From: Myxococcales bacterium
Lineage (GTDB): Bacteria; Myxococcota_A; Polyangia; Polyangiales; Houyiibacteriaceae
Assembly (NCBI GenBank): GCA_019637115.1
Contig: JAHBWH010000049.1
Span: 1 to 48,480 of the forward strand
Direction of reading: 5' to 3'
Length of the DNA stretch: 48,480 nucleotides
In this document: one piece after another, positions 1 to 48,480 of the stretch
Position numbering within the stretch: the first letter of the stretch is position 1
Layout of the letters: the number at the start of each line of letters is the position of its first letter
The notes under the pieces: model-generated
What the model was told of the DNA's origin: nothing
Database searches by the model: none
The model's input: the letters and a program-made list of their open reading frames with translations, nothing else
Translations under genes and position numbers: made by a program

Positions 1-150
1 GGACTCGGACTCGGACTCGGACTCGGACTCGGACTCGGACTCGGACTCGGTCTCGGACTCGGACTCGGACTCGGACTCGGTCTCGGCCTCGGCCTCGGAC
101 TCGGACTCGGTCTCGGCCTCGGACTCGGACTCGGTCTCGGACTCGGACTC
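1..150. repeat. GGACTC-type hexanucleotide microsatellite
   Basis: About 25 head-to-tail copies of a 6-bp unit, mostly GGACTC with GGTCTC and GGCCTC variants, run from the window edge to about position 150. The true left end lies outside the window. Read on the plus strand the tract gives Asp-Ser or Gly-Leu dipeptides; on the minus strand Glu-Ser or Arg-Val dipeptides. It could therefore be the end of a low-complexity coding region that begins outside, or an intergenic microsatellite. Nothing inside the window decides between these. Confidence 0.9.
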
Positions 151-227
151 GATCATCGGCGCCGAGACCCCTTCCCATCTGCCCCAAACGACTCATCTTC
201 GGGCGCCCTCCGAAGGGAGGCCGACTC

Positions 228-1799
228 ATGACCTTCTCTCTCCGCGACATCCTCAACCGCGCGCGCTGGCGCGACGAGAACCTCCACGCGCTCGAGCTCG
301 TCGTGCTCCACCGCGGCGCGCCCGGCGACCGGCGCGTCGTCTCCGGCGCGCTCGTGACCGACGTCGGCCCCTCCGGCGTGACGCTCGACGGGCAGGGCCT
401 GGAGGAAGACGTCTTCCTCCCCTACCACCGCTTCCTCGCGATCCGCGGTCCCGACGGGGCGCTCTGGGACAAGGAGGGCCGCGCGCTCGAGGCGCACGAG
501 GCGGAGGACGAGGAGGCTGTCATCGAGGAGGCCGCCATCGCGGTGGCCGACGAAGCCGCGGCCACGACGCCGCGGACCACCGCGGCGAACCAGGAGGCCG
601 CGCACGCCACGGCGGCCGCGGGCTCCGAGGTCGCGACGCTGCAGGCCACGTCTAACCCAGACGCCGCGGGTCCGACGCCTAGCGCCCAGGCCACCGCGGC
701 CGCGCCGACCGGCCGAGAGATCGCCGTGCGCCACGAGGTCGTGCTCCGCCACCCGCACCGGGACGCGCCGCTCGTGATCGACGGTAGCGCCGGCGAGGGC
801 GGCGGACAGATCCTTCGCACCTCGCTCACGCTCTCGATGCTCACGGGCAAGCCCTTCGTGCTCGAGCACATCCGCGGCCGACGCTCGAGGCCCGGGCTGC
901 TCCGTCAGCACCTCACGTGCGTCAACGCGGCGGCGGCGGTCTCGCAGGCGACGGTCGAGGGCGCGAGCCTCGGTTCGTCGACGCTCTCGTTCCGACCCGG
1001 CGCCGCTCGTGGCGTCGAGCGCCGCTTCGACATCGGCAGCGCGGGTTCGGTCGCGCTGGTCCTGCAGACGATCGCCTTGCCGCTCGCGCTGGCAGACCGA
1101 CCGTCCACGATCACGTTGCGCGGAGGGACCCACGCCCGCTGGGCGCCGATCGTCCCCTTCCTCGAGCGCGCGTGGCTCCCGCTCGTGCGCCGCATGGGCG
1201 CGGACATCGCCCTCGAGCTGCGACGCCCGGGCTTCTATCCGGCCGGCGGCGGCGAGGTCGTGATGCACGTGTCTCCGGCGGCGTCGTCGCTCGCGCCGCT
1301 CCACCTGCCGTGCCCCGCGGGCGCGCTCGCCGTGGAGATCGACGCGATCGTGTCGGAGCTCCCGGAGTCCATCGCGCGTCGCGAGCTTGCGGTCGTGGCC
1401 GAGCGCCTCGGCGCGGAGCGCGTGATGCTCCGCAGCGCGACGGTGCGTGGCGTGGGTCCGGGCAACGCGCTGTGGATCGCGGCCCGGGGCGCGGGCGAGG
1501 TGACGAACGTCTTCTCGGGCCTCGGCGAGCGCGGCGTCGCGGCCGAGGACGTGGCACGGGAGGTCGCGGAGCGTTTCCTCGCGTGGCGCGCGTCGGGCGC
1601 GGCGGTCGAAGAGCACCTCACCGATCAGCTCATGGTGCCGATGGCGCTCGCGCGAGGCGGGAGCTTCACCACGGACGCCATCAGTCTCCACTCGACGACG
1701 AACGCCGACGTGATCGAGGCGTTCACGGGCGAGCGCGTCCGAGCGTTCGACCTCGGCGACGGACGCTTCCGCGTCGCGCTGGGAGATCCGGCGGTCTGA
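228..1799 (+). CDS. rtcA: DUF504-RtcA fusion, RNA 3'-terminal phosphate cyclase
   Basis: The 523-residue product has two domains. Residues about 1-85 match the archaeal DUF504/UPF0248 pattern: LRDILNRARW near the start, then HRGAPGDRR, then a PYHR motif. Residues about 90-165 are an Ala/Thr-rich linker. Residues about 180-520 are a full-length RtcA (the E. coli protein is 338 aa), with GSAGEGGGQILR, the RGRRSRPGL stretch, and the presumed AMP-accepting histidine at 488 in LHSTTNADV. RtcA uses ATP to turn RNA 3'-phosphate ends into 2',3'-cyclic phosphates. The DUF504 role is unknown; RNA binding or an RNA-end activity is an inference from this fusion. No rtcB or rtcR is visible nearby. A GGGAGG sequence lies about 10 bp before the ATG and supports this start. 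The stop codon is the first base triplet of a tandem array. Confidence 0.9.
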   Translation: MTFSLRDILNRARWRDENLHALELVVLHRGAPGDRRVVSGALVTDVGPSGVTLDGQGLEEDVFLPYHRFLAIRGPDGALWDKEGRALEAHEAEDEEAVIEEAAIAVADEAAATTPRTTAANQEAAHATAAAGSEVATLQATSNPDAAGPTPSAQATAAAPTGREIAVRHEVVLRHPHRDAPLVIDGSAGEGGGQILRTSLTLSMLTGKPFVLEHIRGRRSRPGLLRQHLTCVNAAAAVSQATVEGASLGSSTLSFRPGAARGVERRFDIGSAGSVALVLQTIALPLALADRPSTITLRGGTHARWAPIVPFLERAWLPLVRRMGADIALELRRPGFYPAGGGEVVMHVSPAASSLAPLHLPCPAGALAVEIDAIVSELPESIARRELAVVAERLGAERVMLRSATVRGVGPGNALWIAARGAGEVTNVFSGLGERGVAAEDVAREVAERFLAWRASGAAVEEHLTDQLMVPMALARGGSFTTDAISLHSTTNADVIEAFTGERVRAFDLGDGRFRVALGDPAV

Positions 1800-1913
1800 C
1801 CGCCTGGTGTGACCGCCTGGTGTGACCGCTCGGAGTGACCGCTCGGAGTGACCGCTCGGAGTGACCGCTCGGAGTGACCGCTCGGAGTGACCGCTCGGAG
1901 TGACCGCGCGGGG
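1797..1913. repeat. Nine-copy 13-bp tandem array
   Basis: Nine exact 13-bp steps start at the rtcA stop codon: two TGACCGCCTGGTG units, six TGACCGCTCGGAG units and one TGACCGCGCGGGG. Because 13 is not a multiple of three and each unit starts with TGA, the array puts stop codons in all three plus-strand frames. It fills the gap between rtcA and the convergent lipoprotein gene, whose stop codon begins at 1914. Confidence 0.95.
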
Positions 1914-2438
1914 CTACTCTTCACCAGCGAGCGTCGCCGCGACCTCGTCGGCCGCGCGGTCGGCGTCGCCGCCGGTCGCGACGACGCGGAACACGAACGG
2001 ACCGTTCTGAGCCACACGCACCCCTCGATCGGGACGCGCGAGCTGGGTCGCCGCTCGCACGCCTTCCGCGACGGCCTCTCCGGTCGCGAAGTGGTAGACG
2101 TCGACGAGGACGCTGCCGTCCGCACGCGAGAAGCGGGCGCAAGGGCCCATGTCGACGACCCCAGTCAGCGGCTCCGCCTCGGTGCTCGCCTGGAGCAGCC
2201 CCGCGAACCCGAGCCGAGCGCGCGTCCCCGAGCTCTCGAAGCTGCCTAGCAGCAGAGCGCGATCGTCGAGCGGGAGGGCCTCGATCGCGAGCGCGGGCCA
2301 GCGAGGCCCAGTGACCGGTGCCGGGAGCGGAGCTTCGATTTCGCCCGAGTCGCAGCCCATGGTGGCTCGCACGACCACGAGCGCGCTCAGCATCGCGAGC
2401 TGACGAGAGGTACGTGCGCGAAACGTCGAGAGCCGCAT
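1914..2438 (-). CDS. Small secreted lipoprotein, function unknown
   Basis: From the ATG at 2438 the product is 174 residues. The start is basic (MRLSTFRARTSRQ), followed by a hydrophobic stretch and Cys in TMGCDSG, which I read as an imperfect lipoprotein signal. The longer upstream reading frame has shadow-like composition, so this internal ATG was chosen. The mature part has no motif I recognise. It is convergent with rtcA across the 13-bp array. Confidence 0.65.
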   Translation of the reverse strand: MRLSTFRARTSRQLAMLSALVVVRATMGCDSGEIEAPLPAPVTGPRWPALAIEALPLDDRALLLGSFESSGTRARLGFAGLLQASTEAEPLTGVVDMGPCARFSRADGSVLVDVYHFATGEAVAEGVRAATQLARPDRGVRVAQNGPFVFRVVATGGDADRAADEVAATLAGEE

Positions 2439-2526
2439 CCGCCGAGTGTTGCACACGATTCGTGGTCTCGATGTCGACGCTCGCGTCGGCGGCTCCCCGA
2501 GGCGGCCGATCGCAAACGGGACGTCC

Positions 2527-2850
2527 TCAACGTCCACGCCCGATCGAACGCCGAGCGTCGAGGCGGTGGCGGTCGAGTCGCGTGGCCGCGGCGATTCGGT
2601 GGAGGTCGTCGTCATCCATCCTCGCGAGGTCGCGAGGGAAGAACACCCCGGCCGCGACCAGGGCGGCCGAAGCGACGGCGCCCAGCCCTTCGAGGGACTC
2701 CAGATGCTTGCGTGCGTTCGCTGCCTGTGTGCACCCCACGTGCTGAGGGTGCCTGCGGTTGGCGTACGCGTCGCCCGCGCGTGTCAGCGGACGCTGGTAT
2801 GGGCCTCGATCGCGCGTTTGACGCGACGACGACGCCCAGGTAATCGTCAA
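2527..2850 (-). CDS. Small helix-hairpin-helix protein (putative)
   Basis: The 107-residue ORF carries ESLEGLGAVASAALVAAG followed by FFPRDLARMDDDDLHRIAAA. This is the typical layout of the DUF4332-like helix-hairpin-helix fold, which often binds nucleic acid or mediates contacts. GC at third codon positions is high through the region, which supports coding. The first 40 residues match nothing I know and the true start is uncertain. It is divergent from the PEGA gene, with only 2 bp between the ORF ends, and lies upstream of the lipoprotein gene on the same strand. It may be a gene remnant. Confidence 0.45.
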   Translation of the reverse strand: MTITWASSSRQTRDRGPYQRPLTRAGDAYANRRHPQHVGCTQAANARKHLESLEGLGAVASAALVAAGVFFPRDLARMDDDDLHRIAAATRLDRHRLDARRSIGRGR

Positions 2851-2852
2851 TC

Positions 2853-3548
2853 GTGGATCGCGACCCTCGAGTGCCGCAGATGCGGCGGGCAGCGCGGCCG
2901 CTGCGACGGCGCTGGATCGGCGGCGTGCTCGCGACCGCCGTCGTTCTCGGCGGCGTCACGATATGGCGGTTCCAACCCCAGGCCACTGCGCGGGGGCCGC
3001 TCACGCCGACGGAGATCGAAGTGCGTGGCCTCGAGAGCCCGAACGCGCCCGTGTCCGCAGGGGATGACGCGCGTGCCGTCGCCCAAGCCAGCGCGGGACG
3101 TGACCCGTCGGCGAACCTCCCCGCGAGCGATGACGGGCCTGCGACTTCCCCCGCACCGACGGACCATGACCAACCTGCAACCGCGACCGCACCCGCGGGC
3201 GATGACCAGCCTGCGACCGCCCCCGTTCCCGCGGGCGATGACCAGCCTGCAGCCCCGCCTTCGGATCGCAGCGCGGCGACGCCCTCCGGTCTCGCCCCGA
3301 GCGAAGCTCCTTCGGTCACCCCCGCCCGAACCGTCCGAGGCGTGGCTAGGGGAACGATCTTCGTGAACACGCTGCCCTGGGCCCGCGTCGACCTCGACGG
3401 GGTCTACATCGGCAACACCCCCATCTCAGGACGGGCCGTCGCGGCCGGCGAACACCGCCTTCGACTGACGACGGACGAAGGACAGGTCTACGAGGTCACG
3501 TTGAACGTGAACCCTGGTGCGAACACACGCTTGGTGTATCGGTTCTGA
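2853..3548 (+). CDS. Membrane-anchored PEGA-domain protein
   Basis: The 231-residue product has a basic N-terminus, one membrane segment at about residues 21-38 (WIGGVLATAVVLGGVTIW), and a long Pro/Ala/Asp linker. The linker includes three near-copies of a GDDQPAT-type heptad-to-undecad. The C-terminal domain at about residues 165-231 is a PEGA beta domain (GTIFVNTLPWARVDLDGVYIGNTPI). PEGA domains are surface or periplasmic beta domains often attached to kinases and TPR proteins in myxobacteria, so the C-terminus is probably outside the inner membrane. The start is uncertain: GTG 2853 and ATG 2880 are both possible, and neither has a clear ribosome binding site. Confidence 0.75.
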   Translation: MDRDPRVPQMRRAARPLRRRWIGGVLATAVVLGGVTIWRFQPQATARGPLTPTEIEVRGLESPNAPVSAGDDARAVAQASAGRDPSANLPASDDGPATSPAPTDHDQPATATAPAGDDQPATAPVPAGDDQPAAPPSDRSAATPSGLAPSEAPSVTPARTVRGVARGTIFVNTLPWARVDLDGVYIGNTPISGRAVAAGEHRLRLTTDEGQVYEVTLNVNPGANTRLVYRF

Positions 3549-3582
3549 TCGCCGGCACTCGGTACGCGACGGGTCTCAACGA

Positions 3583-3665
3583 CGACGCGACCCTGCTCAC
3601 GGCGACGCGACCTGGCTCACGGCGACGCGACCTGACCTGGCTCACGGCGACGCGACCCAGGTCAC
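3583..3665. repeat. Four-copy imperfect 20-bp tandem repeat
   Basis: Units of the type GGCGACGCGACCTGGCTCAC run from 3583 to 3665. The third unit carries an extra CCTGA. The array lies just downstream of the PEGA gene and overlaps the end of a tiny minus-strand ORF. Confidence 0.85.
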
Positions 3666-3749
3666 GACGCGTCCGGACTGCTCTTCGCTTTCTGCCGCCA
3701 GCGCCCGCTCCGTCTCGTCCGCGCCGACGGGCCAGAGCACGCGCTTCAT
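3642..3749 (-). CDS. 35-residue ORF coupled to the membrane gene (doubtful)
   Basis: The ORF MKRVLWPVGADETERALAAE... starts at an ATGA overlap with the stop of the upstream membrane protein gene, the classic arrangement of translational coupling. It is 35 residues, acidic in the middle, and ends inside the 20-bp repeat array (WVASP). It may be a genuine small protein or a gene truncated by the repeats. No family is recognised. Confidence 0.25.
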   Translation of the reverse strand: MKRVLWPVGADETERALAAESEEQSGRVVTWVASP

Positions 3750-4549
3750 GGTATCGGGCTCGACGGCCGGAGGAAGCGCGCGATGGGTCCGAGGTAGAGA
3801 ACGACCGGAAGCGCTGCTGCGATGACGGCGGATGCGCCCAAGACACTGGCGAAGAACGCGTTGCCGTTGGGCAGCCACGGATGGGGCTGGCCGAAGTAGA
3901 CGACGGTTGGCGCGAGCGCGACGCCGAACGCGAGCCCGATGGCACCCAGCAGTCCGACGAAGAGTCCGGCCGTGCGCCCGCGGGCGACGACGGCCGCGCC
4001 GCAGACGACCAAGCACGCGCCAGCGATGACGATCACCGAGGGGACCATGTCCGACCGCGGCTCGAGCGCGAACGCGAAGAGCGTCGCGGGGAGGAGCGCC
4101 ATGCCCGAGAACACGAGCGCCGCCGCGTTCCGCCACGGGAGGGTGCGCGTCGCCGGCCCCGCGAGCGCCACGGCCAGGAGACTCGCCGCGATCCCGAGCG
4201 ACGACATCTTCACGCTCAGGTCGCGCGCGGGTCCGGGCTCCGCGAACGGCCCGAGCGCGATCAGCGACTCGAGCCAGAAGCCCGCGGAGAAGAGCGCCGC
4301 GCCCATCGCGATCGGCGCTGCCGCACGCGCCCCGCGCCACGCCGCCCCCGCAACGACGACGAGCACGACCGCGAGGGCGTACACCCCATAAGCCCATTCC
4401 TGATCGCGCGCGTCGAAGCCTGCCCCAAACGCTGCAGCGCCGCCGGCGATCACCGCCGCCCCCAGCGCTGCCACCCGGTGTCGCCATCGGCCCGCCGAAG
4501 TCGAGGGGCGGGAAGCGTGGCTCGAAGGGTTGCTGGGCTTGGAGGGCAT
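3746..4549 (-). CDS. Polytopic membrane protein, function unknown
   Basis: From the ATG at 4549 the product is 267 residues. A Ser/Pro-rich N-terminus is followed by about seven hydrophobic segments, including VAALGAAVIAGGAAAFGAG, VYALAVVLVVVAGAAW and GLFVGLLGAIGLAFGVALA. This looks like a small inner-membrane protein of the kind annotated hypothetical in myxobacteria. The same frame stays open far upstream, but that extension covers an unrelated region with shadow composition, so the internal start is preferred. Confidence 0.7.
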   Translation of the reverse strand: MPSKPSNPSSHASRPSTSAGRWRHRVAALGAAVIAGGAAAFGAGFDARDQEWAYGVYALAVVLVVVAGAAWRGARAAAPIAMGAALFSAGFWLESLIALGPFAEPGPARDLSVKMSSLGIAASLLAVALAGPATRTLPWRNAAALVFSGMALLPATLFAFALEPRSDMVPSVIVIAGACLVVCGAAVVARGRTAGLFVGLLGAIGLAFGVALAPTVVYFGQPHPWLPNGNAFFASVLGASAVIAAALPVVLYLGPIARFLRPSSPIP

Positions 4550-5090
4550 GCGGAATTGTACGCCAGGGGCTCCCCTCATATTCCCTCGATCGGTCGGGGC
4601 CGTCGTGGTCACCATCGCACGGGCGGCGGAGTCCCGCGTCCGCGGACCCCCGCGTCCGCGGACCCCTACGTGCCAACGTGACTTGAGACAGCCTCCTGGG
4701 TAAAAATCGTGTAGCCATCGGGCGGAGTCAGGAACGAGAGATGATGTGCGACAGCGACTCCTGAGGGTGCTCGCCGTCGCCGCTGGTGACTCCGCTGCGG
4801 CTGCACAGCGATGAAGCGGACGATAGGACTTCCGAACTGCCGAAAACAACCGGGCTCGGCTCAAGAAGCTGCTCGCGAGGCGCCGTGAGTCCGGTTCGCG
4901 ACGACCGCAAGGGCACGGCGAGGTTCCACACGCCCGCGGAACCCCCGCGTGGTCCGCATGAGACACGCCATCGAGCCTCAAGGGGGTCCTCAGAAGACGG
5001 AGCGGTGCGTCGCGGCGGAGAGCCTCAGCCGAAGACGAGGCACAACTGCCCTGGACGGGGAGCAGGAGCGGAGCGTTGTCGTGGGGGTCG
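4550..5090. other. Gap with no convincing gene
   Basis: No ORF here shows both a start signal and a recognisable domain. A 15-bp sequence, CGCGTCCGCGGACCC, occurs twice in tandem at about 4635-4665. Codon composition is lower in third-position GC than in flanking genes. The region appears to be non-coding or decayed. Confidence 0.5.
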
Positions 5091-5460
5091 CGTGCGCGAA
5101 GAGGTCCTTCGCTGGCGAGGAATACGGGCATGGCTTCTTCGGTCTGCGCAGCGAGCTCGTCACTGGGTACATGGACCAGTTCACGAACGAGAATGCGCTC
5201 GTGGCGATGGCCACCGACTGGTGGGGCATGTCTCAGCCCGATCGCGACGTGCTCGCGGTGTCGCTCGTGGAGGGGCGCCCGAACGCCGTTGAGGCCTTCG
5301 TCGAGCGGACCCACCAAGGCCTGCTCAACTTCATGCTCCTCGCGATGCGCTCCGCGACACCCGCGCAGCTCCGGGAGCTGCGCGATGCGCTCCGGGAGCT
5401 GCGCGGGCGTCGCGGAGCGCATCGCGCAGCTCCCGGAGCTCGCGGACGAAGAAGGCGGGC
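5091..5460 (+). pseudogene. Fragment of a secreted or hydrolase-like protein gene
   Basis: One plus frame here reads like real protein for about 90 residues: GHGFFGLRSELVTGYMDQF, then ALVAMATDWWGMSQPDRD, then VERTHQGLLNFMLLAMR. From memory, this resembles part of a large myxobacterial hypothetical/hydrolase-like family, but I cannot name it. The frame then enters a 28-bp inverted repeat and becomes Arg-rich shadow sequence. No signal peptide or natural C-terminus is present. I read it as an internal fragment of a destroyed gene. Confidence 0.45.
5367..5440. repeat. Perfect 28-bp inverted repeat with 18-bp loop
   Basis: The arm at 5367-5394 (AGCTCCGGGAGCTGCGCGAT... to TCCG) is the exact reverse complement of the arm at 5413-5440. 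A partial direct copy of the left arm (GCGATGCGCTCCG) also occurs at 5342-5354. The structure could be a rearrangement scar inside the broken gene or a strong RNA hairpin. It lacks a T-run on either side, so a simple terminator is less likely. Confidence 0.9.
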
Positions 5461-5602
5461 GATGGGGCTCCTCCCGCGCCCGACACGCTACGCTGTGCGG
5501 CGCACGTTCTGGGAATGGCCAGGGGGCGTGCTCACCGTTCAATCCGGCGACGCGTGGCTGGCCGCTTTCCGTCCGTCGCGGCGCACGTTGACCAGGCCCG
5601 AA

Positions 5603-5627
5603 GCCGGCGCCGAATTGCGGCGCCGGC
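5603..5627. terminator. Hairpin terminator candidate after the GST gene
   Basis: GCCGGCGCC at 5603-5611 and GGCGCCGGC at 5619-5627 form a perfect 9-bp GC stem with a 7-base loop. The hairpin lies 16 bp beyond the stop of the minus-strand GST gene. The downstream U-tract on that strand is weak (two T). Confidence 0.5.
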
Positions 5628-5642
5628 TCTCTTCGCCGCTGG

Positions 5643-6263
5643 TCATCCAGAGGACATCGCCGCATCCAGCGCTGCCGCACGCCCGAACGCCGGGTGCTGG
5701 CACACGCGATCGATGTAGCCGGTGATCGCGGGCAGCCGCGGCACCATCTCGAAGCCCGTCGTCCAGCGCAGGGCGACGCCCCAGAGGACGTCGGCGGCGC
5801 TCATCCGGTCGCCCAACAGGTAGTCGCCTCGACCCAGCTGGTCGACCAAGGTCCGCAGCATCGTGTCGAAGTCACCGTAGGGCGACGTCGAGCTGTCCAA
5901 TGCATCGCGCTTCATCGCACGGTCGACCAGCGCCGGCTCGAAACAGGCGCCGTAGAACGCCATCCAGCGCAGGTACGGCCCACGAAGCGGATCGTCGGTC
6001 GCCGGTGCCAACCCCGCAGCGGGGAAACGATCGGCCAGGTAGATGTGGATGGCGACCTGCTCGGTCACCACCGCGTCGCCGTGCAGCAGCGTGGGCAACT
6101 TGCCCAGCGGGTTGATCGCGAGGAACTCCGGGCGACGCTGCTCTCCGGCCTTGAGGTCCACGTGGCGGACCTCGTAGGGGACCTCGAGCGCTTCGAGCAG
6201 CACGCGTACGCCGGCCGAACGCGATTGCGGGTTGTGAAAGAGGATCAGGGTGGATTCGCTCAT
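5643..6263 (-). CDS. Glutathione S-transferase family protein
   Basis: The 206-residue product is a full-length GST. The N-terminal thioredoxin-like domain (about 1-80) begins LILFHNPQSRSAGVRVLLEA and contains the glutathione-site loop NPLGKLPTL and the TEQVAIHIYL helix. The all-alpha C-terminal domain ends in the usual FGRAAALDAA-type helix. GSTs conjugate or reduce electrophiles with glutathione in the cytoplasm. A GGGAGG sequence about 15 bp before the ATG (reverse strand) supports the start. Substrate cannot be deduced. It stands alone between relic DNA on both sides. Confidence 0.9.
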   Translation of the reverse strand: MSESTLILFHNPQSRSAGVRVLLEALEVPYEVRHVDLKAGEQRRPEFLAINPLGKLPTLLHGDAVVTEQVAIHIYLADRFPAAGLAPATDDPLRGPYLRWMAFYGACFEPALVDRAMKRDALDSSTSPYGDFDTMLRTLVDQLGRGDYLLGDRMSAADVLWGVALRWTTGFEMVPRLPAITGYIDRVCQHPAFGRAAALDAAMSSG

Positions 6264-6353
6264 CGTTGCTGACTCCGGTGCAAGGGAGGATGAAGCTAGC
6301 TGCTATTGCGGCCAACTCCTGTCCTCGATCGCCGGGGTCGATAGTTTCCGCAT

Positions 6354-6524
6354 CTAACTCGCCTTTTCGAATCCCACGGAAGTGCCAGCGTCCCGCCGAG
6401 ACGCGCGAAGCAGCAACTCCGCATCGCGCATCAGCGCGTACACACGCTTGAGCCCAACTCGGAGTCCATACTCCCGACGCAGCAACGCCCACACCTTGCG
6501 CAGCTTCGCCGAGCCCACGTCGCT
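6354..6524 (-). pseudogene. IS3-family transposase (orfB) fragment
   Basis: A minus-strand frame ending at the stop at 6354-6356 reads [18 protein letters not shown], then [15 protein letters not shown]. This is the HTH_21-type segment at the start of IS3-family OrfB (typically [11 protein letters not shown]...NRKRVYRLMREEGLL). It is preceded by an in-frame stop and followed by a stop soon after, so neither the rest of the integrase nor orfA remains. It indicates past IS insertion between the GST gene and the rtcA-like fragment. Confidence 0.55.
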
Positions 6525-6638
6525 TCATCGGTCACGCCTCGCCGCGGGTTGCGCGCCTCCGACAGCCTCAGCTTGTCCGAAGGTTACGTCGCCGGTGCGC
6601 AAGCGGGGCCCGCGGCGGTCGCCTTCGACACGAGCCGG

Positions 6639-6859
6639 GGCCGAGAGATCGCCGTGCGCCACGAGGTCGTGCTCCGCCGCCCGCACGGGGACGCGCCGCT
6701 CGTGATTGACGGTAGCGCTCGGGAGGGCGGCGGGCAGATCCTCACGCTCTCGATGCTCACGGGCAAGCCCCTCGTGCTCGAGCGCATCCGTGGCCGACGC
6801 TCGAAGCCCGGGCTGCTCCGTCAGCACGTCACGTGCGTGAACGCGGCAGCGGCGGTCTC
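6639..6859 (+). pseudogene. Truncated duplicate of the rtcA region
   Basis: This stretch is a near-copy of 711-943 in the DUF504-rtcA gene. It covers the last linker residues and the first part of the RtcA domain ([47 protein letters not shown]). It carries an in-frame 12-bp deletion that removes four residues after GGGQIL. Homology ends abruptly at both sides. The surrounding open frame (6549-6929) therefore encodes no complete cyclase, and the histidine motif is absent. It is a decayed partial duplication, probably linked to the mobile DNA around it. Confidence 0.85.
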
Positions 6860-6930
6860 TTACCGTCACGGCGCGGAGCTCGCTCGCCGATCTCCTCGAA
6901 CAGCCCCGCTCTCGCGCGTGAATCACTGAG

Positions 6931-7081
6931 TACAGTTCCCCAGAAGACCGTGACCAGGTGCGGCAGATCCATCCCGTCCCGTTGCGTTGCTCCTCAGTCA
7001 CGGGCCAACAGCCCGCTCCTTCGTCGCGCCTTGCGGGACGGGCGCCTCTTTGCACTGGTCACGATCTTCTGGGGAGCTGTA
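6931..7081. mobile_element. 151-bp MITE-like element with terminal inverted repeats
   Basis: The left end TACAGTTCCCCAGAAGACCG... (about 30 bp) and the right end, read in reverse complement, TACAGCTCCCCAGAAGATCG..., match at about 27 of 30 positions with one gap. The 5-bp sequence CTGAG occurs directly outside both ends (6926-6930 and 7082-7086), as expected for a target-site duplication. The 90-bp interior encodes nothing recognisable. A small non-autonomous transposon mobilised by a transposase elsewhere fits best; the CCCCAGAAG tip recalls IS3-type ends, but this assignment is uncertain. Confidence 0.7.
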
Positions 7082-7146
7082 CTGAGCGCGATGCACGCCG
7101 AGATCCCTACACCGAAGTGACGAGCGTTCGGCGGGGAACGCGAGCG

Positions 7147-8058
7147 TCAACAACGGTCCGGGAGCTTCAAGTTGGCCGGCGCCCACGCGACGACCGCGTC
7201 GATGAACATTCGCACCGTTGGCGGCACGAGCTCGCGCTCGGCGTAGACGACCACCATCCGCGACTCGGCCCCGAGCACCTCCGGAAGCACCGCGACGAGC
7301 GCGCCGTCTCGAAGGTCGGACGCGACGAGTAGCTCGGGCAACATCGCGATCCCGAGGCCCGCGCGCGCTAGGTGGTGCACGGTGAAGAGGTCGTTCGACG
7401 CGAAGGTGCCCGTGACGCTGCGCGACCCACCACCCCGCAGGGGCCACGCGGACTGCGGCAGCTCTTCGCGCGTGAACCCGAGCAAGAGCCGGTGACGCGC
7501 GAGGTCCCGCCGTGAGCGTAGCGGCGCCGCCTGCCGCAGGTACTCCGGCGACGCCACGGCGGTCACCCGAGTGCGCATCAGCGTGCGGGCGACGAGACCT
7601 GGTTCGAGCTCGGTGCCCGCACGAATCGCGACATCGTAGCCGTCGCGCTGTAGGTCGACGTGCCGCGTCGAGAAGTGAACCTGCAGCCGGACCCCGGGAT
7701 GGCGTCGTGCGAGCCCGGCGACGAGTTCCGGGAAGCCCATCAGGTACGGCGGTACTGACACGCGCAGATCGCCGCGAAGCGTTCCGTCTGCCGACCTCAC
7801 GCTCGCCTCGGCCTCCGCGGCCGCGTCGAGCACGCGCCGCGCGTGCACGTGGAGCGTTGCGCCCGCGTCGGTGAGCGCGAGGCTCCGCGTGGTGCGGCGC
7901 ACGAGGCGCGCGCCGAGCCGCTCCTCCAGCCGCGCGAGGCGACGCCCGAGGGTCGCGCGAGGGATACCGAGCTCGGCGGCGGCGCGGCTGATCGACTGGC
8001 ACTCGATCGTCTTGGTGAACGCGAGCAGCTCGGCGGTCTCGAGCGGGTCGTTCTGCAT
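7147..8058 (-). CDS. LysR-family transcriptional regulator
   Basis: From the ATG at 8058 the product is 303 residues, the normal LysR length. The N-terminal winged helix-turn-helix is clear (LLAFTKTIECQSISRAAAEL, RATLGRRLARLEERLGARLV). A periplasmic-binding-like effector domain follows (GDLRVSVPPYLMGFPELVAG ... TAVASPEYL). Such proteins usually bind the shared control region of a divergent target. Here the target would be the DoxX-like gene, whose ATG lies 77 bp away. An in-frame ATG at 8088 is an alternative start that would overlap the divergent upstream region further. The effector is unknown. Confidence 0.9.
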   Translation of the reverse strand: MQNDPLETAELLAFTKTIECQSISRAAAELGIPRATLGRRLARLEERLGARLVRRTTRSLALTDAGATLHVHARRVLDAAAEAEASVRSADGTLRGDLRVSVPPYLMGFPELVAGLARRHPGVRLQVHFSTRHVDLQRDGYDVAIRAGTELEPGLVARTLMRTRVTAVASPEYLRQAAPLRSRRDLARHRLLLGFTREELPQSAWPLRGGGSRSVTGTFASNDLFTVHHLARAGLGIAMLPELLVASDLRDGALVAVLPEVLGAESRMVVVYAERELVPPTVRMFIDAVVAWAPANLKLPDRC

Positions 8059-8134
8059 CTGGATCGTTTTGTAGCAGAAGACGACCATTGTTGGCGGATT
8101 GGCGCAGGTGAGGGCACTCCCCAGGATGGCCGGC

Positions 8135-8560
8135 ATGACCACCAAGATCGGCTATTGGGTAACGACCGCGCTCGTCGCGGCGGTGATGGGGCTCGGCGGA
8201 GCCATGGATCTCGTGCGCCCGCCCGAGCTCCTCGAGGGCATGGCTCACCTCGGGTACCCCGCGTACTTTCTGCTCATCCTCGGGGTGTGGAAGATCGGTG
8301 CTGCGATCGCGCTCCTCGCCCCGAAGCTCCCGCTACTCAAGGAGTGGACCTACGCCGGAGTGTTCTTCGACCTCTCGGGCGCTGCCGCGTCCCACGCCTT
8401 CGCCGGAGACCCCGCCAGCGACGTCGCGACTCCTCTCGTGATCGCAGCGCTCGCCGTCGCGTCTTGGTGGCTGCGCCCCGCGTCGCGGCGCCTCGCTCCC
8501 GCGCCCGCCATGGCGCGCGCGACCGGATCGGGTCCCGCGTCGGCAACCAGCTCGATCTGA
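8135..8560 (+). CDS. DoxX-like membrane protein
   Basis: From ATG 8135 the product is about 141 residues with four hydrophobic segments, including VTTALVAAVMGLGGAMDL, YFLLILGVWKIGAAIAL and VIAALAVASWWL. The motif LGYPAYFLLILGVWKIGAAI is typical of the DoxX-like family. These small inner-membrane proteins are linked loosely to redox or quinone stress. AGGA 8 bp before the ATG supports this start; ATG 8126 and TTG 8099 are also open. It is transcribed divergently from the LysR gene, which is its likely regulator. Confidence 0.85.
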   Translation: MTTKIGYWVTTALVAAVMGLGGAMDLVRPPELLEGMAHLGYPAYFLLILGVWKIGAAIALLAPKLPLLKEWTYAGVFFDLSGAAASHAFAGDPASDVATPLVIAALAVASWWLRPASRRLAPAPAMARATGSGPASATSSI

Positions 8561-8626
8561 TCGCGCATTACCACGGCTTCTGGGGACAGAAGACCCAGGC
8601 CAGCGCGCCGGTGGGCGAGGGCGCGA

Positions 8627-9370
8627 TCAGGAGCCGCTCAAACCGAAGCGGGCGCCGCCCGGATCCGTGAGCATCGCGACCCGGCCGCCGCCGGGGACCG
8701 CGGCGGGGCCGTGCTCGAGCGCCGCCCCGAGCGCCTTCGCGCGTTCGACCGCGGCGTCGAGGTCGGACACCTCGACGTAGAAGCGCCAGAGCGGAGGTTC
8801 GTCGGCGACGGTCATCATCCCGCCGTACGGCTCGCTATCCTCGCCGAAGAGGACATACTCGCCCATGGCCCCCATCGGGAGCGCGTCGAGCTTCTTCCAG
8901 CCGAAGGCTCGCTCGTAGAAGGCGAGCGCGGCCGAGGCGTCGGTGCTGCTGAGCTCGTGCCAGGAGATGCGGCCGATCGGGTCGACCGAGCTCGCTTCGC
9001 AGCCGGACGGCTGGTCATCGGGCTCGAAGAGGGAGAACCTCGCGCCGAGGGGATCGGCCACGACGCTGAAGCGACCAACCGAGGGGATCACCGTCGGCTC
9101 CACGAGCACGCGCCCCTCGGCGTGCCGAACGCGCTCGATTGCGGGCTCGAGCGCCTCGACCGCCACGTGCCCGAGGAAGCTCGCCGCCTCCCCCGGCGCG
9201 CCGTGAGCGGCCACGCCGCCGACCGGTCCGCTCTTGGCGTGCCAAACGCTGTAGCGCTCGCTCGGGCTGGGATCGAAACGCTCGGCCAACCAGCCGGTCA
9301 CCTCACGATAGAACTCGATGGCCGCGTCGGGCTCCGTCGTCATCAGATCGTACCATGTGAACTTCGGCAT
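8627..9370 (-). CDS. VOC-family protein with two glyoxalase-like domains
   Basis: The 247-residue product contains two vicinal-oxygen-chelate modules. The first begins FTWYDLMTTEPDAAIEFYRE and ends DPLGARFSLFEP. The second begins ISWHELSSTDASAALAFYER and ends DPGGARFGL. VOC proteins bind a divalent metal and act in glyoxalase, dioxygenase or resistance reactions; the exact substrate cannot be read from sequence. GGAGG precedes the ATG at 5 bp spacing. A small palindrome, GTGGGG-N6-CCCCAC, lies 18 bp upstream of the start (9388-9405) and could be an operator. It faces another VOC gene divergently. Confidence 0.85.
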   Translation of the reverse strand: MPKFTWYDLMTTEPDAAIEFYREVTGWLAERFDPSPSERYSVWHAKSGPVGGVAAHGAPGEAASFLGHVAVEALEPAIERVRHAEGRVLVEPTVIPSVGRFSVVADPLGARFSLFEPDDQPSGCEASSVDPIGRISWHELSSTDASAALAFYERAFGWKKLDALPMGAMGEYVLFGEDSEPYGGMMTVADEPPLWRFYVEVSDLDAAVERAKALGAALEHGPAAVPGGGRVAMLTDPGGARFGLSGS

Positions 9371-9536
9371 ACCATCCTCCGGTCGGGGTGGGGAGCCTAC
9401 CCCACGCCCGTTGGACGGCTCGTGTCACCGAGACTCATCGGTGGCCAATGAAGAAGTCGTCCGCGCGACCGATGAGAACGGATGGCGGCAGCCGTCCAAG
9501 ATCCGCGGGGCACGCCCCGAGAAGGGAACGGACACG

Positions 9537-9929
9537 ATGGCCAACTACTGGACGACCTTCGCCACCGGCGACCTCGAGCGATCGCGGGGCTTCTACGAGG
9601 CGCTCGGCTTCGAGGTGCGGCCGGGGCCGGAAGGCGTGCCGTGCTTCACCGCGCACCCGGCGGAGGGCGCGACGATCTGTTTCTTCGCGCGCGAGGCGTT
9701 CGCCGCGATGGTGCCCGGCGAGGTCTGCGACGCCGCGCACGGCCAGGAGACGGTGCAGAGCCTCGGCCTCGGGAGCCGTGACGAGGTCGACAGGCTCCTC
9801 GCGCGCGCCGAGTCGGCGGGGGCGTCTCGGCACACGCGCGCGAGCGAGCAGCCCAACGGCTACGGCGGCGGCTTCTCGGATCCCGACGGCCACGCCTGGG
9901 CCGTGCTCCACCTCGGAGGCAAGCGATGA
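9537..9929 (+). CDS. VOC-family single-domain protein
   Basis: From the ATG at 9537 the 130-residue product is one VOC domain: [20 protein letters not shown] at the start and [17 protein letters not shown] at the end. AAGGGA precedes the start. Its stop overlaps the start of the sigma factor gene by ATGA, so the two are probably co-translated. The pairing suggests that the VOC protein is made together with, or senses something for, the sigma factor; this is inference. Confidence 0.85.
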
Positions 9930-10900
9930 GCGTCGAGGCCGTGGGCCCCGAGGCGCTCGAGACCCATCGGGTCGCGCTCACCGGGCACTGCTACCGGATG
10001 CTCGGATCACCCGTCGACGCCGAGGACGCCGTGCAGGAGACGATGATCCGCGCGTGGCGGGGGCTCGAGCGCTTCGACGGACGCGCCGCGCTCCGGACCT
10101 GGATGATCCGGATCGCCACCAACGTCTGCCTCGACACGCTGGCCGCACGAAAGCGCCGCGCGCGGCCGATGGAGGACGGCCCGGCCGGGACGGTCGACGA
10201 TCCGCTGCTCGAGCGGCCTCGCTCGCATTGGCTCGAGCCCGTCCCGGACGCGAGCGTGCTCCCGGCGGAGGCCGACCCGGCCGAGCGCGCGCTGCTCCGC
10301 GAGAGCATCCGCCTCGCCTTCGTCGCCGCGCTGCAGCACCTACCACCCAAGCAGCGAGCGGCCCTCCTGCTGGCCGAGGTGCTGGGCTTCTCGGCGGCGG
10401 AGGTGGCCGAGACGCTGGAACTCAGCGTCGCCTCCGTGAACAGCGCGCTGCAGCGAGCGAGGGCGACGCTCCGAACCCGCGGAGCTACCGCCGAGCCGGC
10501 GGAGCTCACGCCCGCACAGCGTACCCTGGTGGCTCGCTACCTCGAGGCCTTCGAGGCCTACGACGTGGACGCGCTCTCGCAGATGCTCACGGACGACGCG
10601 ACGCTCTCCATGCCGCCCTACGCGCTCTGGCTCGAGGGCCCGGCCTCGATCCGCGCTTGGCTCCTGGGCCACGGCATCGGCTGCCGAGGCTCGCGCGTCG
10701 TACCCACGGCCGCCAACGGCTCGCCCTCGTTCGCGCAGTACCGGGCGGGCGGCCCAGGCGAGCCTCACCGCGCCTGGGCGCTCGTCGTGCTCGAGCTCGA
10801 GGGCGAGCGCGTCCGCGCCGTGAACTCCTTCTTGGACACCGAGACCCTCTTCCCGCGCTTCGGTCTGCCTCTCGAGCTGAGCTCGCCCCCAGACCGATGA
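9926..10900 (+). CDS. ECF sigma factor with SnoaL-like C-terminal domain
   Basis: The 324-residue product has sigma region 2 (about 10-80: [34 protein letters not shown]) and region 4 (about 125-185: [36 protein letters not shown]). A C-terminal NTF2/SnoaL-like domain of about 125 residues follows ([20 protein letters not shown] ...). This architecture matches the TIGR02960/SigX5-type extracytoplasmic-function sigma factors, in which the SnoaL domain replaces a separate anti-sigma factor. It likely directs RNA polymerase to a small regulon. Genomic context with VOC genes on both sides hints at detoxification. No anti-sigma gene is adjacent. Confidence 0.9.
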
Positions 10901-10964
10901 GGATCGGCTCATCGGCGAGTCGAAGCAGAGAGAGGGCGACGGATCGCCCCCGAGAGGAGAGACC

Positions 10965-11378
10965 ATGACGACCCAATCGATCTTCGTGAACCTACCCGTC
11001 GCCGACCTGGAGCGCTCGAAAGGCTTCTTCACCGCGCTGGGTTTCGCGATCGAGCCCAAGTTCACCGACGAGCGCGGAGCCTGTGTGGTGGTCGACCCCG
11101 ACCACATCTACCTCATGCTGCTGACGCGGGAGTTCTTCGGGACGTTCACCCAACGCGAGGTCGGCGAGCCAGCGGCGCGGACCACGGCGATCTTCGCGCT
11201 CACCTGCCCGAGCCGCGAGGCGGTCGATGCGATGGTGGCGAAGGCAATCGAGGCCGGCGGCGCGCCGACCGGGATGCCGGCGCAAGACCACGGCTGGATG
11301 TACTACGCCAGCTTCTACGACCCAGATGGCCACCACTTCGAGGTCCTCCACGGCGACGAAGACGCCGTCGAGGGCTGA
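10965..11378 (+). CDS. VOC-family protein
   Basis: The 137-residue product is a single VOC domain (IFVNLPVADLERSKGFFTAL ... YYASFYDPDGHHFEVLHGDE), like the glyoxalase-type proteins usually found beside SnoaL sigma factors. GAGAGGAGAG lies just before the ATG. It is 64 bp after the sigma factor on the same strand and could share its transcript or be its target. Metal-binding positions resemble the YASFYDPDGHHFE pattern. Confidence 0.9.
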   Translation: MTTQSIFVNLPVADLERSKGFFTALGFAIEPKFTDERGACVVVDPDHIYLMLLTREFFGTFTQREVGEPAARTTAIFALTCPSREAVDAMVAKAIEAGGAPTGMPAQDHGWMYYASFYDPDGHHFEVLHGDEDAVEG

Positions 11379-11609
11379 GACGCCTCCGCACCCGGCGATT
11401 TCGCGCACGAGGCGCCGCCGCAGCGCTCTGAGCCGCGCCGTTTGGATGGCCTTCGTCGGCGACGAGAACGGTCGGGTCGTTGACCATGAATTACCCGTCC
11501 AATATCGTCCGCGGAATGCCATAGATATTGCGTTTCATGGGTGTGTTCCTTTTGTGAGCCTAAGACACCAAGACTGCGGAAGCCGACGCGGCGTAACAGG
11601 ACGCGAGGG
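11379..11609. other. Gap with no convincing gene
   Basis: I see no gene in this stretch. It includes a short AT-richer patch around 11485-11560 that stands out from the local composition, consistent with a border of acquired DNA. Confidence 0.4.
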
Positions 11610-11772
11610 CGGGCTGCTCGTGGACGAGCGTGTCGCCCTGGTCGCTCGAGCCTTCGAGCGAGCGGCCGTGCCGCTCGAGCACATCGCGATGAAGGGGCTC
11701 GCGGGGCGTCCCAAGGATCTCGAAGACACCGAAGCGCTCGAAGCGATCGCGCGGCGGAGGAGTAGCACATGA
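11610..11772 (+). pseudogene. C-terminal remnant of a nucleotidyltransferase-type gene
   Basis: The frame ending at 11772 reads AFERAAVPLEHIAMKGLAGR, then PKDLEDTEALEAI. The KGLAGRPKDLEDxxAL pattern is the C-terminal signature of AbiEii/DUF6036-like nucleotidyltransferases, which are often toxins or housekeeping-like partners in two-gene modules. The N-terminal catalytic GS...DxD half is missing, because upstream sequence in this frame overlaps other DNA without resemblance. Its stop forms an ATGA overlap with the next small gene, so an original two-gene operon is still visible. Confidence 0.55.
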
Positions 11773-11963
11773 GCGAATGGGGAAGCTGGGACGAGGATCG
11801 CGACCATAAGTTCGTCGTCGGACTGACGGTCACCCCGGATGAGCGTCTTGCTTGGCTGGAAGAGATGTTGGTGCTCGCGTTCGAGAGAGGGACCCTTCCG
11901 AGGCAGCGCGACGTGTGGGGGCGGACGTCCGGCGGTTCGGACGGTCGTGATGGCGGCGCATGA
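11769..11963 (+). CDS. Small partner protein of the nucleotidyltransferase remnant
   Basis: The 64-residue product MSEWGSWDEDRDHKFVVGLT continues with TPDERLAWLEEMLVLAFERG and TLPRQR. This pattern (TPEERLxWLEEA...GALPR) is familiar from small proteins encoded next to nucleotidyltransferase genes. The C-terminus (VWGRTSGGSDGRDGGA) looks like run-on sequence. Translation is probably coupled to the preceding frame through ATGA. It may be an antitoxin-like partner whose toxin has been lost; that is an inference. Confidence 0.55.
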   Translation: MSEWGSWDEDRDHKFVVGLTVTPDERLAWLEEMLVLAFERGTLPRQRDVWGRTSGGSDGRDGGA

Positions 11964-12074
11964 CGACGAGCGGATCTGAGGTCGGATCGCCTTCGACCCA
12001 CACCGGCCTCGAACTTCCGATCGTCGTTCGACACCGCTTCGCTCTACCGCTTCGTGGTGTGGGGCCATCCCTCC

Positions 12075-12119
12075 CGCGCCGCATCTCGGCTGCGTTTCAA
12101 CTCCCGCGATGGGGTGAAC
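12075..12119. repeat. 45-bp direct repeat, copy A
   Basis: The 45-bp sequence from CGCGCCGCATCTCGG to GGGGTGAAC is identical to 13237-13281, and five more matching bases follow after one mismatch. On the minus strand it contains GTTCACCCCATCGCGGGAG followed by TTGAAAC, which recalls the 3' end of many CRISPR repeats. Only two copies exist here, 1.16 kb apart, so it is not an array. The stop codon of the PIN-like gene lies inside this copy. Confidence 0.9.
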
Positions 12120-12603
12120 GCGTACCGAGGTGGCGGTCGTTCTCGGGCTTGGTCCGGTCCGCGCGCGCTCGCCGATCCGCGTTCCGACTGTGTCGCTCCG
12201 CGGCGGCGCAGAGTCGGCTCAACGACTTCATGAACCAGGCGACCTGCCCTCCGCGGGCGGCAACGCCGAGCCGACTCGGGACCAGTAGGGCATCCAGAGC
12301 GGGATAGAGACGGATCGCTTCGATGCGCAGCGCCTGGTTCCGCAGCTCCGCGCGGAAGATGTCGTCGACCGGCGTGGTGAAGCACCAGACCTCGGGCAGC
12401 ATCCGCAGCCACGCGCGACCCCCTTCGCGCGTCTCATCGTCCAACGCCATCTCGGCCAGGTGGATGAAGGACACGAGCAGGCGAACACGGCCGTCCTCGA
12501 TCATCTGCCGGAGCTCATCCCGTTGCTGTCCGACTCGCTCCGGGCCGCCAGGGCCGCGTCCCTTCACGAGATGCGACACGTCGTTGGTGTCGAGGTAGAG
12601 CAT
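12097..12603 (-). CDS. PIN-domain-like protein (possible toxin nuclease)
   Basis: From the ATG at 12603 the product is 168 residues and begins [13 protein letters not shown], the first-strand aspartate motif of PIN nucleases (LDTN). Later acidic patches fit the fold: [16 protein letters not shown] and [16 protein letters not shown] proteins such as VapC cut RNA in toxin-antitoxin systems. No antitoxin gene is adjacent on this strand. The last eight residues are encoded inside the 45-bp repeat, so the natural C-terminus may have been replaced. It may be a damaged or orphan toxin. Confidence 0.6.
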
Positions 12604-12689
12604 TCGGGGAGCCGCGCTCACGAGTTCCTCCCAGCCCGCGCAACCTGCGCGAGCTCCCGAGCCTCGAGCTCGCCCCCGAGCTCCCCCGG

Positions 12690-13083
12690 GCCGGAGAACG
12701 TGTGGATGGGCGTCAGCGTCGAGACGGCGGAGTACAAGTCGCGGATCCACGAGCTCCGGCGGGTCCCGGCCGCGGTCCGGTTCCTGAGCCTCGAGCCGCT
12801 GCTCGGTCCCCTCGGCGACCTCCCGCTCGAGGGCATCCACTGGGTCATCGTCGGCGGGGAGAGCGGACGTCGGCCGCGTCCGATGGACCCTGCGTGGGTC
12901 CGGTCGATCCGGCGCCAGTGCGAGCGCGCGAACGTGCCGTTCTTCTTCAAGCAGTGGGGCGGGCGGAACAAGAAGGCGGCGGGCAGAGAGCTCGACGGGC
13001 GCGAGTGGAACGAGCTACCAACGGCACAGGCTCAGGCCGGCCCCGGCGCCGTTCGGTCGCAAAGTGCGATTCGAACATCGTGA
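12690..13083 (+). pseudogene. DUF5131 (phage Gp37/Gp68 family) C-terminal fragment
   Basis: From about 12690 the plus frame reads [59 protein letters not shown] and [20 protein letters not shown]. This is the conserved second half of the phage Gp37/Gp68 (DUF5131) family. The N-terminal half, which carries the radical-SAM-like cysteine cluster, is missing. Sequence upstream in the same frame is antisense to the PIN gene and is not homologous. The family is common in phages and defence islands, next to TcmP-type partners. This copy should be inactive. Confidence 0.75.
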
Positions 13084-13236
13084 CTTCCAGCCTTCGAGGA
13101 AGGCACGCGTTCACTCCCCTGACCCCCCCGGGTGATTGCTGAAGCAGCCGATCCAGACGGCGAGGGGCGGGGCGCCGCGGGGACGGGGCTCGCGGGCAGA
13201 GACGCGGCACCCTCCTCTGGTCCGCGCGCGGCGCGT

Positions 13237-13281
13237 CGCGCCGCATCTCGGCTGCGTTTCAACTCCCGCGATGGGGTGAAC
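13237..13281. repeat. 45-bp direct repeat, copy B
   Basis: Same sequence and orientation as 12075-12119. Together the two copies bracket the PIN-like gene and the DUF5131 fragment. A short partial match (ACGCGTTCAC) in opposite orientation occurs near 13107-13116. Confidence 0.9.
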
Positions 13282-13395
13282 ACGTACAGATCGAGGACCG
13301 CGATCATCGCCTGTGGCGAGGCACTAGCAGATCGACACGAATGTGGGCACCTTCAGGCGGTCGCGTAGCGAAAGGCTCGTGAGGAGGGAAGGTTG

Positions 13396-14007
13396 ATGAG
13401 CGTCAGCACTGCGTTGGCTCGTATCGTGGGGTGGGGGACGAAGCACGGCTTGGATCTCAAGCTTCGACCGCCGGTCGATGAGGCGACGCTCGGGGAGGCG
13501 GCGGACGCGCTCGGCGAAGCTTTGCCGCCGGACTATGTCGAGCTGCTCCGGATCGCAGACGGCCAAGAGGAGGAACCGGACTTCGACTGGCTACTCGGGT
13601 GTGACCGGCTCGCGCCGCTGGCGACCGCGATCGAGCAGCTCGCCGAGGAGCGCGAGCTCGCCGAGGAGTACCCTCCGCCCGACGAGTTCGACCTCGACGA
13701 CCACATCCGGGTCGGGCGGTACCACGCCGGGCGGTTCCCGATTGCGGGCTCGCCCTACTGGGACGGTGACAACACCTTTCTCGATCTCGACCCCGGGCCC
13801 GCGGGGACCCGCGGGCAACTCCTGACCATGACATCCGAGTGCGACTTCGCGCTCGTGGGGGCGAGCCTGGCGGACGCGCTGACCCGCTGGGCCGACGCGC
13901 TCGAGCAGGGTCGGGTCACCTGGGACGCAGAGGCGCGTGCCTTCCGCGGACCCGACGGACAGGAGTTTGCGGCTCATCCGGCCTGCGAGATCGCAGTACT
14001 CGGCTGA
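13396..14007 (+). CDS. SMI1/KNR4-family protein
   Basis: The 203-residue product has the SMI1/KNR4 pattern: EATLGEAADALGEALPPDYV, then ELLRIADGQ, then acidic and aromatic stretches (FDWLLGCDRL, PYWDGDNTFLDLDPG). In bacteria this fold is widespread among immunity proteins that neutralise secreted polymorphic toxins and among general orphan proteins. No partner toxin is seen here. A strong GGAGGGAAGG ribosome site lies before ATG 13396; the TTG at 13393 would fall inside that spacing. It sits immediately after the relic region, in keeping with accessory DNA. Confidence 0.8.
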   Translation: MSVSTALARIVGWGTKHGLDLKLRPPVDEATLGEAADALGEALPPDYVELLRIADGQEEEPDFDWLLGCDRLAPLATAIEQLAEERELAEEYPPPDEFDLDDHIRVGRYHAGRFPIAGSPYWDGDNTFLDLDPGPAGTRGQLLTMTSECDFALVGASLADALTRWADALEQGRVTWDAEARAFRGPDGQEFAAHPACEIAVLG

Positions 14008-14090
14008 CGACGTGCGGGCACGATCCCCGTCGTCAACCGGATCTGGCGTCGCCAATGGTCGCGCCGTGTGGTCGGGGTAGGAGAGCGCGC

Positions 14091-16817
14091 TCACTCGGGC
14101 AGACCGACGCGGTCGACGATGTCGGCGACGTCGGGGTGTAGCTCGATCGTGGGCGGTGGCGGGACGCGCTCGGTGTAGAGCGGGTAGCGGACCACGACGC
14201 GGCCGGCGTAGGGAGGGACCTCGAGGCCGTCGACGCTGCGCAGGAGGCACTCGCGGAGCGCGTTCGGGAGCTCGCCGCGGATGTCGGCGCGCGCCACCTC
14301 GCGGTCGGCGAGGTGGATCTCGAAGACGGCGCGGAGCGCGTAGTCCTCGCGGCCGGCGCGGTCGCGGCGGAAGCAGTCGCGCGCGGGCGGGATGATGCGC
14401 TGGCGGAGCATGGCGAGGACGGTCTCGGCGGGCATGCCGCGTCCCGCGGTGGGCGTGGCCCGCGCCGGCGGCGGTGGGAGCGCACAGCTCGCCAGGTCCG
14501 CTGGCATCAACGGCTCGCGCACGGGGATCGGCGGGGTGTCGGTGGCCGTCGCTCCGCAGCTCGCGGCTTCGCTCGGGGCGGCGAGCGCGGTCGGGTCGCG
14601 TGCTGTCGTGGCGCTCGTAGTGGTGGCGCTCGTAGTGGTGGCGTTCGTAGTGGTGGCGTTCGTAGTGGTGGCGTTCGTAGTCGTGGCGTTCGTAGTGGTG
14701 GCGCTCGTAGTGGCGGCGTTCGTAGTCGTGGCGTTCGTAGTCGTGGCGCTCGCGGTCTCGCCGGCCAAGCGACGCGCGTCTTCGGCGCTCGCGGTCGACC
14801 GGACCGAGCGTTGCAAGGTCGCTCGCCGTCCGTTGCGGCGGGCCGGCTCGGGCGCCACCGCGAAGCGCGTAGGCGCCCCCGCAATCGTGCGGCCGAGCGC
14901 CTCCAGCGCTTCGAGCATCATGGGCTCTCGCGGGCTCGCGGCGCGGACGCTGAGCCGGCCGAGGGCGAGCTGCGCGCGCGGCGAGCCCGGCCCGACCCAC
15001 GTCGTCGACTCGCCGGCTCGGAGTCGGCCGAGGCTGGGCCCGCCGCGCACGGCGACGACGCCGAGGTCAGGGGCGAAGAGCCGCGCGAGCGCCTCCTCGA
15101 GCCGAGGGCTCGGTTGGCGGAGGCGCTCGTCGACCGCGCCGGCGGCGCGCACGACGATCCCGCCGAGGCGGCCCACGGCGGCGTCGAGCGTCGGGTGCGG
15201 GTCGCGGTCTTCGAGCAGCACCGCGCTCAAGCGCAGGCCGAGCCGCTCGGCCTCGTCGACGGCGGCGTCCGCTGCGGCGCTCTCGGTCCACCCGCCGTCG
15301 CCCACGAGGATCACGTGCAGCGGCGGCTCGCCGCGGCGCGCGCGCGCCCACGGCCGCAGCGTCGCGAAGGCGGACTCGAAGCGCGTCGCGCCCCCGAGGT
15401 CGAGCGCGGTCGCGTCGCCCAGGGCCGTGAGCGGCACGTCGCCGGGCGGGAGGGCCTCGTCGACGAGCGCCTGCGCGCGCGCCGCGAAGGCGAGCGCGCG
15501 GACATCGGAGCCGGGCGGGAGCGCGGCGAGGAGCGCGGCGAGCGTGGTGGCCATGCGGCTGCGTGTCGCGCCGAAGGTCGAGGGCGAGACGTCGACCAGG
15601 AGCGCGACGCGCTCCGCCTCGCCCGTGCGCGGGCCCGCGCTCACGTGCGCGCGAAGGCAGGTGCGCGCGCCGCAGCGGAAGGTGGCGAGGGTGGGGTGCA
15701 CGGCGCCGCTCGGGAGGCGCGCCGTGATCTCGAGCGGGCGCCAGGGCTCGACCTCGACCTGGCTCCCCGACACGGGCGCGCCCTGCAGCGTCAGCGCGAG
15801 CAGCTCGCCGCCGTGGCGATCGGCCGCGACGAAGTCGGTCCCCTCGACCCGCACGCGTGCGGTCGTCGCGCGCAGGTCGTTGCCGCGGGCGGGTACGTCG
15901 AAGCGGGTGATCCCGCCGCGCTCTCGCAGGGGGGCGGCGTAGCGGACGCGGAGGCGAGTCGGGGCGCCGGGCGTCACCGGCGCGACGTGGAGCACGAAGG
16001 ACGCGCCGCGCGCGTCGCGGTGGGGAGTGGCCGCCGCGAACGGGGCGTCGTCGTCGCGCGCGCTCCTCGATGCGCCGGCCGCCGGGCGGTTGGCCAGCGC
16101 GCCGCCATCGGGCCCCCGGCCACCCCGCACGGCATCTGGCGCCGCGGCACTGGGCACCGCGGCACTGGGCGCCGCGGCACTGGGCGCCGCGCCACCTGGG
16201 GCAGTGGGCACCCCGGCACTGGGCACTCCGGCACTAGGCACCCCGCCAGCGAGCGCTCCGCCGTTCAGCGCGGGTCCGCTCGTGCGCGCGCCCCCCGCCT
16301 CGTCCGCGCGCCCGGGCTCGGGCGCCCCGGCGGCGCGGACGGCGGCGTCGTAGGCGTCCGTCGCGTCGTGGCTCGCGGCGCGGCACCGCTCGCCGCGGCA
16401 GGCCTCGAGCGAGACGAGCCAGGCGCCGCGAGGGGCGGCGAGGCGGTAGCGCGCCTCCGCCGGATGCCGCGCGCGCGACTCGAGTTCGATGACGACCTCG
16501 ACGAGCGCGAGCCCGTCGAGGAGTCGGACGCCGACGCGGTGCGCGGTCTCGCGGACGCCTGGGATGGCGGTGAGCACCTCGCCCTCGTGCGCGGGGATGA
16601 CGAAGCGCTCGGGGGCGGGCGCCGGGCGCGGCGGGGGGACGGGCACGTCGCGGAGCGTGCCGACGTCGCCGACGCCAATCGGGTCGGCGTCGTCCCCCTC
16701 GGGGAGCTCGGCGAAGGGAGGCTGCCCGAGCGCGGGGGGTTGGGCGGCCGCCTGACTCACCGTCAGCGCGGTGAGCACCGCCCACGGCATCCAACTGCGC
16801 TGCCGACGCCCGGTCAC
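14091..16817 (-). CDS. Secreted VIT-VWA protein with AgmX/PglI-type C-terminal domain
   Basis: From the GTG at 16817 the product is 908 residues. It has a Sec signal (GRRQRSWMPWAVLTALTVSQ), a VIT-like region at about 60-330 split by a Gly/Ala/Pro insert, and a VWA domain at about 400-590. The VWA keeps its MIDAS signature: DVSPS, the Thr of LGGATRF and the Asp of LVGDGGW. An (ATTTN)n tract follows, then an AgmX/PglI-like domain at about 790-895 (VLAMLRQRIIPPARDCF ... YPLYTERVP). AgmX/PglI domains occur in myxobacterial gliding-motility proteins. A surface adhesion or envelope scaffold role is inferred. ATG 16790 is an alternative start but would leave a shorter, less basic signal. The gene stands alone. 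Confidence 0.85.
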   Translation of the reverse strand: MTGRRQRSWMPWAVLTALTVSQAAAQPPALGQPPFAELPEGDDADPIGVGDVGTLRDVPVPPPRPAPAPERFVIPAHEGEVLTAIPGVRETAHRVGVRLLDGLALVEVVIELESRARHPAEARYRLAAPRGAWLVSLEACRGERCRAASHDATDAYDAAVRAAGAPEPGRADEAGGARTSGPALNGGALAGGVPSAGVPSAGVPTAPGGAAPSAAAPSAAVPSAAAPDAVRGGRGPDGGALANRPAAGASRSARDDDAPFAAATPHRDARGASFVLHVAPVTPGAPTRLRVRYAAPLRERGGITRFDVPARGNDLRATTARVRVEGTDFVAADRHGGELLALTLQGAPVSGSQVEVEPWRPLEITARLPSGAVHPTLATFRCGARTCLRAHVSAGPRTGEAERVALLVDVSPSTFGATRSRMATTLAALLAALPPGSDVRALAFAARAQALVDEALPPGDVPLTALGDATALDLGGATRFESAFATLRPWARARRGEPPLHVILVGDGGWTESAAADAAVDEAERLGLRLSAVLLEDRDPHPTLDAAVGRLGGIVVRAAGAVDERLRQPSPRLEEALARLFAPDLGVVAVRGGPSLGRLRAGESTTWVGPGSPRAQLALGRLSVRAASPREPMMLEALEALGRTIAGAPTRFAVAPEPARRNGRRATLQRSVRSTASAEDARRLAGETASATTTNATTTNAATTSATTTNATTTNATTTNATTTNATTTSATTTSATTARDPTALAAPSEAASCGATATDTPPIPVREPLMPADLASCALPPPPARATPTAGRGMPAETVLAMLRQRIIPPARDCFRRDRAGREDYALRAVFEIHLADREVARADIRGELPNALRECLLRSVDGLEVPPYAGRVVVRYPLYTERVPPPPTIELHPDVADIVDRVGLPE
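14602..14757. repeat. 15-bp coding repeats, (ATTTN)n
   Basis: About ten copies of a 15-bp unit (minus strand AACGCCACCACTACG and variants) encode a Thr-rich pentapeptide ladder, ATTTN or ATTTS. The ladder links the VWA domain to the C-terminal domain of the large secreted protein. Unit number could change by slippage without shifting the frame. Confidence 0.9.
16136..16262. repeat. Coding repeats, Ala/Pro/Ser/Val-rich insert
   Basis: Units of 15-18 bp encode SAGVP and SAAAP/SAAVP pentapeptides within the insert that splits the VIT-like region. The repeats are in frame and resemble a variable linker. Confidence 0.8.
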
Positions 16818-17269
16818 CTGCACAGGGTTACTCGACCCGCCCCGGGCGGAAAGGTTCCGTCGGCGATTCGTTTCTTCGCTCCCGTCAGCGGCGAGCCCAC
16901 CGAAGCCGCGCACTCGCCACGCGCGCACCGAGATTTACGTCGACGGCCGGGGACTCCAGTGCGAGCGAGCCGGCGGCGGCCGCCGGAGCGGCCGGAGTCT
17001 TGGGCTGCGCCACGAGGCGGAGGCAGATCCGCATCGCGGAGGGGGGATCCGGGTCGAGCCAGCTCGCTCGCGAGGTCACCAGCGGCCGTCGCCGCCGTCC
17101 GCGAGGTCCCGGTCGCCAGAGGCCGACGTCCAACCGCGCTGTCTCGGCGCACCCCCGGAAATCGGCCGTCCTTCTTTTCATGGGGGCCCAGGCTGCCTAT
17201 GATGCGGGCTCGCAGGAGGCCCACGCCCGGGAAGGACCGGGCGGTCGTCTTGCGGGCGGAGTGATCGCG
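16818..17269. other. 450-bp intergenic region between divergent genes
   Basis: This gap separates the divergent VIT-VWA and SPFH genes and should hold both promoters. No ORF with a start signal and recognisable product was seen. A 98-codon minus-strand frame (16885-17181) has fairly good third-position GC but no family and no ribosome site, so it was not called. Confidence 0.5.
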
Positions 17270-18523
17270 ATGGTTCTCGGAAGGGTCTTCGGCTTCGTGA
17301 AGGACGGCGTCCAGGAGATGCTGATCCAGCGTCCGGACGAGAAGAAGCACCTCATCGTCTACAAGCACCCCGAGAACACGATCCCGAACTACGCGCAGCT
17401 CACCGTCGACGCCGACGAGGCCGCGGTGTTCTTCCGAGACGGCGCGATCGTCGGGACGATGCGCACCGCTGGCGCCGGCCAGCGGCACACGCTGAGCTCG
17501 CAGAACATCCCGTTCCTCGGGCAGCTCGTCGACCGGGTCACGGGCGGCAACATCTTCATCACGGACCTCTACTTCGTGACGATGAAGCCGATCTACGACC
17601 TGCCCTTCGGCGGCGAGCTCGGCTACATCGAGGACCCGATGCTCGGCGAGATGGTGACGCCCCGCATCTTTGGCAAGTTCGCCCTGCAGATCCTCGACCC
17701 CGCCCGCTTCATCGTGAACTACACGGGTCTGCGCGCGATCGAGGGCAACGAGCAGGTGCTCGCCTGGGTGAAGCAGTCGTTCCTCAACGCGGTCAAGACC
17801 GTCATCGGCCAGGTCTGCGTCACCGAGCAGAAGTCGCTCCTGCAGCTCATGCCGCTGCAGAACCAGCTCGCTCGTATGTTCGAGCAGCACTGCCCGGACC
17901 TCGAGAGCATCGGCATCAAGATCCTCCAGGTCGCTGACTTCAACATCAACCTGAGCGACGACGACGAGCAGACGCTCAAGACCGCGCAGGCCGAGATCGG
18001 GCGCGCGAAGCGCGAGGCGCGCATCGCTGCGATCGGCATCAGCAAGGCGCAGGCCGAGGCCCAGCAGCGGCAGTTCGAGCTCGATCAGGACTTCTCGCAG
18101 GACGCCCGCTACACGGGGCTCGCCGGCGGCGACTTCGCGCGGATGGCGGCCGGCAAGGCGATGATCGGCGCAGGTCAGGGGATGGCCCAGGGCGGCGGCG
18201 GTGGCGATGGCGCGGGCGGTGGCATGATGGCGGGCGCGGGCCTCGGCGCCGGCTTCGGCATGGCCTCGGCGTTCGCGGGCGCGTTCCAGCAGCCCCCGCA
18301 GCAGCAGCCCCAACAGCCGGCGCCGCCCGCAGCGACCGCCCCGACGGTGGCAGGGGGGCTCGTGAGCTGCCCCTCGTGCAGCGCGCAAGTGCCACCCGGA
18401 AAGTTCTGCGCCGAGTGCGGTGCCGGCCTCGCGCCGAAGCCGAAGTTCTGTCCGAGCTGCGGCATGCAGAACGGGGTCGGGTCGCGATTCTGCTCCAACT
18501 GCGGCACGGGTCTGCCAGACTGA
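17270..18523 (+). CDS. SPFH/band 7 protein with C-terminal zinc ribbons
   Basis: The 417-residue product starts MVLGRVFGFVKDGVQEMLIQ and has the SPFH fold at about residues 30-230 (HLIVYKHPENTIPNYAQLTV, ALQILDPARFIVNYTG). This is the virion-core-like/YdjI-type branch. A helix near QTLKTAQAEIGRAKREARIA and a Gly/Met/Ala-rich low-complexity segment follow. Two zinc ribbons end the protein (CPSC...CAEC and CPSC...CSNC). SPFH proteins form membrane-associated oligomers. GGAG lies 9 bp before the ATG. The lipoprotein gene follows after 4 bp, and the next gene is a kinase that also carries a zinc ribbon, so this may be one functional group. Confidence 0.9.
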   Translation: MVLGRVFGFVKDGVQEMLIQRPDEKKHLIVYKHPENTIPNYAQLTVDADEAAVFFRDGAIVGTMRTAGAGQRHTLSSQNIPFLGQLVDRVTGGNIFITDLYFVTMKPIYDLPFGGELGYIEDPMLGEMVTPRIFGKFALQILDPARFIVNYTGLRAIEGNEQVLAWVKQSFLNAVKTVIGQVCVTEQKSLLQLMPLQNQLARMFEQHCPDLESIGIKILQVADFNINLSDDDEQTLKTAQAEIGRAKREARIAAIGISKAQAEAQQRQFELDQDFSQDARYTGLAGGDFARMAAGKAMIGAGQGMAQGGGGGDGAGGGMMAGAGLGAGFGMASAFAGAFQQPPQQQPQQPAPPAATAPTVAGGLVSCPSCSAQVPPGKFCAECGAGLAPKPKFCPSCGMQNGVGSRFCSNCGTGLPD

Positions 18524-18527
18524 GCGC

Positions 18528-18941
18528 GTGGGCGCGCGAGTCGTACAGCAGTCCAGGGTCCCTACGCGCGGGCGAGCGCCCCTCACCTGGAGGTGGGCGC
18601 TCGCGGTGCTTTGCTCGTTCCCGTTCCTCGTCGGGCCTTCGTCGTGCGGGCTCGAGTCGGGCACGGGCGGCGTCGGCGCGCCGTGCACCCGCGACCGCGA
18701 CTGCGAAGGGGACCTCGTCTGCCGCCGCGGCGTCTGCGCGCTGCCAGAAGTCGATGGGGGCCTCGACGCGTCACCAGGCGACGCGGACGTGGGCGACGCC
18801 GACGCCGACGCCGAAGCAAGCGACGCGGACGTGGGCGATGCCGACGTCGACGCGGAGATGGAGGCGAGCGACGCCGACGTCGACGCGGAGCGGGGCGACG
18901 CGGAGCCGGGCGACCCCGACCCGGACGACGCGGGCGGGTGA
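18528..18941 (+). CDS. Asp-rich lipoprotein with a Cys motif
   Basis: From the GTG at 18528 the product is 137 residues. A basic start leads to a hydrophobic signal and the lipobox-like GPSSC at Cys40. A two-disulphide motif follows (CTRDRDCEGDLVCRRGVC), widespread in myxobacterial secreted proteins. The C-terminal half is an acidic Asp/Ala ladder (DADVGDADADAEASDADV type) that may bind cations or form a flexible spacer. The start lies 4 bp after the SPFH stop, so the two are likely co-transcribed. Longer upstream reading into the SPFH gene was rejected as a shadow. Confidence 0.7.
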   Translation: MGARVVQQSRVPTRGRAPLTWRWALAVLCSFPFLVGPSSCGLESGTGGVGAPCTRDRDCEGDLVCRRGVCALPEVDGGLDASPGDADVGDADADAEASDADVGDADVDAEMEASDADVDAERGDAEPGDPDPDDAGG

Positions 18942-19067
18942 GGCGTTCCACTGGACGGCGCCCGGTGAGCGAAGCCAGCCAAGGCTCTGGCGACAGCCCC
19001 TGACCAGGAGCTGAGGGCGAACGCGACGCAGACATTTGCTCTCGGCTGCTCTACCCTGTCGGAGCCG

Positions 19068-20675
19068 ATGCGCTTCTGTCCCTCCTGCGGCGCTCGATAT
19101 CCTGCGGAGTCGAGGTTTTGCCCCATCGACGGGCAGATCCTCGAGGATCTCCCCGACGAGGCGACGCAGGTCGCGAACCCGATGATCGGCCGGACGATCG
19201 ACGGCCGCTACCGGGTCGAGGACGTCCTCGGCGAGGGCGGCATGGGCATCGTCTACCTCGCGACGCACGTCGGCCTCGGCAAGAAGATGGCCCTGAAGGT
19301 CCTGCACGGCGACATGGCCCGCGACGAGGTCGTCGTCGCGCGTTTCGTCCAAGAGGCGCAGGCGTCGACCGCGATCGGCCACCCGAACATCGTCGACATC
19401 TCCGACTTCGGCCGCCTCGAGGACGGCACCGCGTACTTCGTGATGGAGATGCTCGAGGGCGAGGCGCTCACCGGTCGCATCGGCCGCGGGCCGATGCCGC
19501 TCGAGGCCGTCCTCGACATCACCGAGCAGATCGCCTCGGCGCTCGGCGCGGCGCACGCGCGCGGGATCGTCCACCGCGACCTGAAGCCCGACAACGTCTT
19601 CCTCACGCGCCGGGGCCGCGAGGAGGTCGTGAAGATCTTGGACTTCGGCATCGCGAAGGTCGGCGGCGCGGCCTCGAAGCTCACGAAGACCGGGATGATC
19701 TTCGGCACCCCGCATTACATGAGCCCCGAGCAGGCCGCGGGGCAGAGCGTCGACGCGCGGGCAGACATCTACGCGCTCGGCATCATCGTCTTCGAGATGG
19801 CCACCGGGACGGTGCCCTTCGACGGCGATACGTTCATGGGCATCCTCTCGAAGCACATGTTCGAGCCCGCGCCGCGCCCGAGCGATTTCCTGCCAGCCGC
19901 CCACCCCCTCGAGCCGCTCGTCCTGCGCGCGCTCGCGAAGAAGCCCGAAGATCGCTACCCGTCGATGGAGGCGCTCGCCGCAGACCTGAGGCTCATTCGC
20001 GACGGCGGCCGGATCTCCGCGCCAGCGCCCATCAAGGCGCCGTCCGGCTTCGGTGAGGCGCTGCCGGCCGCGACGCTCCCGACCGCTCGCGGGCCGGCGC
20101 TCGCGCTCGCGGTGATCGGTCTCTTGCTGGTGGTCGGCGTCGCAGCGGGGGTCTTCTTCGCGTTCCGCACGGAGCCGGAGCGCGCGCGCAGCGTGGTGGC
20201 GTCCGACCGCACCCCTGAAGCGGTCACGTCCAGCGCCGTGACCCCGACCTCCGTGCGCCTCGCCGAGCCCGAGCCGAGCGACCCCGCTCCTGCCCGCGCC
20301 GTCGGCGCCGAGAGCGTCGCCCAGGCGTCGGTGCGCATCGAGAGCGCGCCGCCGGGGGCCGCCGTGCTGATCGACGGGGCCATTATCGGGAACACGCCGA
20401 TCGCGCTGCCGCGACCCGCGCACGGGACCCAACGCGTCGAGCTTCGGGCGCGGGGCTATCAGCCGCGCTTCGTCGTGCTCTCGGAGGCGACGGGCGATCA
20501 GATCGTGGCGTCGCTCGATCCCGTCCCGGCCCCAGGCACGATGCGTCCCCGCTCGACGACGACGGCCGTCGAGGCGCCCATGGTCGCCGAGCCCGTGCCA
20601 CCGCCCTCTCCGCCCCCCGTGATGCGACCCGCGACCATGATCTCGAGCGAGGTCGTCGATCCTTGGGCTCGATGA
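19068..20675 (+). CDS. Ser/Thr protein kinase with N-terminal zinc ribbon, TM and PEGA domain
   Basis: The 535-residue product starts with a degenerate zinc ribbon (MRFCPSCGARYPAESRFCPI; the fourth ligand is Asp). The Hanks-type kinase spans about residues 46-310, with LGEGGMGIVYLA, the HRDLKPDN catalytic loop near 167 and DFG near 190, all intact. A single membrane segment lies at about 344-367. A PEGA domain follows at about 419-475, then a Pro-rich tail. The topology implies a cytoplasmic kinase and an external PEGA sensor. It follows the SPFH protein and Asp-rich lipoprotein genes on the same strand. Its substrate is unknown. Confidence 0.95.
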   Translation: MRFCPSCGARYPAESRFCPIDGQILEDLPDEATQVANPMIGRTIDGRYRVEDVLGEGGMGIVYLATHVGLGKKMALKVLHGDMARDEVVVARFVQEAQASTAIGHPNIVDISDFGRLEDGTAYFVMEMLEGEALTGRIGRGPMPLEAVLDITEQIASALGAAHARGIVHRDLKPDNVFLTRRGREEVVKILDFGIAKVGGAASKLTKTGMIFGTPHYMSPEQAAGQSVDARADIYALGIIVFEMATGTVPFDGDTFMGILSKHMFEPAPRPSDFLPAAHPLEPLVLRALAKKPEDRYPSMEALAADLRLIRDGGRISAPAPIKAPSGFGEALPAATLPTARGPALALAVIGLLLVVGVAAGVFFAFRTEPERARSVVASDRTPEAVTSSAVTPTSVRLAEPEPSDPAPARAVGAESVAQASVRIESAPPGAAVLIDGAIIGNTPIALPRPAHGTQRVELRARGYQPRFVVLSEATGDQIVASLDPVPAPGTMRPRSTTTAVEAPMVAEPVPPPSPPPVMRPATMISSEVVDPWAR

Positions 20676-20814
20676 CGCGGGAGGTGGTACGACCGAGCGG
20701 TGGTCGTGGAATGGCGGTAGGCGCGGTGACGTCCAACGGTCCGTGGAAGTGCTCTTCGAGGCTCTCGCCTTCGAGAGGCCCAAGGCGCGTGGGCCGTGGC
20801 GACGCGGAGGATTC

Positions 20815-22440
20815 ATGAGCGTGGGCGCAGTGCGAGGGGCGTTGTGGGTGGGGTTCGCCTTGCTGATGGCCTGCGGCGGCCGCGGCGGGAGCACGACGAC
20901 GCCCGCGGCGGGAGAGCGCGTCAGCTTGCCGGCGGCGCCGCTCGACACGTACTCGAGCGAGGCGACCGAGGGCGGCGTCCGCGGCGGGGCCGGCGCGGAA
21001 GGCGTGGGTCGCGGGGTCGAGCGGGCAGCGGCGTCGGCAGGGCAGTCGGTCGACCCAGACGGGCGGCTCGCGCAGCTCGCGGAGTGGATCGGGGAGCGCC
21101 TCGGCGCGGGGGGCGCGCCGCCGGCGCCAGAGGTGATCGAGCTCTTCGCGCGTTCGCTCGGCCTGGTCGAGCCCGTCCCGCACCTGGCGGTCCTCGGGGT
21201 GCCCGACCCCAACGCGCTCGAGGCGGGCGTCGCCGACTCCGTGCGGGGTTTCTTCGCACGGCAGCTCTATCAGCGCTACGGCGCCGCGGTCGTCGTCCGC
21301 GGTGGGCTCAACGTCGCCGTCGTCCTCCTCTCCACGCGCGCTCTCGATCTCGAGCCGGTGCCGCGCCGTCACGAGGTAGGCGGGACGCTTCGGCTCCGCG
21401 GGAGGGTCCATGACGGCTTCCGCGAGCCTCAGCTCGCGATCGCTCCCCCCTCGGGGTCGGTCGAGCGCCGGCCGCTCGGCGCAGGGCCCGGCTTCGAGGT
21501 GTCCGTGCCGCTCACCGCGCGCGGCGTCTACCGCGTCGAGGTCCTCGCGCAGGGCGCGCGCGGGGACACGGTCCTCGCGAATTTCCCCGTCTACGTCGGG
21601 GAGGATCCGCCGACCTACGTCGTGCTCGCGGGCCCGGGCGACGACGAGGGCGCGAGCACGCCCGATCAGGTCGAGCGCGCCTTGCTCCGCCGCATCAACG
21701 ACGCACGCGCGCGCGATGGGCTGCCACCGGTCGTCGAGCACCCCGGGCTCGCGCGCGTCGCGCGAGACCACAGCCAGGACATGGTCCAGGGCTCGTTCAT
21801 CGGGCACACCTCGCCGACCACTGGCGACGCGCCCGACCGCGTGCGGCGCGCGGGCTACCGCAGCGGGCTCATCCTCGAGAACATCGGCCGCGGCTATTCG
21901 CCCGGGGAGATCCACGAGGGGCTCCTCGCGAGCCCGGGCCACCGCGCGAACATCCTCAACCGCGACGTGACCCACGTGGGAGTCGGCGTCGTGGCCGAGC
22001 CCGAGGGGCGCCGCGCCGCGTTCGTCGCGACGCAGGTCTTCATCCGCATGCACCGCGAGGTGGACGTCGAGGCGGCGCGAGAGTGGCTGCTCGGCGCGAT
22101 CAACGAGGGCCGCCGCGCGCGCGGCGTGCCGCCGCTCGAGCTCGACCCGAACCTCCAGACGGCGGCGTCCGATGCGGCGCGGAGCTACTTCGCGAACCCG
22201 ACCCAGACTCAGCAAGACACGGTCGACGAGGGGAGCGCGGCGCTGCGGCGCTTCGCGATGATGTTCCGCCGCGTGGGCGGCTTGATGGCCGTCGTCGGCG
22301 ACGTCGCCGAAGCTTCGAGGCTCGAGCCGACCTTCGATCCAGACCTGCGCTACGTGGGCCTCGGGGTGGCGCAGGGCGACAGGCCCGATGCCCCACCGAA
22401 CAGCATCGCGGTCGTGATCATGCTCGCTTGGCCGCGCTGA
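20815..22440 (+). CDS. CAP/SCP-domain lipoprotein
   Basis: From the ATG at 20815 the product is 541 residues. A GGAGG ribosome site precedes the start and the lipobox LMAC is at residue 19-22. An N-terminal region of unknown fold is followed by a Ig-like segment (about 200-260). The CAP domain (about 285-420) has RRINDARARDGLPPVVEH, the MVQGSFIGHTSP histidine, ILENIGRGYS and LLASPGHRANILN. A C-terminal domain repeats part of the fold (LLGAINEGRRARGVPPLELD). CAP proteins are secreted and may bind lipids or act as proteases; bacterial roles are poorly known. Confidence 0.85.
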   Translation: MSVGAVRGALWVGFALLMACGGRGGSTTTPAAGERVSLPAAPLDTYSSEATEGGVRGGAGAEGVGRGVERAAASAGQSVDPDGRLAQLAEWIGERLGAGGAPPAPEVIELFARSLGLVEPVPHLAVLGVPDPNALEAGVADSVRGFFARQLYQRYGAAVVVRGGLNVAVVLLSTRALDLEPVPRRHEVGGTLRLRGRVHDGFREPQLAIAPPSGSVERRPLGAGPGFEVSVPLTARGVYRVEVLAQGARGDTVLANFPVYVGEDPPTYVVLAGPGDDEGASTPDQVERALLRRINDARARDGLPPVVEHPGLARVARDHSQDMVQGSFIGHTSPTTGDAPDRVRRAGYRSGLILENIGRGYSPGEIHEGLLASPGHRANILNRDVTHVGVGVVAEPEGRRAAFVATQVFIRMHREVDVEAAREWLLGAINEGRRARGVPPLELDPNLQTAASDAARSYFANPTQTQQDTVDEGSAALRRFAMMFRRVGGLMAVVGDVAEASRLEPTFDPDLRYVGLGVAQGDRPDAPPNSIAVVIMLAWPR

Positions 22441-22444
22441 CCGC

Positions 22445-23233
22445 TCAACGGTGTGGGTGCGCGTCGAACCGCCGCACGTGCACGGTGAGCGTGAGCGCGG
22501 CGTGCACCTCGGCGAGCGCGAGCGCGTTCGTGCCGACCCTCAGGCCGAGGCTCAGGTGCCGCGCGACGAAGACGCGGAACGTGACGCGCGGCTCGACGAC
22601 GGCGGCGCGCGCGCGCCAGACGATGTGTCGCTCTCCGTCGACGTAGTGGATCAGCCACGCGCTCCGGAACCCCGCGTAGAGCTCGACGCCGAGCCCCGCG
22701 ATCCCAAAGAGGGGAGCCTCCACCCCCATGACGGCGCCGACGTCGGTGGTCCGGAGGCGGGCCACCTCTCGGGCTCCGGCCGGCGTCGCGATGGCTCCTC
22801 TCGTCGGGGCGAGGTGGATCCCGAGCTCGGCGCCGAGGTTGACGTAGGCGAGGAGGAGCCACTCCAACCGGAGCGTGGCGCCGCCGACCCAGGCGTTCGC
22901 CCCCTGCCGTTCCGAGAGCCCCTCGGGGTCGTCCTCCGGCGGCTCGAGCGCGACGCCGCGGACGCCGGGCGCGAGCGAGAACCGAATCCGGCGATGCGCG
23001 GCGCGCGCCCAGCCGCTGCCGAAGCGCCGACACTCCGTCTCACCGATGGCGCGCGCGCCGTCTCCCAGACAGAGCTGGAAGCGGTCCTCGCGCGCTTGCG
23101 CGTGTTCTTGGCAGTCGAGGTCGCAAGCGTTCGCCACCGCCGCTGGCGCTGCGACGCCGAGCGCGACGAGGACGAAGGTCGAGACGCCGAGCGAGCGCGA
23201 GACACGGGATTGGGGCCGAGACATCATCGTCAT
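22445..23233 (-). CDS. Secreted protein, possibly outer-membrane barrel
   Basis: The 262-residue product has a signal peptide (VSTFVLVALGVAAPAAVANA) and a Cys-containing N-terminus (CDLDCQEH). Alternating-strand segments with aromatic and glycine residues follow (LLLAYVNLGAELGIHL, GLGVELYAGFRSAWLIHYVD). I read it as a small outer-membrane beta-barrel or surface protein, without a named family. Its ATG overlaps the stop of the upstream lipoprotein gene as ATGA, so the pair is translationally coupled. Confidence 0.7.
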   Translation of the reverse strand: MTMMSRPQSRVSRSLGVSTFVLVALGVAAPAAVANACDLDCQEHAQAREDRFQLCLGDGARAIGETECRRFGSGWARAAHRRIRFSLAPGVRGVALEPPEDDPEGLSERQGANAWVGGATLRLEWLLLAYVNLGAELGIHLAPTRGAIATPAGAREVARLRTTDVGAVMGVEAPLFGIAGLGVELYAGFRSAWLIHYVDGERHIVWRARAAVVEPRVTFRVFVARHLSLGLRVGTNALALAEVHAALTLTVHVRRFDAHPHR

Positions 23234-23994
23234 GGTGTCTCTCTCTCCTCTTCCGAGGTCCGAGCGGCCTCCTCGTCGGCGGCACCGAGCGCGGCGTCCA
23301 TCGCGGCCGCCGCCTCGGCGAAGGCACGCGCGGCCGCCCCCTCGGCCTCGCGTACGTCTCGTTCGCGGTCGGTGGCGGCGGCGCGTGCGGTCTCCTCGAC
23401 CGCCTCACGAGCCTCCGCCTCTCGCACAAACGCCGCGTGTCGGTACTCGTCGAGTGAGGCGTAGGTCGTCCGCTCGCCGCGGTAGCTGCGGCAATACACC
23501 GTCGAGGGCGCGCCTGGCGCGACCTGCTCCAGCGATACGCACACTCGCCGCACCCGCCGGTCCGTACGCGTGATGAACGCGAGCCGCTCGGGATGGGACT
23601 CGCGGAAGGCGTCGAGCGTGACCTCGCGCAGCTCGCCGCGCGGATCGTAGACCTCGAGGACCTCGCCCTCCTCCTCGTCGAAGACCAGGAGCTTGCGCAG
23701 GTCGAGCGCCACGATCCGACGGCAATGGTTGAGCGCGCGGATCGAATAGGCGACCGAGTGCTCCCACTCGGGGATGTAGGCGTGAACCGGTTCGAGCCCG
23801 AGCTCGAGGCACCCCGCTCGGACGTTGATGTGGTTCGGGCCCAAGGGGCGATTGGGCGCGTGCAGCCGTGCGCAACCGAGCGGAGCGACCGCCAGCAGGC
23901 CGACGAGCACCGACAAGCAGGCCACGTGGCCGCGCGCCGTCTGGCGCGTCCGAGGGCGTCGTGGTGCGCGTTCGTTGCTCCCCACGCAGCTCAT
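23230..23994 (-). CDS. Lipoprotein with C-terminal coiled coil
   Basis: From the ATG at 23994 the product is 254 residues. An Arg-rich n-region leads to the signal CLSVLVGLLAVAPLGC, with the lipid-accepting Cys at about 41. The central part (about 50-180) has an unknown fold with paired cysteines (NHCRRIV, RRVCVSLEQ, VYCRSYRGE). The C-terminus is a long Ala/Glu/Arg helix (AREAVEETARAAATDRER) likely to form a coiled coil. It is coupled to the next secreted protein through ATGA, suggesting that the two act together at the envelope. Confidence 0.7.
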   Translation of the reverse strand: MSCVGSNERAPRRPRTRQTARGHVACLSVLVGLLAVAPLGCARLHAPNRPLGPNHINVRAGCLELGLEPVHAYIPEWEHSVAYSIRALNHCRRIVALDLRKLLVFDEEEGEVLEVYDPRGELREVTLDAFRESHPERLAFITRTDRRVRRVCVSLEQVAPGAPSTVYCRSYRGERTTYASLDEYRHAAFVREAEAREAVEETARAAATDRERDVREAEGAAARAFAEAAAAMDAALGAADEEAARTSEEERETP

Positions 23995-24018
23995 CGTGCG
24001 GTCGCGCGACGCTTCGAG

Positions 24019-24038
24019 CTTCACACTTCCGTGTGAAG
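24019..24038. promoter_or_regulatory. Palindrome upstream of the lipoprotein gene
   Basis: CTTCACAC-TTCC-GTGTGAAG is a perfect 8-bp inverted repeat 25 bp upstream of the lipoprotein start at 23994. Its position suits a repressor operator or a leader hairpin. No regulator is known. Confidence 0.4.
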
Positions 24039-24275
24039 AGGCGTCAAAGAAGCGAACCAGCGACTGCACGGGAGAGGGATGGCAGGGCGGGGTGGGGGAC
24101 CGCAATCCGGCTGGGTGGGCAGAATCCGACCACCGCGCTGGCTGGTCGATGTGCTCGACGGATCTGGCGAACCGTGCGGGTGAGGATCACCGACGGTATG
24201 GCTCCTTCGCCGACGCCGGCCTGGTCGCGCGCGCCGAGCGATCCAGGGGTCTCCTCCAGCGGATCCCGCGCCAGG

Positions 24276-27038
24276 TCATGGGTGCGCGTCGAGCCAAGCC
24301 CGCATCTCGTCTGCGGACCGCGCGTAGCCCTCTTCGCGTGCGGTCCGCTCGGCGCGGGTCACCAGCGCCCGTCCGCGGGGCGGGTCCTCGCCGCTCTCGA
24401 CCAGGGCGCGCCCGTACCAATAGTCCAGATCGGCGCGCGCGGCGCGGCTTGCTGGCGATTCGTGGCGGATCTGCCAGCCACGGGCGAGGGGGGCGAGCGC
24501 CTCGCGGGCGCGCCCACGCTCCGTCTCGGCGCTGCCGATGTTTTGCAAGATGATCGCGAGGTCGGGGTGGGCATCGCCGAGGAGGCGCTCGCGCATCGCG
24601 AGCGCGTCCTTCCAAGCTGCGATCGCTTCATCGGTCCGACCGGCGCGCGCCTCGGCGCCGGCGAGGTTCAACGACACGCGCGCGACCTCGGTGTGCTCGG
24701 CGCCGTAGGCTGCAACGGTCACGTCGAGGGCGTCTCGGTAAACGGAGATCGCGTCCTCGAGGCGGCCAACGTGCGCGAGCGCATCCGCGGTCCTGAGCAA
24801 GACGAACGCGCGCACCGGGTGGGCCTCCGGCAGGTTCGCGACGGCGCGGTCCCGCGTGGCCTCCATCGACTCGACGGCCTCCTCGGCGCGCCCCAACCCG
24901 ACCAACGCTCCCGCCCGGCGCGCCTCGATCGCGAGGCGCGCGGGGTGCGTCTCCGGCAGCTCCGCGGCGAGCGTCGCCGCGCGCTCGAGGGGCTCGAGGG
25001 CGCCAGCGAAGTCCCGCAGCCGCACCCGCACGTCGCCGAGCTCACGGAGTGGCCCGAGCAGCGCGAGGTCGTCGGCACCGCGCGCGACGACCACGAGCTC
25101 GACCGCGCGCGCGGCGTGGGCGAGCGCCTCGTCCCTCCGACCTTGGACCCCGCGGAGCTGCGCGAGGGCGTTCTCGAGGCGCGCGCGCGCGATCGGTCGG
25201 TCTTCGTCGAAGCGCTCGAGGGTGCTGGTCGCGATGTCCGCCCAGACGTCGCCGACGTCGAGCCGCATCCTGCGCACCCCGTCCACGTCGACCAGCGCGG
25301 TGGTCGCCTCCAGGCGCTGCTCCAGATCACCGGTCGCCAGCGCGCCGTAGAGCACGGCGCGGAGCGCTTCGGACGCCTCGGTGAATTGCCCGATCTCTGC
25401 GAGCGCGAGCCCATAGGCGAGCTCCGCGTCGAGCTGGACCGGTCGATACGCGAGCGCTCCGGTCTCCTCCCGGACGGCGCGGCCGCGCGAGAGGGCCCCG
25501 TCGAGGTCCCCGGCCGCGATCTTGGCGCGCACGCCAGCGATCGACTCTCGCGCGGCCGTGACCGCGTCGTGCAGGCCGACGGGAGGAGGATCGACGCCCG
25601 CCAAGAGAGCGCCCGTGTCTTCGCACGCCGCGAACGTCGGGTGAAGCTGCACCGCACGGGTCGCGCGCTCCACGGCGTGGACGTCTCCGGTCGCGAGCTC
25701 CCGGGCGAACGCCCTCAGCTCGGCTCGACGACGGTCCAGGCAGGCGGTGCGGCGGTCGAGCAGCGCCCGGCTCTGCGTCTCTCGTACGAAGGTCGCTTCA
25801 CACGCGTCGCGGTAGCTCGACGTCAGCTCGGTGGCGTAGCGATCGAGCGATGCCACGGCGTCTTCGGCGAGTCGGCCGGCGAACGGCACCGGGAGCGATC
25901 GGACGTGTCGGTCGACCTCCGTCCGGGTCTGCGGGCTCCACGCTTCGGCGACCGGCCTGCTGGCGTCGAGGCAAGGCGCGCTGGGTGAGGCCGTGAAGGA
26001 AACGAGCGCGACACCTACACCGACGGCCGCTACGAGGGCCGCGCCCAGCGCGGCGCGCCGTCGCGCGCGGCGAGGCCGGGCGAGCGCAGCGCGCAGCGCG
26101 CGCGTGAGCTCGTCCATCGAGCCGAAACGCTGCGCCGGATTCACGTGCAGGCCGCGGCGCAGGATGGCGTCGATGTGTCGCGGCACCGGAGGCTTCGGCG
26201 GAGGGTCTTCGATGCGTCCCTCGATGGTCGCGAGCGCGAGCTCTGGGAACGACGCCGCGCGGATCGGTCGTCGGCCGTGCAGAGCCTCCCAGAGCGACAC
26301 ACAGAACGCCCACTGGTCGCTCCGAGCGTCGGCGCTCTGGCCGAGGAAGAGCTCGGGCGCGATGTAGCCCGGCGTCCCGAGGACGTCGCCGGTGCGTGTC
26401 ATGGTGCCGTCCGCGTCACTCGGCGTAGCGGCCACCTCGCTCCGCAACGCGGACGCGAGGTCGTGGGCGTCGTCGTCGACTTCCCCGCGCGAGAGGCCGA
26501 AGTCTCCGACGCGCACGCGGCCTCCCTCGTCGACGAGGATGTTCGCGGGCTTGAAGTCGCGGTGCACGAGGCCCACCGCGTGGGCGGCCGCGAGGCCCTC
26601 GCCAGCGTCCGCGAAGAGGCCGACGAGCTCGGCGCAGGCGGCCCCCGAGGCCCATCGTTCCGTCGTGTGGAGCGCCCGGAGCTTCGCCGCCATGTCCTCC
26701 CCGGCGACGAGCTCCATCGCGATGAACACACGTGGCGGTCCGGCGTCGTCCTCCCATGTCCCCGCGTCGTAGACCTGGACGACGTGGGGGTGAGAGAGGC
26801 GCGCCATGGCGCGCGCCTCGCGCGTGAGGCGCGCGCGCGCTTCGGTGCCGATGCCGCCTCCACCGAGGAGCTTGAGGGCGACATCGCGTCCGAGGCGGGG
26901 ATCGTGGGCCGCGTACACGACCCCCATCCCGCCCTCGCCGAGCTGTCGGAGGATTCGGTAGCGTCCCAGCGCGACCGGTCGCGCAGAGTCGGCGCGCGCG
27001 CGTTGACGCGCGGGTTTCGTCTCGGGGGTCTCGTCCAC
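24276..27038 (-). CDS. Ser/Thr protein kinase with TPR C-terminal half
   Basis: From the GTG at 27038 the product is about 920 residues. The kinase domain (about 20-300) has LGEGGMGVVYAAHDPRLGRD, the VHRDFKPANILVDEG loop and DFGLSRG. The membrane segment (ALGAALVAAVGVGVALVSFT) follows at about 322-345. The C-terminal half carries many tetratricopeptide-like repeats (EALAHAARAVELVVVARGAD, EAVESMEATRDRAVANLPEA and others). This kinase-TPR layout is common in myxobacteria. The TPR part probably scaffolds or senses protein partners outside the membrane. The frame stays open upstream, but that extension is antisense-like Arg-rich sequence, so the GTG was chosen. It lies 83 bp downstream of a second kinase on the same strand. 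Confidence 0.85.
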   Translation of the reverse strand: MDETPETKPARQRARADSARPVALGRYRILRQLGEGGMGVVYAAHDPRLGRDVALKLLGGGGIGTEARARLTREARAMARLSHPHVVQVYDAGTWEDDAGPPRVFIAMELVAGEDMAAKLRALHTTERWASGAACAELVGLFADAGEGLAAAHAVGLVHRDFKPANILVDEGGRVRVGDFGLSRGEVDDDAHDLASALRSEVAATPSDADGTMTRTGDVLGTPGYIAPELFLGQSADARSDQWAFCVSLWEALHGRRPIRAASFPELALATIEGRIEDPPPKPPVPRHIDAILRRGLHVNPAQRFGSMDELTRALRAALARPRRARRRAALGAALVAAVGVGVALVSFTASPSAPCLDASRPVAEAWSPQTRTEVDRHVRSLPVPFAGRLAEDAVASLDRYATELTSSYRDACEATFVRETQSRALLDRRTACLDRRRAELRAFARELATGDVHAVERATRAVQLHPTFAACEDTGALLAGVDPPPVGLHDAVTAARESIAGVRAKIAAGDLDGALSRGRAVREETGALAYRPVQLDAELAYGLALAEIGQFTEASEALRAVLYGALATGDLEQRLEATTALVDVDGVRRMRLDVGDVWADIATSTLERFDEDRPIARARLENALAQLRGVQGRRDEALAHAARAVELVVVARGADDLALLGPLRELGDVRVRLRDFAGALEPLERAATLAAELPETHPARLAIEARRAGALVGLGRAEEAVESMEATRDRAVANLPEAHPVRAFVLLRTADALAHVGRLEDAISVYRDALDVTVAAYGAEHTEVARVSLNLAGAEARAGRTDEAIAAWKDALAMRERLLGDAHPDLAIILQNIGSAETERGRAREALAPLARGWQIRHESPASRAARADLDYWYGRALVESGEDPPRGRALVTRAERTAREEGYARSADEMRAWLDAHP

Positions 27039-27121
27039 GAGCGCCCCAGGATGCCACGCGACGCCGGGAGATGTGCAAGTGGGCGCGCGAGGTGGCCAAG
27101 ACGGACTCTTTGGACGGACGA

Positions 27122-27979
27122 TCAGCTCGGGGAGAGGCGCTCGCGGAGCTTCGCGCCGTCGAAGCGCTCGTTGGGTGAGCGGCGGAGCAGGCCCGCGCAG
27201 ATCGCGTCGAGGTCGTCGGGGACGCCGGGGGCGACCTCGCTCGAGCGCGGCGCCTCGACGGTCTGCTTGCGCACGAGCACCTCGACGCCGCCGCCGTCGA
27301 AGGGGAGTCGACCGGTCAGGGCCTCGAAGAGCACGACGCCGAGCGCGTACCAATCGGCTGCGCGGGTCGGCGGTGCGAGCCCGAGCTCGGGCGCGATGCT
27401 CGCCGCCGTGCCAGCGACGAGGCGCTCGCCCCCCGTCGCGCGATCCCACGCGAGGCCGAGGTCGAGGAGGACGGGCTCGTCGCGATCGCCGCGCCGCACC
27501 GCGCGGACGTTCTCCGCGCTGACGTCGAGGTGTAGAACGCCCGCTCCATGGATGGCCTCGATCGCGCTGGCCAGCGCCGGCAGGCTCGCTCGGAGGCGCG
27601 CCGCACCGCGCGCCGTGATCGGCGCGTATTGGGAGTGACCCTCTTCCTGGAGCTCGTAGCCGAACGCCATCGGCAGGTTGCGGCGGGGGCCGCGTCGGGG
27701 CGCGCCGCGCGGGACGTCGGCGCGCGCCCACGCCACGAGGCTCGGCCCTTCGGCGAGCTCCATCGCGAGCGCGGGCGGAGGGCCTTCGTCGAGCGCGATC
27801 GCCCGGACGACGTTCGGGTGCTCGACGCGACGGAGGGTCGCGTGCTCCGCCCGCAGCCGCTCGAGATCGTCCGCGGTCTTCAGCGCCACCCAGCGATCGT
27901 GCGTACGGTCGTACGCCCGGTGGACGACGCCGAACCGGCCTGCGCCGATCGGGGGGCCCCAGCGGAAACGAGCGCTCAT
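27122..27979 (-). CDS. Atypical protein kinase
   Basis: From the ATG at 27979 the product is 285 residues and is a kinase domain alone. The glycine loop (IGAGRFGVVHRAYDRTHDRW) and Lys (VALK) are present. The catalytic loop reads HLDVSAEN instead of the common HRDLKPEN, and the metal-binding motif reads DLGLAW instead of DFG. The catalytic Asp and Asn are kept, so activity is possible. There is no membrane segment or sensory domain. Directly upstream of the kinase-TPR gene, it may form a pair with it. Confidence 0.8.
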   Translation of the reverse strand: MSARFRWGPPIGAGRFGVVHRAYDRTHDRWVALKTADDLERLRAEHATLRRVEHPNVVRAIALDEGPPPALAMELAEGPSLVAWARADVPRGAPRRGPRRNLPMAFGYELQEEGHSQYAPITARGAARLRASLPALASAIEAIHGAGVLHLDVSAENVRAVRRGDRDEPVLLDLGLAWDRATGGERLVAGTAASIAPELGLAPPTRAADWYALGVVLFEALTGRLPFDGGGVEVLVRKQTVEAPRSSEVAPGVPDDLDAICAGLLRRSPNERFDGAKLRERLSPS

Positions 27980-28296
27980 CGTCGCGGAGCCTGTCCCGGG
28001 ACACCTCCGCCACAAGCCGCGCGTGAGCGATCCATCACCGCTCGCCGTGCCCCCGAACACCCGAAGTCCGTTCGGGTATCCCCGGTCCTGGACGCGGAGC
28101 CGACTCCTCGAACGCACGGGCTTTGGCCCGTCCTTCGTCGCCGCGGAGCCAAGCTCGAGGCGATCCTCCACGGCGGACGGATCGAGACTCTCCCATGTGG
28201 CGAGGTACTGGTCATCGACGACCGGGATCGGTGGTCAGCCGTTCGTTGCTCGTGTAGCGTGAGGTTTCCGTGTCTGGGCGCGAACAGGGGGACGTG
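27980..28296. other. Divergent intergenic region, 317 bp
   Basis: This gap lies between the atypical kinase gene and the GAF histidine kinase gene and should carry both promoters. CCCGAA-GTCCG-TTCGGG forms a small hairpin at 28068-28084. No gene was seen. Confidence 0.4.
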
Positions 28297-29535
28297 ATGT
28301 CGCAGGCGGGGGCCATCCTCGACGCCGTCGCGCGCGCCGCTGACCGCATCCACGCGGCGTGCTCCGTGGCCGAGGCGCTCCCGGACGTGCTCGCCATCCT
28401 CGGGCCCGCGGCGGGGGTGAGCCGCGTCTACGTCTTCGAGCACGTCGCGCACGTCCGAGACGACGCGCGCATTCGTCAGCGCTTCGAGTGGTGCGCCCCC
28501 GGCGTCGAGCCGCAGATCGACAACCCCGACCTCCAGGACGCCGACCTCGTGGCCATGGGGTACGGCCGCTGGGTCAGGGAGCTCACCGCTGGCCGCGCCA
28601 TCGTCGGCGACGTCGCGGATTTTCCCGAGGAGGAGCGGCCGATCCTCGAGGCGCAGTCGATCCGCTCCGTCCTCGTGCAGCCGATCTTCGCCGGGAAGTA
28701 TTGGTGGGGCTTCATCGGTTTCGACGCCTGTGACGACGTTCGGGCCTGGCACCCGGTGGAGATCGACTCGTTGCGGGTGGCGGCGCAGGTCTGCGGGCTC
28801 GCGCTCGCGCTCGAGTCCCGCGACGCCTTCGCGCGCCACGCCTACAAGATGGAGGCCCTCGGCCGCATGGCGAGCGGCGTCGCGCACGACGTCAACAACC
28901 TGCTCGCGATCATGCAGGCGAACGTCGACCTGCTCCGGCGGGGCGAGGTCGACGTGGGCGAGCGACTCTTCGAGCTCAACCACGCCATCGACCAGGCGTC
29001 GCGCCTGAGCCGGGAGCTGCTCGCCTTCGGGCGACCTGCCGATGCCCGGGCGCCGCTCACCGAGCCGCTCGAGGCGCTGCGGAACGTCGAGGGGCTCTTG
29101 CGCCGCGTCGCGGGCCGCGCCGTCCGCCTCGAGCTCGACGCGGAGGGCGAGATCGCGCCGGTCCGGATCGCGCCCTCGCAGCTCGAACAGATCGCGCTGA
29201 ACCTCGTCACGAACGCGCGTGACGCGATGTCCGACGGTGGCGTGATCCTTCTGCTCGTGCGGACCTTGGACGCCTCTGAAGCGTCGGCGCTCGGGGACGA
29301 GCTCCCCGCGGGGCGTTACACGTTGCTCTCAGTGCGGGACTCGGGGCACGGCATCCCGGTCGAGCTGCACGATCGGGTGTTCGAGCCTTTCTTCACCACC
29401 AAGGAATCCGGGCAAGGCACGGGGCTCGGGCTCGCGACGATCTACGGTGCGGTGTCGGCCGCTGGAGGCGCCGTGCGCCTGACGAGCGCCGCGGGAGAGG
29501 GGACGGAGGTCCGCATCTACCTCCCCGTCGCGTGA
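28297..29535 (+). CDS. GAF-domain sensor histidine kinase
   Basis: The 412-residue product has an N-terminal GAF domain (about 10-175: LPDVLAILGPAAGVSRVYVF, SIRSVLVQPIFAGKYWWGFI). The H box is ALGRMASGVAHDVNNLLAIM with His near 198. The ATPase domain follows (LEQIALNLVTNARDAMSDGG, FEPFFTTKESGQGTGLGLAT). No membrane segment is present, so sensing is cytoplasmic. The start at ATG 28297, preceded by GGGGGAC, is preferred over GTG 28270. No response regulator is adjacent. Its last 19 bp overlap the convergent lnt gene. Confidence 0.9.
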   Translation: MSQAGAILDAVARAADRIHAACSVAEALPDVLAILGPAAGVSRVYVFEHVAHVRDDARIRQRFEWCAPGVEPQIDNPDLQDADLVAMGYGRWVRELTAGRAIVGDVADFPEEERPILEAQSIRSVLVQPIFAGKYWWGFIGFDACDDVRAWHPVEIDSLRVAAQVCGLALALESRDAFARHAYKMEALGRMASGVAHDVNNLLAIMQANVDLLRRGEVDVGERLFELNHAIDQASRLSRELLAFGRPADARAPLTEPLEALRNVEGLLRRVAGRAVRLELDAEGEIAPVRIAPSQLEQIALNLVTNARDAMSDGGVILLLVRTLDASEASALGDELPAGRYTLLSVRDSGHGIPVELHDRVFEPFFTTKESGQGTGLGLATIYGAVSAAGGAVRLTSAAGEGTEVRIYLPVA

Positions 29536-31229
29536 GCTCGACCCCGTCGGCGGAAGGCGAGGGCGAGGAGGAGCGCGTAGAGCCCTGGGGTGAGCCAGTC
29601 GCCGTGTCGCACCCAGAACGTCTCGACGTCGAGGCGGGCGACGTCGGCGACGAACGCGGTGCGGACGTAGGTCTCCGTCTCGTGGAGCGTGGCGCCGGTG
29701 GCGGCGATGTGGCTGCTGACGCCCGTGTTCACCGCGCGCACGAGGTCGCGTCGGGTCTCGATGGAGCGTTGGCGCGCGACGAGCTGGTGGAGGTGCGGCT
29801 CGCGGGTGTCGCCGAACCAGGCGTCGTTCGTGACGTTCACGAGGAAGTCTGGGCGTTGGTGCGCGACGGTCCGGGCGTGCGCGGCGAGCACGTCCTCGTA
29901 GCAGTTGAGCACGGCGACGCGCGCGCCCGCGATCTCGAGCGTCTCGGGCGCCAGCCCGGGGCGAATGCCGGGGCACGGGAAGCGCGACTGCAGCGGGGGG
30001 AGCCAATGCCAGAGCGGCACGGTCTCGCCGAAGGCGAGCAGCTCGACCTTGTCGCTGATGCCGGTGATGACGCCGCGTTCGTCGAGGGCGATGGCGGAGT
30101 TCCAGCGGTCGCAGCGGTCTTCGCCCGTGGTGATGGCGCCGAAGAGGATGGGGCCGCGGACGCCGTCGTAGAGGACGCCTCGCGGCCCCGCGAGGGGGGA
30201 GCGGCGACGGCGCCCGCCGGGCGTGATCGCTTGGCCGTCGTCGGCCTCGCCGAGCAAGCCGCGGTGGACGGCGAAGGGGTACGCCGACTCGGGCCAGACG
30301 ACGAGCTCGGCGCCCTCCTGCTCGAGGCCGCGCGTCATGTCACGCAGGAGGTGGAGGTGCGCGTCGTGCTGCAGGGGGTCGTGCTTGTCGAAGATGCCGA
30401 TGTTCGGTTGGACCACGCCGACCGCGAGCCGCGGCGCGGCCTCGCGCTCGGCCTCGATCTGGTGCAGGCGCGCTTGCCCGTAAAGCGCGGGGGCTCCCAG
30501 CGCGAGCGCGCCCGCGAAGAGCGGAACGAGCTGCCGCCGCGGGACCAGCCAACGCTTGCGAGGGGGCGCGTCGGGTGCGTTCCGTGCGACATCGTCGCGT
30601 GCGCCACCGTCGTGCGCGCCACCGTCGCGCGCGCCGCCGTCGCGCGCGCCATCGCCGGGACGCATGAGCTCCCAGGCCGCGCTGCCGATGAGGAGCATCG
30701 CGACGTCGAGGAGCGGCGGGCCGCCGAGATCGCCGATCTGTGCCCAGGCGAGCCAGCCGACCGCGCCGGTGCCGACGCGCCAAGGGAAGAGCGCTGGGCT
30801 GAGCGAGAAGACCAGCGTGAGCGCCGCCGGGAACGCGACCCAGCGCGGCAGGCCGCGGTGCGCGGCCACCTCGGCGAAGAGCGCGCCGAAGCCGAGCGTG
30901 AGCCCCTGCGTGGCCGCGAAGAGCAGCGCGACCGGGACGCCGGCGACGTAGGGGAAGCCCGCGAAGTCGTAGAGCAGCCCTGGGATCCAATAGAACGCCG
31001 TGGCGTTGCAGCCGAAGCCCGCGAGCCAACCCAGCACGAAGCTGCGCCGGAAGGGCCGCGCGCTCGGCTGCGAGAGCAGCGCCAGCATCGGGAGCGGGAA
31101 GGCGAACGCGAGCGCGGGGAGCGGCCGCTGTACGACCGAGCCGGCGAGGAAGGCGCCGAGCGCGACCGCGAAGAGCGCGTGTCTCGCGCGCCGCCGACGC
31201 GGGGAGGTCGGGGAGGGCGGCGTGCTCAA
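29517..31229 (-). CDS. lnt: Apolipoprotein N-acyltransferase
   Basis: From a TTG at 31229 the product is about 570 residues. The N-terminal part is a multi-pass membrane domain (ALFAVALGAFLAGSVVQRPL, SFVLGWLAGFGCNATAFYWI). A loop of four DGGA-type repeats (about 188-205) is an unusual insert. The carbon-nitrogen hydrolase domain (about 270-500) shows the Lnt catalytic triad: Glu in VVWPESAYP, Lys in KVELLAFGE, Cys in VLNCYEDV. Lnt adds the third acyl chain to lipoproteins, which fits the many lipoproteins nearby. The TTGA overlap with the stop of the lipid kinase gene supports the TTG start and translational coupling. Confidence 0.9.
   Translation of the reverse strand: MSTPPSPTSPRRRRARHALFAVALGAFLAGSVVQRPLPALAFAFPLPMLALLSQPSARPFRRSFVLGWLAGFGCNATAFYWIPGLLYDFAGFPYVAGVPVALLFAATQGLTLGFGALFAEVAAHRGLPRWVAFPAALTLVFSLSPALFPWRVGTGAVGWLAWAQIGDLGGPPLLDVAMLLIGSAAWELMRPGDGARDGGARDGGAHDGGARDDVARNAPDAPPRKRWLVPRRQLVPLFAGALALGAPALYGQARLHQIEAEREAAPRLAVGVVQPNIGIFDKHDPLQHDAHLHLLRDMTRGLEQEGAELVVWPESAYPFAVHRGLLGEADDGQAITPGGRRRRSPLAGPRGVLYDGVRGPILFGAITTGEDRCDRWNSAIALDERGVITGISDKVELLAFGETVPLWHWLPPLQSRFPCPGIRPGLAPETLEIAGARVAVLNCYEDVLAAHARTVAHQRPDFLVNVTNDAWFGDTREPHLHQLVARQRSIETRRDLVRAVNTGVSSHIAATGATLHETETYVRTAFVADVARLDVETFWVRHGDWLTPGLYALLLALAFRRRGRAHATGR
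30595..30666. repeat. 12-15-bp coding repeats in lnt
   Basis: Units of the type GCGCGCCACCGTC repeat through this stretch and encode RDGGA/HDGGA ladders in a loop between membrane segments and the hydrolase domain of Lnt. Confidence 0.75.
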
Positions 31230-32155
31230 CGCAGCGTCACCGCGTTCGCGACCAACGTGAAGCGCGCCGGAAGGCGGCCCGGGGCTTCGCCGTCCACGTC
31301 GAGGAGCACGGGCTCTTCGCAGAGCGGCGTCGCCTCGACCACGCGCCCGCGCCAGTGGCGGACCCCGGCCTGCCCGAGCAAGCTGTTGCCATAGAGGTGG
31401 CGCGTCAGGCCGAGGTTGCCGGCGACGCCTTCGCGCTCGAGCGCGACGACGTCGAAGAGGCCGTCGTCGACGGCCGCCGTCGGCGCGACGTGCATGCCGC
31501 CGCCGAAGTAGCGGCCGTTGGCCACGGCGAGGTTCAAGACGGAGAGGTCGACGGGAGGGGCGTCGTCGATCACGAGGCGGACCGCGCGGTTGTCGTAGCG
31601 GCGCATCGCGCGCAGCGTGCCGACGAAGAACGCGAGCCGCCCTCCGATCCATTTGGGCGCGTCGTTGACGAGCTGGTCGACGAGGCCGCCGAGGCCGAAG
31701 CTCGCGATGTTCACGAACGCGCGCGCCGCGGACTCGCCCTCGTGCCCGACGTACTCGAGCCAGCCGATGTCGAGCGGCCGTGGCGTCGCGGCGAGCAACC
31801 TGCGCGCAGAGGCCTCCGGCGCCTTGGGGAAGCCCAGCGTCTTGCGGAAGTCACCGCCGGTGCCGCAGGGCAGCGGGCCGATCCACGCGCCGGGGCGGAC
31901 CGGCGTTCCGTCGGCGTCCAAGAAGCCGTTCAGCGCCTCGCTGAGCGTCCCGTCGCCTCCGACGACCGCGACTCCGGGCGCGCCCTCGCGGAGCGCCTCG
32001 CGGGCGAGCACCGCGGCGTGGCCCGGCTCTTCGGTCTCGCGGAGGTCGACCTTCGCGCCTCCCGCCTCGAGGGTGCGGAGGAGCGTCGGGAGCTGCCGCG
32101 CCGCGCGCCCGGCCCCCGCCCGCGGATTCAGGATCACGACGATCGTCTCGCCCAT
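31226..32155 (-). CDS. Diacylglycerol kinase-like lipid kinase
   Basis: From the ATG at 32155 the product is about 309 residues: IVVILNPRAGAGRAARQLP at the start, the nucleotide signature VVGGDGTLSEALNGF, and the DagK-like CGTGGDFRKTLG. The C-terminal beta domain follows. These enzymes phosphorylate diacylglycerol, sphingoid bases or related lipids. A TTG at 32239 would overlap the upstream gene by TTGA and add a basic 28-residue leader; the ATG start fits the family better. It lies between an AsmA-like gene and lnt in an overlapped operon. Confidence 0.85.
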   Translation of the reverse strand: MGETIVVILNPRAGAGRAARQLPTLLRTLEAGGAKVDLRETEEPGHAAVLAREALREGAPGVAVVGGDGTLSEALNGFLDADGTPVRPGAWIGPLPCGTGGDFRKTLGFPKAPEASARRLLAATPRPLDIGWLEYVGHEGESAARAFVNIASFGLGGLVDQLVNDAPKWIGGRLAFFVGTLRAMRRYDNRAVRLVIDDAPPVDLSVLNLAVANGRYFGGGMHVAPTAAVDDGLFDVVALEREGVAGNLGLTRHLYGNSLLGQAGVRHWRGRVVEATPLCEEPVLLDVDGEAPGRLPARFTLVANAVTLR

Positions 32156-32235
32156 CGCCAGGCGACGGTAGAGCAGGCGCCGCGCCCTCGCCACGCGAAA
32201 GCGGCGGGCTCGATCACGCGCGACGCGGTGCTCGC

Positions 32236-33099
32236 TCAACAGCCCGGCGCTGGGCGCTCGTCGTCCTCCAACGCATCGTCTCGCTCGACCTCGAGCGCGC
32301 TCGTCAGCACGCTCGCGACGCGGAGCGCGGCGCCGAGCGCGCGATGCTCACCATCGTGCCGGAGCGTCGCGACGCCGTCGCGGAGCGCGAGCGCGAGGTG
32401 CATCGGGGGGTCGAGGCAGAGCGCGCCCCGGAGATCGAGCTCCGCGGGCGCGCGCGCGCGGATCACGGCGTCCGCGCGAAACGTCGGCGTCCCGAGCACC
32501 CGGGCGCCGGGGCCGCTCTCGAGTCGGCCGCGCATTCGGTCGAGACGGACGCTGACGAGCGCGCCAGCGGGCCGTACGACGCGGACGAAGCCGTCGATCT
32601 CCGAGGCCCGGACCTCGGGTCCGGCCATCGCGACGACGAGGGTGGCGTCGCGGACGCGGATCGTGTGCGTGTCGATCGCCAGGGCGTGGCGAGAGGGGCC
32701 TTCTCCGCGCGGCGCGGAGAAGGCGTCCTCGAGGCTCGTGGTCGCGTCTTGGCCGGGCGAGATGCGCACGAGCACGCCCGCGGCGCGCGCGTCGCGCAGA
32801 TGGAGCTCGCCCGTTAGCAAACCGAGGGGGTCGAACGCCACGTGGGCCTCGTCGATGCGGAGCACGTCCTCCCCGCTCGGCGCCGAGAAGACGACGTCGG
32901 TCGCGTGGGCCCGCAGGCCCCGGACGGAGCGGAGCGACCCGATCCGGAGCTCCCCGTGCGCCGCGTCGGAGAAGGCGCCCTCGATTCTTCGCGCGACCCA
33001 GGCGCGACCTCCGGGCGTCTCAAGCGTCGCCGTGGCGAAGAGCGCGCCGCCGACGAGGACGAGCGCGAGCCACCCGAGCCCTCGAAGGACGGGCCTCAC
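32236..33099 (-). CDS. AsmA/TamB-like membrane-anchored protein
   Basis: From the GTG at 33099 the product is 287 residues. It has a single N-terminal membrane segment (GLGWLALVLVGGALFATATL). The body is typical of AsmA-like proteins: TPGGRAWVARRIEGAFSDA, LRIGSLRSVRGL, then repeated short strands ending in Asp or Arg. Such proteins span the periplasm and aid lipid or outer-membrane assembly. It is short for AsmA, resembling only the N-terminal part. A GTGA overlap joins it to the permease gene. The operon context (lipid kinase, Lnt) supports an envelope role. Confidence 0.65.
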   Translation of the reverse strand: MRPVLRGLGWLALVLVGGALFATATLETPGGRAWVARRIEGAFSDAAHGELRIGSLRSVRGLRAHATDVVFSAPSGEDVLRIDEAHVAFDPLGLLTGELHLRDARAAGVLVRISPGQDATTSLEDAFSAPRGEGPSRHALAIDTHTIRVRDATLVVAMAGPEVRASEIDGFVRVVRPAGALVSVRLDRMRGRLESGPGARVLGTPTFRADAVIRARAPAELDLRGALCLDPPMHLALALRDGVATLRHDGEHRALGAALRVASVLTSALEVERDDALEDDERPAPGC

Positions 33100-34166
33100 G
33101 ACACGCTCCCCGAAGCGGCGCTGCGCGGCAGCGACTCGGTCGCGTCGTCGACCGCCGGCGGGATGGAGCGCCGCGGGCCGGACTCGCGCAGGAGCTCCGC
33201 GAGCCAGCGCCACCGCGGGCTCGCCTCGAGCAGCGTGATCAAGAAGACGGTGATCGGGACCGCCAGCAGGCCGCCGCCGACGCCCCAGATCCAGGTCCAG
33301 AAGAAGACGGCGACGAGCGCGACGAGCGGGCTGATCTGGAACGAGCGAGACTGGAGGCGAGGCGCCACCCAGTTGGCGATCACGCCTTGGACGACGCCCA
33401 GCGCGCCCGCGACGAGGAGGGCGCGGCCCCCGCCATGCTCGAGCGCCGTGACCACGGCGGGGAGCGCTACCGCGACGATCGATCCGAGGTTCGGGACGTA
33501 GTTGAGGAGGAACGCGAGCAGCCCCCAGAGGTGAGGATCGCGCACGCCGAGCGCCCACGCGACGAGCGCGGTCGAGACGCCGGTGAGCGCCGAGACGACG
33601 CTGTGGAGCGCGAAGTACTCGCGGAAGACCTTCGCGATCGCCGACAGCCGCTCGGCCGCGTCGTCGAAGCGGGCCGAGGTCACGTCGAGCATGCGACGGC
33701 GCCACCCGGCGGATTCGCTGAGCGCGAGGAGGACGAAGGTCAACGTGATGACGCTGAGACCCGCGCGCGTCGCGATCTCGCCGAAGGCGTCGAGGGCGCC
33801 GCCCGCGAGATCGGGCTCGGGCGCCGGCACCCCGAGGTTACGTCGGACGAGCCGCGAGAAGCGAGCGGCCAGCTCGCGGTAGGTCGGCAAGCTCGAGAGG
33901 ACGTCCGAGACGACCCACCCGACGAGCGCGACGCAGCCAGCGATGACGGCGAGCACGAGCAAGCCCGTGAGCAGCGTTCCGAGCGCGGGCGTGAGGCGCT
34001 CGGAGAGCCACCGCTGCATCGGCCAGACGAGGATCGCGGCGAAGGCGGCGATCGCGAGCGGCATCGAGAGGAAGGCCGTGACGCGCAGGAGGAAGACGAC
34101 GAGCGTGACGAGGATCAGCGCGCGCAGGGCGGGCGAGAGGGTTGGGGTGGATGGTGGGCGAGGCAT
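33096..34166 (-). CDS. AI-2E family transporter (PerM/UPF0118 type)
   Basis: The 356-residue product has the PerM-like layout: two N-terminal membrane segments (ALILVTLVVFLLRVTAFL, LAIAAFAAILVWPMQRWL), a helical stretch, and a C-terminal multi-pass part with the family loop WGLLAFLLNYVPNLGSIVAV. Substrate assignments in this family range from autoinducer-2 to ions; none can be chosen. It is the first clear gene of a minus-strand operon joined by start/stop overlaps to the AsmA-like gene, the lipid kinase and lnt. Confidence 0.9.
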   Translation of the reverse strand: MPRPPSTPTLSPALRALILVTLVVFLLRVTAFLSMPLAIAAFAAILVWPMQRWLSERLTPALGTLLTGLLVLAVIAGCVALVGWVVSDVLSSLPTYRELAARFSRLVRRNLGVPAPEPDLAGGALDAFGEIATRAGLSVITLTFVLLALSESAGWRRRMLDVTSARFDDAAERLSAIAKVFREYFALHSVVSALTGVSTALVAWALGVRDPHLWGLLAFLLNYVPNLGSIVAVALPAVVTALEHGGGRALLVAGALGVVQGVIANWVAPRLQSRSFQISPLVALVAVFFWTWIWGVGGGLLAVPITVFLITLLEASPRWRWLAELLRESGPRRSIPPAVDDATESLPRSAASGSVS

Positions 34167-34244
34167 GGAGCTCCGAGTCCGTGGGCCGAGGTTGGGCGCG
34201 ACGCGCTCACAAAGACCGCGAGCTTCTCGGCGTATCCATCGGAT

Positions 34245-34910
34245 TCATCCCGCGGATGCATCCCGCGTACCCGCGCCGCCGTCCTCGGTCGGGAGCTCGC
34301 CGGCCTCGGGCCAGGCGCGAGAGCACGTGTCGATCGCCTCGCCCTCAGCGCGCTCTGGCTGGGCGCCGGTGGCGTGGCGATTCGTCTCGGTCGAGACACC
34401 GACGCCACGCCTTCTCGATGAGACGCGCCAGAGGTCCGAGCGGTGCGGGACGCGGGTCGAACGAGGGGCCGAGTGGGTCGAACCAGAGGGGCGAAGCGGG
34501 TCGAATCGGAGGGCGAAGCGGGTCGAACGAGGGGCGAAGGCGGTCGAACGAGAGGGGCCAAGTAGGGCGTCGAAGCGGAGCGTCCAAGCACGAGGTCGAA
34601 GCACGAGGTCGAAGCAGGGAGCGTCGACGTGGGCTGCTATGGTGCCATCGTGCCTCCCAGTGAGCATGAGCGCGCCGGCCAGCCCGGCGCCGATGAGCGC
34701 GAGCGAGCCGACCGAGCCGCGGACGATCACCACGTAGAGCGCGTCGCTCGCGCGCCACGCCACGGCGGGGACGATGGGGGCGGTGACGACAGCGCCGGTG
34801 ACGACAGCGCCGGTGGCGACAGCGCCGGTGGCGACGGCGCCGGTGACGGGCTCGGTGACGGGCTCGGTGACGGGCTCGGTGACGGGTTTGGTGACGACGA
34901 CGTCGGTCAC
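34245..34910 (-). CDS. Putative membrane protein with repeat-encoded N- and C-termini
   Basis: From the GTG at 34910 the frame begins with VTEPV/TGAV ladders encoded by short tandem repeats. It passes through a clear hydrophobic helix (ALYVVIVRGSVGSLALIGAG ... LAGALML) and ends in Arg/Ser/Phe-rich repeats. Counted by eye, 37 of 38 codons across the helix end in G or C, against about 31 of 42 on the other strand, so I favour real coding here. It overlaps the N-terminal reading of yihY head-to-head by about 260 bp. The C-terminal half is doubtful. Confidence 0.45.
   Translation of the reverse strand: MTDVVVTKPVTEPVTEPVTEPVTGAVATGAVATGAVVTGAVVTAPIVPAVAWRASDALYVVIVRGSVGSLALIGAGLAGALMLTGRHDGTIAAHVDAPCFDLVLRPRAWTLRFDALLGPSRSTAFAPRSTRFALRFDPLRPSGSTHSAPRSTRVPHRSDLWRVSSRRRGVGVSTETNRHATGAQPERAEGEAIDTCSRAWPEAGELPTEDGGAGTRDASAG
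34453..34562. repeat. Five-copy degenerate 22-bp tandem repeat
   Basis: Units of the type GGGTCGAACGAGGGGCGAAGC, imperfectly repeated five times, are followed by two copies of CACGAGGTCGAAG at about 34588-34614. They lie in the tail of the putative minus-strand membrane ORF. Confidence 0.8.
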
Positions 34911-35894
34911 GACGACGAGGACGTCCGTGGGGAGCGCGCCGAGCCCAGCGAGGGCGCGGACGAGGAGCCCGGGGTCTGGCGGCGCGCGTGGCGGTGCGGG
35001 CGGTCGATCGTCGGTCGCTACGTCGACGAGGACGTGCCCCTGCTCTCCGCCGGGATCGCGTTCTACGCCATCCTGTCGGTCTCACCCATCTTCGTGATCC
35101 TGCTCTTCGTCGCGGGGCTCTTCATGGACGAGGGCGCCGCGCGGGCGTCCGTGCTGCGGCGGCTCCGCGATCACCTCGGGCCGGAGGCGGCGACGTTGCT
35201 CGAGCGGGCGCTCGACGCGCGCGTGCTCGAGGGTGGCGGGATCGCGACCGTGATCGCGCTCGCCGTCTTCCTCGTCGCCGCGACGCGGCTCTTCGCGAGC
35301 CTGCAGACCGCCCTCGACCGCGTCTGGCGACGCGAGGGCGACCCCGCGGAGTCGCGATGGGATCAGCTCCGCGCCCGCGTGCTCGGGCTGCTGCTCGTCG
35401 TCCTCGTCGGGGTGCTGCTCGTGCTCGGCGTCGGGGTGAAGGTCGGCGTCGAGCTCTTGGCGCGGCGGATGGGGCTGGACGGCGTCCCTTTCGGGTGGAG
35501 GTTGCTCGACTACGCGCTCTCCGTCGCGCTCTTCACCCCGGTCGTGGTCTTCGTCTTTCGGCGTTTCCCGACCGTCACGGTGCGCCGGCGTTACGTGTGG
35601 ACCGGCGCGCTCGCGACGACGGCGTTGTTGCTCGCGGGCGGGCAGCTCGTCGGCCTCTACGTCACGCAGGTCGCGGCGAAGTCGTCGTTTGGCGCGGCCG
35701 GCGCACTCGTTGCGTTCGTGCTCTGGATCTACTACGCGGCGCAGGCGTTCCTCTTCGGCGCGCTCGTCACCCGCAGCCTCGCGGGAGACGCGGTGGAGCC
35801 GCGTGCAGTGTCGTCGATCGTCCGCGGTGGGCGGCACCTGCGTCGGCGGTGGCGCGAGCGGCGCGCCGACCCGCCTCCGGGGACGCACGCTTGA
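34629..35894 (+). CDS. YihY/BrkB-family inner membrane protein
   Basis: The frame from GTG 34629 (or GTG 34650) gives about 421 residues. The conserved family part starts near residue 118: YVDEDVPLLSAGIAFYAILS, then VAATRLFASLQTALDRVW and several membrane segments, ending LWIYYAAQAFLFGALVTRSL. The first 110 residues are a low-complexity acidic Gly/Asp stretch encoded by tandem repeats, and no other start codon lies in frame before the domain. The family was once called RNase BN in error; its true role is unknown. Its end overlaps a convergent membrane gene by about 128 bp. Confidence 0.85.
   Translation: MGCYGAIVPPSEHERAGQPGADERERADRAADDHHVERVARAPRHGGDDGGGDDSAGDDSAGGDSAGGDGAGDGLGDGLGDGLGDGFGDDDVGHDDEDVRGERAEPSEGADEEPGVWRRAWRCGRSIVGRYVDEDVPLLSAGIAFYAILSVSPIFVILLFVAGLFMDEGAARASVLRRLRDHLGPEAATLLERALDARVLEGGGIATVIALAVFLVAATRLFASLQTALDRVWRREGDPAESRWDQLRARVLGLLLVVLVGVLLVLGVGVKVGVELLARRMGLDGVPFGWRLLDYALSVALFTPVVVFVFRRFPTVTVRRRYVWTGALATTALLLAGGQLVGLYVTQVAAKSSFGAAGALVAFVLWIYYAAQAFLFGALVTRSLAGDAVEPRAVSSIVRGGRHLRRRWRERRADPPPGTHA
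34782..34889. repeat. 15-bp and 12-bp tandem repeats at the yihY start
   Basis: Four units of GGTGACGACAGCGCC (with GGTGGCGACAGCGCC and GGTGGCGACGGCGCC variants) are followed by four units of GGTGACGGGCTC. They are in frame for both the plus (Gly-Asp) and minus (TGAV/TEPV) readings. Confidence 0.9.
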
Positions 35895-36201
35895 GTGGGG
35901 CGCGGGTCGCCGGCGTCTGCTCGAGAGCGAGGAGTGAGGCGCGCCGAGCGACGCCGATCGCGCCGACGATCAATGCCCCCCAGACCGTCCACGTGAGTGG
36001 GAAGTGCTCTCCTCCCATGGCGAGCGGCAGAGGCTCGGGCACGCACGTGGTGCGCGCGACGCCGAGCCCCATGAGCGCGCCGCCGAACCCGTAGGCGCTC
36101 GAGATCAGCAGCTCCCTCGCGCTCGTCTCCACGAGCCGATGGGCGATCGCGCCGACGCCGAGGCCGATCGCGAGGAGGAGGATCGTTTCCGCGTAGAGCA
36201 T
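35767..36201 (-). CDS. Small membrane protein, function unknown
   Basis: From the ATG at 36201 the 144-residue product has three hydrophobic segments: LYAETILLLAIGLGVGAIAH, LLISSAYGFGGALMGLGVA and WTVWGALIVGAIGVA. The C-terminal 45 residues are Arg/Ala-rich and antisense to the end of yihY, so the natural end may be earlier. A loose similarity to transglycosylase-associated small membrane proteins is possible but unproven. Confidence 0.5.
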   Translation of the reverse strand: MLYAETILLLAIGLGVGAIAHRLVETSARELLISSAYGFGGALMGLGVARTTCVPEPLPLAMGGEHFPLTWTVWGALIVGAIGVARRASLLALEQTPATRAPLKRASPEAGRRAARATADAGAAHRGRSTTLHAAPPRLPRGCG

Positions 36202-36634
36202 GCTCGAGGGTGAGCATGATTCGTTCCGTCGGTCGTCGCGGTCCCGTCCGCCCAACAGTCGGTGGAAGCTCTCGGGTCTACGACCGACGGCGTACGGTGG
36301 GATGCTTCGCTCGATCGCGCAGCGAGACCCCACGAAGCGCTTCCCGTCGCGATTCGAAGGGAATTTCGGCGTCCACGCGTCGTGCGCGGCGTTCTGACCG
36401 AGTGTGGCGGATCGTCTCGCGCTCCGGCCGATGCGCTGGTCGCTCGCGCTTGGTACGAGGACTGCAACCGTCCCAGCCCCGAGAGCGTGCACGAACGGAA
36501 GCTTGGCTGATTCGGCGAGCCGCCCCATCGGACGGCGCGCAGCTCGCAGCACGAGCGAGGGCTTCTCATGCCCATGGGGCTGACGGCCCCTCGAAGGGAG
36601 CCGAGCAGAGCGTGACGCCCTCGGGAGAAACTTC
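36202..36634. other. Non-coding region upstream of the CsbD gene
   Basis: No convincing gene is seen in these 430 bp. A sigma-54-like sequence (36451-36466) lies inside and is listed separately. Confidence 0.45.
36451..36466 (+). promoter_or_regulatory. Sigma-54-like promoter candidate upstream of csbD-like gene
   Basis: TGGTACGAGGACTGCA keeps the GG-N10-GC spacing of the sigma-54 -24/-12 elements (consensus TGGCACG-N4-TTGCA). It lies about 170 bp upstream of the CsbD-like ATG. Chance matches are frequent in GC-rich DNA, so this is only a candidate. Confidence 0.3.
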
Positions 36635-36928
36635 ATGACCGACAAGAACATCGAACAGTCCGCGACGCGCGAGAAGCTCGCGGGAACCAAAGATCAGCTC
36701 ACCGGGAAGGCGAAGGAGCTCGGCGGCAAGGCCATCGGCTCGAAGGGCCTCGAGGTCGAGGGCAAGGCGGAGCGGGCGTCCGGCACGGTCCGCAAGGAGG
36801 CCGCGAAGGCCGTCGAGAAGGCCACGAAGACCGCCAAGGAGACCGCGAAGAGCGCGAAGGAGGCTGCCCGCGACGTGGTCGAGGCGGCGCAGAAGACGCT
36901 CTCTCGTGCCAAGGAGAAGATGAGCTGA
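36635..36928 (+). CDS. CsbD-family stress protein
   Basis: The 97-residue product is an Ala/Lys/Glu-rich amphipathic helical protein: REKLAGTKDQLTGKAKELGG, then KAERASGTVRKEAAKAVEKA and an apolipophorin-like C-terminal helix set. The first half is the CsbD-like repeat domain. CsbD proteins accumulate in general stress in many bacteria; the molecular role is unknown. CGGGAGAAA precedes the ATG. A strong terminator follows. Confidence 0.9.
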   Translation: MTDKNIEQSATREKLAGTKDQLTGKAKELGGKAIGSKGLEVEGKAERASGTVRKEAAKAVEKATKTAKETAKSAKEAARDVVEAAQKTLSRAKEKMS

Positions 36929-36950
36929 ACGACGACGTGAACGGCGTGGA

Positions 36951-36981
36951 AGGGCCCCTCGATCCCGCATCGAGGGGCCCT
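36951..36981 (+). terminator. Intrinsic terminator after the CsbD gene
   Basis: AGGGCCCCTCGAT at 36951-36963 pairs perfectly with ATCGAGGGGCCCT at 36969-36981 around a 5-base loop, followed by TT. The 13-bp stem starts 22 bp after the csbD-like stop. Confidence 0.85.
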
Positions 36982-37202
36982 TTGCCGTGGGGCTCGCGGG
37001 GGCGGCAGCGTCGCCCTCGCCGCTGGCGTGGCGTTTCGCCATCGTGTGGTCGACCGGTCATCGCCGCAGGAATCCTCGGCTGGAGCGACGGATCGCGAGC
37101 GACGACGGGAGGTGCTCGACTGATGACGTCGCGTGTCGCCACGGCGCCTCCGCGCAGTCGCCGGGAGGCGGGCGCGGCACGCGACGTGAAACGCTCCACG
37201 AC

Positions 37203-37838
37203 ATGGCACGCATCACCTTGATGGGAGTGATCTTCGTCGTCGCGGCTTCCACGCTCGCCCACGCGCAGCGCCGGCGGGTTGAGAACGATCCGAGCCCGCG
37301 GATCCCGACCTTACTCGAGAATGGGGGGCCCGACCCGGAGACCCTCACGGTGCGGGAGCAAGCAGGCGTCGGCGGGCGGCTGCCCTACGCCTCCGCGGGC
37401 GTGCTCGAGGTCGGCGGCACGGGCTCGCTCCTCTGGGGGCCCGACTACCTCAGCGCGCGCTTCGCTCCCTTCGTCGGTTGGTTCGTCGCGGACGGCCTCG
37501 CCATTTCGTACCACCATGAGCTCTATGGCGGGCGCTTCGGCGGGCAGACGCGCTTCTCGACGCTCGCCTTCATCGAGCCGAGCGGGCACCTCGGTCTCAC
37601 CGATCGCCTCTTGGCCTTCGCGGGCGTCGGCGTCGGGGTGCTCTACAACGGCAACGACTTCGCGTTCGCGATGCGCCCGCGCGCCGGCCTCGACGTGCTC
37701 GTCGGTCGCTCGGGCATCTTCCGGCCCGCGCTCGTCTTCACCTGGGCGACGCGCGACCTCGTCGACCTCGATGGCACCCAGGTCGCGGGGATGCGCTACG
37801 CGGGCGGCATGGAGGTGAGCTACGCGGCGATGTTCTGA
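37203..37838 (+). CDS. Secreted/outer-membrane beta protein
   Basis: From the ATG at 37203 the 211-residue product has a signal peptide (MARITLMGVIFVVAASTLAH, then AQ). Alternating hydrophobic strands follow: YLSARFAPFVGWFVADGLAI, LLAFAGVGVGVLYNGNDF, MRYAGGMEVSYAAMF. The C-terminus ends in Phe, as outer-membrane barrels often do. I read it as a small outer-membrane beta-barrel of unknown function. The upstream extension of the frame is not preceded by a ribosome site. Confidence 0.75.
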   Translation: MARITLMGVIFVVAASTLAHAQRRRVENDPSPRIPTLLENGGPDPETLTVREQAGVGGRLPYASAGVLEVGGTGSLLWGPDYLSARFAPFVGWFVADGLAISYHHELYGGRFGGQTRFSTLAFIEPSGHLGLTDRLLAFAGVGVGVLYNGNDFAFAMRPRAGLDVLVGRSGIFRPALVFTWATRDLVDLDGTQVAGMRYAGGMEVSYAAMF

Positions 37839-37851
37839 GGTTACACCGCGT

Positions 37852-38943
37852 TCACTTCGACGGGAGGCGTGCCACGAAGACCGCGCCGCCGTCGTTGTGA
37901 ACCGTGAGCTCGCCGCCGTGGGCCTCGACGATCGCCTTCGCGATCCCGAGGCCGAGGCCGAGGCCCGCGCCCCGACCCTTGGCGCGCCGGCGTTGGCGGA
38001 AGAGCTCGAAGACATGCGGGATCAAATCCTCGGGCACGCCGGGGCCGTGGTCGCGGACTTCGAGCGTGACGTGCTCGCCCTCTGCGCGGACGCGGACCTC
38101 CACCGGCGTGCGGCGCCCGTGCTTCACCGCGTTGTCGACGAGGTTGTCGACGACCTGCTCGAGGCGGACGGCGTCACCTCGGAGCGGCGCCGGCTCGAGG
38201 TCGAGCGTGAGCTCGAGGTCGGGGTGGCGCAGCCGCAGGCCGCTCTCGGCTTGGCGCGCGACCTCGGCGAGGTCGACCTTCTGACGCGCGAGCGCGAGCT
38301 CACCGCGCTCGATGCGGGTGATGTCGAGCAGGTCCTCGATGAGGCGTGTCAGGCGCGTCACGCCGCGGCCGAGCGCGGCGATCGGGTGACGGTGGTGCGC
38401 GGGGACGTCGTCGGCGTCGCCGATGAGCTCGACGGCCATCCGCATCGTGTGCAGCGGCGCGCGGAGCTCGTGTGAGACCATGGCCACGAGCTCGTCCTTG
38501 ACGCGATGGGAGGCCTCGGCTTCGGCGCGGGCGACGCGCTCGCGCGCGAGGTGGTTGAGCGAGAGCGCGTAGCGGATGGCGCGATCGAGCGTCGGCGCGT
38601 CGAAGGAGCCCTTCACCAGGTAGTCGGACGCGCCGGCCTCCATCGCGGCGAGATCCGTCGACCGGTCGGCGGCCCCCGTGAGCATCACGAGTGGGCCTTC
38701 GAAGCCGAGCTTGCGGGCGTCCTTCAAGACGGCGAGCCCGTCGTCGGCGTCGAGGCGGTAGTCGAGCAGGCAGACGTCGTGGACGTTCTCGGCGAGGCGC
38801 TCGCGGGCCTCGGCGCTGCTCGAGACGCGCTCGAGGCGCCAGTGCGGGAGGTCTCGGATCAGCGCGTCGAGGAGGACGTAGTCGTCCTCGTCGTCCTCGA
38901 CGAGGAGGACGCGGATGATCTCGCCTTCGGGTAGCGCGTTCAT
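37852..38943 (-). CDS. Response regulator-histidine kinase hybrid
   Basis: From the ATG at 38943 the 363-residue product has a receiver domain (about 10-130: IRVLLVEDDEDDYVLLDALI, the phospho-Asp in CLLDYRLD). The HisKA segment is ELVAMVSHELRAPLHTMRMA (His near 155) and the ATPase domain follows (LVDNAVKHG, VRDHGPGVPEDL, RGAGLGLGLGIAK). The order receiver then kinase is typical of chemosensory or phytochrome-linked hybrids. It overlaps the response regulator by ATGA, forming the last gene of the triad. Confidence 0.9.
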   Translation of the reverse strand: MNALPEGEIIRVLLVEDDEDDYVLLDALIRDLPHWRLERVSSSAEARERLAENVHDVCLLDYRLDADDGLAVLKDARKLGFEGPLVMLTGAADRSTDLAAMEAGASDYLVKGSFDAPTLDRAIRYALSLNHLARERVARAEAEASHRVKDELVAMVSHELRAPLHTMRMAVELIGDADDVPAHHRHPIAALGRGVTRLTRLIEDLLDITRIERGELALARQKVDLAEVARQAESGLRLRHPDLELTLDLEPAPLRGDAVRLEQVVDNLVDNAVKHGRRTPVEVRVRAEGEHVTLEVRDHGPGVPEDLIPHVFELFRQRRRAKGRGAGLGLGLGIAKAIVEAHGGELTVHNDGGAVFVARLPSK

Positions 38944-39380
38944 TCGGCGGGTAGCTCCACGAACTCGATCCAATAACGTCCGAGCGCCTTCATCAGCTCC
39001 ACCAGCCCGTCGAAGGTGACCGGCTTGGAGATGAACGAGGCCGCGCCCAGATCATAGCTCCGCACGAGGTCCTCTTCCGCCTTCGACGTCGTCAGCACCA
39101 CGACGGGGATGCGTCGGAGCGCGGCGTCCGCCTTGATCTCGCGGAGCGCCTCGCGGCCGTCCATCCGGGGCATGTTCAGGTCCAGCAAGATGAGCCCGGG
39201 GCGCGGCGCGTCCTCGAAGGGGGCTTCGCGGCGCAGGTAGCGTAGCAGCTCGACGCCGTCCTCCACGCACCGGAGCTCGTTGAGGACCCGGCTCTGCGCG
39301 AGCGCATCGCGCGCCAGCAGGCGGTCGTCGGGGTCATCCTCGGCCATGACGATGGTGAGGGGTTTGCGGTCGGTGGTCAT
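38940..39380 (-). CDS. Single-domain response regulator (Rcp1-like)
   Basis: The 146-residue product is a lone receiver: IVMAEDDPDDRLLARDALAQ, the phospho-Asp in LILLDLNMPRMDG, LTTSKAEEDL and the SKPV lysine. The ILLDLNMPRMDGREAL form is that of the Rcp1-like regulators paired with phytochrome-type kinases. It overlaps the kinase upstream and the hybrid kinase downstream through ATGA on both ends, so all three are probably made in fixed ratio. Confidence 0.95.
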   Translation of the reverse strand: MTTDRKPLTIVMAEDDPDDRLLARDALAQSRVLNELRCVEDGVELLRYLRREAPFEDAPRPGLILLDLNMPRMDGREALREIKADAALRRIPVVVLTTSKAEEDLVRSYDLGAASFISKPVTFDGLVELMKALGRYWIEFVELPAE

Positions 39381-40903
39381 GTATCCCAGCTCTCGTTTCG
39401 TGGGTCGACGTCATCGGTTGGTGGCGTGCTCGACGGAGGCTCGACTGCGCTCTCGGGGCCCTCGATCAACAACGTCACGACGAAGGTCGTTCCGTGGTCG
39501 CGCTCGCCGACCACCTCGATGAAGCCGCCGTGTCGCTCGACGATGCGGCGGCAGATCGCGAGGCCGATGCCCGTGCCCTCGTAGGTGCCGCGCCCGTGCA
39601 GGCGCTGGAAGGGGGCGAAGATCTTGTTGCGATAGGCCTCGTCGATGCCGATGCCGTCGTCGCGGATCTCGACGCGCAGGGCCGGCGCGCCGCGGGCCGT
39701 CGTAGACTTCGCGCGGATCTCGACCGTCGGGGGCACGCCCTCGCGGTGGAACTTCAGCGCGTTGCCGAGCAGGTTCTGGAAGAGCTGTCGCATCTGCGAC
39801 GGATCGGCGAGCACCGTCGGGAGCTCGCCGTCGACCTCGACGCGGCCGCCGGTGTCCTCGATGCGTTGCTCGAGGTCTACGAGGACGTCGCGCACGACGC
39901 CCGCGAGGTCCACCTCCACGAAGGGCTGGCCGTGGCGGTGCACGCGCGAGAACTCGAGGAGATCCTCGATGAGCCTCGCCATCCGCTCGGCCGCGCGGTG
40001 CATGCGCGAGAGGAAGTCCACGCCGCGCTCGTCGAGGGCCTCGGCGTAGTCCGTGCGCAGGCGGTCCGCGAACGCCCGGATCTTTCGGAGCGGCTCCTGC
40101 AGATCGTGTGAGGCGATGAAGGCGAAGTCGTTGAGCTCGCGGTTGCTGCGCTCGAGCTCCGTGGAGAGCACGCGCAGCTCGTTCTCGGCCTCTCGTCGAG
40201 CCTCGACCTCCGTCCGGAGCGCGAGCGTGCGCGCTTCGACCCGCGCCTCGAGCTGCTCTCGAAAGACCTCGGTGGCGGTGATGTCCCTGCGGTGGAGGCG
40301 CAGCAGGACGAGGAGCAGGAGCGTGATGAGGACACCCTGGGCTGCGAGGGCGACCGTGGACTGCGTCCGGCTGCGCTGCACGCGGGCGTGATTGACCATG
40401 CGGGCCTCGCGATCGGCCTTCCCGATCTCGCGCAGCCGCTCGAGGGCCTCGAGCATCAGCCCCCGTCCCATCCCGAGGCGCATGTGCGCGATCGCGGCGG
40501 CGCGGCCCGACTGGCGCTCGAGCTCGAGCGTCCGCGCGAGCTCGTTCATGCGCTCGCGCGCGACCGGCCGGAGCGCGTCGACCCGCGCACGCTGCGCCGG
40601 GCTCGAGACCGATCGGACGAGGCCCTCGAGGGCCGGCTCGAACGCCGCCGCGCCCTCGTGGTGTCCTTCCAGGTAAGCCTCGTCGCCCGTGAGGAGGTAC
40701 CCGTGGAGCCCGGCGGCGGCGCCCCGCATCGAGGCCCGCAGCGCCTCGACCGCGATCTCGACCTCGAGCGAGTCGAGCAGGCCGTCGGTGTCGGACGCGA
40801 GCTCGTCCGTCGCGACGAAGCCGAGGAGCGCGAGCGCCCAGCAAGCGACCATCGCCGCGACGTACGCCGGCGTGGACGAGCGAAGCCGGGGCGGGCGCGC
40901 CAT
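39377..40903 (-). CDS. Membrane sensor histidine kinase with CHASE3-like domain
   Basis: The 508-residue product has two membrane segments (AYVAAMVACWALALLGFVA and VLITLLLLVLLRL at about 190-207) flanking a helical CHASE3-like sensor region. A coiled-coil linker then leads to the phytochrome-type H box (FAFIASHDLQEPLRKIRAFA, His near 268). The ATPase domain follows (LFQNLLGNALKFH, RDDGIGIDEAYR, TGIGLAICRRI). It is first in the triad, and the ATGA overlap with the response regulator suggests direct phosphotransfer partners. Confidence 0.9.
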   Translation of the reverse strand: MARPPRLRSSTPAYVAAMVACWALALLGFVATDELASDTDGLLDSLEVEIAVEALRASMRGAAAGLHGYLLTGDEAYLEGHHEGAAAFEPALEGLVRSVSSPAQRARVDALRPVARERMNELARTLELERQSGRAAAIAHMRLGMGRGLMLEALERLREIGKADREARMVNHARVQRSRTQSTVALAAQGVLITLLLLVLLRLHRRDITATEVFREQLEARVEARTLALRTEVEARREAENELRVLSTELERSNRELNDFAFIASHDLQEPLRKIRAFADRLRTDYAEALDERGVDFLSRMHRAAERMARLIEDLLEFSRVHRHGQPFVEVDLAGVVRDVLVDLEQRIEDTGGRVEVDGELPTVLADPSQMRQLFQNLLGNALKFHREGVPPTVEIRAKSTTARGAPALRVEIRDDGIGIDEAYRNKIFAPFQRLHGRGTYEGTGIGLAICRRIVERHGGFIEVVGERDHGTTFVVTLLIEGPESAVEPPSSTPPTDDVDPRNESWDT

Positions 40904-41135
40904 CGCTGGCCTCGTACCACGAGCGAGGGGGACTCGCCGCTACGAGATGAGCCGTGGCGCACCGGATGGACGTCGGCTGCATCGCAGGAGGCGCGGTGGG
41001 GCAGACCGCCTCAGCGGTGCAAGATCACCGCGCGAGACGGGGAGTCCATGAGGTTTTTCGGGCGGCACGGCGCCTGCTCTATCGAGGGGCGAGCGTCGCG
41101 ACGCGGCGCCGAACCACAACGAAAGGACGACCCTC
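40904..41135. other. Divergent control region
   Basis: This gap lies between the histidine kinase and DUF1328 genes; a sigma-54-like element is listed separately. No further gene is seen. Confidence 0.4.
41063..41078 (+). promoter_or_regulatory. Sigma-54-like promoter candidate upstream of DUF1328 gene
   Basis: CGGCACGGCGCCTGCT shows the GG-N10-GC spacing of sigma-54 elements (GGCAC, five bases, CTGC). A start about 12 bp downstream would give a 45-base leader before the DUF1328 ATG. It is a candidate only. Confidence 0.35.
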
Positions 41136-41303
41136 ATGCTCCGCTGGTCCATCAGCTTCTTCATCATCGCCCTCATCGCCGCGCTCTTCGGATTCGGTGG
41201 GATCGCCGCCAGCGCCGCGGGCATCGGCAAGATCCTCTTCGTCGCGTTCCTGGTGCTCGGCGTGATCTCGCTCGTGGTCGGCCGTCTACCGAAGGACGCG
41301 TGA
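41136..41303 (+). CDS. DUF1328 small membrane protein
   Basis: The 55-residue product [20 protein letters not shown] continues through a Gly/Ala turn into a second membrane helix ([17 protein letters not shown]). This is the complete DUF1328 (YtjA-like) family pattern. AAAGGA lies 8-10 bp before the ATG. These small inner-membrane proteins are often stress-linked, but their activity is unknown. The nearest genes are on the other strand. A sigma-54-like element lies upstream. Confidence 0.9.
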
Positions 41304-41545
41304 CCACGTCGACTCCGTCGCGGCCGCGCGGCTCGTCGAGGCCGAGTCCCGAGGAGGCGTGAGTCTCCGAGGAGGCCGCGCGGTCGCGTGTCCGACGAGA
41401 CGGCGCGCGCTGCTCGCCAAGCTCGCGCGCTGCTCGCCGAGCCGCTGACGCGCGCCTGCCTCCACGCGCGTCGCCGGGTGGCGCGCGCGACGGTGATGCG
41501 CGCTCTCTCGCCGCACGGTGGCCGACGTCGTGCGGGCTCGCCCCG
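41304..41545. other. Gap of 242 bp
   Basis: No gene is seen. A tandem pair of about 19-20 bp (GCGCGCTGCTCGCCAAGCTC / GCGCGCTGCTCGCCGAGC) occurs near 41405-41442. The stop of the lipoprotein gene begins at 41546. Confidence 0.4.
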
Positions 41546-42442
41546 TCAGGGCTCGTTGTCGAACCAGCGCTCCTCGGCGAGCGTGTTGGTCGTCGCCCGC
41601 ACCGGGGAGACGCGCACGACCACGCGGCCACCTTCGAAACACGGCGCATCGTCCCGGAGGAGGGAGCAACGCTCGACCGCGCCGCACGGCAAGAACGCCG
41701 CGTCGCCGATCATGAAGTTCCACGCGCGGTCACCCGCTCCGAGCCGCCCGTCGTTGTCTCGATCCGCGAGGACCTCGACGACCGCGACGCCGCCGTCCGG
41801 CAGGATGCCCGGCAGCAGCACGCCGTCCGCCGCCCGGTTCGCGTCGTTCGTGCGGTAAAAGCCGATCGCGCGATCGATGTCCTCGGGGGTGCGCTCGCGG
41901 ACGCGGACCTCGGCGCCGCCCGCGAGGTCGAAGATCCGGTCGGGCCCGCAGAAGCGCACCTCGAGGTCGACGCCAGCGCTGACGATCGGCGCGTCGGCCG
42001 TCCGGAATTGGAAGCCGGTATTGTGCAGGAAGGGTTCGGGCCCCGTCGTGCAGGCGTCCTCGAGGATCCACGCGTGGTCGCCGCGCGAGAGCCCGGGCAC
42101 GTCGTCGAAGTCGGCGTAGAAGTCGATCGCGGGGAGCCCCTGACGCGGGTCGGTGCGGGGCCGCACGGCGTTCGGCATGCGCAGGTTCACGGTGGCGTTG
42201 CCGAGCGGATCGAAGACGGCGAGCGCCTCGAGGGTCTGCGCCCCGTCGGCGCGCGCGCGCGACAGCGCGACCTCGAAGCGGTTGAAGTGCCGGAGCGTCG
42301 CGTCGGGCGCGGCGTGGGGCCCGAACTCGCGCAGACGGAGCTGGAGGTCGCAGCCGCGATCCTCCTCGAAGCGACCCGTGTCGGTGATCGCGAAGCAGCC
42401 GCCGAGGCCGAGCGAGAGCAGCAGGATGCAGGAGCGCGCCAT
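41546..42442 (-). CDS. Lipoprotein coupled to a TPR protein
   Basis: From the ATG at 42442 the product is 298 residues with a clean lipobox, CILLLSLGLGGC (Cys16). The body is a soluble secreted protein with strand-rich segments and several cysteines, including a C-terminal Cys pair (PCGAVERCSLLRDDAPC). A calcium-like loop occurs (LADRDNDGRLGAGDRAW). Its ATG shares one base with the stop of the upstream TPR gene (TGATG), so the two are co-translated. No family is recognised. Confidence 0.75.
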   Translation of the reverse strand: MARSCILLLSLGLGGCFAITDTGRFEEDRGCDLQLRLREFGPHAAPDATLRHFNRFEVALSRARADGAQTLEALAVFDPLGNATVNLRMPNAVRPRTDPRQGLPAIDFYADFDDVPGLSRGDHAWILEDACTTGPEPFLHNTGFQFRTADAPIVSAGVDLEVRFCGPDRIFDLAGGAEVRVRERTPEDIDRAIGFYRTNDANRAADGVLLPGILPDGGVAVVEVLADRDNDGRLGAGDRAWNFMIGDAAFLPCGAVERCSLLRDDAPCFEGGRVVVRVSPVRATTNTLAEERWFDNEP

Positions 42443-43314
42443 CAGAACCTCACACGCAGGTCGGCCTGACAGCCGGTCGGTCCACACGCGGCGCTCGGCT
42501 CGACGGCGCGGTCGCCGCCGCGTCGGCCGACGAAGAGCAGCACGACGCCGGTCACGGTCACCGCCGCGCCACCGAAGAGCAGGATGTCCGTCGCGAGCAC
42601 GCGGCGGTCGGCGCGCGCGCGCTCTCCCTCGAGGTCGAAGCCCGCGACGCAGCGGTTGTCCGGGCAGTTGTCCTCGAGCGTGCCGACCTGCGCGTTCGCC
42701 ATGAGGCCGGAGACGAGCGAGCCCGCGAGCATCGCGACGCCGACGCCGCCGACGACGAAGCCGATCGGGTTGAGGGGTCTGCCCTCGGCGAGCCGACGCG
42801 CCTCCTCCTCGCGGCGACGGGCCTCCGCCGCCTCGAGCTCGAGCCGGCGCGCCTCGGCCTCGAGCGCTTCGCGCTCGGTCGCCTCGCGCTCTCGGCGCGC
42901 GCGCTCTTCGTCGACCGTGCGCTGGATCGCGCGGAGGCGTACCTCGAGCGCGGAGGCGTCCTCGATGCCCGGATCGGCCTCGAGGTAGGCGGCGAGCGCG
43001 CGTGCGGCGTCTTCGAGCATGCTCCCGTCGCGGTAGGCGAGGTAGGCGTTGAAGAGGAGCGACGGGCGGCGAGAGAGCTGGTACGCGCTCTCGAACTCGC
43101 GCGCGGCCTCGCCGAAGCGACCCTCGTCGAAGAGGGCCTGTCCGACGCGGAAGCGCGAGCGCGCCGCGTCGTCGTCGAGGCCCTCGGTGCGCATGTCACG
43201 GGGGTCGTAGTCCTCGGCGTCTTGGGCTGCGGCGGTGGCGGGGCCGAGCACGAAGAGGCTCAGCAGCCCTAGCGCGCCCAGCCCGACGCTCCTTCGCTCG
43301 TCGCGATCTCTCAT
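42442..43314 (-). CDS. Secreted TPR/coiled-coil membrane protein
   Basis: The 290-residue product has a signal peptide (SVGLGALGLLSLFVLGPATA, then AAQ). A TPR-like region (about 50-115: VGQALFDEGRFGEAAREFES, SLLFNAYLAYRDG) leads to a charged coiled coil (about 125-185, Glu/Arg-rich). Two C-terminal membrane segments follow, separated by a loop with a Cys pair. A similar plan occurs in the gene at 46569. It is coupled to the downstream lipoprotein. Confidence 0.7.
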   Translation of the reverse strand: MRDRDERRSVGLGALGLLSLFVLGPATAAAQDAEDYDPRDMRTEGLDDDAARSRFRVGQALFDEGRFGEAAREFESAYQLSRRPSLLFNAYLAYRDGSMLEDAARALAAYLEADPGIEDASALEVRLRAIQRTVDEERARREREATEREALEAEARRLELEAAEARRREEEARRLAEGRPLNPIGFVVGGVGVAMLAGSLVSGLMANAQVGTLEDNCPDNRCVAGFDLEGERARADRRVLATDILLFGGAAVTVTGVVLLFVGRRGGDRAVEPSAACGPTGCQADLRVRF

Positions 43315-43402
43315 CGAATCTCCCCAATGCGACGCCTACGGGGATCGTCGCTCTCGTGGAGGGTACTACCTCGGCGAGAGCGGCGCGTCACGAGATGCGC
43401 AA

Positions 43403-43519
43403 GGGTGGGGGGAGGTTGGGAGGTTGGGAGGGGAGCGGGGTTGGGAGGGAGGAAGTGGGGGAGGGAGGGAGTGGGGGAGGGAGGGAGTGGGGGGGCAGGG
43501 GGAGGGGCAAGGGCAGGGG
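43403..43519. other. G-rich tract, potential G-quadruplexes
   Basis: About 115 bp of the plus strand consist largely of GGG/GGGG runs separated by short A, T or C breaks (for example GGGAGGGAGTGGGGGAGGG). The stretch lies just beyond the stop of the Cys-rich lipoprotein gene and upstream of the TPR gene. The plus strand could fold into G-quadruplexes; the minus-strand RNA would be C-rich. Confidence 0.85.
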
Positions 43520-43532
43520 ACTTTTGGACTGG

Positions 43533-45056
43533 TCAACGTCTCCCCGACCAGGAACCCCCGAAGTCGCCGCCTACGAGCGAGCCTTCCCACCTGCCGGGGG
43601 TCAGGCTCGTCCCGCTCACGATGGGAGAGCTCCCCTTCAGGCTCATCACGTCGAGCCGCAGCCGCGCCATGTTCAGCGCGTCGACGAGGCGGTCGATCTG
43701 CGAATCCAAGAAGCCGTTGCACGCCGAGCGCGCGAGCTCGCGGGCCTCGTCGGGGGTGATGAGCGGGAGGTCGATCTCCAGCTCGATGCGACGCGCGGCG
43801 TTGCCGATCTCGGTGCAGATACGGCCACCCTGCGCGCGGAGCATCGCCTCGGCGGTGCGGTAACGCCGGCTCGAGCTCTGCTCGACGACCGCGTTCACCG
43901 CCCACGCGATGATCGCGCCGATGCCGACGTTCACGTCGTGCTGCGAGATGTAGAAGACGCCGCAGACCGCCTGCGCGCCGTACTCGGAGGGCTCGAAGGT
44001 CCAGTCGATGATGTCGGCGGGGCGCCCGCGCATCCGGGCGCCGCGGTACTCGAACTCGACCTCGGTCCAGACGTTCTGGCCTCGGTAAGCGTCGCGCGGC
44101 GCGGGCGCCGACCAGAGCGTCATCTGTTCCTTCACGAACCAGGTGGAGAGGATGTCGTTGAGGTCCGCGATGCCGCCCGCGGCGTCGCGCGCGTAGTCGG
44201 GGACGTTGGCGTCGATCCAGGACTCGATGGCGTTCCATACGAGGTTCTCGAGCAGGCTCGGCAGCCCGAGTGAGGGGCGCGGTCCGCGCCCGGACAGGAA
44301 GCGGAGCGGCGCGGCGACCGCGTCGAGGAAGCCAGAGAGCCAGCTCGGGAGCGCCTCGCGGAAGTGGTACACGCTGTCGACGTTCCAGACCCGCGGCGAC
44401 TGCAGCGCGGGGTGCGTGACGTCGCACGCGCTCTCGGGGATACACGCGCCCGCGGCGCAGAGCATGCCCGGCGGGCACTCGTCGTCGGCGATGCAGCCGT
44501 CGCCGTCGGGCACGCAGCGGCCGTCGGTGCAGATGGCGCCGATGGGGCAGTCGGCGGTGCGGACGCACACGCACGCGCCGTCCATCGAGCACATGAGCCC
44601 GTCGGGGCAGTCCTCGCCGTCGAGGCAGGTGCGCGGGATGCGTGGGTCGGGGGTGCAGCGGCCCGCGATGCAGAGGTTGCCCGCGCCGCACTCGGGGTCG
44701 AACTCACAGACGTCGCCGCGCTCGTCGGGGGCGACGCAGACGCCATCGCGGCACTCGTTCGGGAAGACGCAGTCGTCGCCGCACGCGCTTGGGGGGACTA
44801 CGCAGGCGCCCGCGTCGCAGATCAAGTCGCCGGGGCAGTCGGCGTCACGCCCGCACTCGGCGGTTCCCCCGTCCGGGAGCGGGTCGCCCGGCCGCCGCGG
44901 CGGGACGCAGAGGTCCCGCTCGCAGACGAAGCCCGCGCCGCAGTCCCGGTCGTCGAGGCACTCCGGCTCGCGGCCACCGGGCCCGAGGGTGCTGCTAGCG
45001 CAGCCAGTAAAAGAGGCCGCGGAGAGGAGAAGGGAAGCGAGGACGAGACGCCACAT
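43533..45056 (-). CDS. Cys-rich lipoprotein with Dickkopf-like repeats
   Basis: The 507-residue product has a lipobox near Cys19 (LASLLLSAASFTGCASS). About six to seven short cysteine modules follow (CLDDRDCGAGFVCERDLC, CGRDADCPGDLICDAGAC, CIADDECPPGMLCAAGAC), a pattern common in myxobacterial surface proteins. The C-terminal half is globular (LPSLLENLVWNAIESWIDAN, IIDWTFEPSEYGAQAVCGVF). The modules may form a rigid disulphide stalk. The binding partner is unknown. A G-rich tract lies just past the stop. Confidence 0.8.
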   Translation of the reverse strand: MWRLVLASLLLSAASFTGCASSTLGPGGREPECLDDRDCGAGFVCERDLCVPPRRPGDPLPDGGTAECGRDADCPGDLICDAGACVVPPSACGDDCVFPNECRDGVCVAPDERGDVCEFDPECGAGNLCIAGRCTPDPRIPRTCLDGEDCPDGLMCSMDGACVCVRTADCPIGAICTDGRCVPDGDGCIADDECPPGMLCAAGACIPESACDVTHPALQSPRVWNVDSVYHFREALPSWLSGFLDAVAAPLRFLSGRGPRPSLGLPSLLENLVWNAIESWIDANVPDYARDAAGGIADLNDILSTWFVKEQMTLWSAPAPRDAYRGQNVWTEVEFEYRGARMRGRPADIIDWTFEPSEYGAQAVCGVFYISQHDVNVGIGAIIAWAVNAVVEQSSSRRYRTAEAMLRAQGGRICTEIGNAARRIELEIDLPLITPDEARELARSACNGFLDSQIDRLVDALNMARLRLDVMSLKGSSPIVSGTSLTPGRWEGSLVGGDFGGSWSGRR

Positions 45057-45269
45057 GGCGCGAGTGTACAGGATTCACGCTTTCAGGCCCGTCACGTATC
45101 GGTGGCGCCTCACTCCCCCGCGAGCAGCCGCTCGAGGCTCGGACAATCGGTACTGGGTACGGGTTGGAAGGGGGTCGGGGTTGGGTGGCGCCGGGGGTGC
45201 GTGGGGTTGTGCTGCAATCGGTACTGGCCGGTCATCAGACCCAGTCCGGCGAACGCCGCCGCGAAGGCG
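45057..45269. other. Gap with duplicated 3'-end sequence
   Basis: A 29-bp copy of the last codons of the next lipoprotein gene lies at 45110-45138, identical to 45270-45298. A 13-bp sequence, CAATCGGTACTGG, also occurs twice (45144 and 45215). No full gene is present. Confidence 0.5.
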
Positions 45270-45836
45270 TCACTCCCCCGCGAGCAGCCGCTCGAGGCGC
45301 TCGCGATCGGCCGCCGGGACCGCGGCCGTGGCGCGCGCGCACGCTTCGCGATGGGCCACGGCGTGGTTCGGGAGCAGGCACTCCTGCGCCGCCGTGGGGA
45401 GCTGCTCGCAGGCGTGCACGAAGAGGCCGCGCGGCGGCATTGGGTGCACCGCGTCGGGCTCTCGCGCGCGGACCTCGGCGGCCATCGCGGCCACCGCGTC
45501 GTAGGCCGCGTCGCACAAGGACGCGCCCACCGCGGCGGCCTCGGCCGCCGCCAGGGCGGCGCCGACGGTCTCTGCCTCGTCCGGATCCAGCACGACCGCC
45601 GGTCGGAGCACACGCTCGGCCTCGTCTGCGTCGTGGTCGAGCGGGAGGTCGAGCTCGTCGAGGGCGTCGTCGCCGTCGAGCTCGCTCAGCCCGAGCGCCT
45701 GGAAGTCGACGCGCGGGTCGATCGTCCGCTCGACCGGCGGCTGCGCGCGGATGCGCGCGGTCCGATCGCGCAGCACGTCCTCCCCGTCCGTGCAGGCCAC
45801 GGGGACCACGAGCAGCAAGGCCGCGAGCAGGCGCAT
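45270..45836 (-). CDS. Small lipoprotein, function unknown
   Basis: The 188-residue product begins MRLLAALLLVVPVACTDG, a compact lipobox with Cys15. The mature protein is Asp/Ala-rich with a cysteine-containing C-terminal part (SLCDAAYDAVAAMAAEV, VHACEQLPTAAQECLL, REACARATAAV). No domain is recognised. Its last ten codons are copied exactly 160 bp downstream. Confidence 0.65.
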   Translation of the reverse strand: MRLLAALLLVVPVACTDGEDVLRDRTARIRAQPPVERTIDPRVDFQALGLSELDGDDALDELDLPLDHDADEAERVLRPAVVLDPDEAETVGAALAAAEAAAVGASLCDAAYDAVAAMAAEVRAREPDAVHPMPPRGLFVHACEQLPTAAQECLLPNHAVAHREACARATAAVPAADRERLERLLAGE

Positions 45837-45905
45837 CGAGACGTCTTAGCCTTCGCGTGACGGAGAGGCCAGAAACGAGCCTCGGGTCGCGGTCAGCTTC
45901 CTATG

Positions 45906-45933
45906 AGGGGCTGTCGCCAGGTCGCCAGCCCCT
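45906..45933. terminator. Hairpin between lipoprotein genes
   Basis: AGGGGCTG at 45906-45913 pairs with CAGCCCCT at 45926-45933 across a 12-base loop, followed by further GC-rich complementary stretches to about 45965. It lies downstream of the minus-strand lipoprotein at 46042 and upstream of the next lipoprotein. It could end the upstream transcript. Confidence 0.35.
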
Positions 45934-46041
45934 CCCCCACGGGGCGTGAAGCCCCGCGGGGCCCCCTCCCACGAGCCTACGCTCGCTCCGCTCGCTGCGT
46001 GCCGTCCGGTAGGGCGGCTTGCGAATTCGGCTGAGCTTCTT

Positions 46042-46572
46042 TCAGGGCGCCGAGCAGCCCGCGACGAGGCGAGGGTCGTCGCAGTCGGGGCGCGGGAGGG
46101 CGCCGTGATCCGTGAGGCATCGCGGGTTCACCTCGATGGGCACGCACGCGCCCTCGACGCACGTGCGGCCAGCCTCGCAGGTTCGCTCCACGCACCGCGT
46201 GTCGAGGTGGAGGGAGACGTCGACGATCCGCCCCGGGGCGAAGGGCACGATCAGCTGCTGCTCGACGCTCGACGAGCCGCCGGTCGGGCGGGGGATCTCG
46301 CCCTGGAGTCGAAACGCGACGCGCTCGGACCGATCCTGGACGATGCCCTGGCTGAGCCGGGCGCCGGTCTGCGCGATCGACAGCCGAGTGTCGCTGCAGC
46401 CGAAGACGCGCTGGCCCTCGTCGTCGGTGACGCAGAGGCGCACGATCGTCTCGGGCCCGACGAGCGCCGGGTCGATGGAGTAGCAAGCGAAGACCTCGGT
46501 GAGCTCGCCACCGCAGCTCGCCGCGAAAGCCGCCAGCGCGAGCGCGAGCGCGGTCGGGGCTGCGCGGGTCAT
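46042..46572 (-). CDS. Lipoprotein coupled to a TPR-PEGA protein
   Basis: From the ATG at 46572 the 176-residue product has a lipobox with Cys20 (ALALALAAFAASC). The mature part begins GGELTEVFACYSIDPALVGP and ends with a Cys-rich segment (DTRCVERTCEAGRTCVEGAC, CLTDHG). Its ATG overlaps the stop of the TPR-PEGA gene by ATGA. The arrangement mirrors the 42442/41546 gene pair. Confidence 0.75.
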   Translation of the reverse strand: MTRAAPTALALALAAFAASCGGELTEVFACYSIDPALVGPETIVRLCVTDDEGQRVFGCSDTRLSIAQTGARLSQGIVQDRSERVAFRLQGEIPRPTGGSSSVEQQLIVPFAPGRIVDVSLHLDTRCVERTCEAGRTCVEGACVPIEVNPRCLTDHGALPRPDCDDPRLVAGCSAP

Positions 46573-47504
46573 CGGCCGAACCTCAGCGCGGTCGCGGTCG
46601 GCAGGTGCCCTTCGAGCGGCGACGGGCTGGCGGTCGCTGCCACCGCGATCGCGACCGCCACGCCGACGAGGACGACGCCGCCGAGCGCGGCCCAGAACCA
46701 CCACCGCCCGGCGATCGGCTCGTGCACGGCGAGGTCGACCCGCAGGTCGCGGACCTCGTCGCGACCGAGCGCGACGCGCTCGCGGTGGGCGCGGTAGCCC
46801 CGCGCCGAGAGCTCGAGCGTGTGCTCACCGACGCCGAGCTGGAGCTCGAGGGGCGTGTCTCCCGTGCGACCGACGAGCGCGGCGTCCACGCGGACGTCCG
46901 CGGGCACGTTCGAGACGACCCGCAGCGTGCCCTCCGGCGCGACGGGCGCCAGCGTCGCCGTCACGCGGGCTTCTCGGCCCGCGGTGAGCGTCGCGCTCCG
47001 CTGGGTGGCGACGTGTCCTTCGGCGCGGATGTGGAAGCGCTGCGACCCCGGGTCGACCGCGACGGGCCGCGCGAAGGGCGCCCTTCCGAGCGAGCGCTCG
47101 CCGAGCGAGACCTCGGCCCCCGTGGGAGAGACCTCGAAGCGCACGAAGGCGACGAGCGCGGAGAGCTCCTCGATCGCGTCGTTCACGGCGGCGCGCCGCG
47201 TGGCGTCGACGTCCGGATCGGCGTCGAGGTAGCCGCGATACGCCTCGATGGCCTCGGCCGGTCGCTCGAGCGCGCGGAGGGTTTGCGCGAGGTTGAAGAG
47301 CACCACCGGCACGGGGCGGAGCGCGTACGACCGCTCGAACGCCGAGAGCGCCGCGGGGAAGTCTCCGCGCTGGTAGGCCCCCGCGCCCTCGACAAAGAGC
47401 GAGCGCGCAGCCTCCTCGGGCTGAGCCGACGCCGGCGCGACCAGGTGCGCGAGCAGAAGGGGCACCAAGAGGGAGGCGCGGAGACGGGCGAGCACGGGGG
47501 CCAC
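46569..47504 (-). CDS. Secreted TPR protein with two PEGA domains
   Basis: From the GTG at 47504 the product is about 311 residues. A signal peptide (SLLVPLLLAHLVAPASAQPE) is followed by TPR-like repeats (about 30-105: AYQRGDFPAALSAFERSYAL, FNLAQTLRALERPAEAIEAY). Two PEGA domains follow (RFEVSPTGAEVSLGERSLGR and LRVVSNVPADVRVDAALVGR) and a C-terminal membrane segment (WFWAALGGVVLVGVAVAIAV). The start is weakly supported, as no ribosome site is clear. The upstream frame is open but low in quality. It is coupled to the downstream lipoprotein by ATGA. Confidence 0.75.
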   Translation of the reverse strand: MAPVLARLRASLLVPLLLAHLVAPASAQPEEAARSLFVEGAGAYQRGDFPAALSAFERSYALRPVPVVLFNLAQTLRALERPAEAIEAYRGYLDADPDVDATRRAAVNDAIEELSALVAFVRFEVSPTGAEVSLGERSLGRAPFARPVAVDPGSQRFHIRAEGHVATQRSATLTAGREARVTATLAPVAPEGTLRVVSNVPADVRVDAALVGRTGDTPLELQLGVGEHTLELSARGYRAHRERVALGRDEVRDLRVDLAVHEPIAGRWWFWAALGGVVLVGVAVAIAVAATASPSPLEGHLPTATALRFGR

Positions 47505-47608
47505 GGCGCGGTGAGGGTAGCTCAGGTGCCGCGGACGCCGCTCATTTCTGTTGGGGCTCGCGCGACGCGCCCGGGCCCCGTTGCCGAGCGCCGTGGGGCG
47601 CCGTCGGC

Positions 47609-47998
47609 GTGGGGACCACGGGCGTGGACAGGCGAAAAAGGCGCACATCAGCGCTCTCGTCCGACAGGGCGCGCGTCGCGATCCTTGCCAACGGGCTTGC
47701 GCTCGCGGACGATGGAGACGTTCGGGTGCTCGACGAGACCTCCTTCGAGGTCCTCGGTGGGCGCCCTTCCGCTTGGCACTTCCAGGCGGATCCCGCCGCG
47801 TGGACTCCGCCGCGCGGACGCACCTTCCGCGCGGGCGCACCTTCCCCGCGGGCCGCCCGCTCCCGACATGTCTTGTCAGCCCTTCGAGTCGACGTGGAAG
47901 ATCCTCCGCTCGGGCGCGCCAGGTGCCCCCAACTCGGCGTTCGTTCCGGGTACCCGCGGCCTTCGACGGAGATGTGGCTCGCCGATCTCCTCGAGTAG
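47609..47998 (+). CDS. Hypothetical ORF, unassigned
   Basis: The 129-residue frame from GTG 47609 has reasonable third-position GC in its first half (ARVAILANGLALADDGDVRV, LDETSFEVLGGRPSAWHF). The second half has an Arg/Ala-rich, repeat-like middle and ends STEMWLADLLE. No family is recognised. It may be a small protein or a remnant upstream of the kinase gene. Confidence 0.3.
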   Translation: MGTTGVDRRKRRTSALSSDRARVAILANGLALADDGDVRVLDETSFEVLGGRPSAWHFQADPAAWTPPRGRTFRAGAPSPRAARSRHVLSALRVDVEDPPLGRARCPQLGVRSGYPRPSTEMWLADLLE

Positions 47999-48091
47999 GC
48001 TCTCTCGCATCCAACGCCTCTGCCGCGAACGACCCCAGGTCGGGCGGCACGGCCTCCGCGTCGGGGGCACGATCGAGCCCGGGGAGGGCGC

Positions 48092-48480
48092 TTGAAGCCG
48101 GCGTCGAGCACCGCGGCCCGCTTCGGGACGAGCCACCTCGGGCAATACCGGCTGGTCCGGAAGCTCGGGACCGGCGGCATGGCCGAGGTCTTCCTCGCCG
48201 CGCACCGGATGGGCGACTCGCTGACCCGGCCGGTCGTGATCAAGGCGATCCTCCCGCACCTCGGCGAGGACGATCGTTTCGTCGAGATGTTCCTGCGCGA
48301 GGCGCGCGTCGCGGCGATGCTCTCCCACCCGAACATCGTCCACATCCACGACGTCACCCGGCTCGACGGCCGGCCGTGTCTGGTCATGGAGTTCCTCAAA
48401 GGGCGGGACCTGTGGACCGTCCTGGCGCGGCTCGGCGCGCACGGCGAGGCCGTCCCGCCCGAGGCCGCCGCAGCGACGAT
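48092..48480 (+). CDS. Ser/Thr protein kinase, 5' part (cut by window edge)
   Basis: From TTG 48092, with GGGGAGGG 5-10 bp upstream, the frame reads YRLVRKLGTGGMAEVFLAAH, then VVIKAILPHLGEDDRFVEMF, then LSHPNIVHIHDV and CLVMEFLKGRDLW. These are the glycine loop, the catalytic lysine strand and the hinge of a bacterial Hanks-type kinase. About 129 codons are visible and the catalytic loop lies outside the window. Its C-terminal domains cannot be seen. Confidence 0.85.
   Translation, partial: MKPASSTAARFGTSHLGQYRLVRKLGTGGMAEVFLAAHRMGDSLTRPVVIKAILPHLGEDDRFVEMFLREARVAAMLSHPNIVHIHDVTRLDGRPCLVMEFLKGRDLWTVLARLGAHGEAVPPEAAAAT

Follow-up and report, generated by a model that had tools for sequence, protein, structure and literature searches.

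The MJ1316 domain occurs in archaea, bacteria and eukaryotes. It corresponds to family PF04457 (formerly DUF504, also UPF0248 and COG1531), which Pfam calls the "RNA cyclic group end recognition domain". Its predicted role is the recognition of RNA 2′,3′-cyclic ends (PMC6514570), and the same prediction has been made for archaeal COG1531 (PMC9425974). In the literature searched, we found no experimental demonstration of any MJ1316 function, and recognition stands as a prediction only. The chemistry of RtcA, the RNA 3′-terminal phosphate cyclase, and the pairing of rtcA with rtcB in operons have also been described (PMC8131947). In the classic rtcR/rtcBA arrangement, rtcR is divergent from an rtcB-rtcA pair. 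In another operon, a small accessory protein, archease, is encoded with the RNA-repair ligase RtcB and affects its catalysis (PMC3973293).

Here, we show that a single gene in the window (the whole stretch of DNA analysed, which is the entire 48,480 bp contig C379) encodes an MJ1316 domain fused through a linker to a complete RtcA. In relatives, the two parts are either fused in the same way or encoded by neighbouring genes, most often within an rtc operon. The arrangement recalls, by description, that of RtcB and archease, except that archease targets RtcB and MJ1316 is attached to RtcA.

An MJ1316 domain joined to RtcA

The gene begins 227 bp from the start of the window and comprises the following features:

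213-220, + strand: Shine-Dalgarno-like AAGGGAGG, 7 nt before the ATG, read from the sequence
228-1799, + strand: fusion ORF of 523 aa with an ATG start
228-479, + strand: MJ1316/DUF504 domain of the RtcA-linked subtype, residues 1-84 (PF04457, profile A2, AlphaFold)
480-758, + strand: low-complexity Ala/Glu/Thr-rich linker, residues 85-177 (alignment A1, pLDDT)
759-1796, + strand: complete RtcA RNA 3′-terminal phosphate cyclase, residues 178-523 (Pfam, NCBIfam, PDB alignment, fold)
1332-1586, + strand: RTC_insert, residues 369-453 (Pfam)
1689-1691, + strand: H488 codon, equivalent of E. coli RtcA His309 (PDB alignment)

The earlier note on this DNA had proposed a complete RtcA with its active histidine, and both are evident. 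Pfam places the RTC domain (PF01137) at residues 189-504 (255 bits, E 5e-76) and scores the RTC_insert (PF05189) at 39.6 bits, while NCBIfam NF003246 identifies RtcA at equivalog level, with 399 bits against a cut-off of 352. The C-terminal part matches E. coli RtcA over its length, and the nearest fold to the full model is E. coli RtcA 3tut (TMt 0.95). H488 aligns with the adenylated (nucleotide-accepting) His309 of the E. coli enzyme, which is Asn in the 3tut chain, and is invariant in the five fusions of alignment A1. The window protein thus shares the full RTC fold, insert domain and active histidine with the known RtcA structures (E. coli 1qmh, 3kgd and 3tut; P. horikoshii 4o89) and is 43% identical to E. 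coli RtcA over the fold. Unlike them, it adds an N-terminal MJ1316 domain of 84 residues and a long linker.

The match to PF04457 spans residues 5-82. In the whole protein it scores 21.5 bits, under the gathering score of 26.3 bits; the isolated domain scores 26.3 bits, exactly at the cut-off (E 1.3e-5). Among its relatives, the domains of G001, G104 and G196 lie above the gathering score (35.2 bits for the G104 fusion, 34.7 bits for the separate G196 ORF), and those of G366 and G244 lie slightly below. Because relatives exceed the cut-off, the weak score of the window domain reflects divergence rather than chance. A chance match was also rejected because the domain recurs, six times fused and twice as an ORF of its own. 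The N-terminal assignment made in the earlier note therefore stands, with the motifs RW-D, HRGAPxD-R, P-Y-H-R and W80 conserved. Against profile A2, of which it is itself a row, the window domain scores 151.9 bits.

Membership of the wider family rests on the profile and on positions held in common: R13-W14-D16, H28, P65-x-H67-R68 and W80 are found in both MJ1316 subtypes seen in the phylum. Across 14 sequences drawn from both, P65, R68 and W80 are invariant and H67 nearly so. The RtcA-linked form is nonetheless a distinct subtype, with an insertion of about 16 residues relative to the short-form domains of the phylum, and it sits on a cyclase instead of the EEP, 2H or NTase enzymes that carry the usual PF04457 members. 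The label "archaeal-type" that had been attached to the domain is misleading on this account, and also because the family is present in several bacterial lineages of the phylum.

The linker is real and, on the model, disordered: residues 109-151 have pLDDT <50. It exceeds the linkers of the other fusions in alignment A1 by about 50 residues. Compared with G001, a genome of the same genus, the MJ1316 domain is 73% identical, RtcA 74% and the linker 50%; we take only identities from this comparison, since dS cannot be estimated reliably at such a G+C content. Both domains were modelled with confidence by AlphaFold, the MJ1316 domain at pLDDT 86.5 with a predicted fold of a helix followed by a small beta barrel. 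No solved structure of the domain was found by sequence search, and Foldseek gave its model no match at E ≤ 0.001 (best E 0.2). VIA-align returned a middling likeness to Sm/Hfq barrels (Z about 5.5-6) and to SspB (Z 6.3-6.5). The Sm/Hfq likeness of the model may reflect just a common arrangement, and we place no weight on either likeness. Taken together, these data confirm an MJ1316-linker-RtcA fusion in ORF 228-1799.

Operon context and ancestry

The earlier note had called for a survey of other genomes. To this end, profile A2 was built from the MJ1316 domains of five fusions and run on two genome sets, from the phylum (379 genomes) and from the order (184 genomes); beyond the phylum, the survey was a pattern scan of genome contigs alone. 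Six genomes of the phylum have the fusion: the window genome, G001, G104, G164, G110 and, in another family, G366. Two more, G196 and G244, have mj1316 as a separate ORF. Since the other five fusions are rows of A2, it is G366, G196 and G244 that count as independent finds. Every strong A2-type domain found in the phylum, eight in all, either belongs to an rtcA fusion or is encoded beside rtcA. Weak matches in G072 and G286 were rejected upon reading the sequences, from which the domain is absent; G030 gave a further weak match. Within the order, RtcA is present in 79 of 184 genomes and the fusion in 5 of those 79. Most RtcA proteins of the order do without the domain, so cyclase activity probably does not depend on MJ1316.

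In G104, G164, G110 and G366, the fusion is the next gene after rtcB (gaps of 3, 12, 6 and 61 nt, respectively) and rtcR is divergent, such that the fusion serves as the rtcA of a classic rtcR/rtcBA locus. G196 and G244 have the gene order rtcR, rtcB, mj1316, rtcA, with mj1316 an ORF of its own (88 or 84 codons), which in G196 runs, in a different frame, into the beginning of rtcA. These six genomes all keep rtcA beside rtcB with rtcR divergent, an arrangement absent from G001. They differ from the classic operon in the extra mj1316, fused or separate, between rtcB and rtcA. What is new here is that, as read from these sequences, one lineage has the RtcA-linked MJ1316 as a third component of its rtc operon.

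The window genus departs from the classic locus in another way: in G001 the fusion has no linkage to rtcR-rtcB, and in G000 the fusion and the rtcR-rtcB pair are on different contigs. The earlier note had remarked that rtcB and rtcR neighbours are lacking. This is correct locally but misleading, given the contig edge, the split within the genus and the position of the fusion behind rtcB in four genomes. Because the contig begins at base 1, such neighbours can be checked only downstream. The window starts within an array of GGACTC hexamers (positions 1-150); the genome as a whole has 288 + 285 24-mer hits to such arrays, some of them at contig ends. The cognate, divergent rtcB-rtcR pair of the window genome is on contig C19, an end of which has a GGACTC array too, and its rtcB is followed by about 0.9 kb with a possible lipoprotein gene. 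In G001, rtcB (91% identical) is on contig C578, adjoining a kinase-like ORF (read from the sequence), and the fusion is on C257 among unrelated neighbours. The operon has therefore come apart in G001 and, probably, throughout the genus. C19 and C379 may conceivably adjoin through their GGACTC arrays, but the many copies of the array in the genome, the sequence behind rtcB on C19 and the separate contigs in G001 speak for caution. The window genome also has a second, distant RtcB paralogue on contig C418 (L058, 9157-10485, - strand), 31% identical to the RtcB of C19.

Phylogenetic trees bear on how these arrangements are related. In the RtcA tree, the six fusions form one clade (100/100), and the separate-gene operons of G196 and G244 are sister to it (97/99). 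In the RtcB tree, the RtcBs of all six fusion genomes, the unlinked ones included, form one clade (100/100). The trees fit a single origin of the three-part operon and a single fusion, though other histories, such as a later split, are possible. In the simplest history, mj1316 would first have been a gene of its own that joined a repair operon under rtcR control, with rtcB on one side and rtcA on the other; it would then have been fused once to RtcA and later, in the window genus, been unlinked with it from rtcR-rtcB. Mobile spread of the domain was considered and rejected: no relatives of the domain were found in the phage records or viral contigs searched, and the plasmid matches listed were confined to the RtcA part, covering at most 64% of the query.

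Possible roles of the MJ1316 domain

Elsewhere in the phylum, the same domain, in its shorter form, lies at the N-terminus of different RNA-end enzymes. A domain scan identified MJ1316 with an EEP phosphatase and a 2H phosphodiesterase/2′-5′ RNA ligase in G397, G401, G486, G425 and G131, and with EEP and poly(A)-polymerase domains in G061. In L002 from G089, the scan found nothing recognised besides MJ1316. By domain content, then, the scanned MJ1316 proteins with recognised partners are joined mostly to RNA-end chemistry. RNA 3′ ends are the site of action of the 2H, poly(A)-polymerase and RtcA partners, several of which deal with 2′,3′-cyclic phosphate. G080 has two further short MJ1316 ORFs. 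The large bacterial proteins of the MJ1316-EEP-2H or MJ1316-EEP-poly(A)-polymerase type are those at L093, L094, L095, L096, L004 and L005.

We favour, with a probability of roughly 0.6, the view that the gene encodes an RtcA cyclase with a tethered MJ1316 module for recognition of RNA termini. RtcA would activate an RNA 3′- or 2′-phosphate with ATP, via His488-AMP, and close the activated end to a 2′,3′-cyclic phosphate, a form that the ligase RtcB can seal. The most likely ligand of MJ1316 is the phosphorylated or cyclic-phosphate terminus of a cleaved RNA, which the domain may either deliver to the cyclase or, once cyclised, retain for passing to RtcB. That DUF504 binds or processes RNA ends had been suggested in the earlier note. 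Recognition of RNA ends agrees with the evidence assembled here, but the idea is already known, both from publication and from the Pfam name. The rtcB-mj1316-rtcA operons and the fusion in the sister clade add a tie between MJ1316 and one enzyme with a simple, well-established assay. Because MJ1316 is tied to so readily assayed an enzyme as RtcA, its predicted recognition of phosphate or cyclic-phosphate RNA ends is directly testable. A bolder and doubtful extension is that MJ1316 defines a separate Rtc subtype (RtcB-MJ1316-RtcA), which would pick particular damaged RNAs and channel the cyclised end from RtcA to RtcB. If true, this would give a repair specificity unlike that of the classic two-enzyme system.

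Alternatively, MJ1316 may be a protein-protein adaptor: it would dock RtcA to a partner, be it RtcB, RtcR or the ribosome, without itself touching the RNA end. The coding sequence of the domain sits between rtcB and rtcA, both of which have been inherited together with it, and the long linker would allow docking. Its helix-plus-barrel model is about as similar to SspB, a peptide adaptor, as to Hfq, and a physical link would be more useful where the genes are unlinked, as in the window genus. However, the partners of MJ1316 elsewhere in the phylum (EEP, 2H, poly(A) polymerase) are quite different enzymes, which have RNA-end chemistry in common rather than one protein partner. On balance, we regard a pure adaptor as rather unlikely.

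Recognition of RNA termini by a tethered module also has to be weighed against a catalytic role, in which MJ1316 would, for example, open a 2′,3′-cyclic phosphate or shift the phosphate between the 2′ and 3′ positions before RtcA acts. R13, D16, H28, H67 and R68 are polar and invariant, or nearly so, across two divergent subtypes, and some of the partner enzymes act on cyclic phosphates. Yet the partners already provide catalytic activities, the family name and the literature predict recognition only, and Foldseek found no likeness to an enzyme fold; an added catalytic step is accordingly improbable. That the N-terminal part is non-functional, or that translation starts after it to yield a plain RtcA, is hardly credible: the weak Pfam score, internal GTG codons at residues 167, 172 and 183 and the loss of operon linkage in the genus (at least in G001) would fit, but a good ribosome-binding site precedes the ATG at 228, the domain starts 3-61 nt behind rtcB in the four linked genomes and is as conserved as RtcA, the linker being less so, and in the sister operons it is an independent gene.

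Repeats and a partial rtcA copy in the window

Immediately 3′ of the rtcA stop codon, at 1801-1904, lies a 13-bp tandem repeat (CGCTCGGAGTGAC and a variant). A partial copy of the start of rtcA, about 220 bp long and without the MJ1316 domain, is found 5.9 kb downstream of the gene, at 6639-6859 (+ strand). It is 93-94% identical to 711-943, with a 12-bp deletion, and the similarity soon ends, as in a duplication remnant. Just past this copy is a 32-bp inverted repeat (6926-6957 and 7055-7086, 91% complementary), the arms of which may mark the termini of a small mobile element.

Follow-up and report, generated by a model that had tools for sequence, protein, structure and literature searches.

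A recurrent TPR-protein/lipoprotein gene cassette in Sandaracinus-like myxobacteria that looks like a plug-in system of the cell envelope

Sandaracinus-like myxobacteria carry many versions of a two-gene cassette in which a gene for a TPR protein with C-terminal membrane helices is coupled to a lipoprotein gene, and this cassette resembles a plug-in system for envelope receptors or tethers that has not been described before. In large myxobacterial genomes, numerous genes for lipoproteins, TPR proteins and eukaryotic-like kinases have no known role; if a single plug-in design is true, many unannotated genes per genome would gain a testable partner together, and the communication of outer-membrane (OM) lipoproteins with the rest of the cell would become approachable in these bacteria. 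A family of such pairs was not found described in the accessible portions of the literature searched. We analysed the window, a 48,480-nucleotide stretch of DNA from Myxococcales bacterium GCA_019637115.1 (genome G000), together with further genomes, among them a complete genome from a different family within the same order (G043). Genes were called with an in-house codon-score script and not with a published gene finder, membrane helices with a hydropathy window, and lipoproteins with a lipobox pattern. Class A denotes a one-helix TPR protein with a beta-sandwich lipoprotein, and class B a two-helix TPR protein with its lipoprotein; the window holds one example of each (46569 with 46042, and 42442 with 41546).

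The class A TPR protein of the window (46569..47504, minus strand; gene call, Pfam and orthologs) consists of a signal peptide, TPR repeats that exceed the Pfam cut-off (TPR_2, E 7e-9), two PEGA domains, a single C-terminal membrane helix (about 46635-46691) and a short tail (46572..46634). The PEGA region (46731..47129, divided into 46731-46931 and 46944-47129) was found by a PF08308 search of the own genome and scores above the curated cut-off (E 4e-15, 55.9 bits). Across a listing of 49 class A tails, P-x(1,3)-G-[NTDS], a motif spotted by eye and then counted, occurs in 29. Overlapping this gene by four bases (ATGA) is that of a 176-residue lipoprotein (46042..46572, minus strand), the mature part of which begins at the cysteine at 46515 and comprises a beta-sandwich domain and a small Cys-rich end. 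Its predicted structure (pLDDT 82) retrieved nothing at E<=0.001 with Foldseek, the best hit being a secretin pilot protein at 0.016, and compared with solved structures the best VIA Z was 7.4 and the best sequence E 0.45. These matches are to a generic beta-sandwich only, so 46042 is not assigned to a fold family.

The class B TPR protein (42442..43314, minus strand; gene call, Pfam, hydropathy and orthologs) combines a signal peptide and a TPR-like region with a charged coiled-coil stretch, two C-terminal membrane helices (by hydropathy, residues 184-202, about 42709-42765, and residues 244-262, about 42529-42585) and a tail ending in RVRF. Its TPR region falls below the Pfam cut-off (TPR_2, 16.1 bits vs 27), yet is homologous to that of 46569 (BLASTP E 6e-8). 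A Pfam scan of 42442 gave no PEGA domain. The seven orthologs inspected share the coiled coil, the tail and two cysteines in the interhelical loop, which would be cytoplasmic if the helices form a simple hairpin. The partner, a 298-residue lipoprotein (41546..42442, minus strand; mature part from the cysteine at 42397), is encoded with a one-base overlap (TGATG). Its structural model (mean pLDDT 52) is too poor for comparison, so the two window lipoproteins can be compared at profile level alone, where their homology is rejected (hhalign probability 0.5%). From the plan that the initial annotation had proposed for both pairs, the signal peptide and the overlapping lipoprotein stand, as do the coiled coil in one TPR protein and the PEGA domains in the other; the single helix does not apply to 42442. 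C-terminal cysteines, proposed for both lipoproteins, are kept in the aligned orthologs of 46042 (6 rows) and absent from 2 of 10 aligned relatives of 41546 (L115 and L116). What had been called parallel modules are two classes with homologous TPR halves and not copies, differing in helix number, tail and lipoprotein family.

Both pairs flank the Cys-rich lipoprotein noted in the initial annotation (43533..45056, minus strand; 33 Cys; Pfam DUF7107 and Dickkopf_N) and a further, small lipoprotein that it had not mentioned (45270..45836, minus strand; gene call). Homologs of the small lipoprotein occur in loci L153 and L154, and a relative of 43533, judged by eye, occupies the matching position in L153. 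Divergent from 46569 lies a Ser/Thr kinase gene truncated by the window end (48092..48478, plus strand; Pfam), the homologs of which in L153 and L155 comprise a kinase, a membrane helix and a C-terminal part beyond the helix; both modules occur together with the kinase in L153, L154 and L155. Across G000, with a total of 156 Pkinase matches and 90 for PEGA, a kinase lies within 3 kb of 12 of the 33 TPR genes, with about 4.4 expected (p 8e-4), or 11 of 33 when the hand-added window kinase is left out (p 0.003). For the other 21 no kinase was found within this distance.

Pairing of TPR-protein and lipoprotein genes is well above chance. The genome-wide search suggested in the initial annotation returned a coupled downstream lipoprotein gene at 19 of 33 G000 genes for secreted TPR proteins with a C-terminal helix vs 14 of 502 other genes (Fisher 1e-17), in a set of 40 regions around matches of two TPR queries that is not exhaustive, a broader profile giving 73 matches, and with genes lacking a stop or 500 nt of downstream sequence skipped. 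The corresponding numbers for G043 are 17 of 42 vs 7 of 216 (Fisher 3e-10), where the 42 genes come from 46 TPR places examined among 79 matches (one gene without a helix and three places without a gene make up the rest) and the 216 control genes include loci fetched via the lipoprotein. In most pairs the offset is -4 or -1. Secreted non-TPR proteins with a C-terminal helix have a downstream lipoprotein in only 2 of 24 (G000) and 1 of 13 cases (G043). Could the pairing be a by-product of a large genome in which both kinds of gene abound? A simple pattern, applied with the TPR pairs included, flags as lipoproteins 80 of the 612 genes of the own-genome regions and, among downstream genes that lie close by on the same strand, 23 of 122, as this explanation would have it. 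Against it stand the low frequencies at the same offset in the control genes of both genomes and, given a tightly coupled neighbour, the proportion of lipoproteins among such neighbours, which is 17 of 18 after TPR genes vs 9 of 84 after others in G000 and 17 of 23 vs 5 of 31 in G043, the latter comparison using TPR-chosen loci only. Chance pairing is rejected by these controls, and the by-product explanation is extremely improbable.

The script found no lipoprotein within 250 nt downstream of 12 of 33 TPR-membrane genes in G000 and 24 of 42 in G043; by hand, two of its misses in G000 overlap a lipoprotein gene (L089 and L104) and a third has one 104 nt on (L070). The match beside L080 is doubtful, and L077:9927 and L090 have an upstream lipoprotein instead. 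Starting from the lipoproteins, a search with 41546 that did not use the TPR protein gave relatives in 11 genomes besides G000, with a two-helix TPR gene directly upstream in nine, a TPR gene shortly before the lipoprotein in G048 and none in G046. For 46042, the TPR gene is directly upstream at 21 of 29 loci outside the own genome, downstream at 2 and absent at 6. Over four genomes, 75 rows were counted for class A lipoproteins, two of them from one G009 protein, out of 86 places; seven in G034 and two in G009 were not refound, one in G009 was not fetched and one in G000 was half of a split match. A TPR gene lies directly upstream in 30 of the 75 and directly downstream in 4; in 6 there is only a distant match and in 35 no nearby one. 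Solo class A lipoproteins therefore exist, and obligatory pairing is rejected. Ten loci from outside the order (L264-L273) were without a TPR match; among ten from its other families (L274-L283), two are directly preceded by a TPR gene and four are followed at some distance by one on the same strand. The count across the phylum is a lower bound, scoring having been limited to 22 candidates in each genome.

Partners also match by class. The lipoprotein begins with one beta-sandwich domain in 16 of 19 pairs with a one-helix TPR protein and in 0 of 24 with a two-helix one (3.7e-9), in a table of 43 pairs that includes the lipoprotein-fetched L162, L172 and L175 and the hand-added L089, and in which 3 pairs lie more than 15 nt apart; with the three lipoprotein-fetched loci removed the numbers are 13 of 16 vs 0 of 24. 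Across 49 partner pairs, co-divergence has r 0.52 (0 of 5000). Within genomes, where the tests omit one or more G043 and G009 pairs (carried under other locus names) and the four pairs of G034, r is 0.76 in G043 (n=10) and, not significantly, 0.30 in G000 (n=8, p 0.10). Such co-divergence may reflect neighbours duplicating together and not contact, and it is one of two points, with the solo members of both families, in favour of mere co-expression, whereby envelope regulon genes were duplicated together and their proteins do not touch. We consider this unlikely, since the correspondence of helix number with lipoprotein class and the reversed-order pairs (4 of 75 places) better fit a functional link. 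The repeated, undescribed family suggested by the initial annotation is borne out by many further pairs in the same genome, other genera and other families, class-matched and co-diverging; the partners may, as it proposed, form an envelope complex. Of the two outcomes that it had named as counting against its reading, a lack of further pairs is clearly contradicted, whereas a lack of likeness between the lipoproteins is what the profile comparison shows.

The paired lipoproteins differ at their ends, which carry FG-GAP, kelch, RCC1, lectin, periplasmic-binding or Cys-rich parts. Among 43 lipoproteins, K at +2, D at +2 and A at +7 each occur in 2, and the residues at +2 and +7 suggest an OM location. 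Taking together the recurrent gene overlap, class matching, co-divergence, variable C-termini and the conserved locus with a kinase, we tentatively favour, at somewhat less than even confidence, a model in which each pair is a cassette of two genes, belongs to a large paralogous system and provides a trans-envelope scaffold and an OM lipoprotein receptor or tether. The first gene would encode a Sec-exported, membrane-anchored periplasmic scaffold in which TPR repeats, in some cases accompanied by PEGA domains or a coiled coil, are followed by one membrane helix or two. From the second gene, coupled in translation to the first, would come an OM lipoprotein; its N-terminal region, close to the membrane, would dock on the scaffold encoded with it, and its distal end would be an interchangeable module for binding. 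Through such contact the two would bridge the envelope, the lipoprotein binding a ligand and the pair signalling, and in a minority of cassettes, including those of the window, a Ser/Thr kinase encoded nearby may act on the scaffold, reading or modifying it. A broader proposal is possible but doubtful: an undescribed modular trans-envelope receptor system of Polyangiales, in which a large genome would encode some twenty TPR-membrane scaffolds or more, each paired with an OM lipoprotein of its own that carries a swappable ligand-binding head, and some wired to Ser/Thr kinases, by which the cell would read its surroundings via lipoproteins and not via barrels or sensor kinases.

The main rival to the scaffold model is a dedicated escort or export factor, with the TPR-membrane protein taking its own lipoprotein to the surface and no lasting complex. 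One scaffold per lipoprotein, the gene overlap and the class match would all suit a dedicated chaperone, and 33 of 48 two-helix TPR proteins end in Phe, which resembles the C-terminal signal of OM proteins. Slam proteins combine an N-terminal TPR region with a C-terminal barrel. However, the Pfam matches of the two window TPR proteins include neither a beta-barrel nor a channel domain, and the TPR_Slam model matches 46569 only weakly (E 0.059, below cut-off). In addition, many class A lipoproteins are without such a partner nearby, and a soluble escort needs neither membrane helices nor PEGA domains. In Slam/DUF560 systems the exporter is encoded alongside surface lipoproteins, as described in the accessible parts of PMC5449769 and PMC8406197. 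A further point for an escort is SitBA(I) of Myxococcus OM exchange, which, according to the available text of PMC5562445 and PMC8546572, has many alleles per genome, with SitB encoded upstream of, and overlapping, the SitA lipoproteins and promoting their transfer. Judged by these portions, the upstream gene in both systems encodes a type I signal peptide and overlaps an OM lipoprotein gene, and the lipoprotein has a constant N-terminal and a variable C-terminal part; SitB, however, is described there as a predicted beta-barrel without domain homology (PMC5562445, PMC8546572), whereas here TPR or PEGA domains precede membrane helices. TraC, an envelope protein of myxobacteria with TPR repeats, assists the transfer of lipoproteins in OM exchange but differs in being itself a lipoprotein, and a coupled lipoprotein gene is not mentioned in the accessible part of the source (PMC8546572). 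On balance an escort role is somewhat improbable.

The likeness to SitBAI, in gene order, overlap and (for class A) a constant lipoprotein N-terminus with a variable C-terminus, also raises a kin-discrimination system with the lipoprotein as toxin. We regard this as very unlikely: Pfam finds no toxin or nuclease domain in 30 lipoproteins scanned from pairs or in either window lipoprotein, with unknown toxin types possible because 8 of the 30 have no Pfam match at all. Moreover, a same-strand next gene within 30 bp follows only 8 of 40 pairs; these genes encode 356 to 785 residues and include two kinases and two lipoproteins, and no small immunity-like gene was found among them.

Several observations count against the scaffold model: the unpaired members of both families, the scarcity of pairs in other families of the order and their absence from the ten loci outside it, the non-significant co-divergence within G000, the 21 TPR genes with no kinase found within 3 kb, and membrane topology, including the loop cysteines of class B. 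Class A proteins have more K/R before the membrane helix than after it in 30 of 49 cases and the reverse in 4, which is the opposite of what the positive-inside rule predicts if these are type I proteins whose TPR repeats lie in the periplasm. LuxP/LuxQ is a pair of periplasmic-binding protein and membrane transducer. The likeness to it is confined to one locus, the remaining scanned lipoproteins carrying other domains or none known, and differs in that the partner there is a two-helix TPR protein and not a sensor kinase: TPR gene L072:4108-4863 is flanked by a lipoprotein gene matching Peripla_BP_6/ANF_receptor and, on the opposite side, by a kinase gene.

The window is contig C379 in a draft genome of 8.88 Mb (G000) and encodes two TPR protein-lipoprotein pairs, both on the minus strand according to the gene calls. 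In the class A pair, a TPR protein with a signal peptide, TPR repeats, two PEGA domains and one membrane helix (47504-46569) overlaps a 176-residue lipoprotein (46572-46042); in the class B pair, a TPR-like protein with a signal peptide, a coiled coil and two membrane helices (43314-42442) overlaps a lipoprotein of 298 residues (42442-41546). The junctions read ATGA (46569/46042) and TGATG (42442/41546), suggesting translational coupling. Two further lipoproteins, the second Cys-rich, are called on the same strand at 45836-45270 and 45056-43533, and a plus-strand gene for a Ser/Thr kinase begins at 48092. The plan proposed in the initial annotation is present in full for class A; for class B the signal peptide and overlapping lipoprotein stand, and the single C-terminal membrane helix gives way to two.

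We searched the own genome with both TPR proteins and fetched 40 regions around the matches; window included, this gave 33 TPR genes that encode a C-terminal membrane helix and have sufficient sequence downstream. A lipoprotein starts at -60 to +15 nt after 19 of these 33, vs. 14 of 502 other genes in the same regions (Fisher 1e-17) and 2/24 genes for secreted proteins that have a C-terminal helix but no TPR. The identical script, run on a complete 10.3-Mb genome from another family of Polyangiales (G043) with loci picked by TPR similarity alone, gave 17/42 TPR-membrane genes vs. 7/216 other genes (3e-10), and 1/13 for the secreted non-TPR helix type. The most frequent offsets are -4 and -1. 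As a stricter control we considered only next genes in tight coupling (-60 to +15 nt, same strand): such a gene encodes a lipoprotein for 17/18 TPR genes vs. 9/84 others in the draft genome (5e-12), and for 17/23 vs. 5/31 in G043 (2e-5). That the pairing itself is real is near certain, and the suggested family indeed has many more members genome-wide, far above control genes. Beyond the script counts, the own genome holds two further overlapping pairs and one pair 104 nt apart; by script, 12/33 TPR-membrane genes in G000 and 24/42 in G043 lack a lipoprotein within 250 nt. One class B TPR gene (L085:9338-10179, on contig G000:C113) is apparently split into two overlapping frames with the lipoprotein still downstream, and is either a pseudogene or an assembly or gene-calling error. 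At L102:10637-11140 and L250:1926-2489, loci from separate families of the order, a one-helix TPR gene is paired with a small lipoprotein of yet another, third type, which begins C....L.L.L.LP.

Pairing was also counted from the other side, by searching 57 relatives (including G000) with the lipoproteins only and reading the DNA beside the matches, which occur in 12 genomes for 41546 and in 20 for 46042. Outside G000, 11 genomes hold a relative of 41546, and in 9 of them (G001, G003, G004, G006, G007, G008, G009, G011 and G015) the gene directly upstream encodes a two-helix TPR protein. In G048 such a gene ends ~370 nt before a match that starts only at query residue 84, so it is probably also close; in G046 the adjoining DNA holds no TPR gene. 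For 46042, the best 29 non-own loci of a longer list have a TPR gene directly upstream in 21, downstream in 2 and none in 6. A more inclusive profile for the class A domain, built from 27 lipoprotein sequences, gave 75 counted places in four genomes, with a TPR-membrane gene directly upstream at 30 and directly downstream at 4, a more distant TPR match at 6 and none in the fetched stretch at 35; the domain therefore also exists alone. Of the 189 genomes in a phylum sample, at least 36 contain it, 26 of which belong to Polyangiales. Since 0/10 loci fetched outside the order have a TPR match, and 10 further loci inside it have one directly upstream in 2 (further downstream in 4), the coupled form seems particular to a part of Polyangiales. 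Named records with 46042 relatives are MAGs labelled Sandaracinus sp. NAT131 (Sandaracinaceae, Polyangiales), Myxococcota Prado145, Deltaproteobacteria HCUG1432-5 and Myxococcales UBA1660. Eight loci outside the order (L264-L270 and L272) encode short solo relatives of the domain (158-201 aa) with no TPR match nearby, sharing the motif [VI]C[GS][DN]..[VI]P.

The class of the TPR protein matches that of its partner. A class A lipoprotein accompanies 16/19 one-helix TPR proteins vs. 0/24 two-helix ones (3.7e-9), by a profile made in part from these lipoproteins, with helix number playing no role in its building; leaving out three loci fetched through the lipoprotein, the counts are 13/16 vs. 0/24. 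In 49 class A pairs, the distances between TPR proteins correlate with those between their lipoproteins (r 0.52, 0/5000 shuffles), and leaving out the orthologs of the window (n=43) gives the same result. For individual genomes, r is 0.76 in G043 (n=10, 0/5000 shuffles), 0.58 in G009 (n=6, p 0.02) and a non-significant 0.30 in G000 (n=8, p 0.10). These data show that each gene pair moves and diverges as one unit; contact between the proteins is not proved by the correlation.

Class A lipoproteins share a domain directly after the lipid-bearing Cys (T-x-x-[LIV]..., often then V-V-V-D-[ST]-D), followed by a small Cys-rich motif (C...C..G.TC..G.C). In 46042 this domain is a beta-sandwich in the predicted structure (pLDDT 82), and neither model nor sequence has a significant relative among solved structures. 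None of the 24 lipoproteins adjoining two-helix TPR proteins matches the domain, and 41546 forms its own family with no profile similarity to class A; at profile level, the two modules do not have like lipoproteins. A Pfam scan of 30 paired lipoproteins, of 41 outside the window, identified Cys-rich heads (disintegrin-like, MopE, other Cys-rich repeats), propellers (FG-GAP, kelch, RCC1, SBBP) and C-type lectin, Peripla_BP_6/ANF_receptor and DUF4832 heads, with no match in 8. Of 43 lipoproteins, 2 carry K at +2 and 2 carry A at +7; under the sorting rule given in PMC5562445, this suggests the outer membrane as the destination of most.

The simplest reading, covering overlap, class match, co-divergence and variable heads together, is a scaffold and receptor: the TPR protein would sit in the periplasm on its membrane anchor, gripping the constant start of its own lipoprotein, whose head would bind something outside the cell or in the wall, and a linked kinase would give some pairs a sensory role. 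We give this mechanism slightly less than an even chance, because the class A charge pattern and the class B loop cysteines speak against a simple topology. K/R residues are more numerous before than after the class A helix in 30/49 proteins (the reverse in 4/49), and 20/45 two-helix proteins have at least two loop cysteines. Orthologs of 42442 (L110-L118) have a Cys pair in the inter-helix loop and another in the C-terminal tail, e.g. CGPTGC in the 7 orthologs aligned; a loop with such cysteines is not easily reconciled with a cytoplasmic position. The tails after the class A helix contain P-x(1,3)-G-[NTDS] in 29/49 and G-[NTDS]-x(1,3)-[PG]-G in 18/49, and a C-terminal Phe ends 33/48 two-helix TPR proteins vs. 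57/767 of all called genes, the latter including many of the former. The main rival to the scaffold casts the TPR protein as an escort dedicated to displaying the lipoprotein at the cell surface, for which SitB, aiding SitA transfer in the Myxococcus outer membrane exchange cassettes SitBA(I), may offer a parallel; the likeness is in layout only: Pfam matched no beta-barrel in the window TPR proteins and no toxin head in the 30 paired lipoproteins scanned or the two of the window, and no immunity-like gene was seen downstream of 40 pairs. The Slam/DUF560 surface lipoprotein exporters are ruled out as an identity, because no barrel domain was matched by Pfam in the window TPR proteins. Searches of an open-access library listed no description of such pairs (most subscription-journal papers lie outside this coverage), in line with the initial annotation.

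Both pairs and a kinase homolog recur within ~9 kb at three loci (L153, L154 and L155), with order and strand rearranged; in L153 and L154 this stretch also holds a homolog of the small lipoprotein (45270-45836), and L153 additionally has a Cys-rich lipoprotein resembling 43533, seen by eye and absent from the gene calls. Taking as kinase places those listed among 156 matches, a kinase lies within 3 kb of 12/33 TPR genes vs. ~4.4 expected (p 8e-4), or 11/33 (p 0.003) leaving out the window kinase, which was added by hand. Genome totals are 90 PEGA and 156 Pkinase matches; in the window itself, the kinase gene at 19068-20675 also encodes a PEGA domain, and an additional PEGA match lies at 3351-3545. 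The homologs of the window kinase at L153:11200-12945 and L155:7354-8856 consist of a kinase domain and a membrane helix with, C-terminal to the helix, a stretch that looks PEGA-like, a run rich in Arg and the terminus LGMQ[IL]DL.YP.
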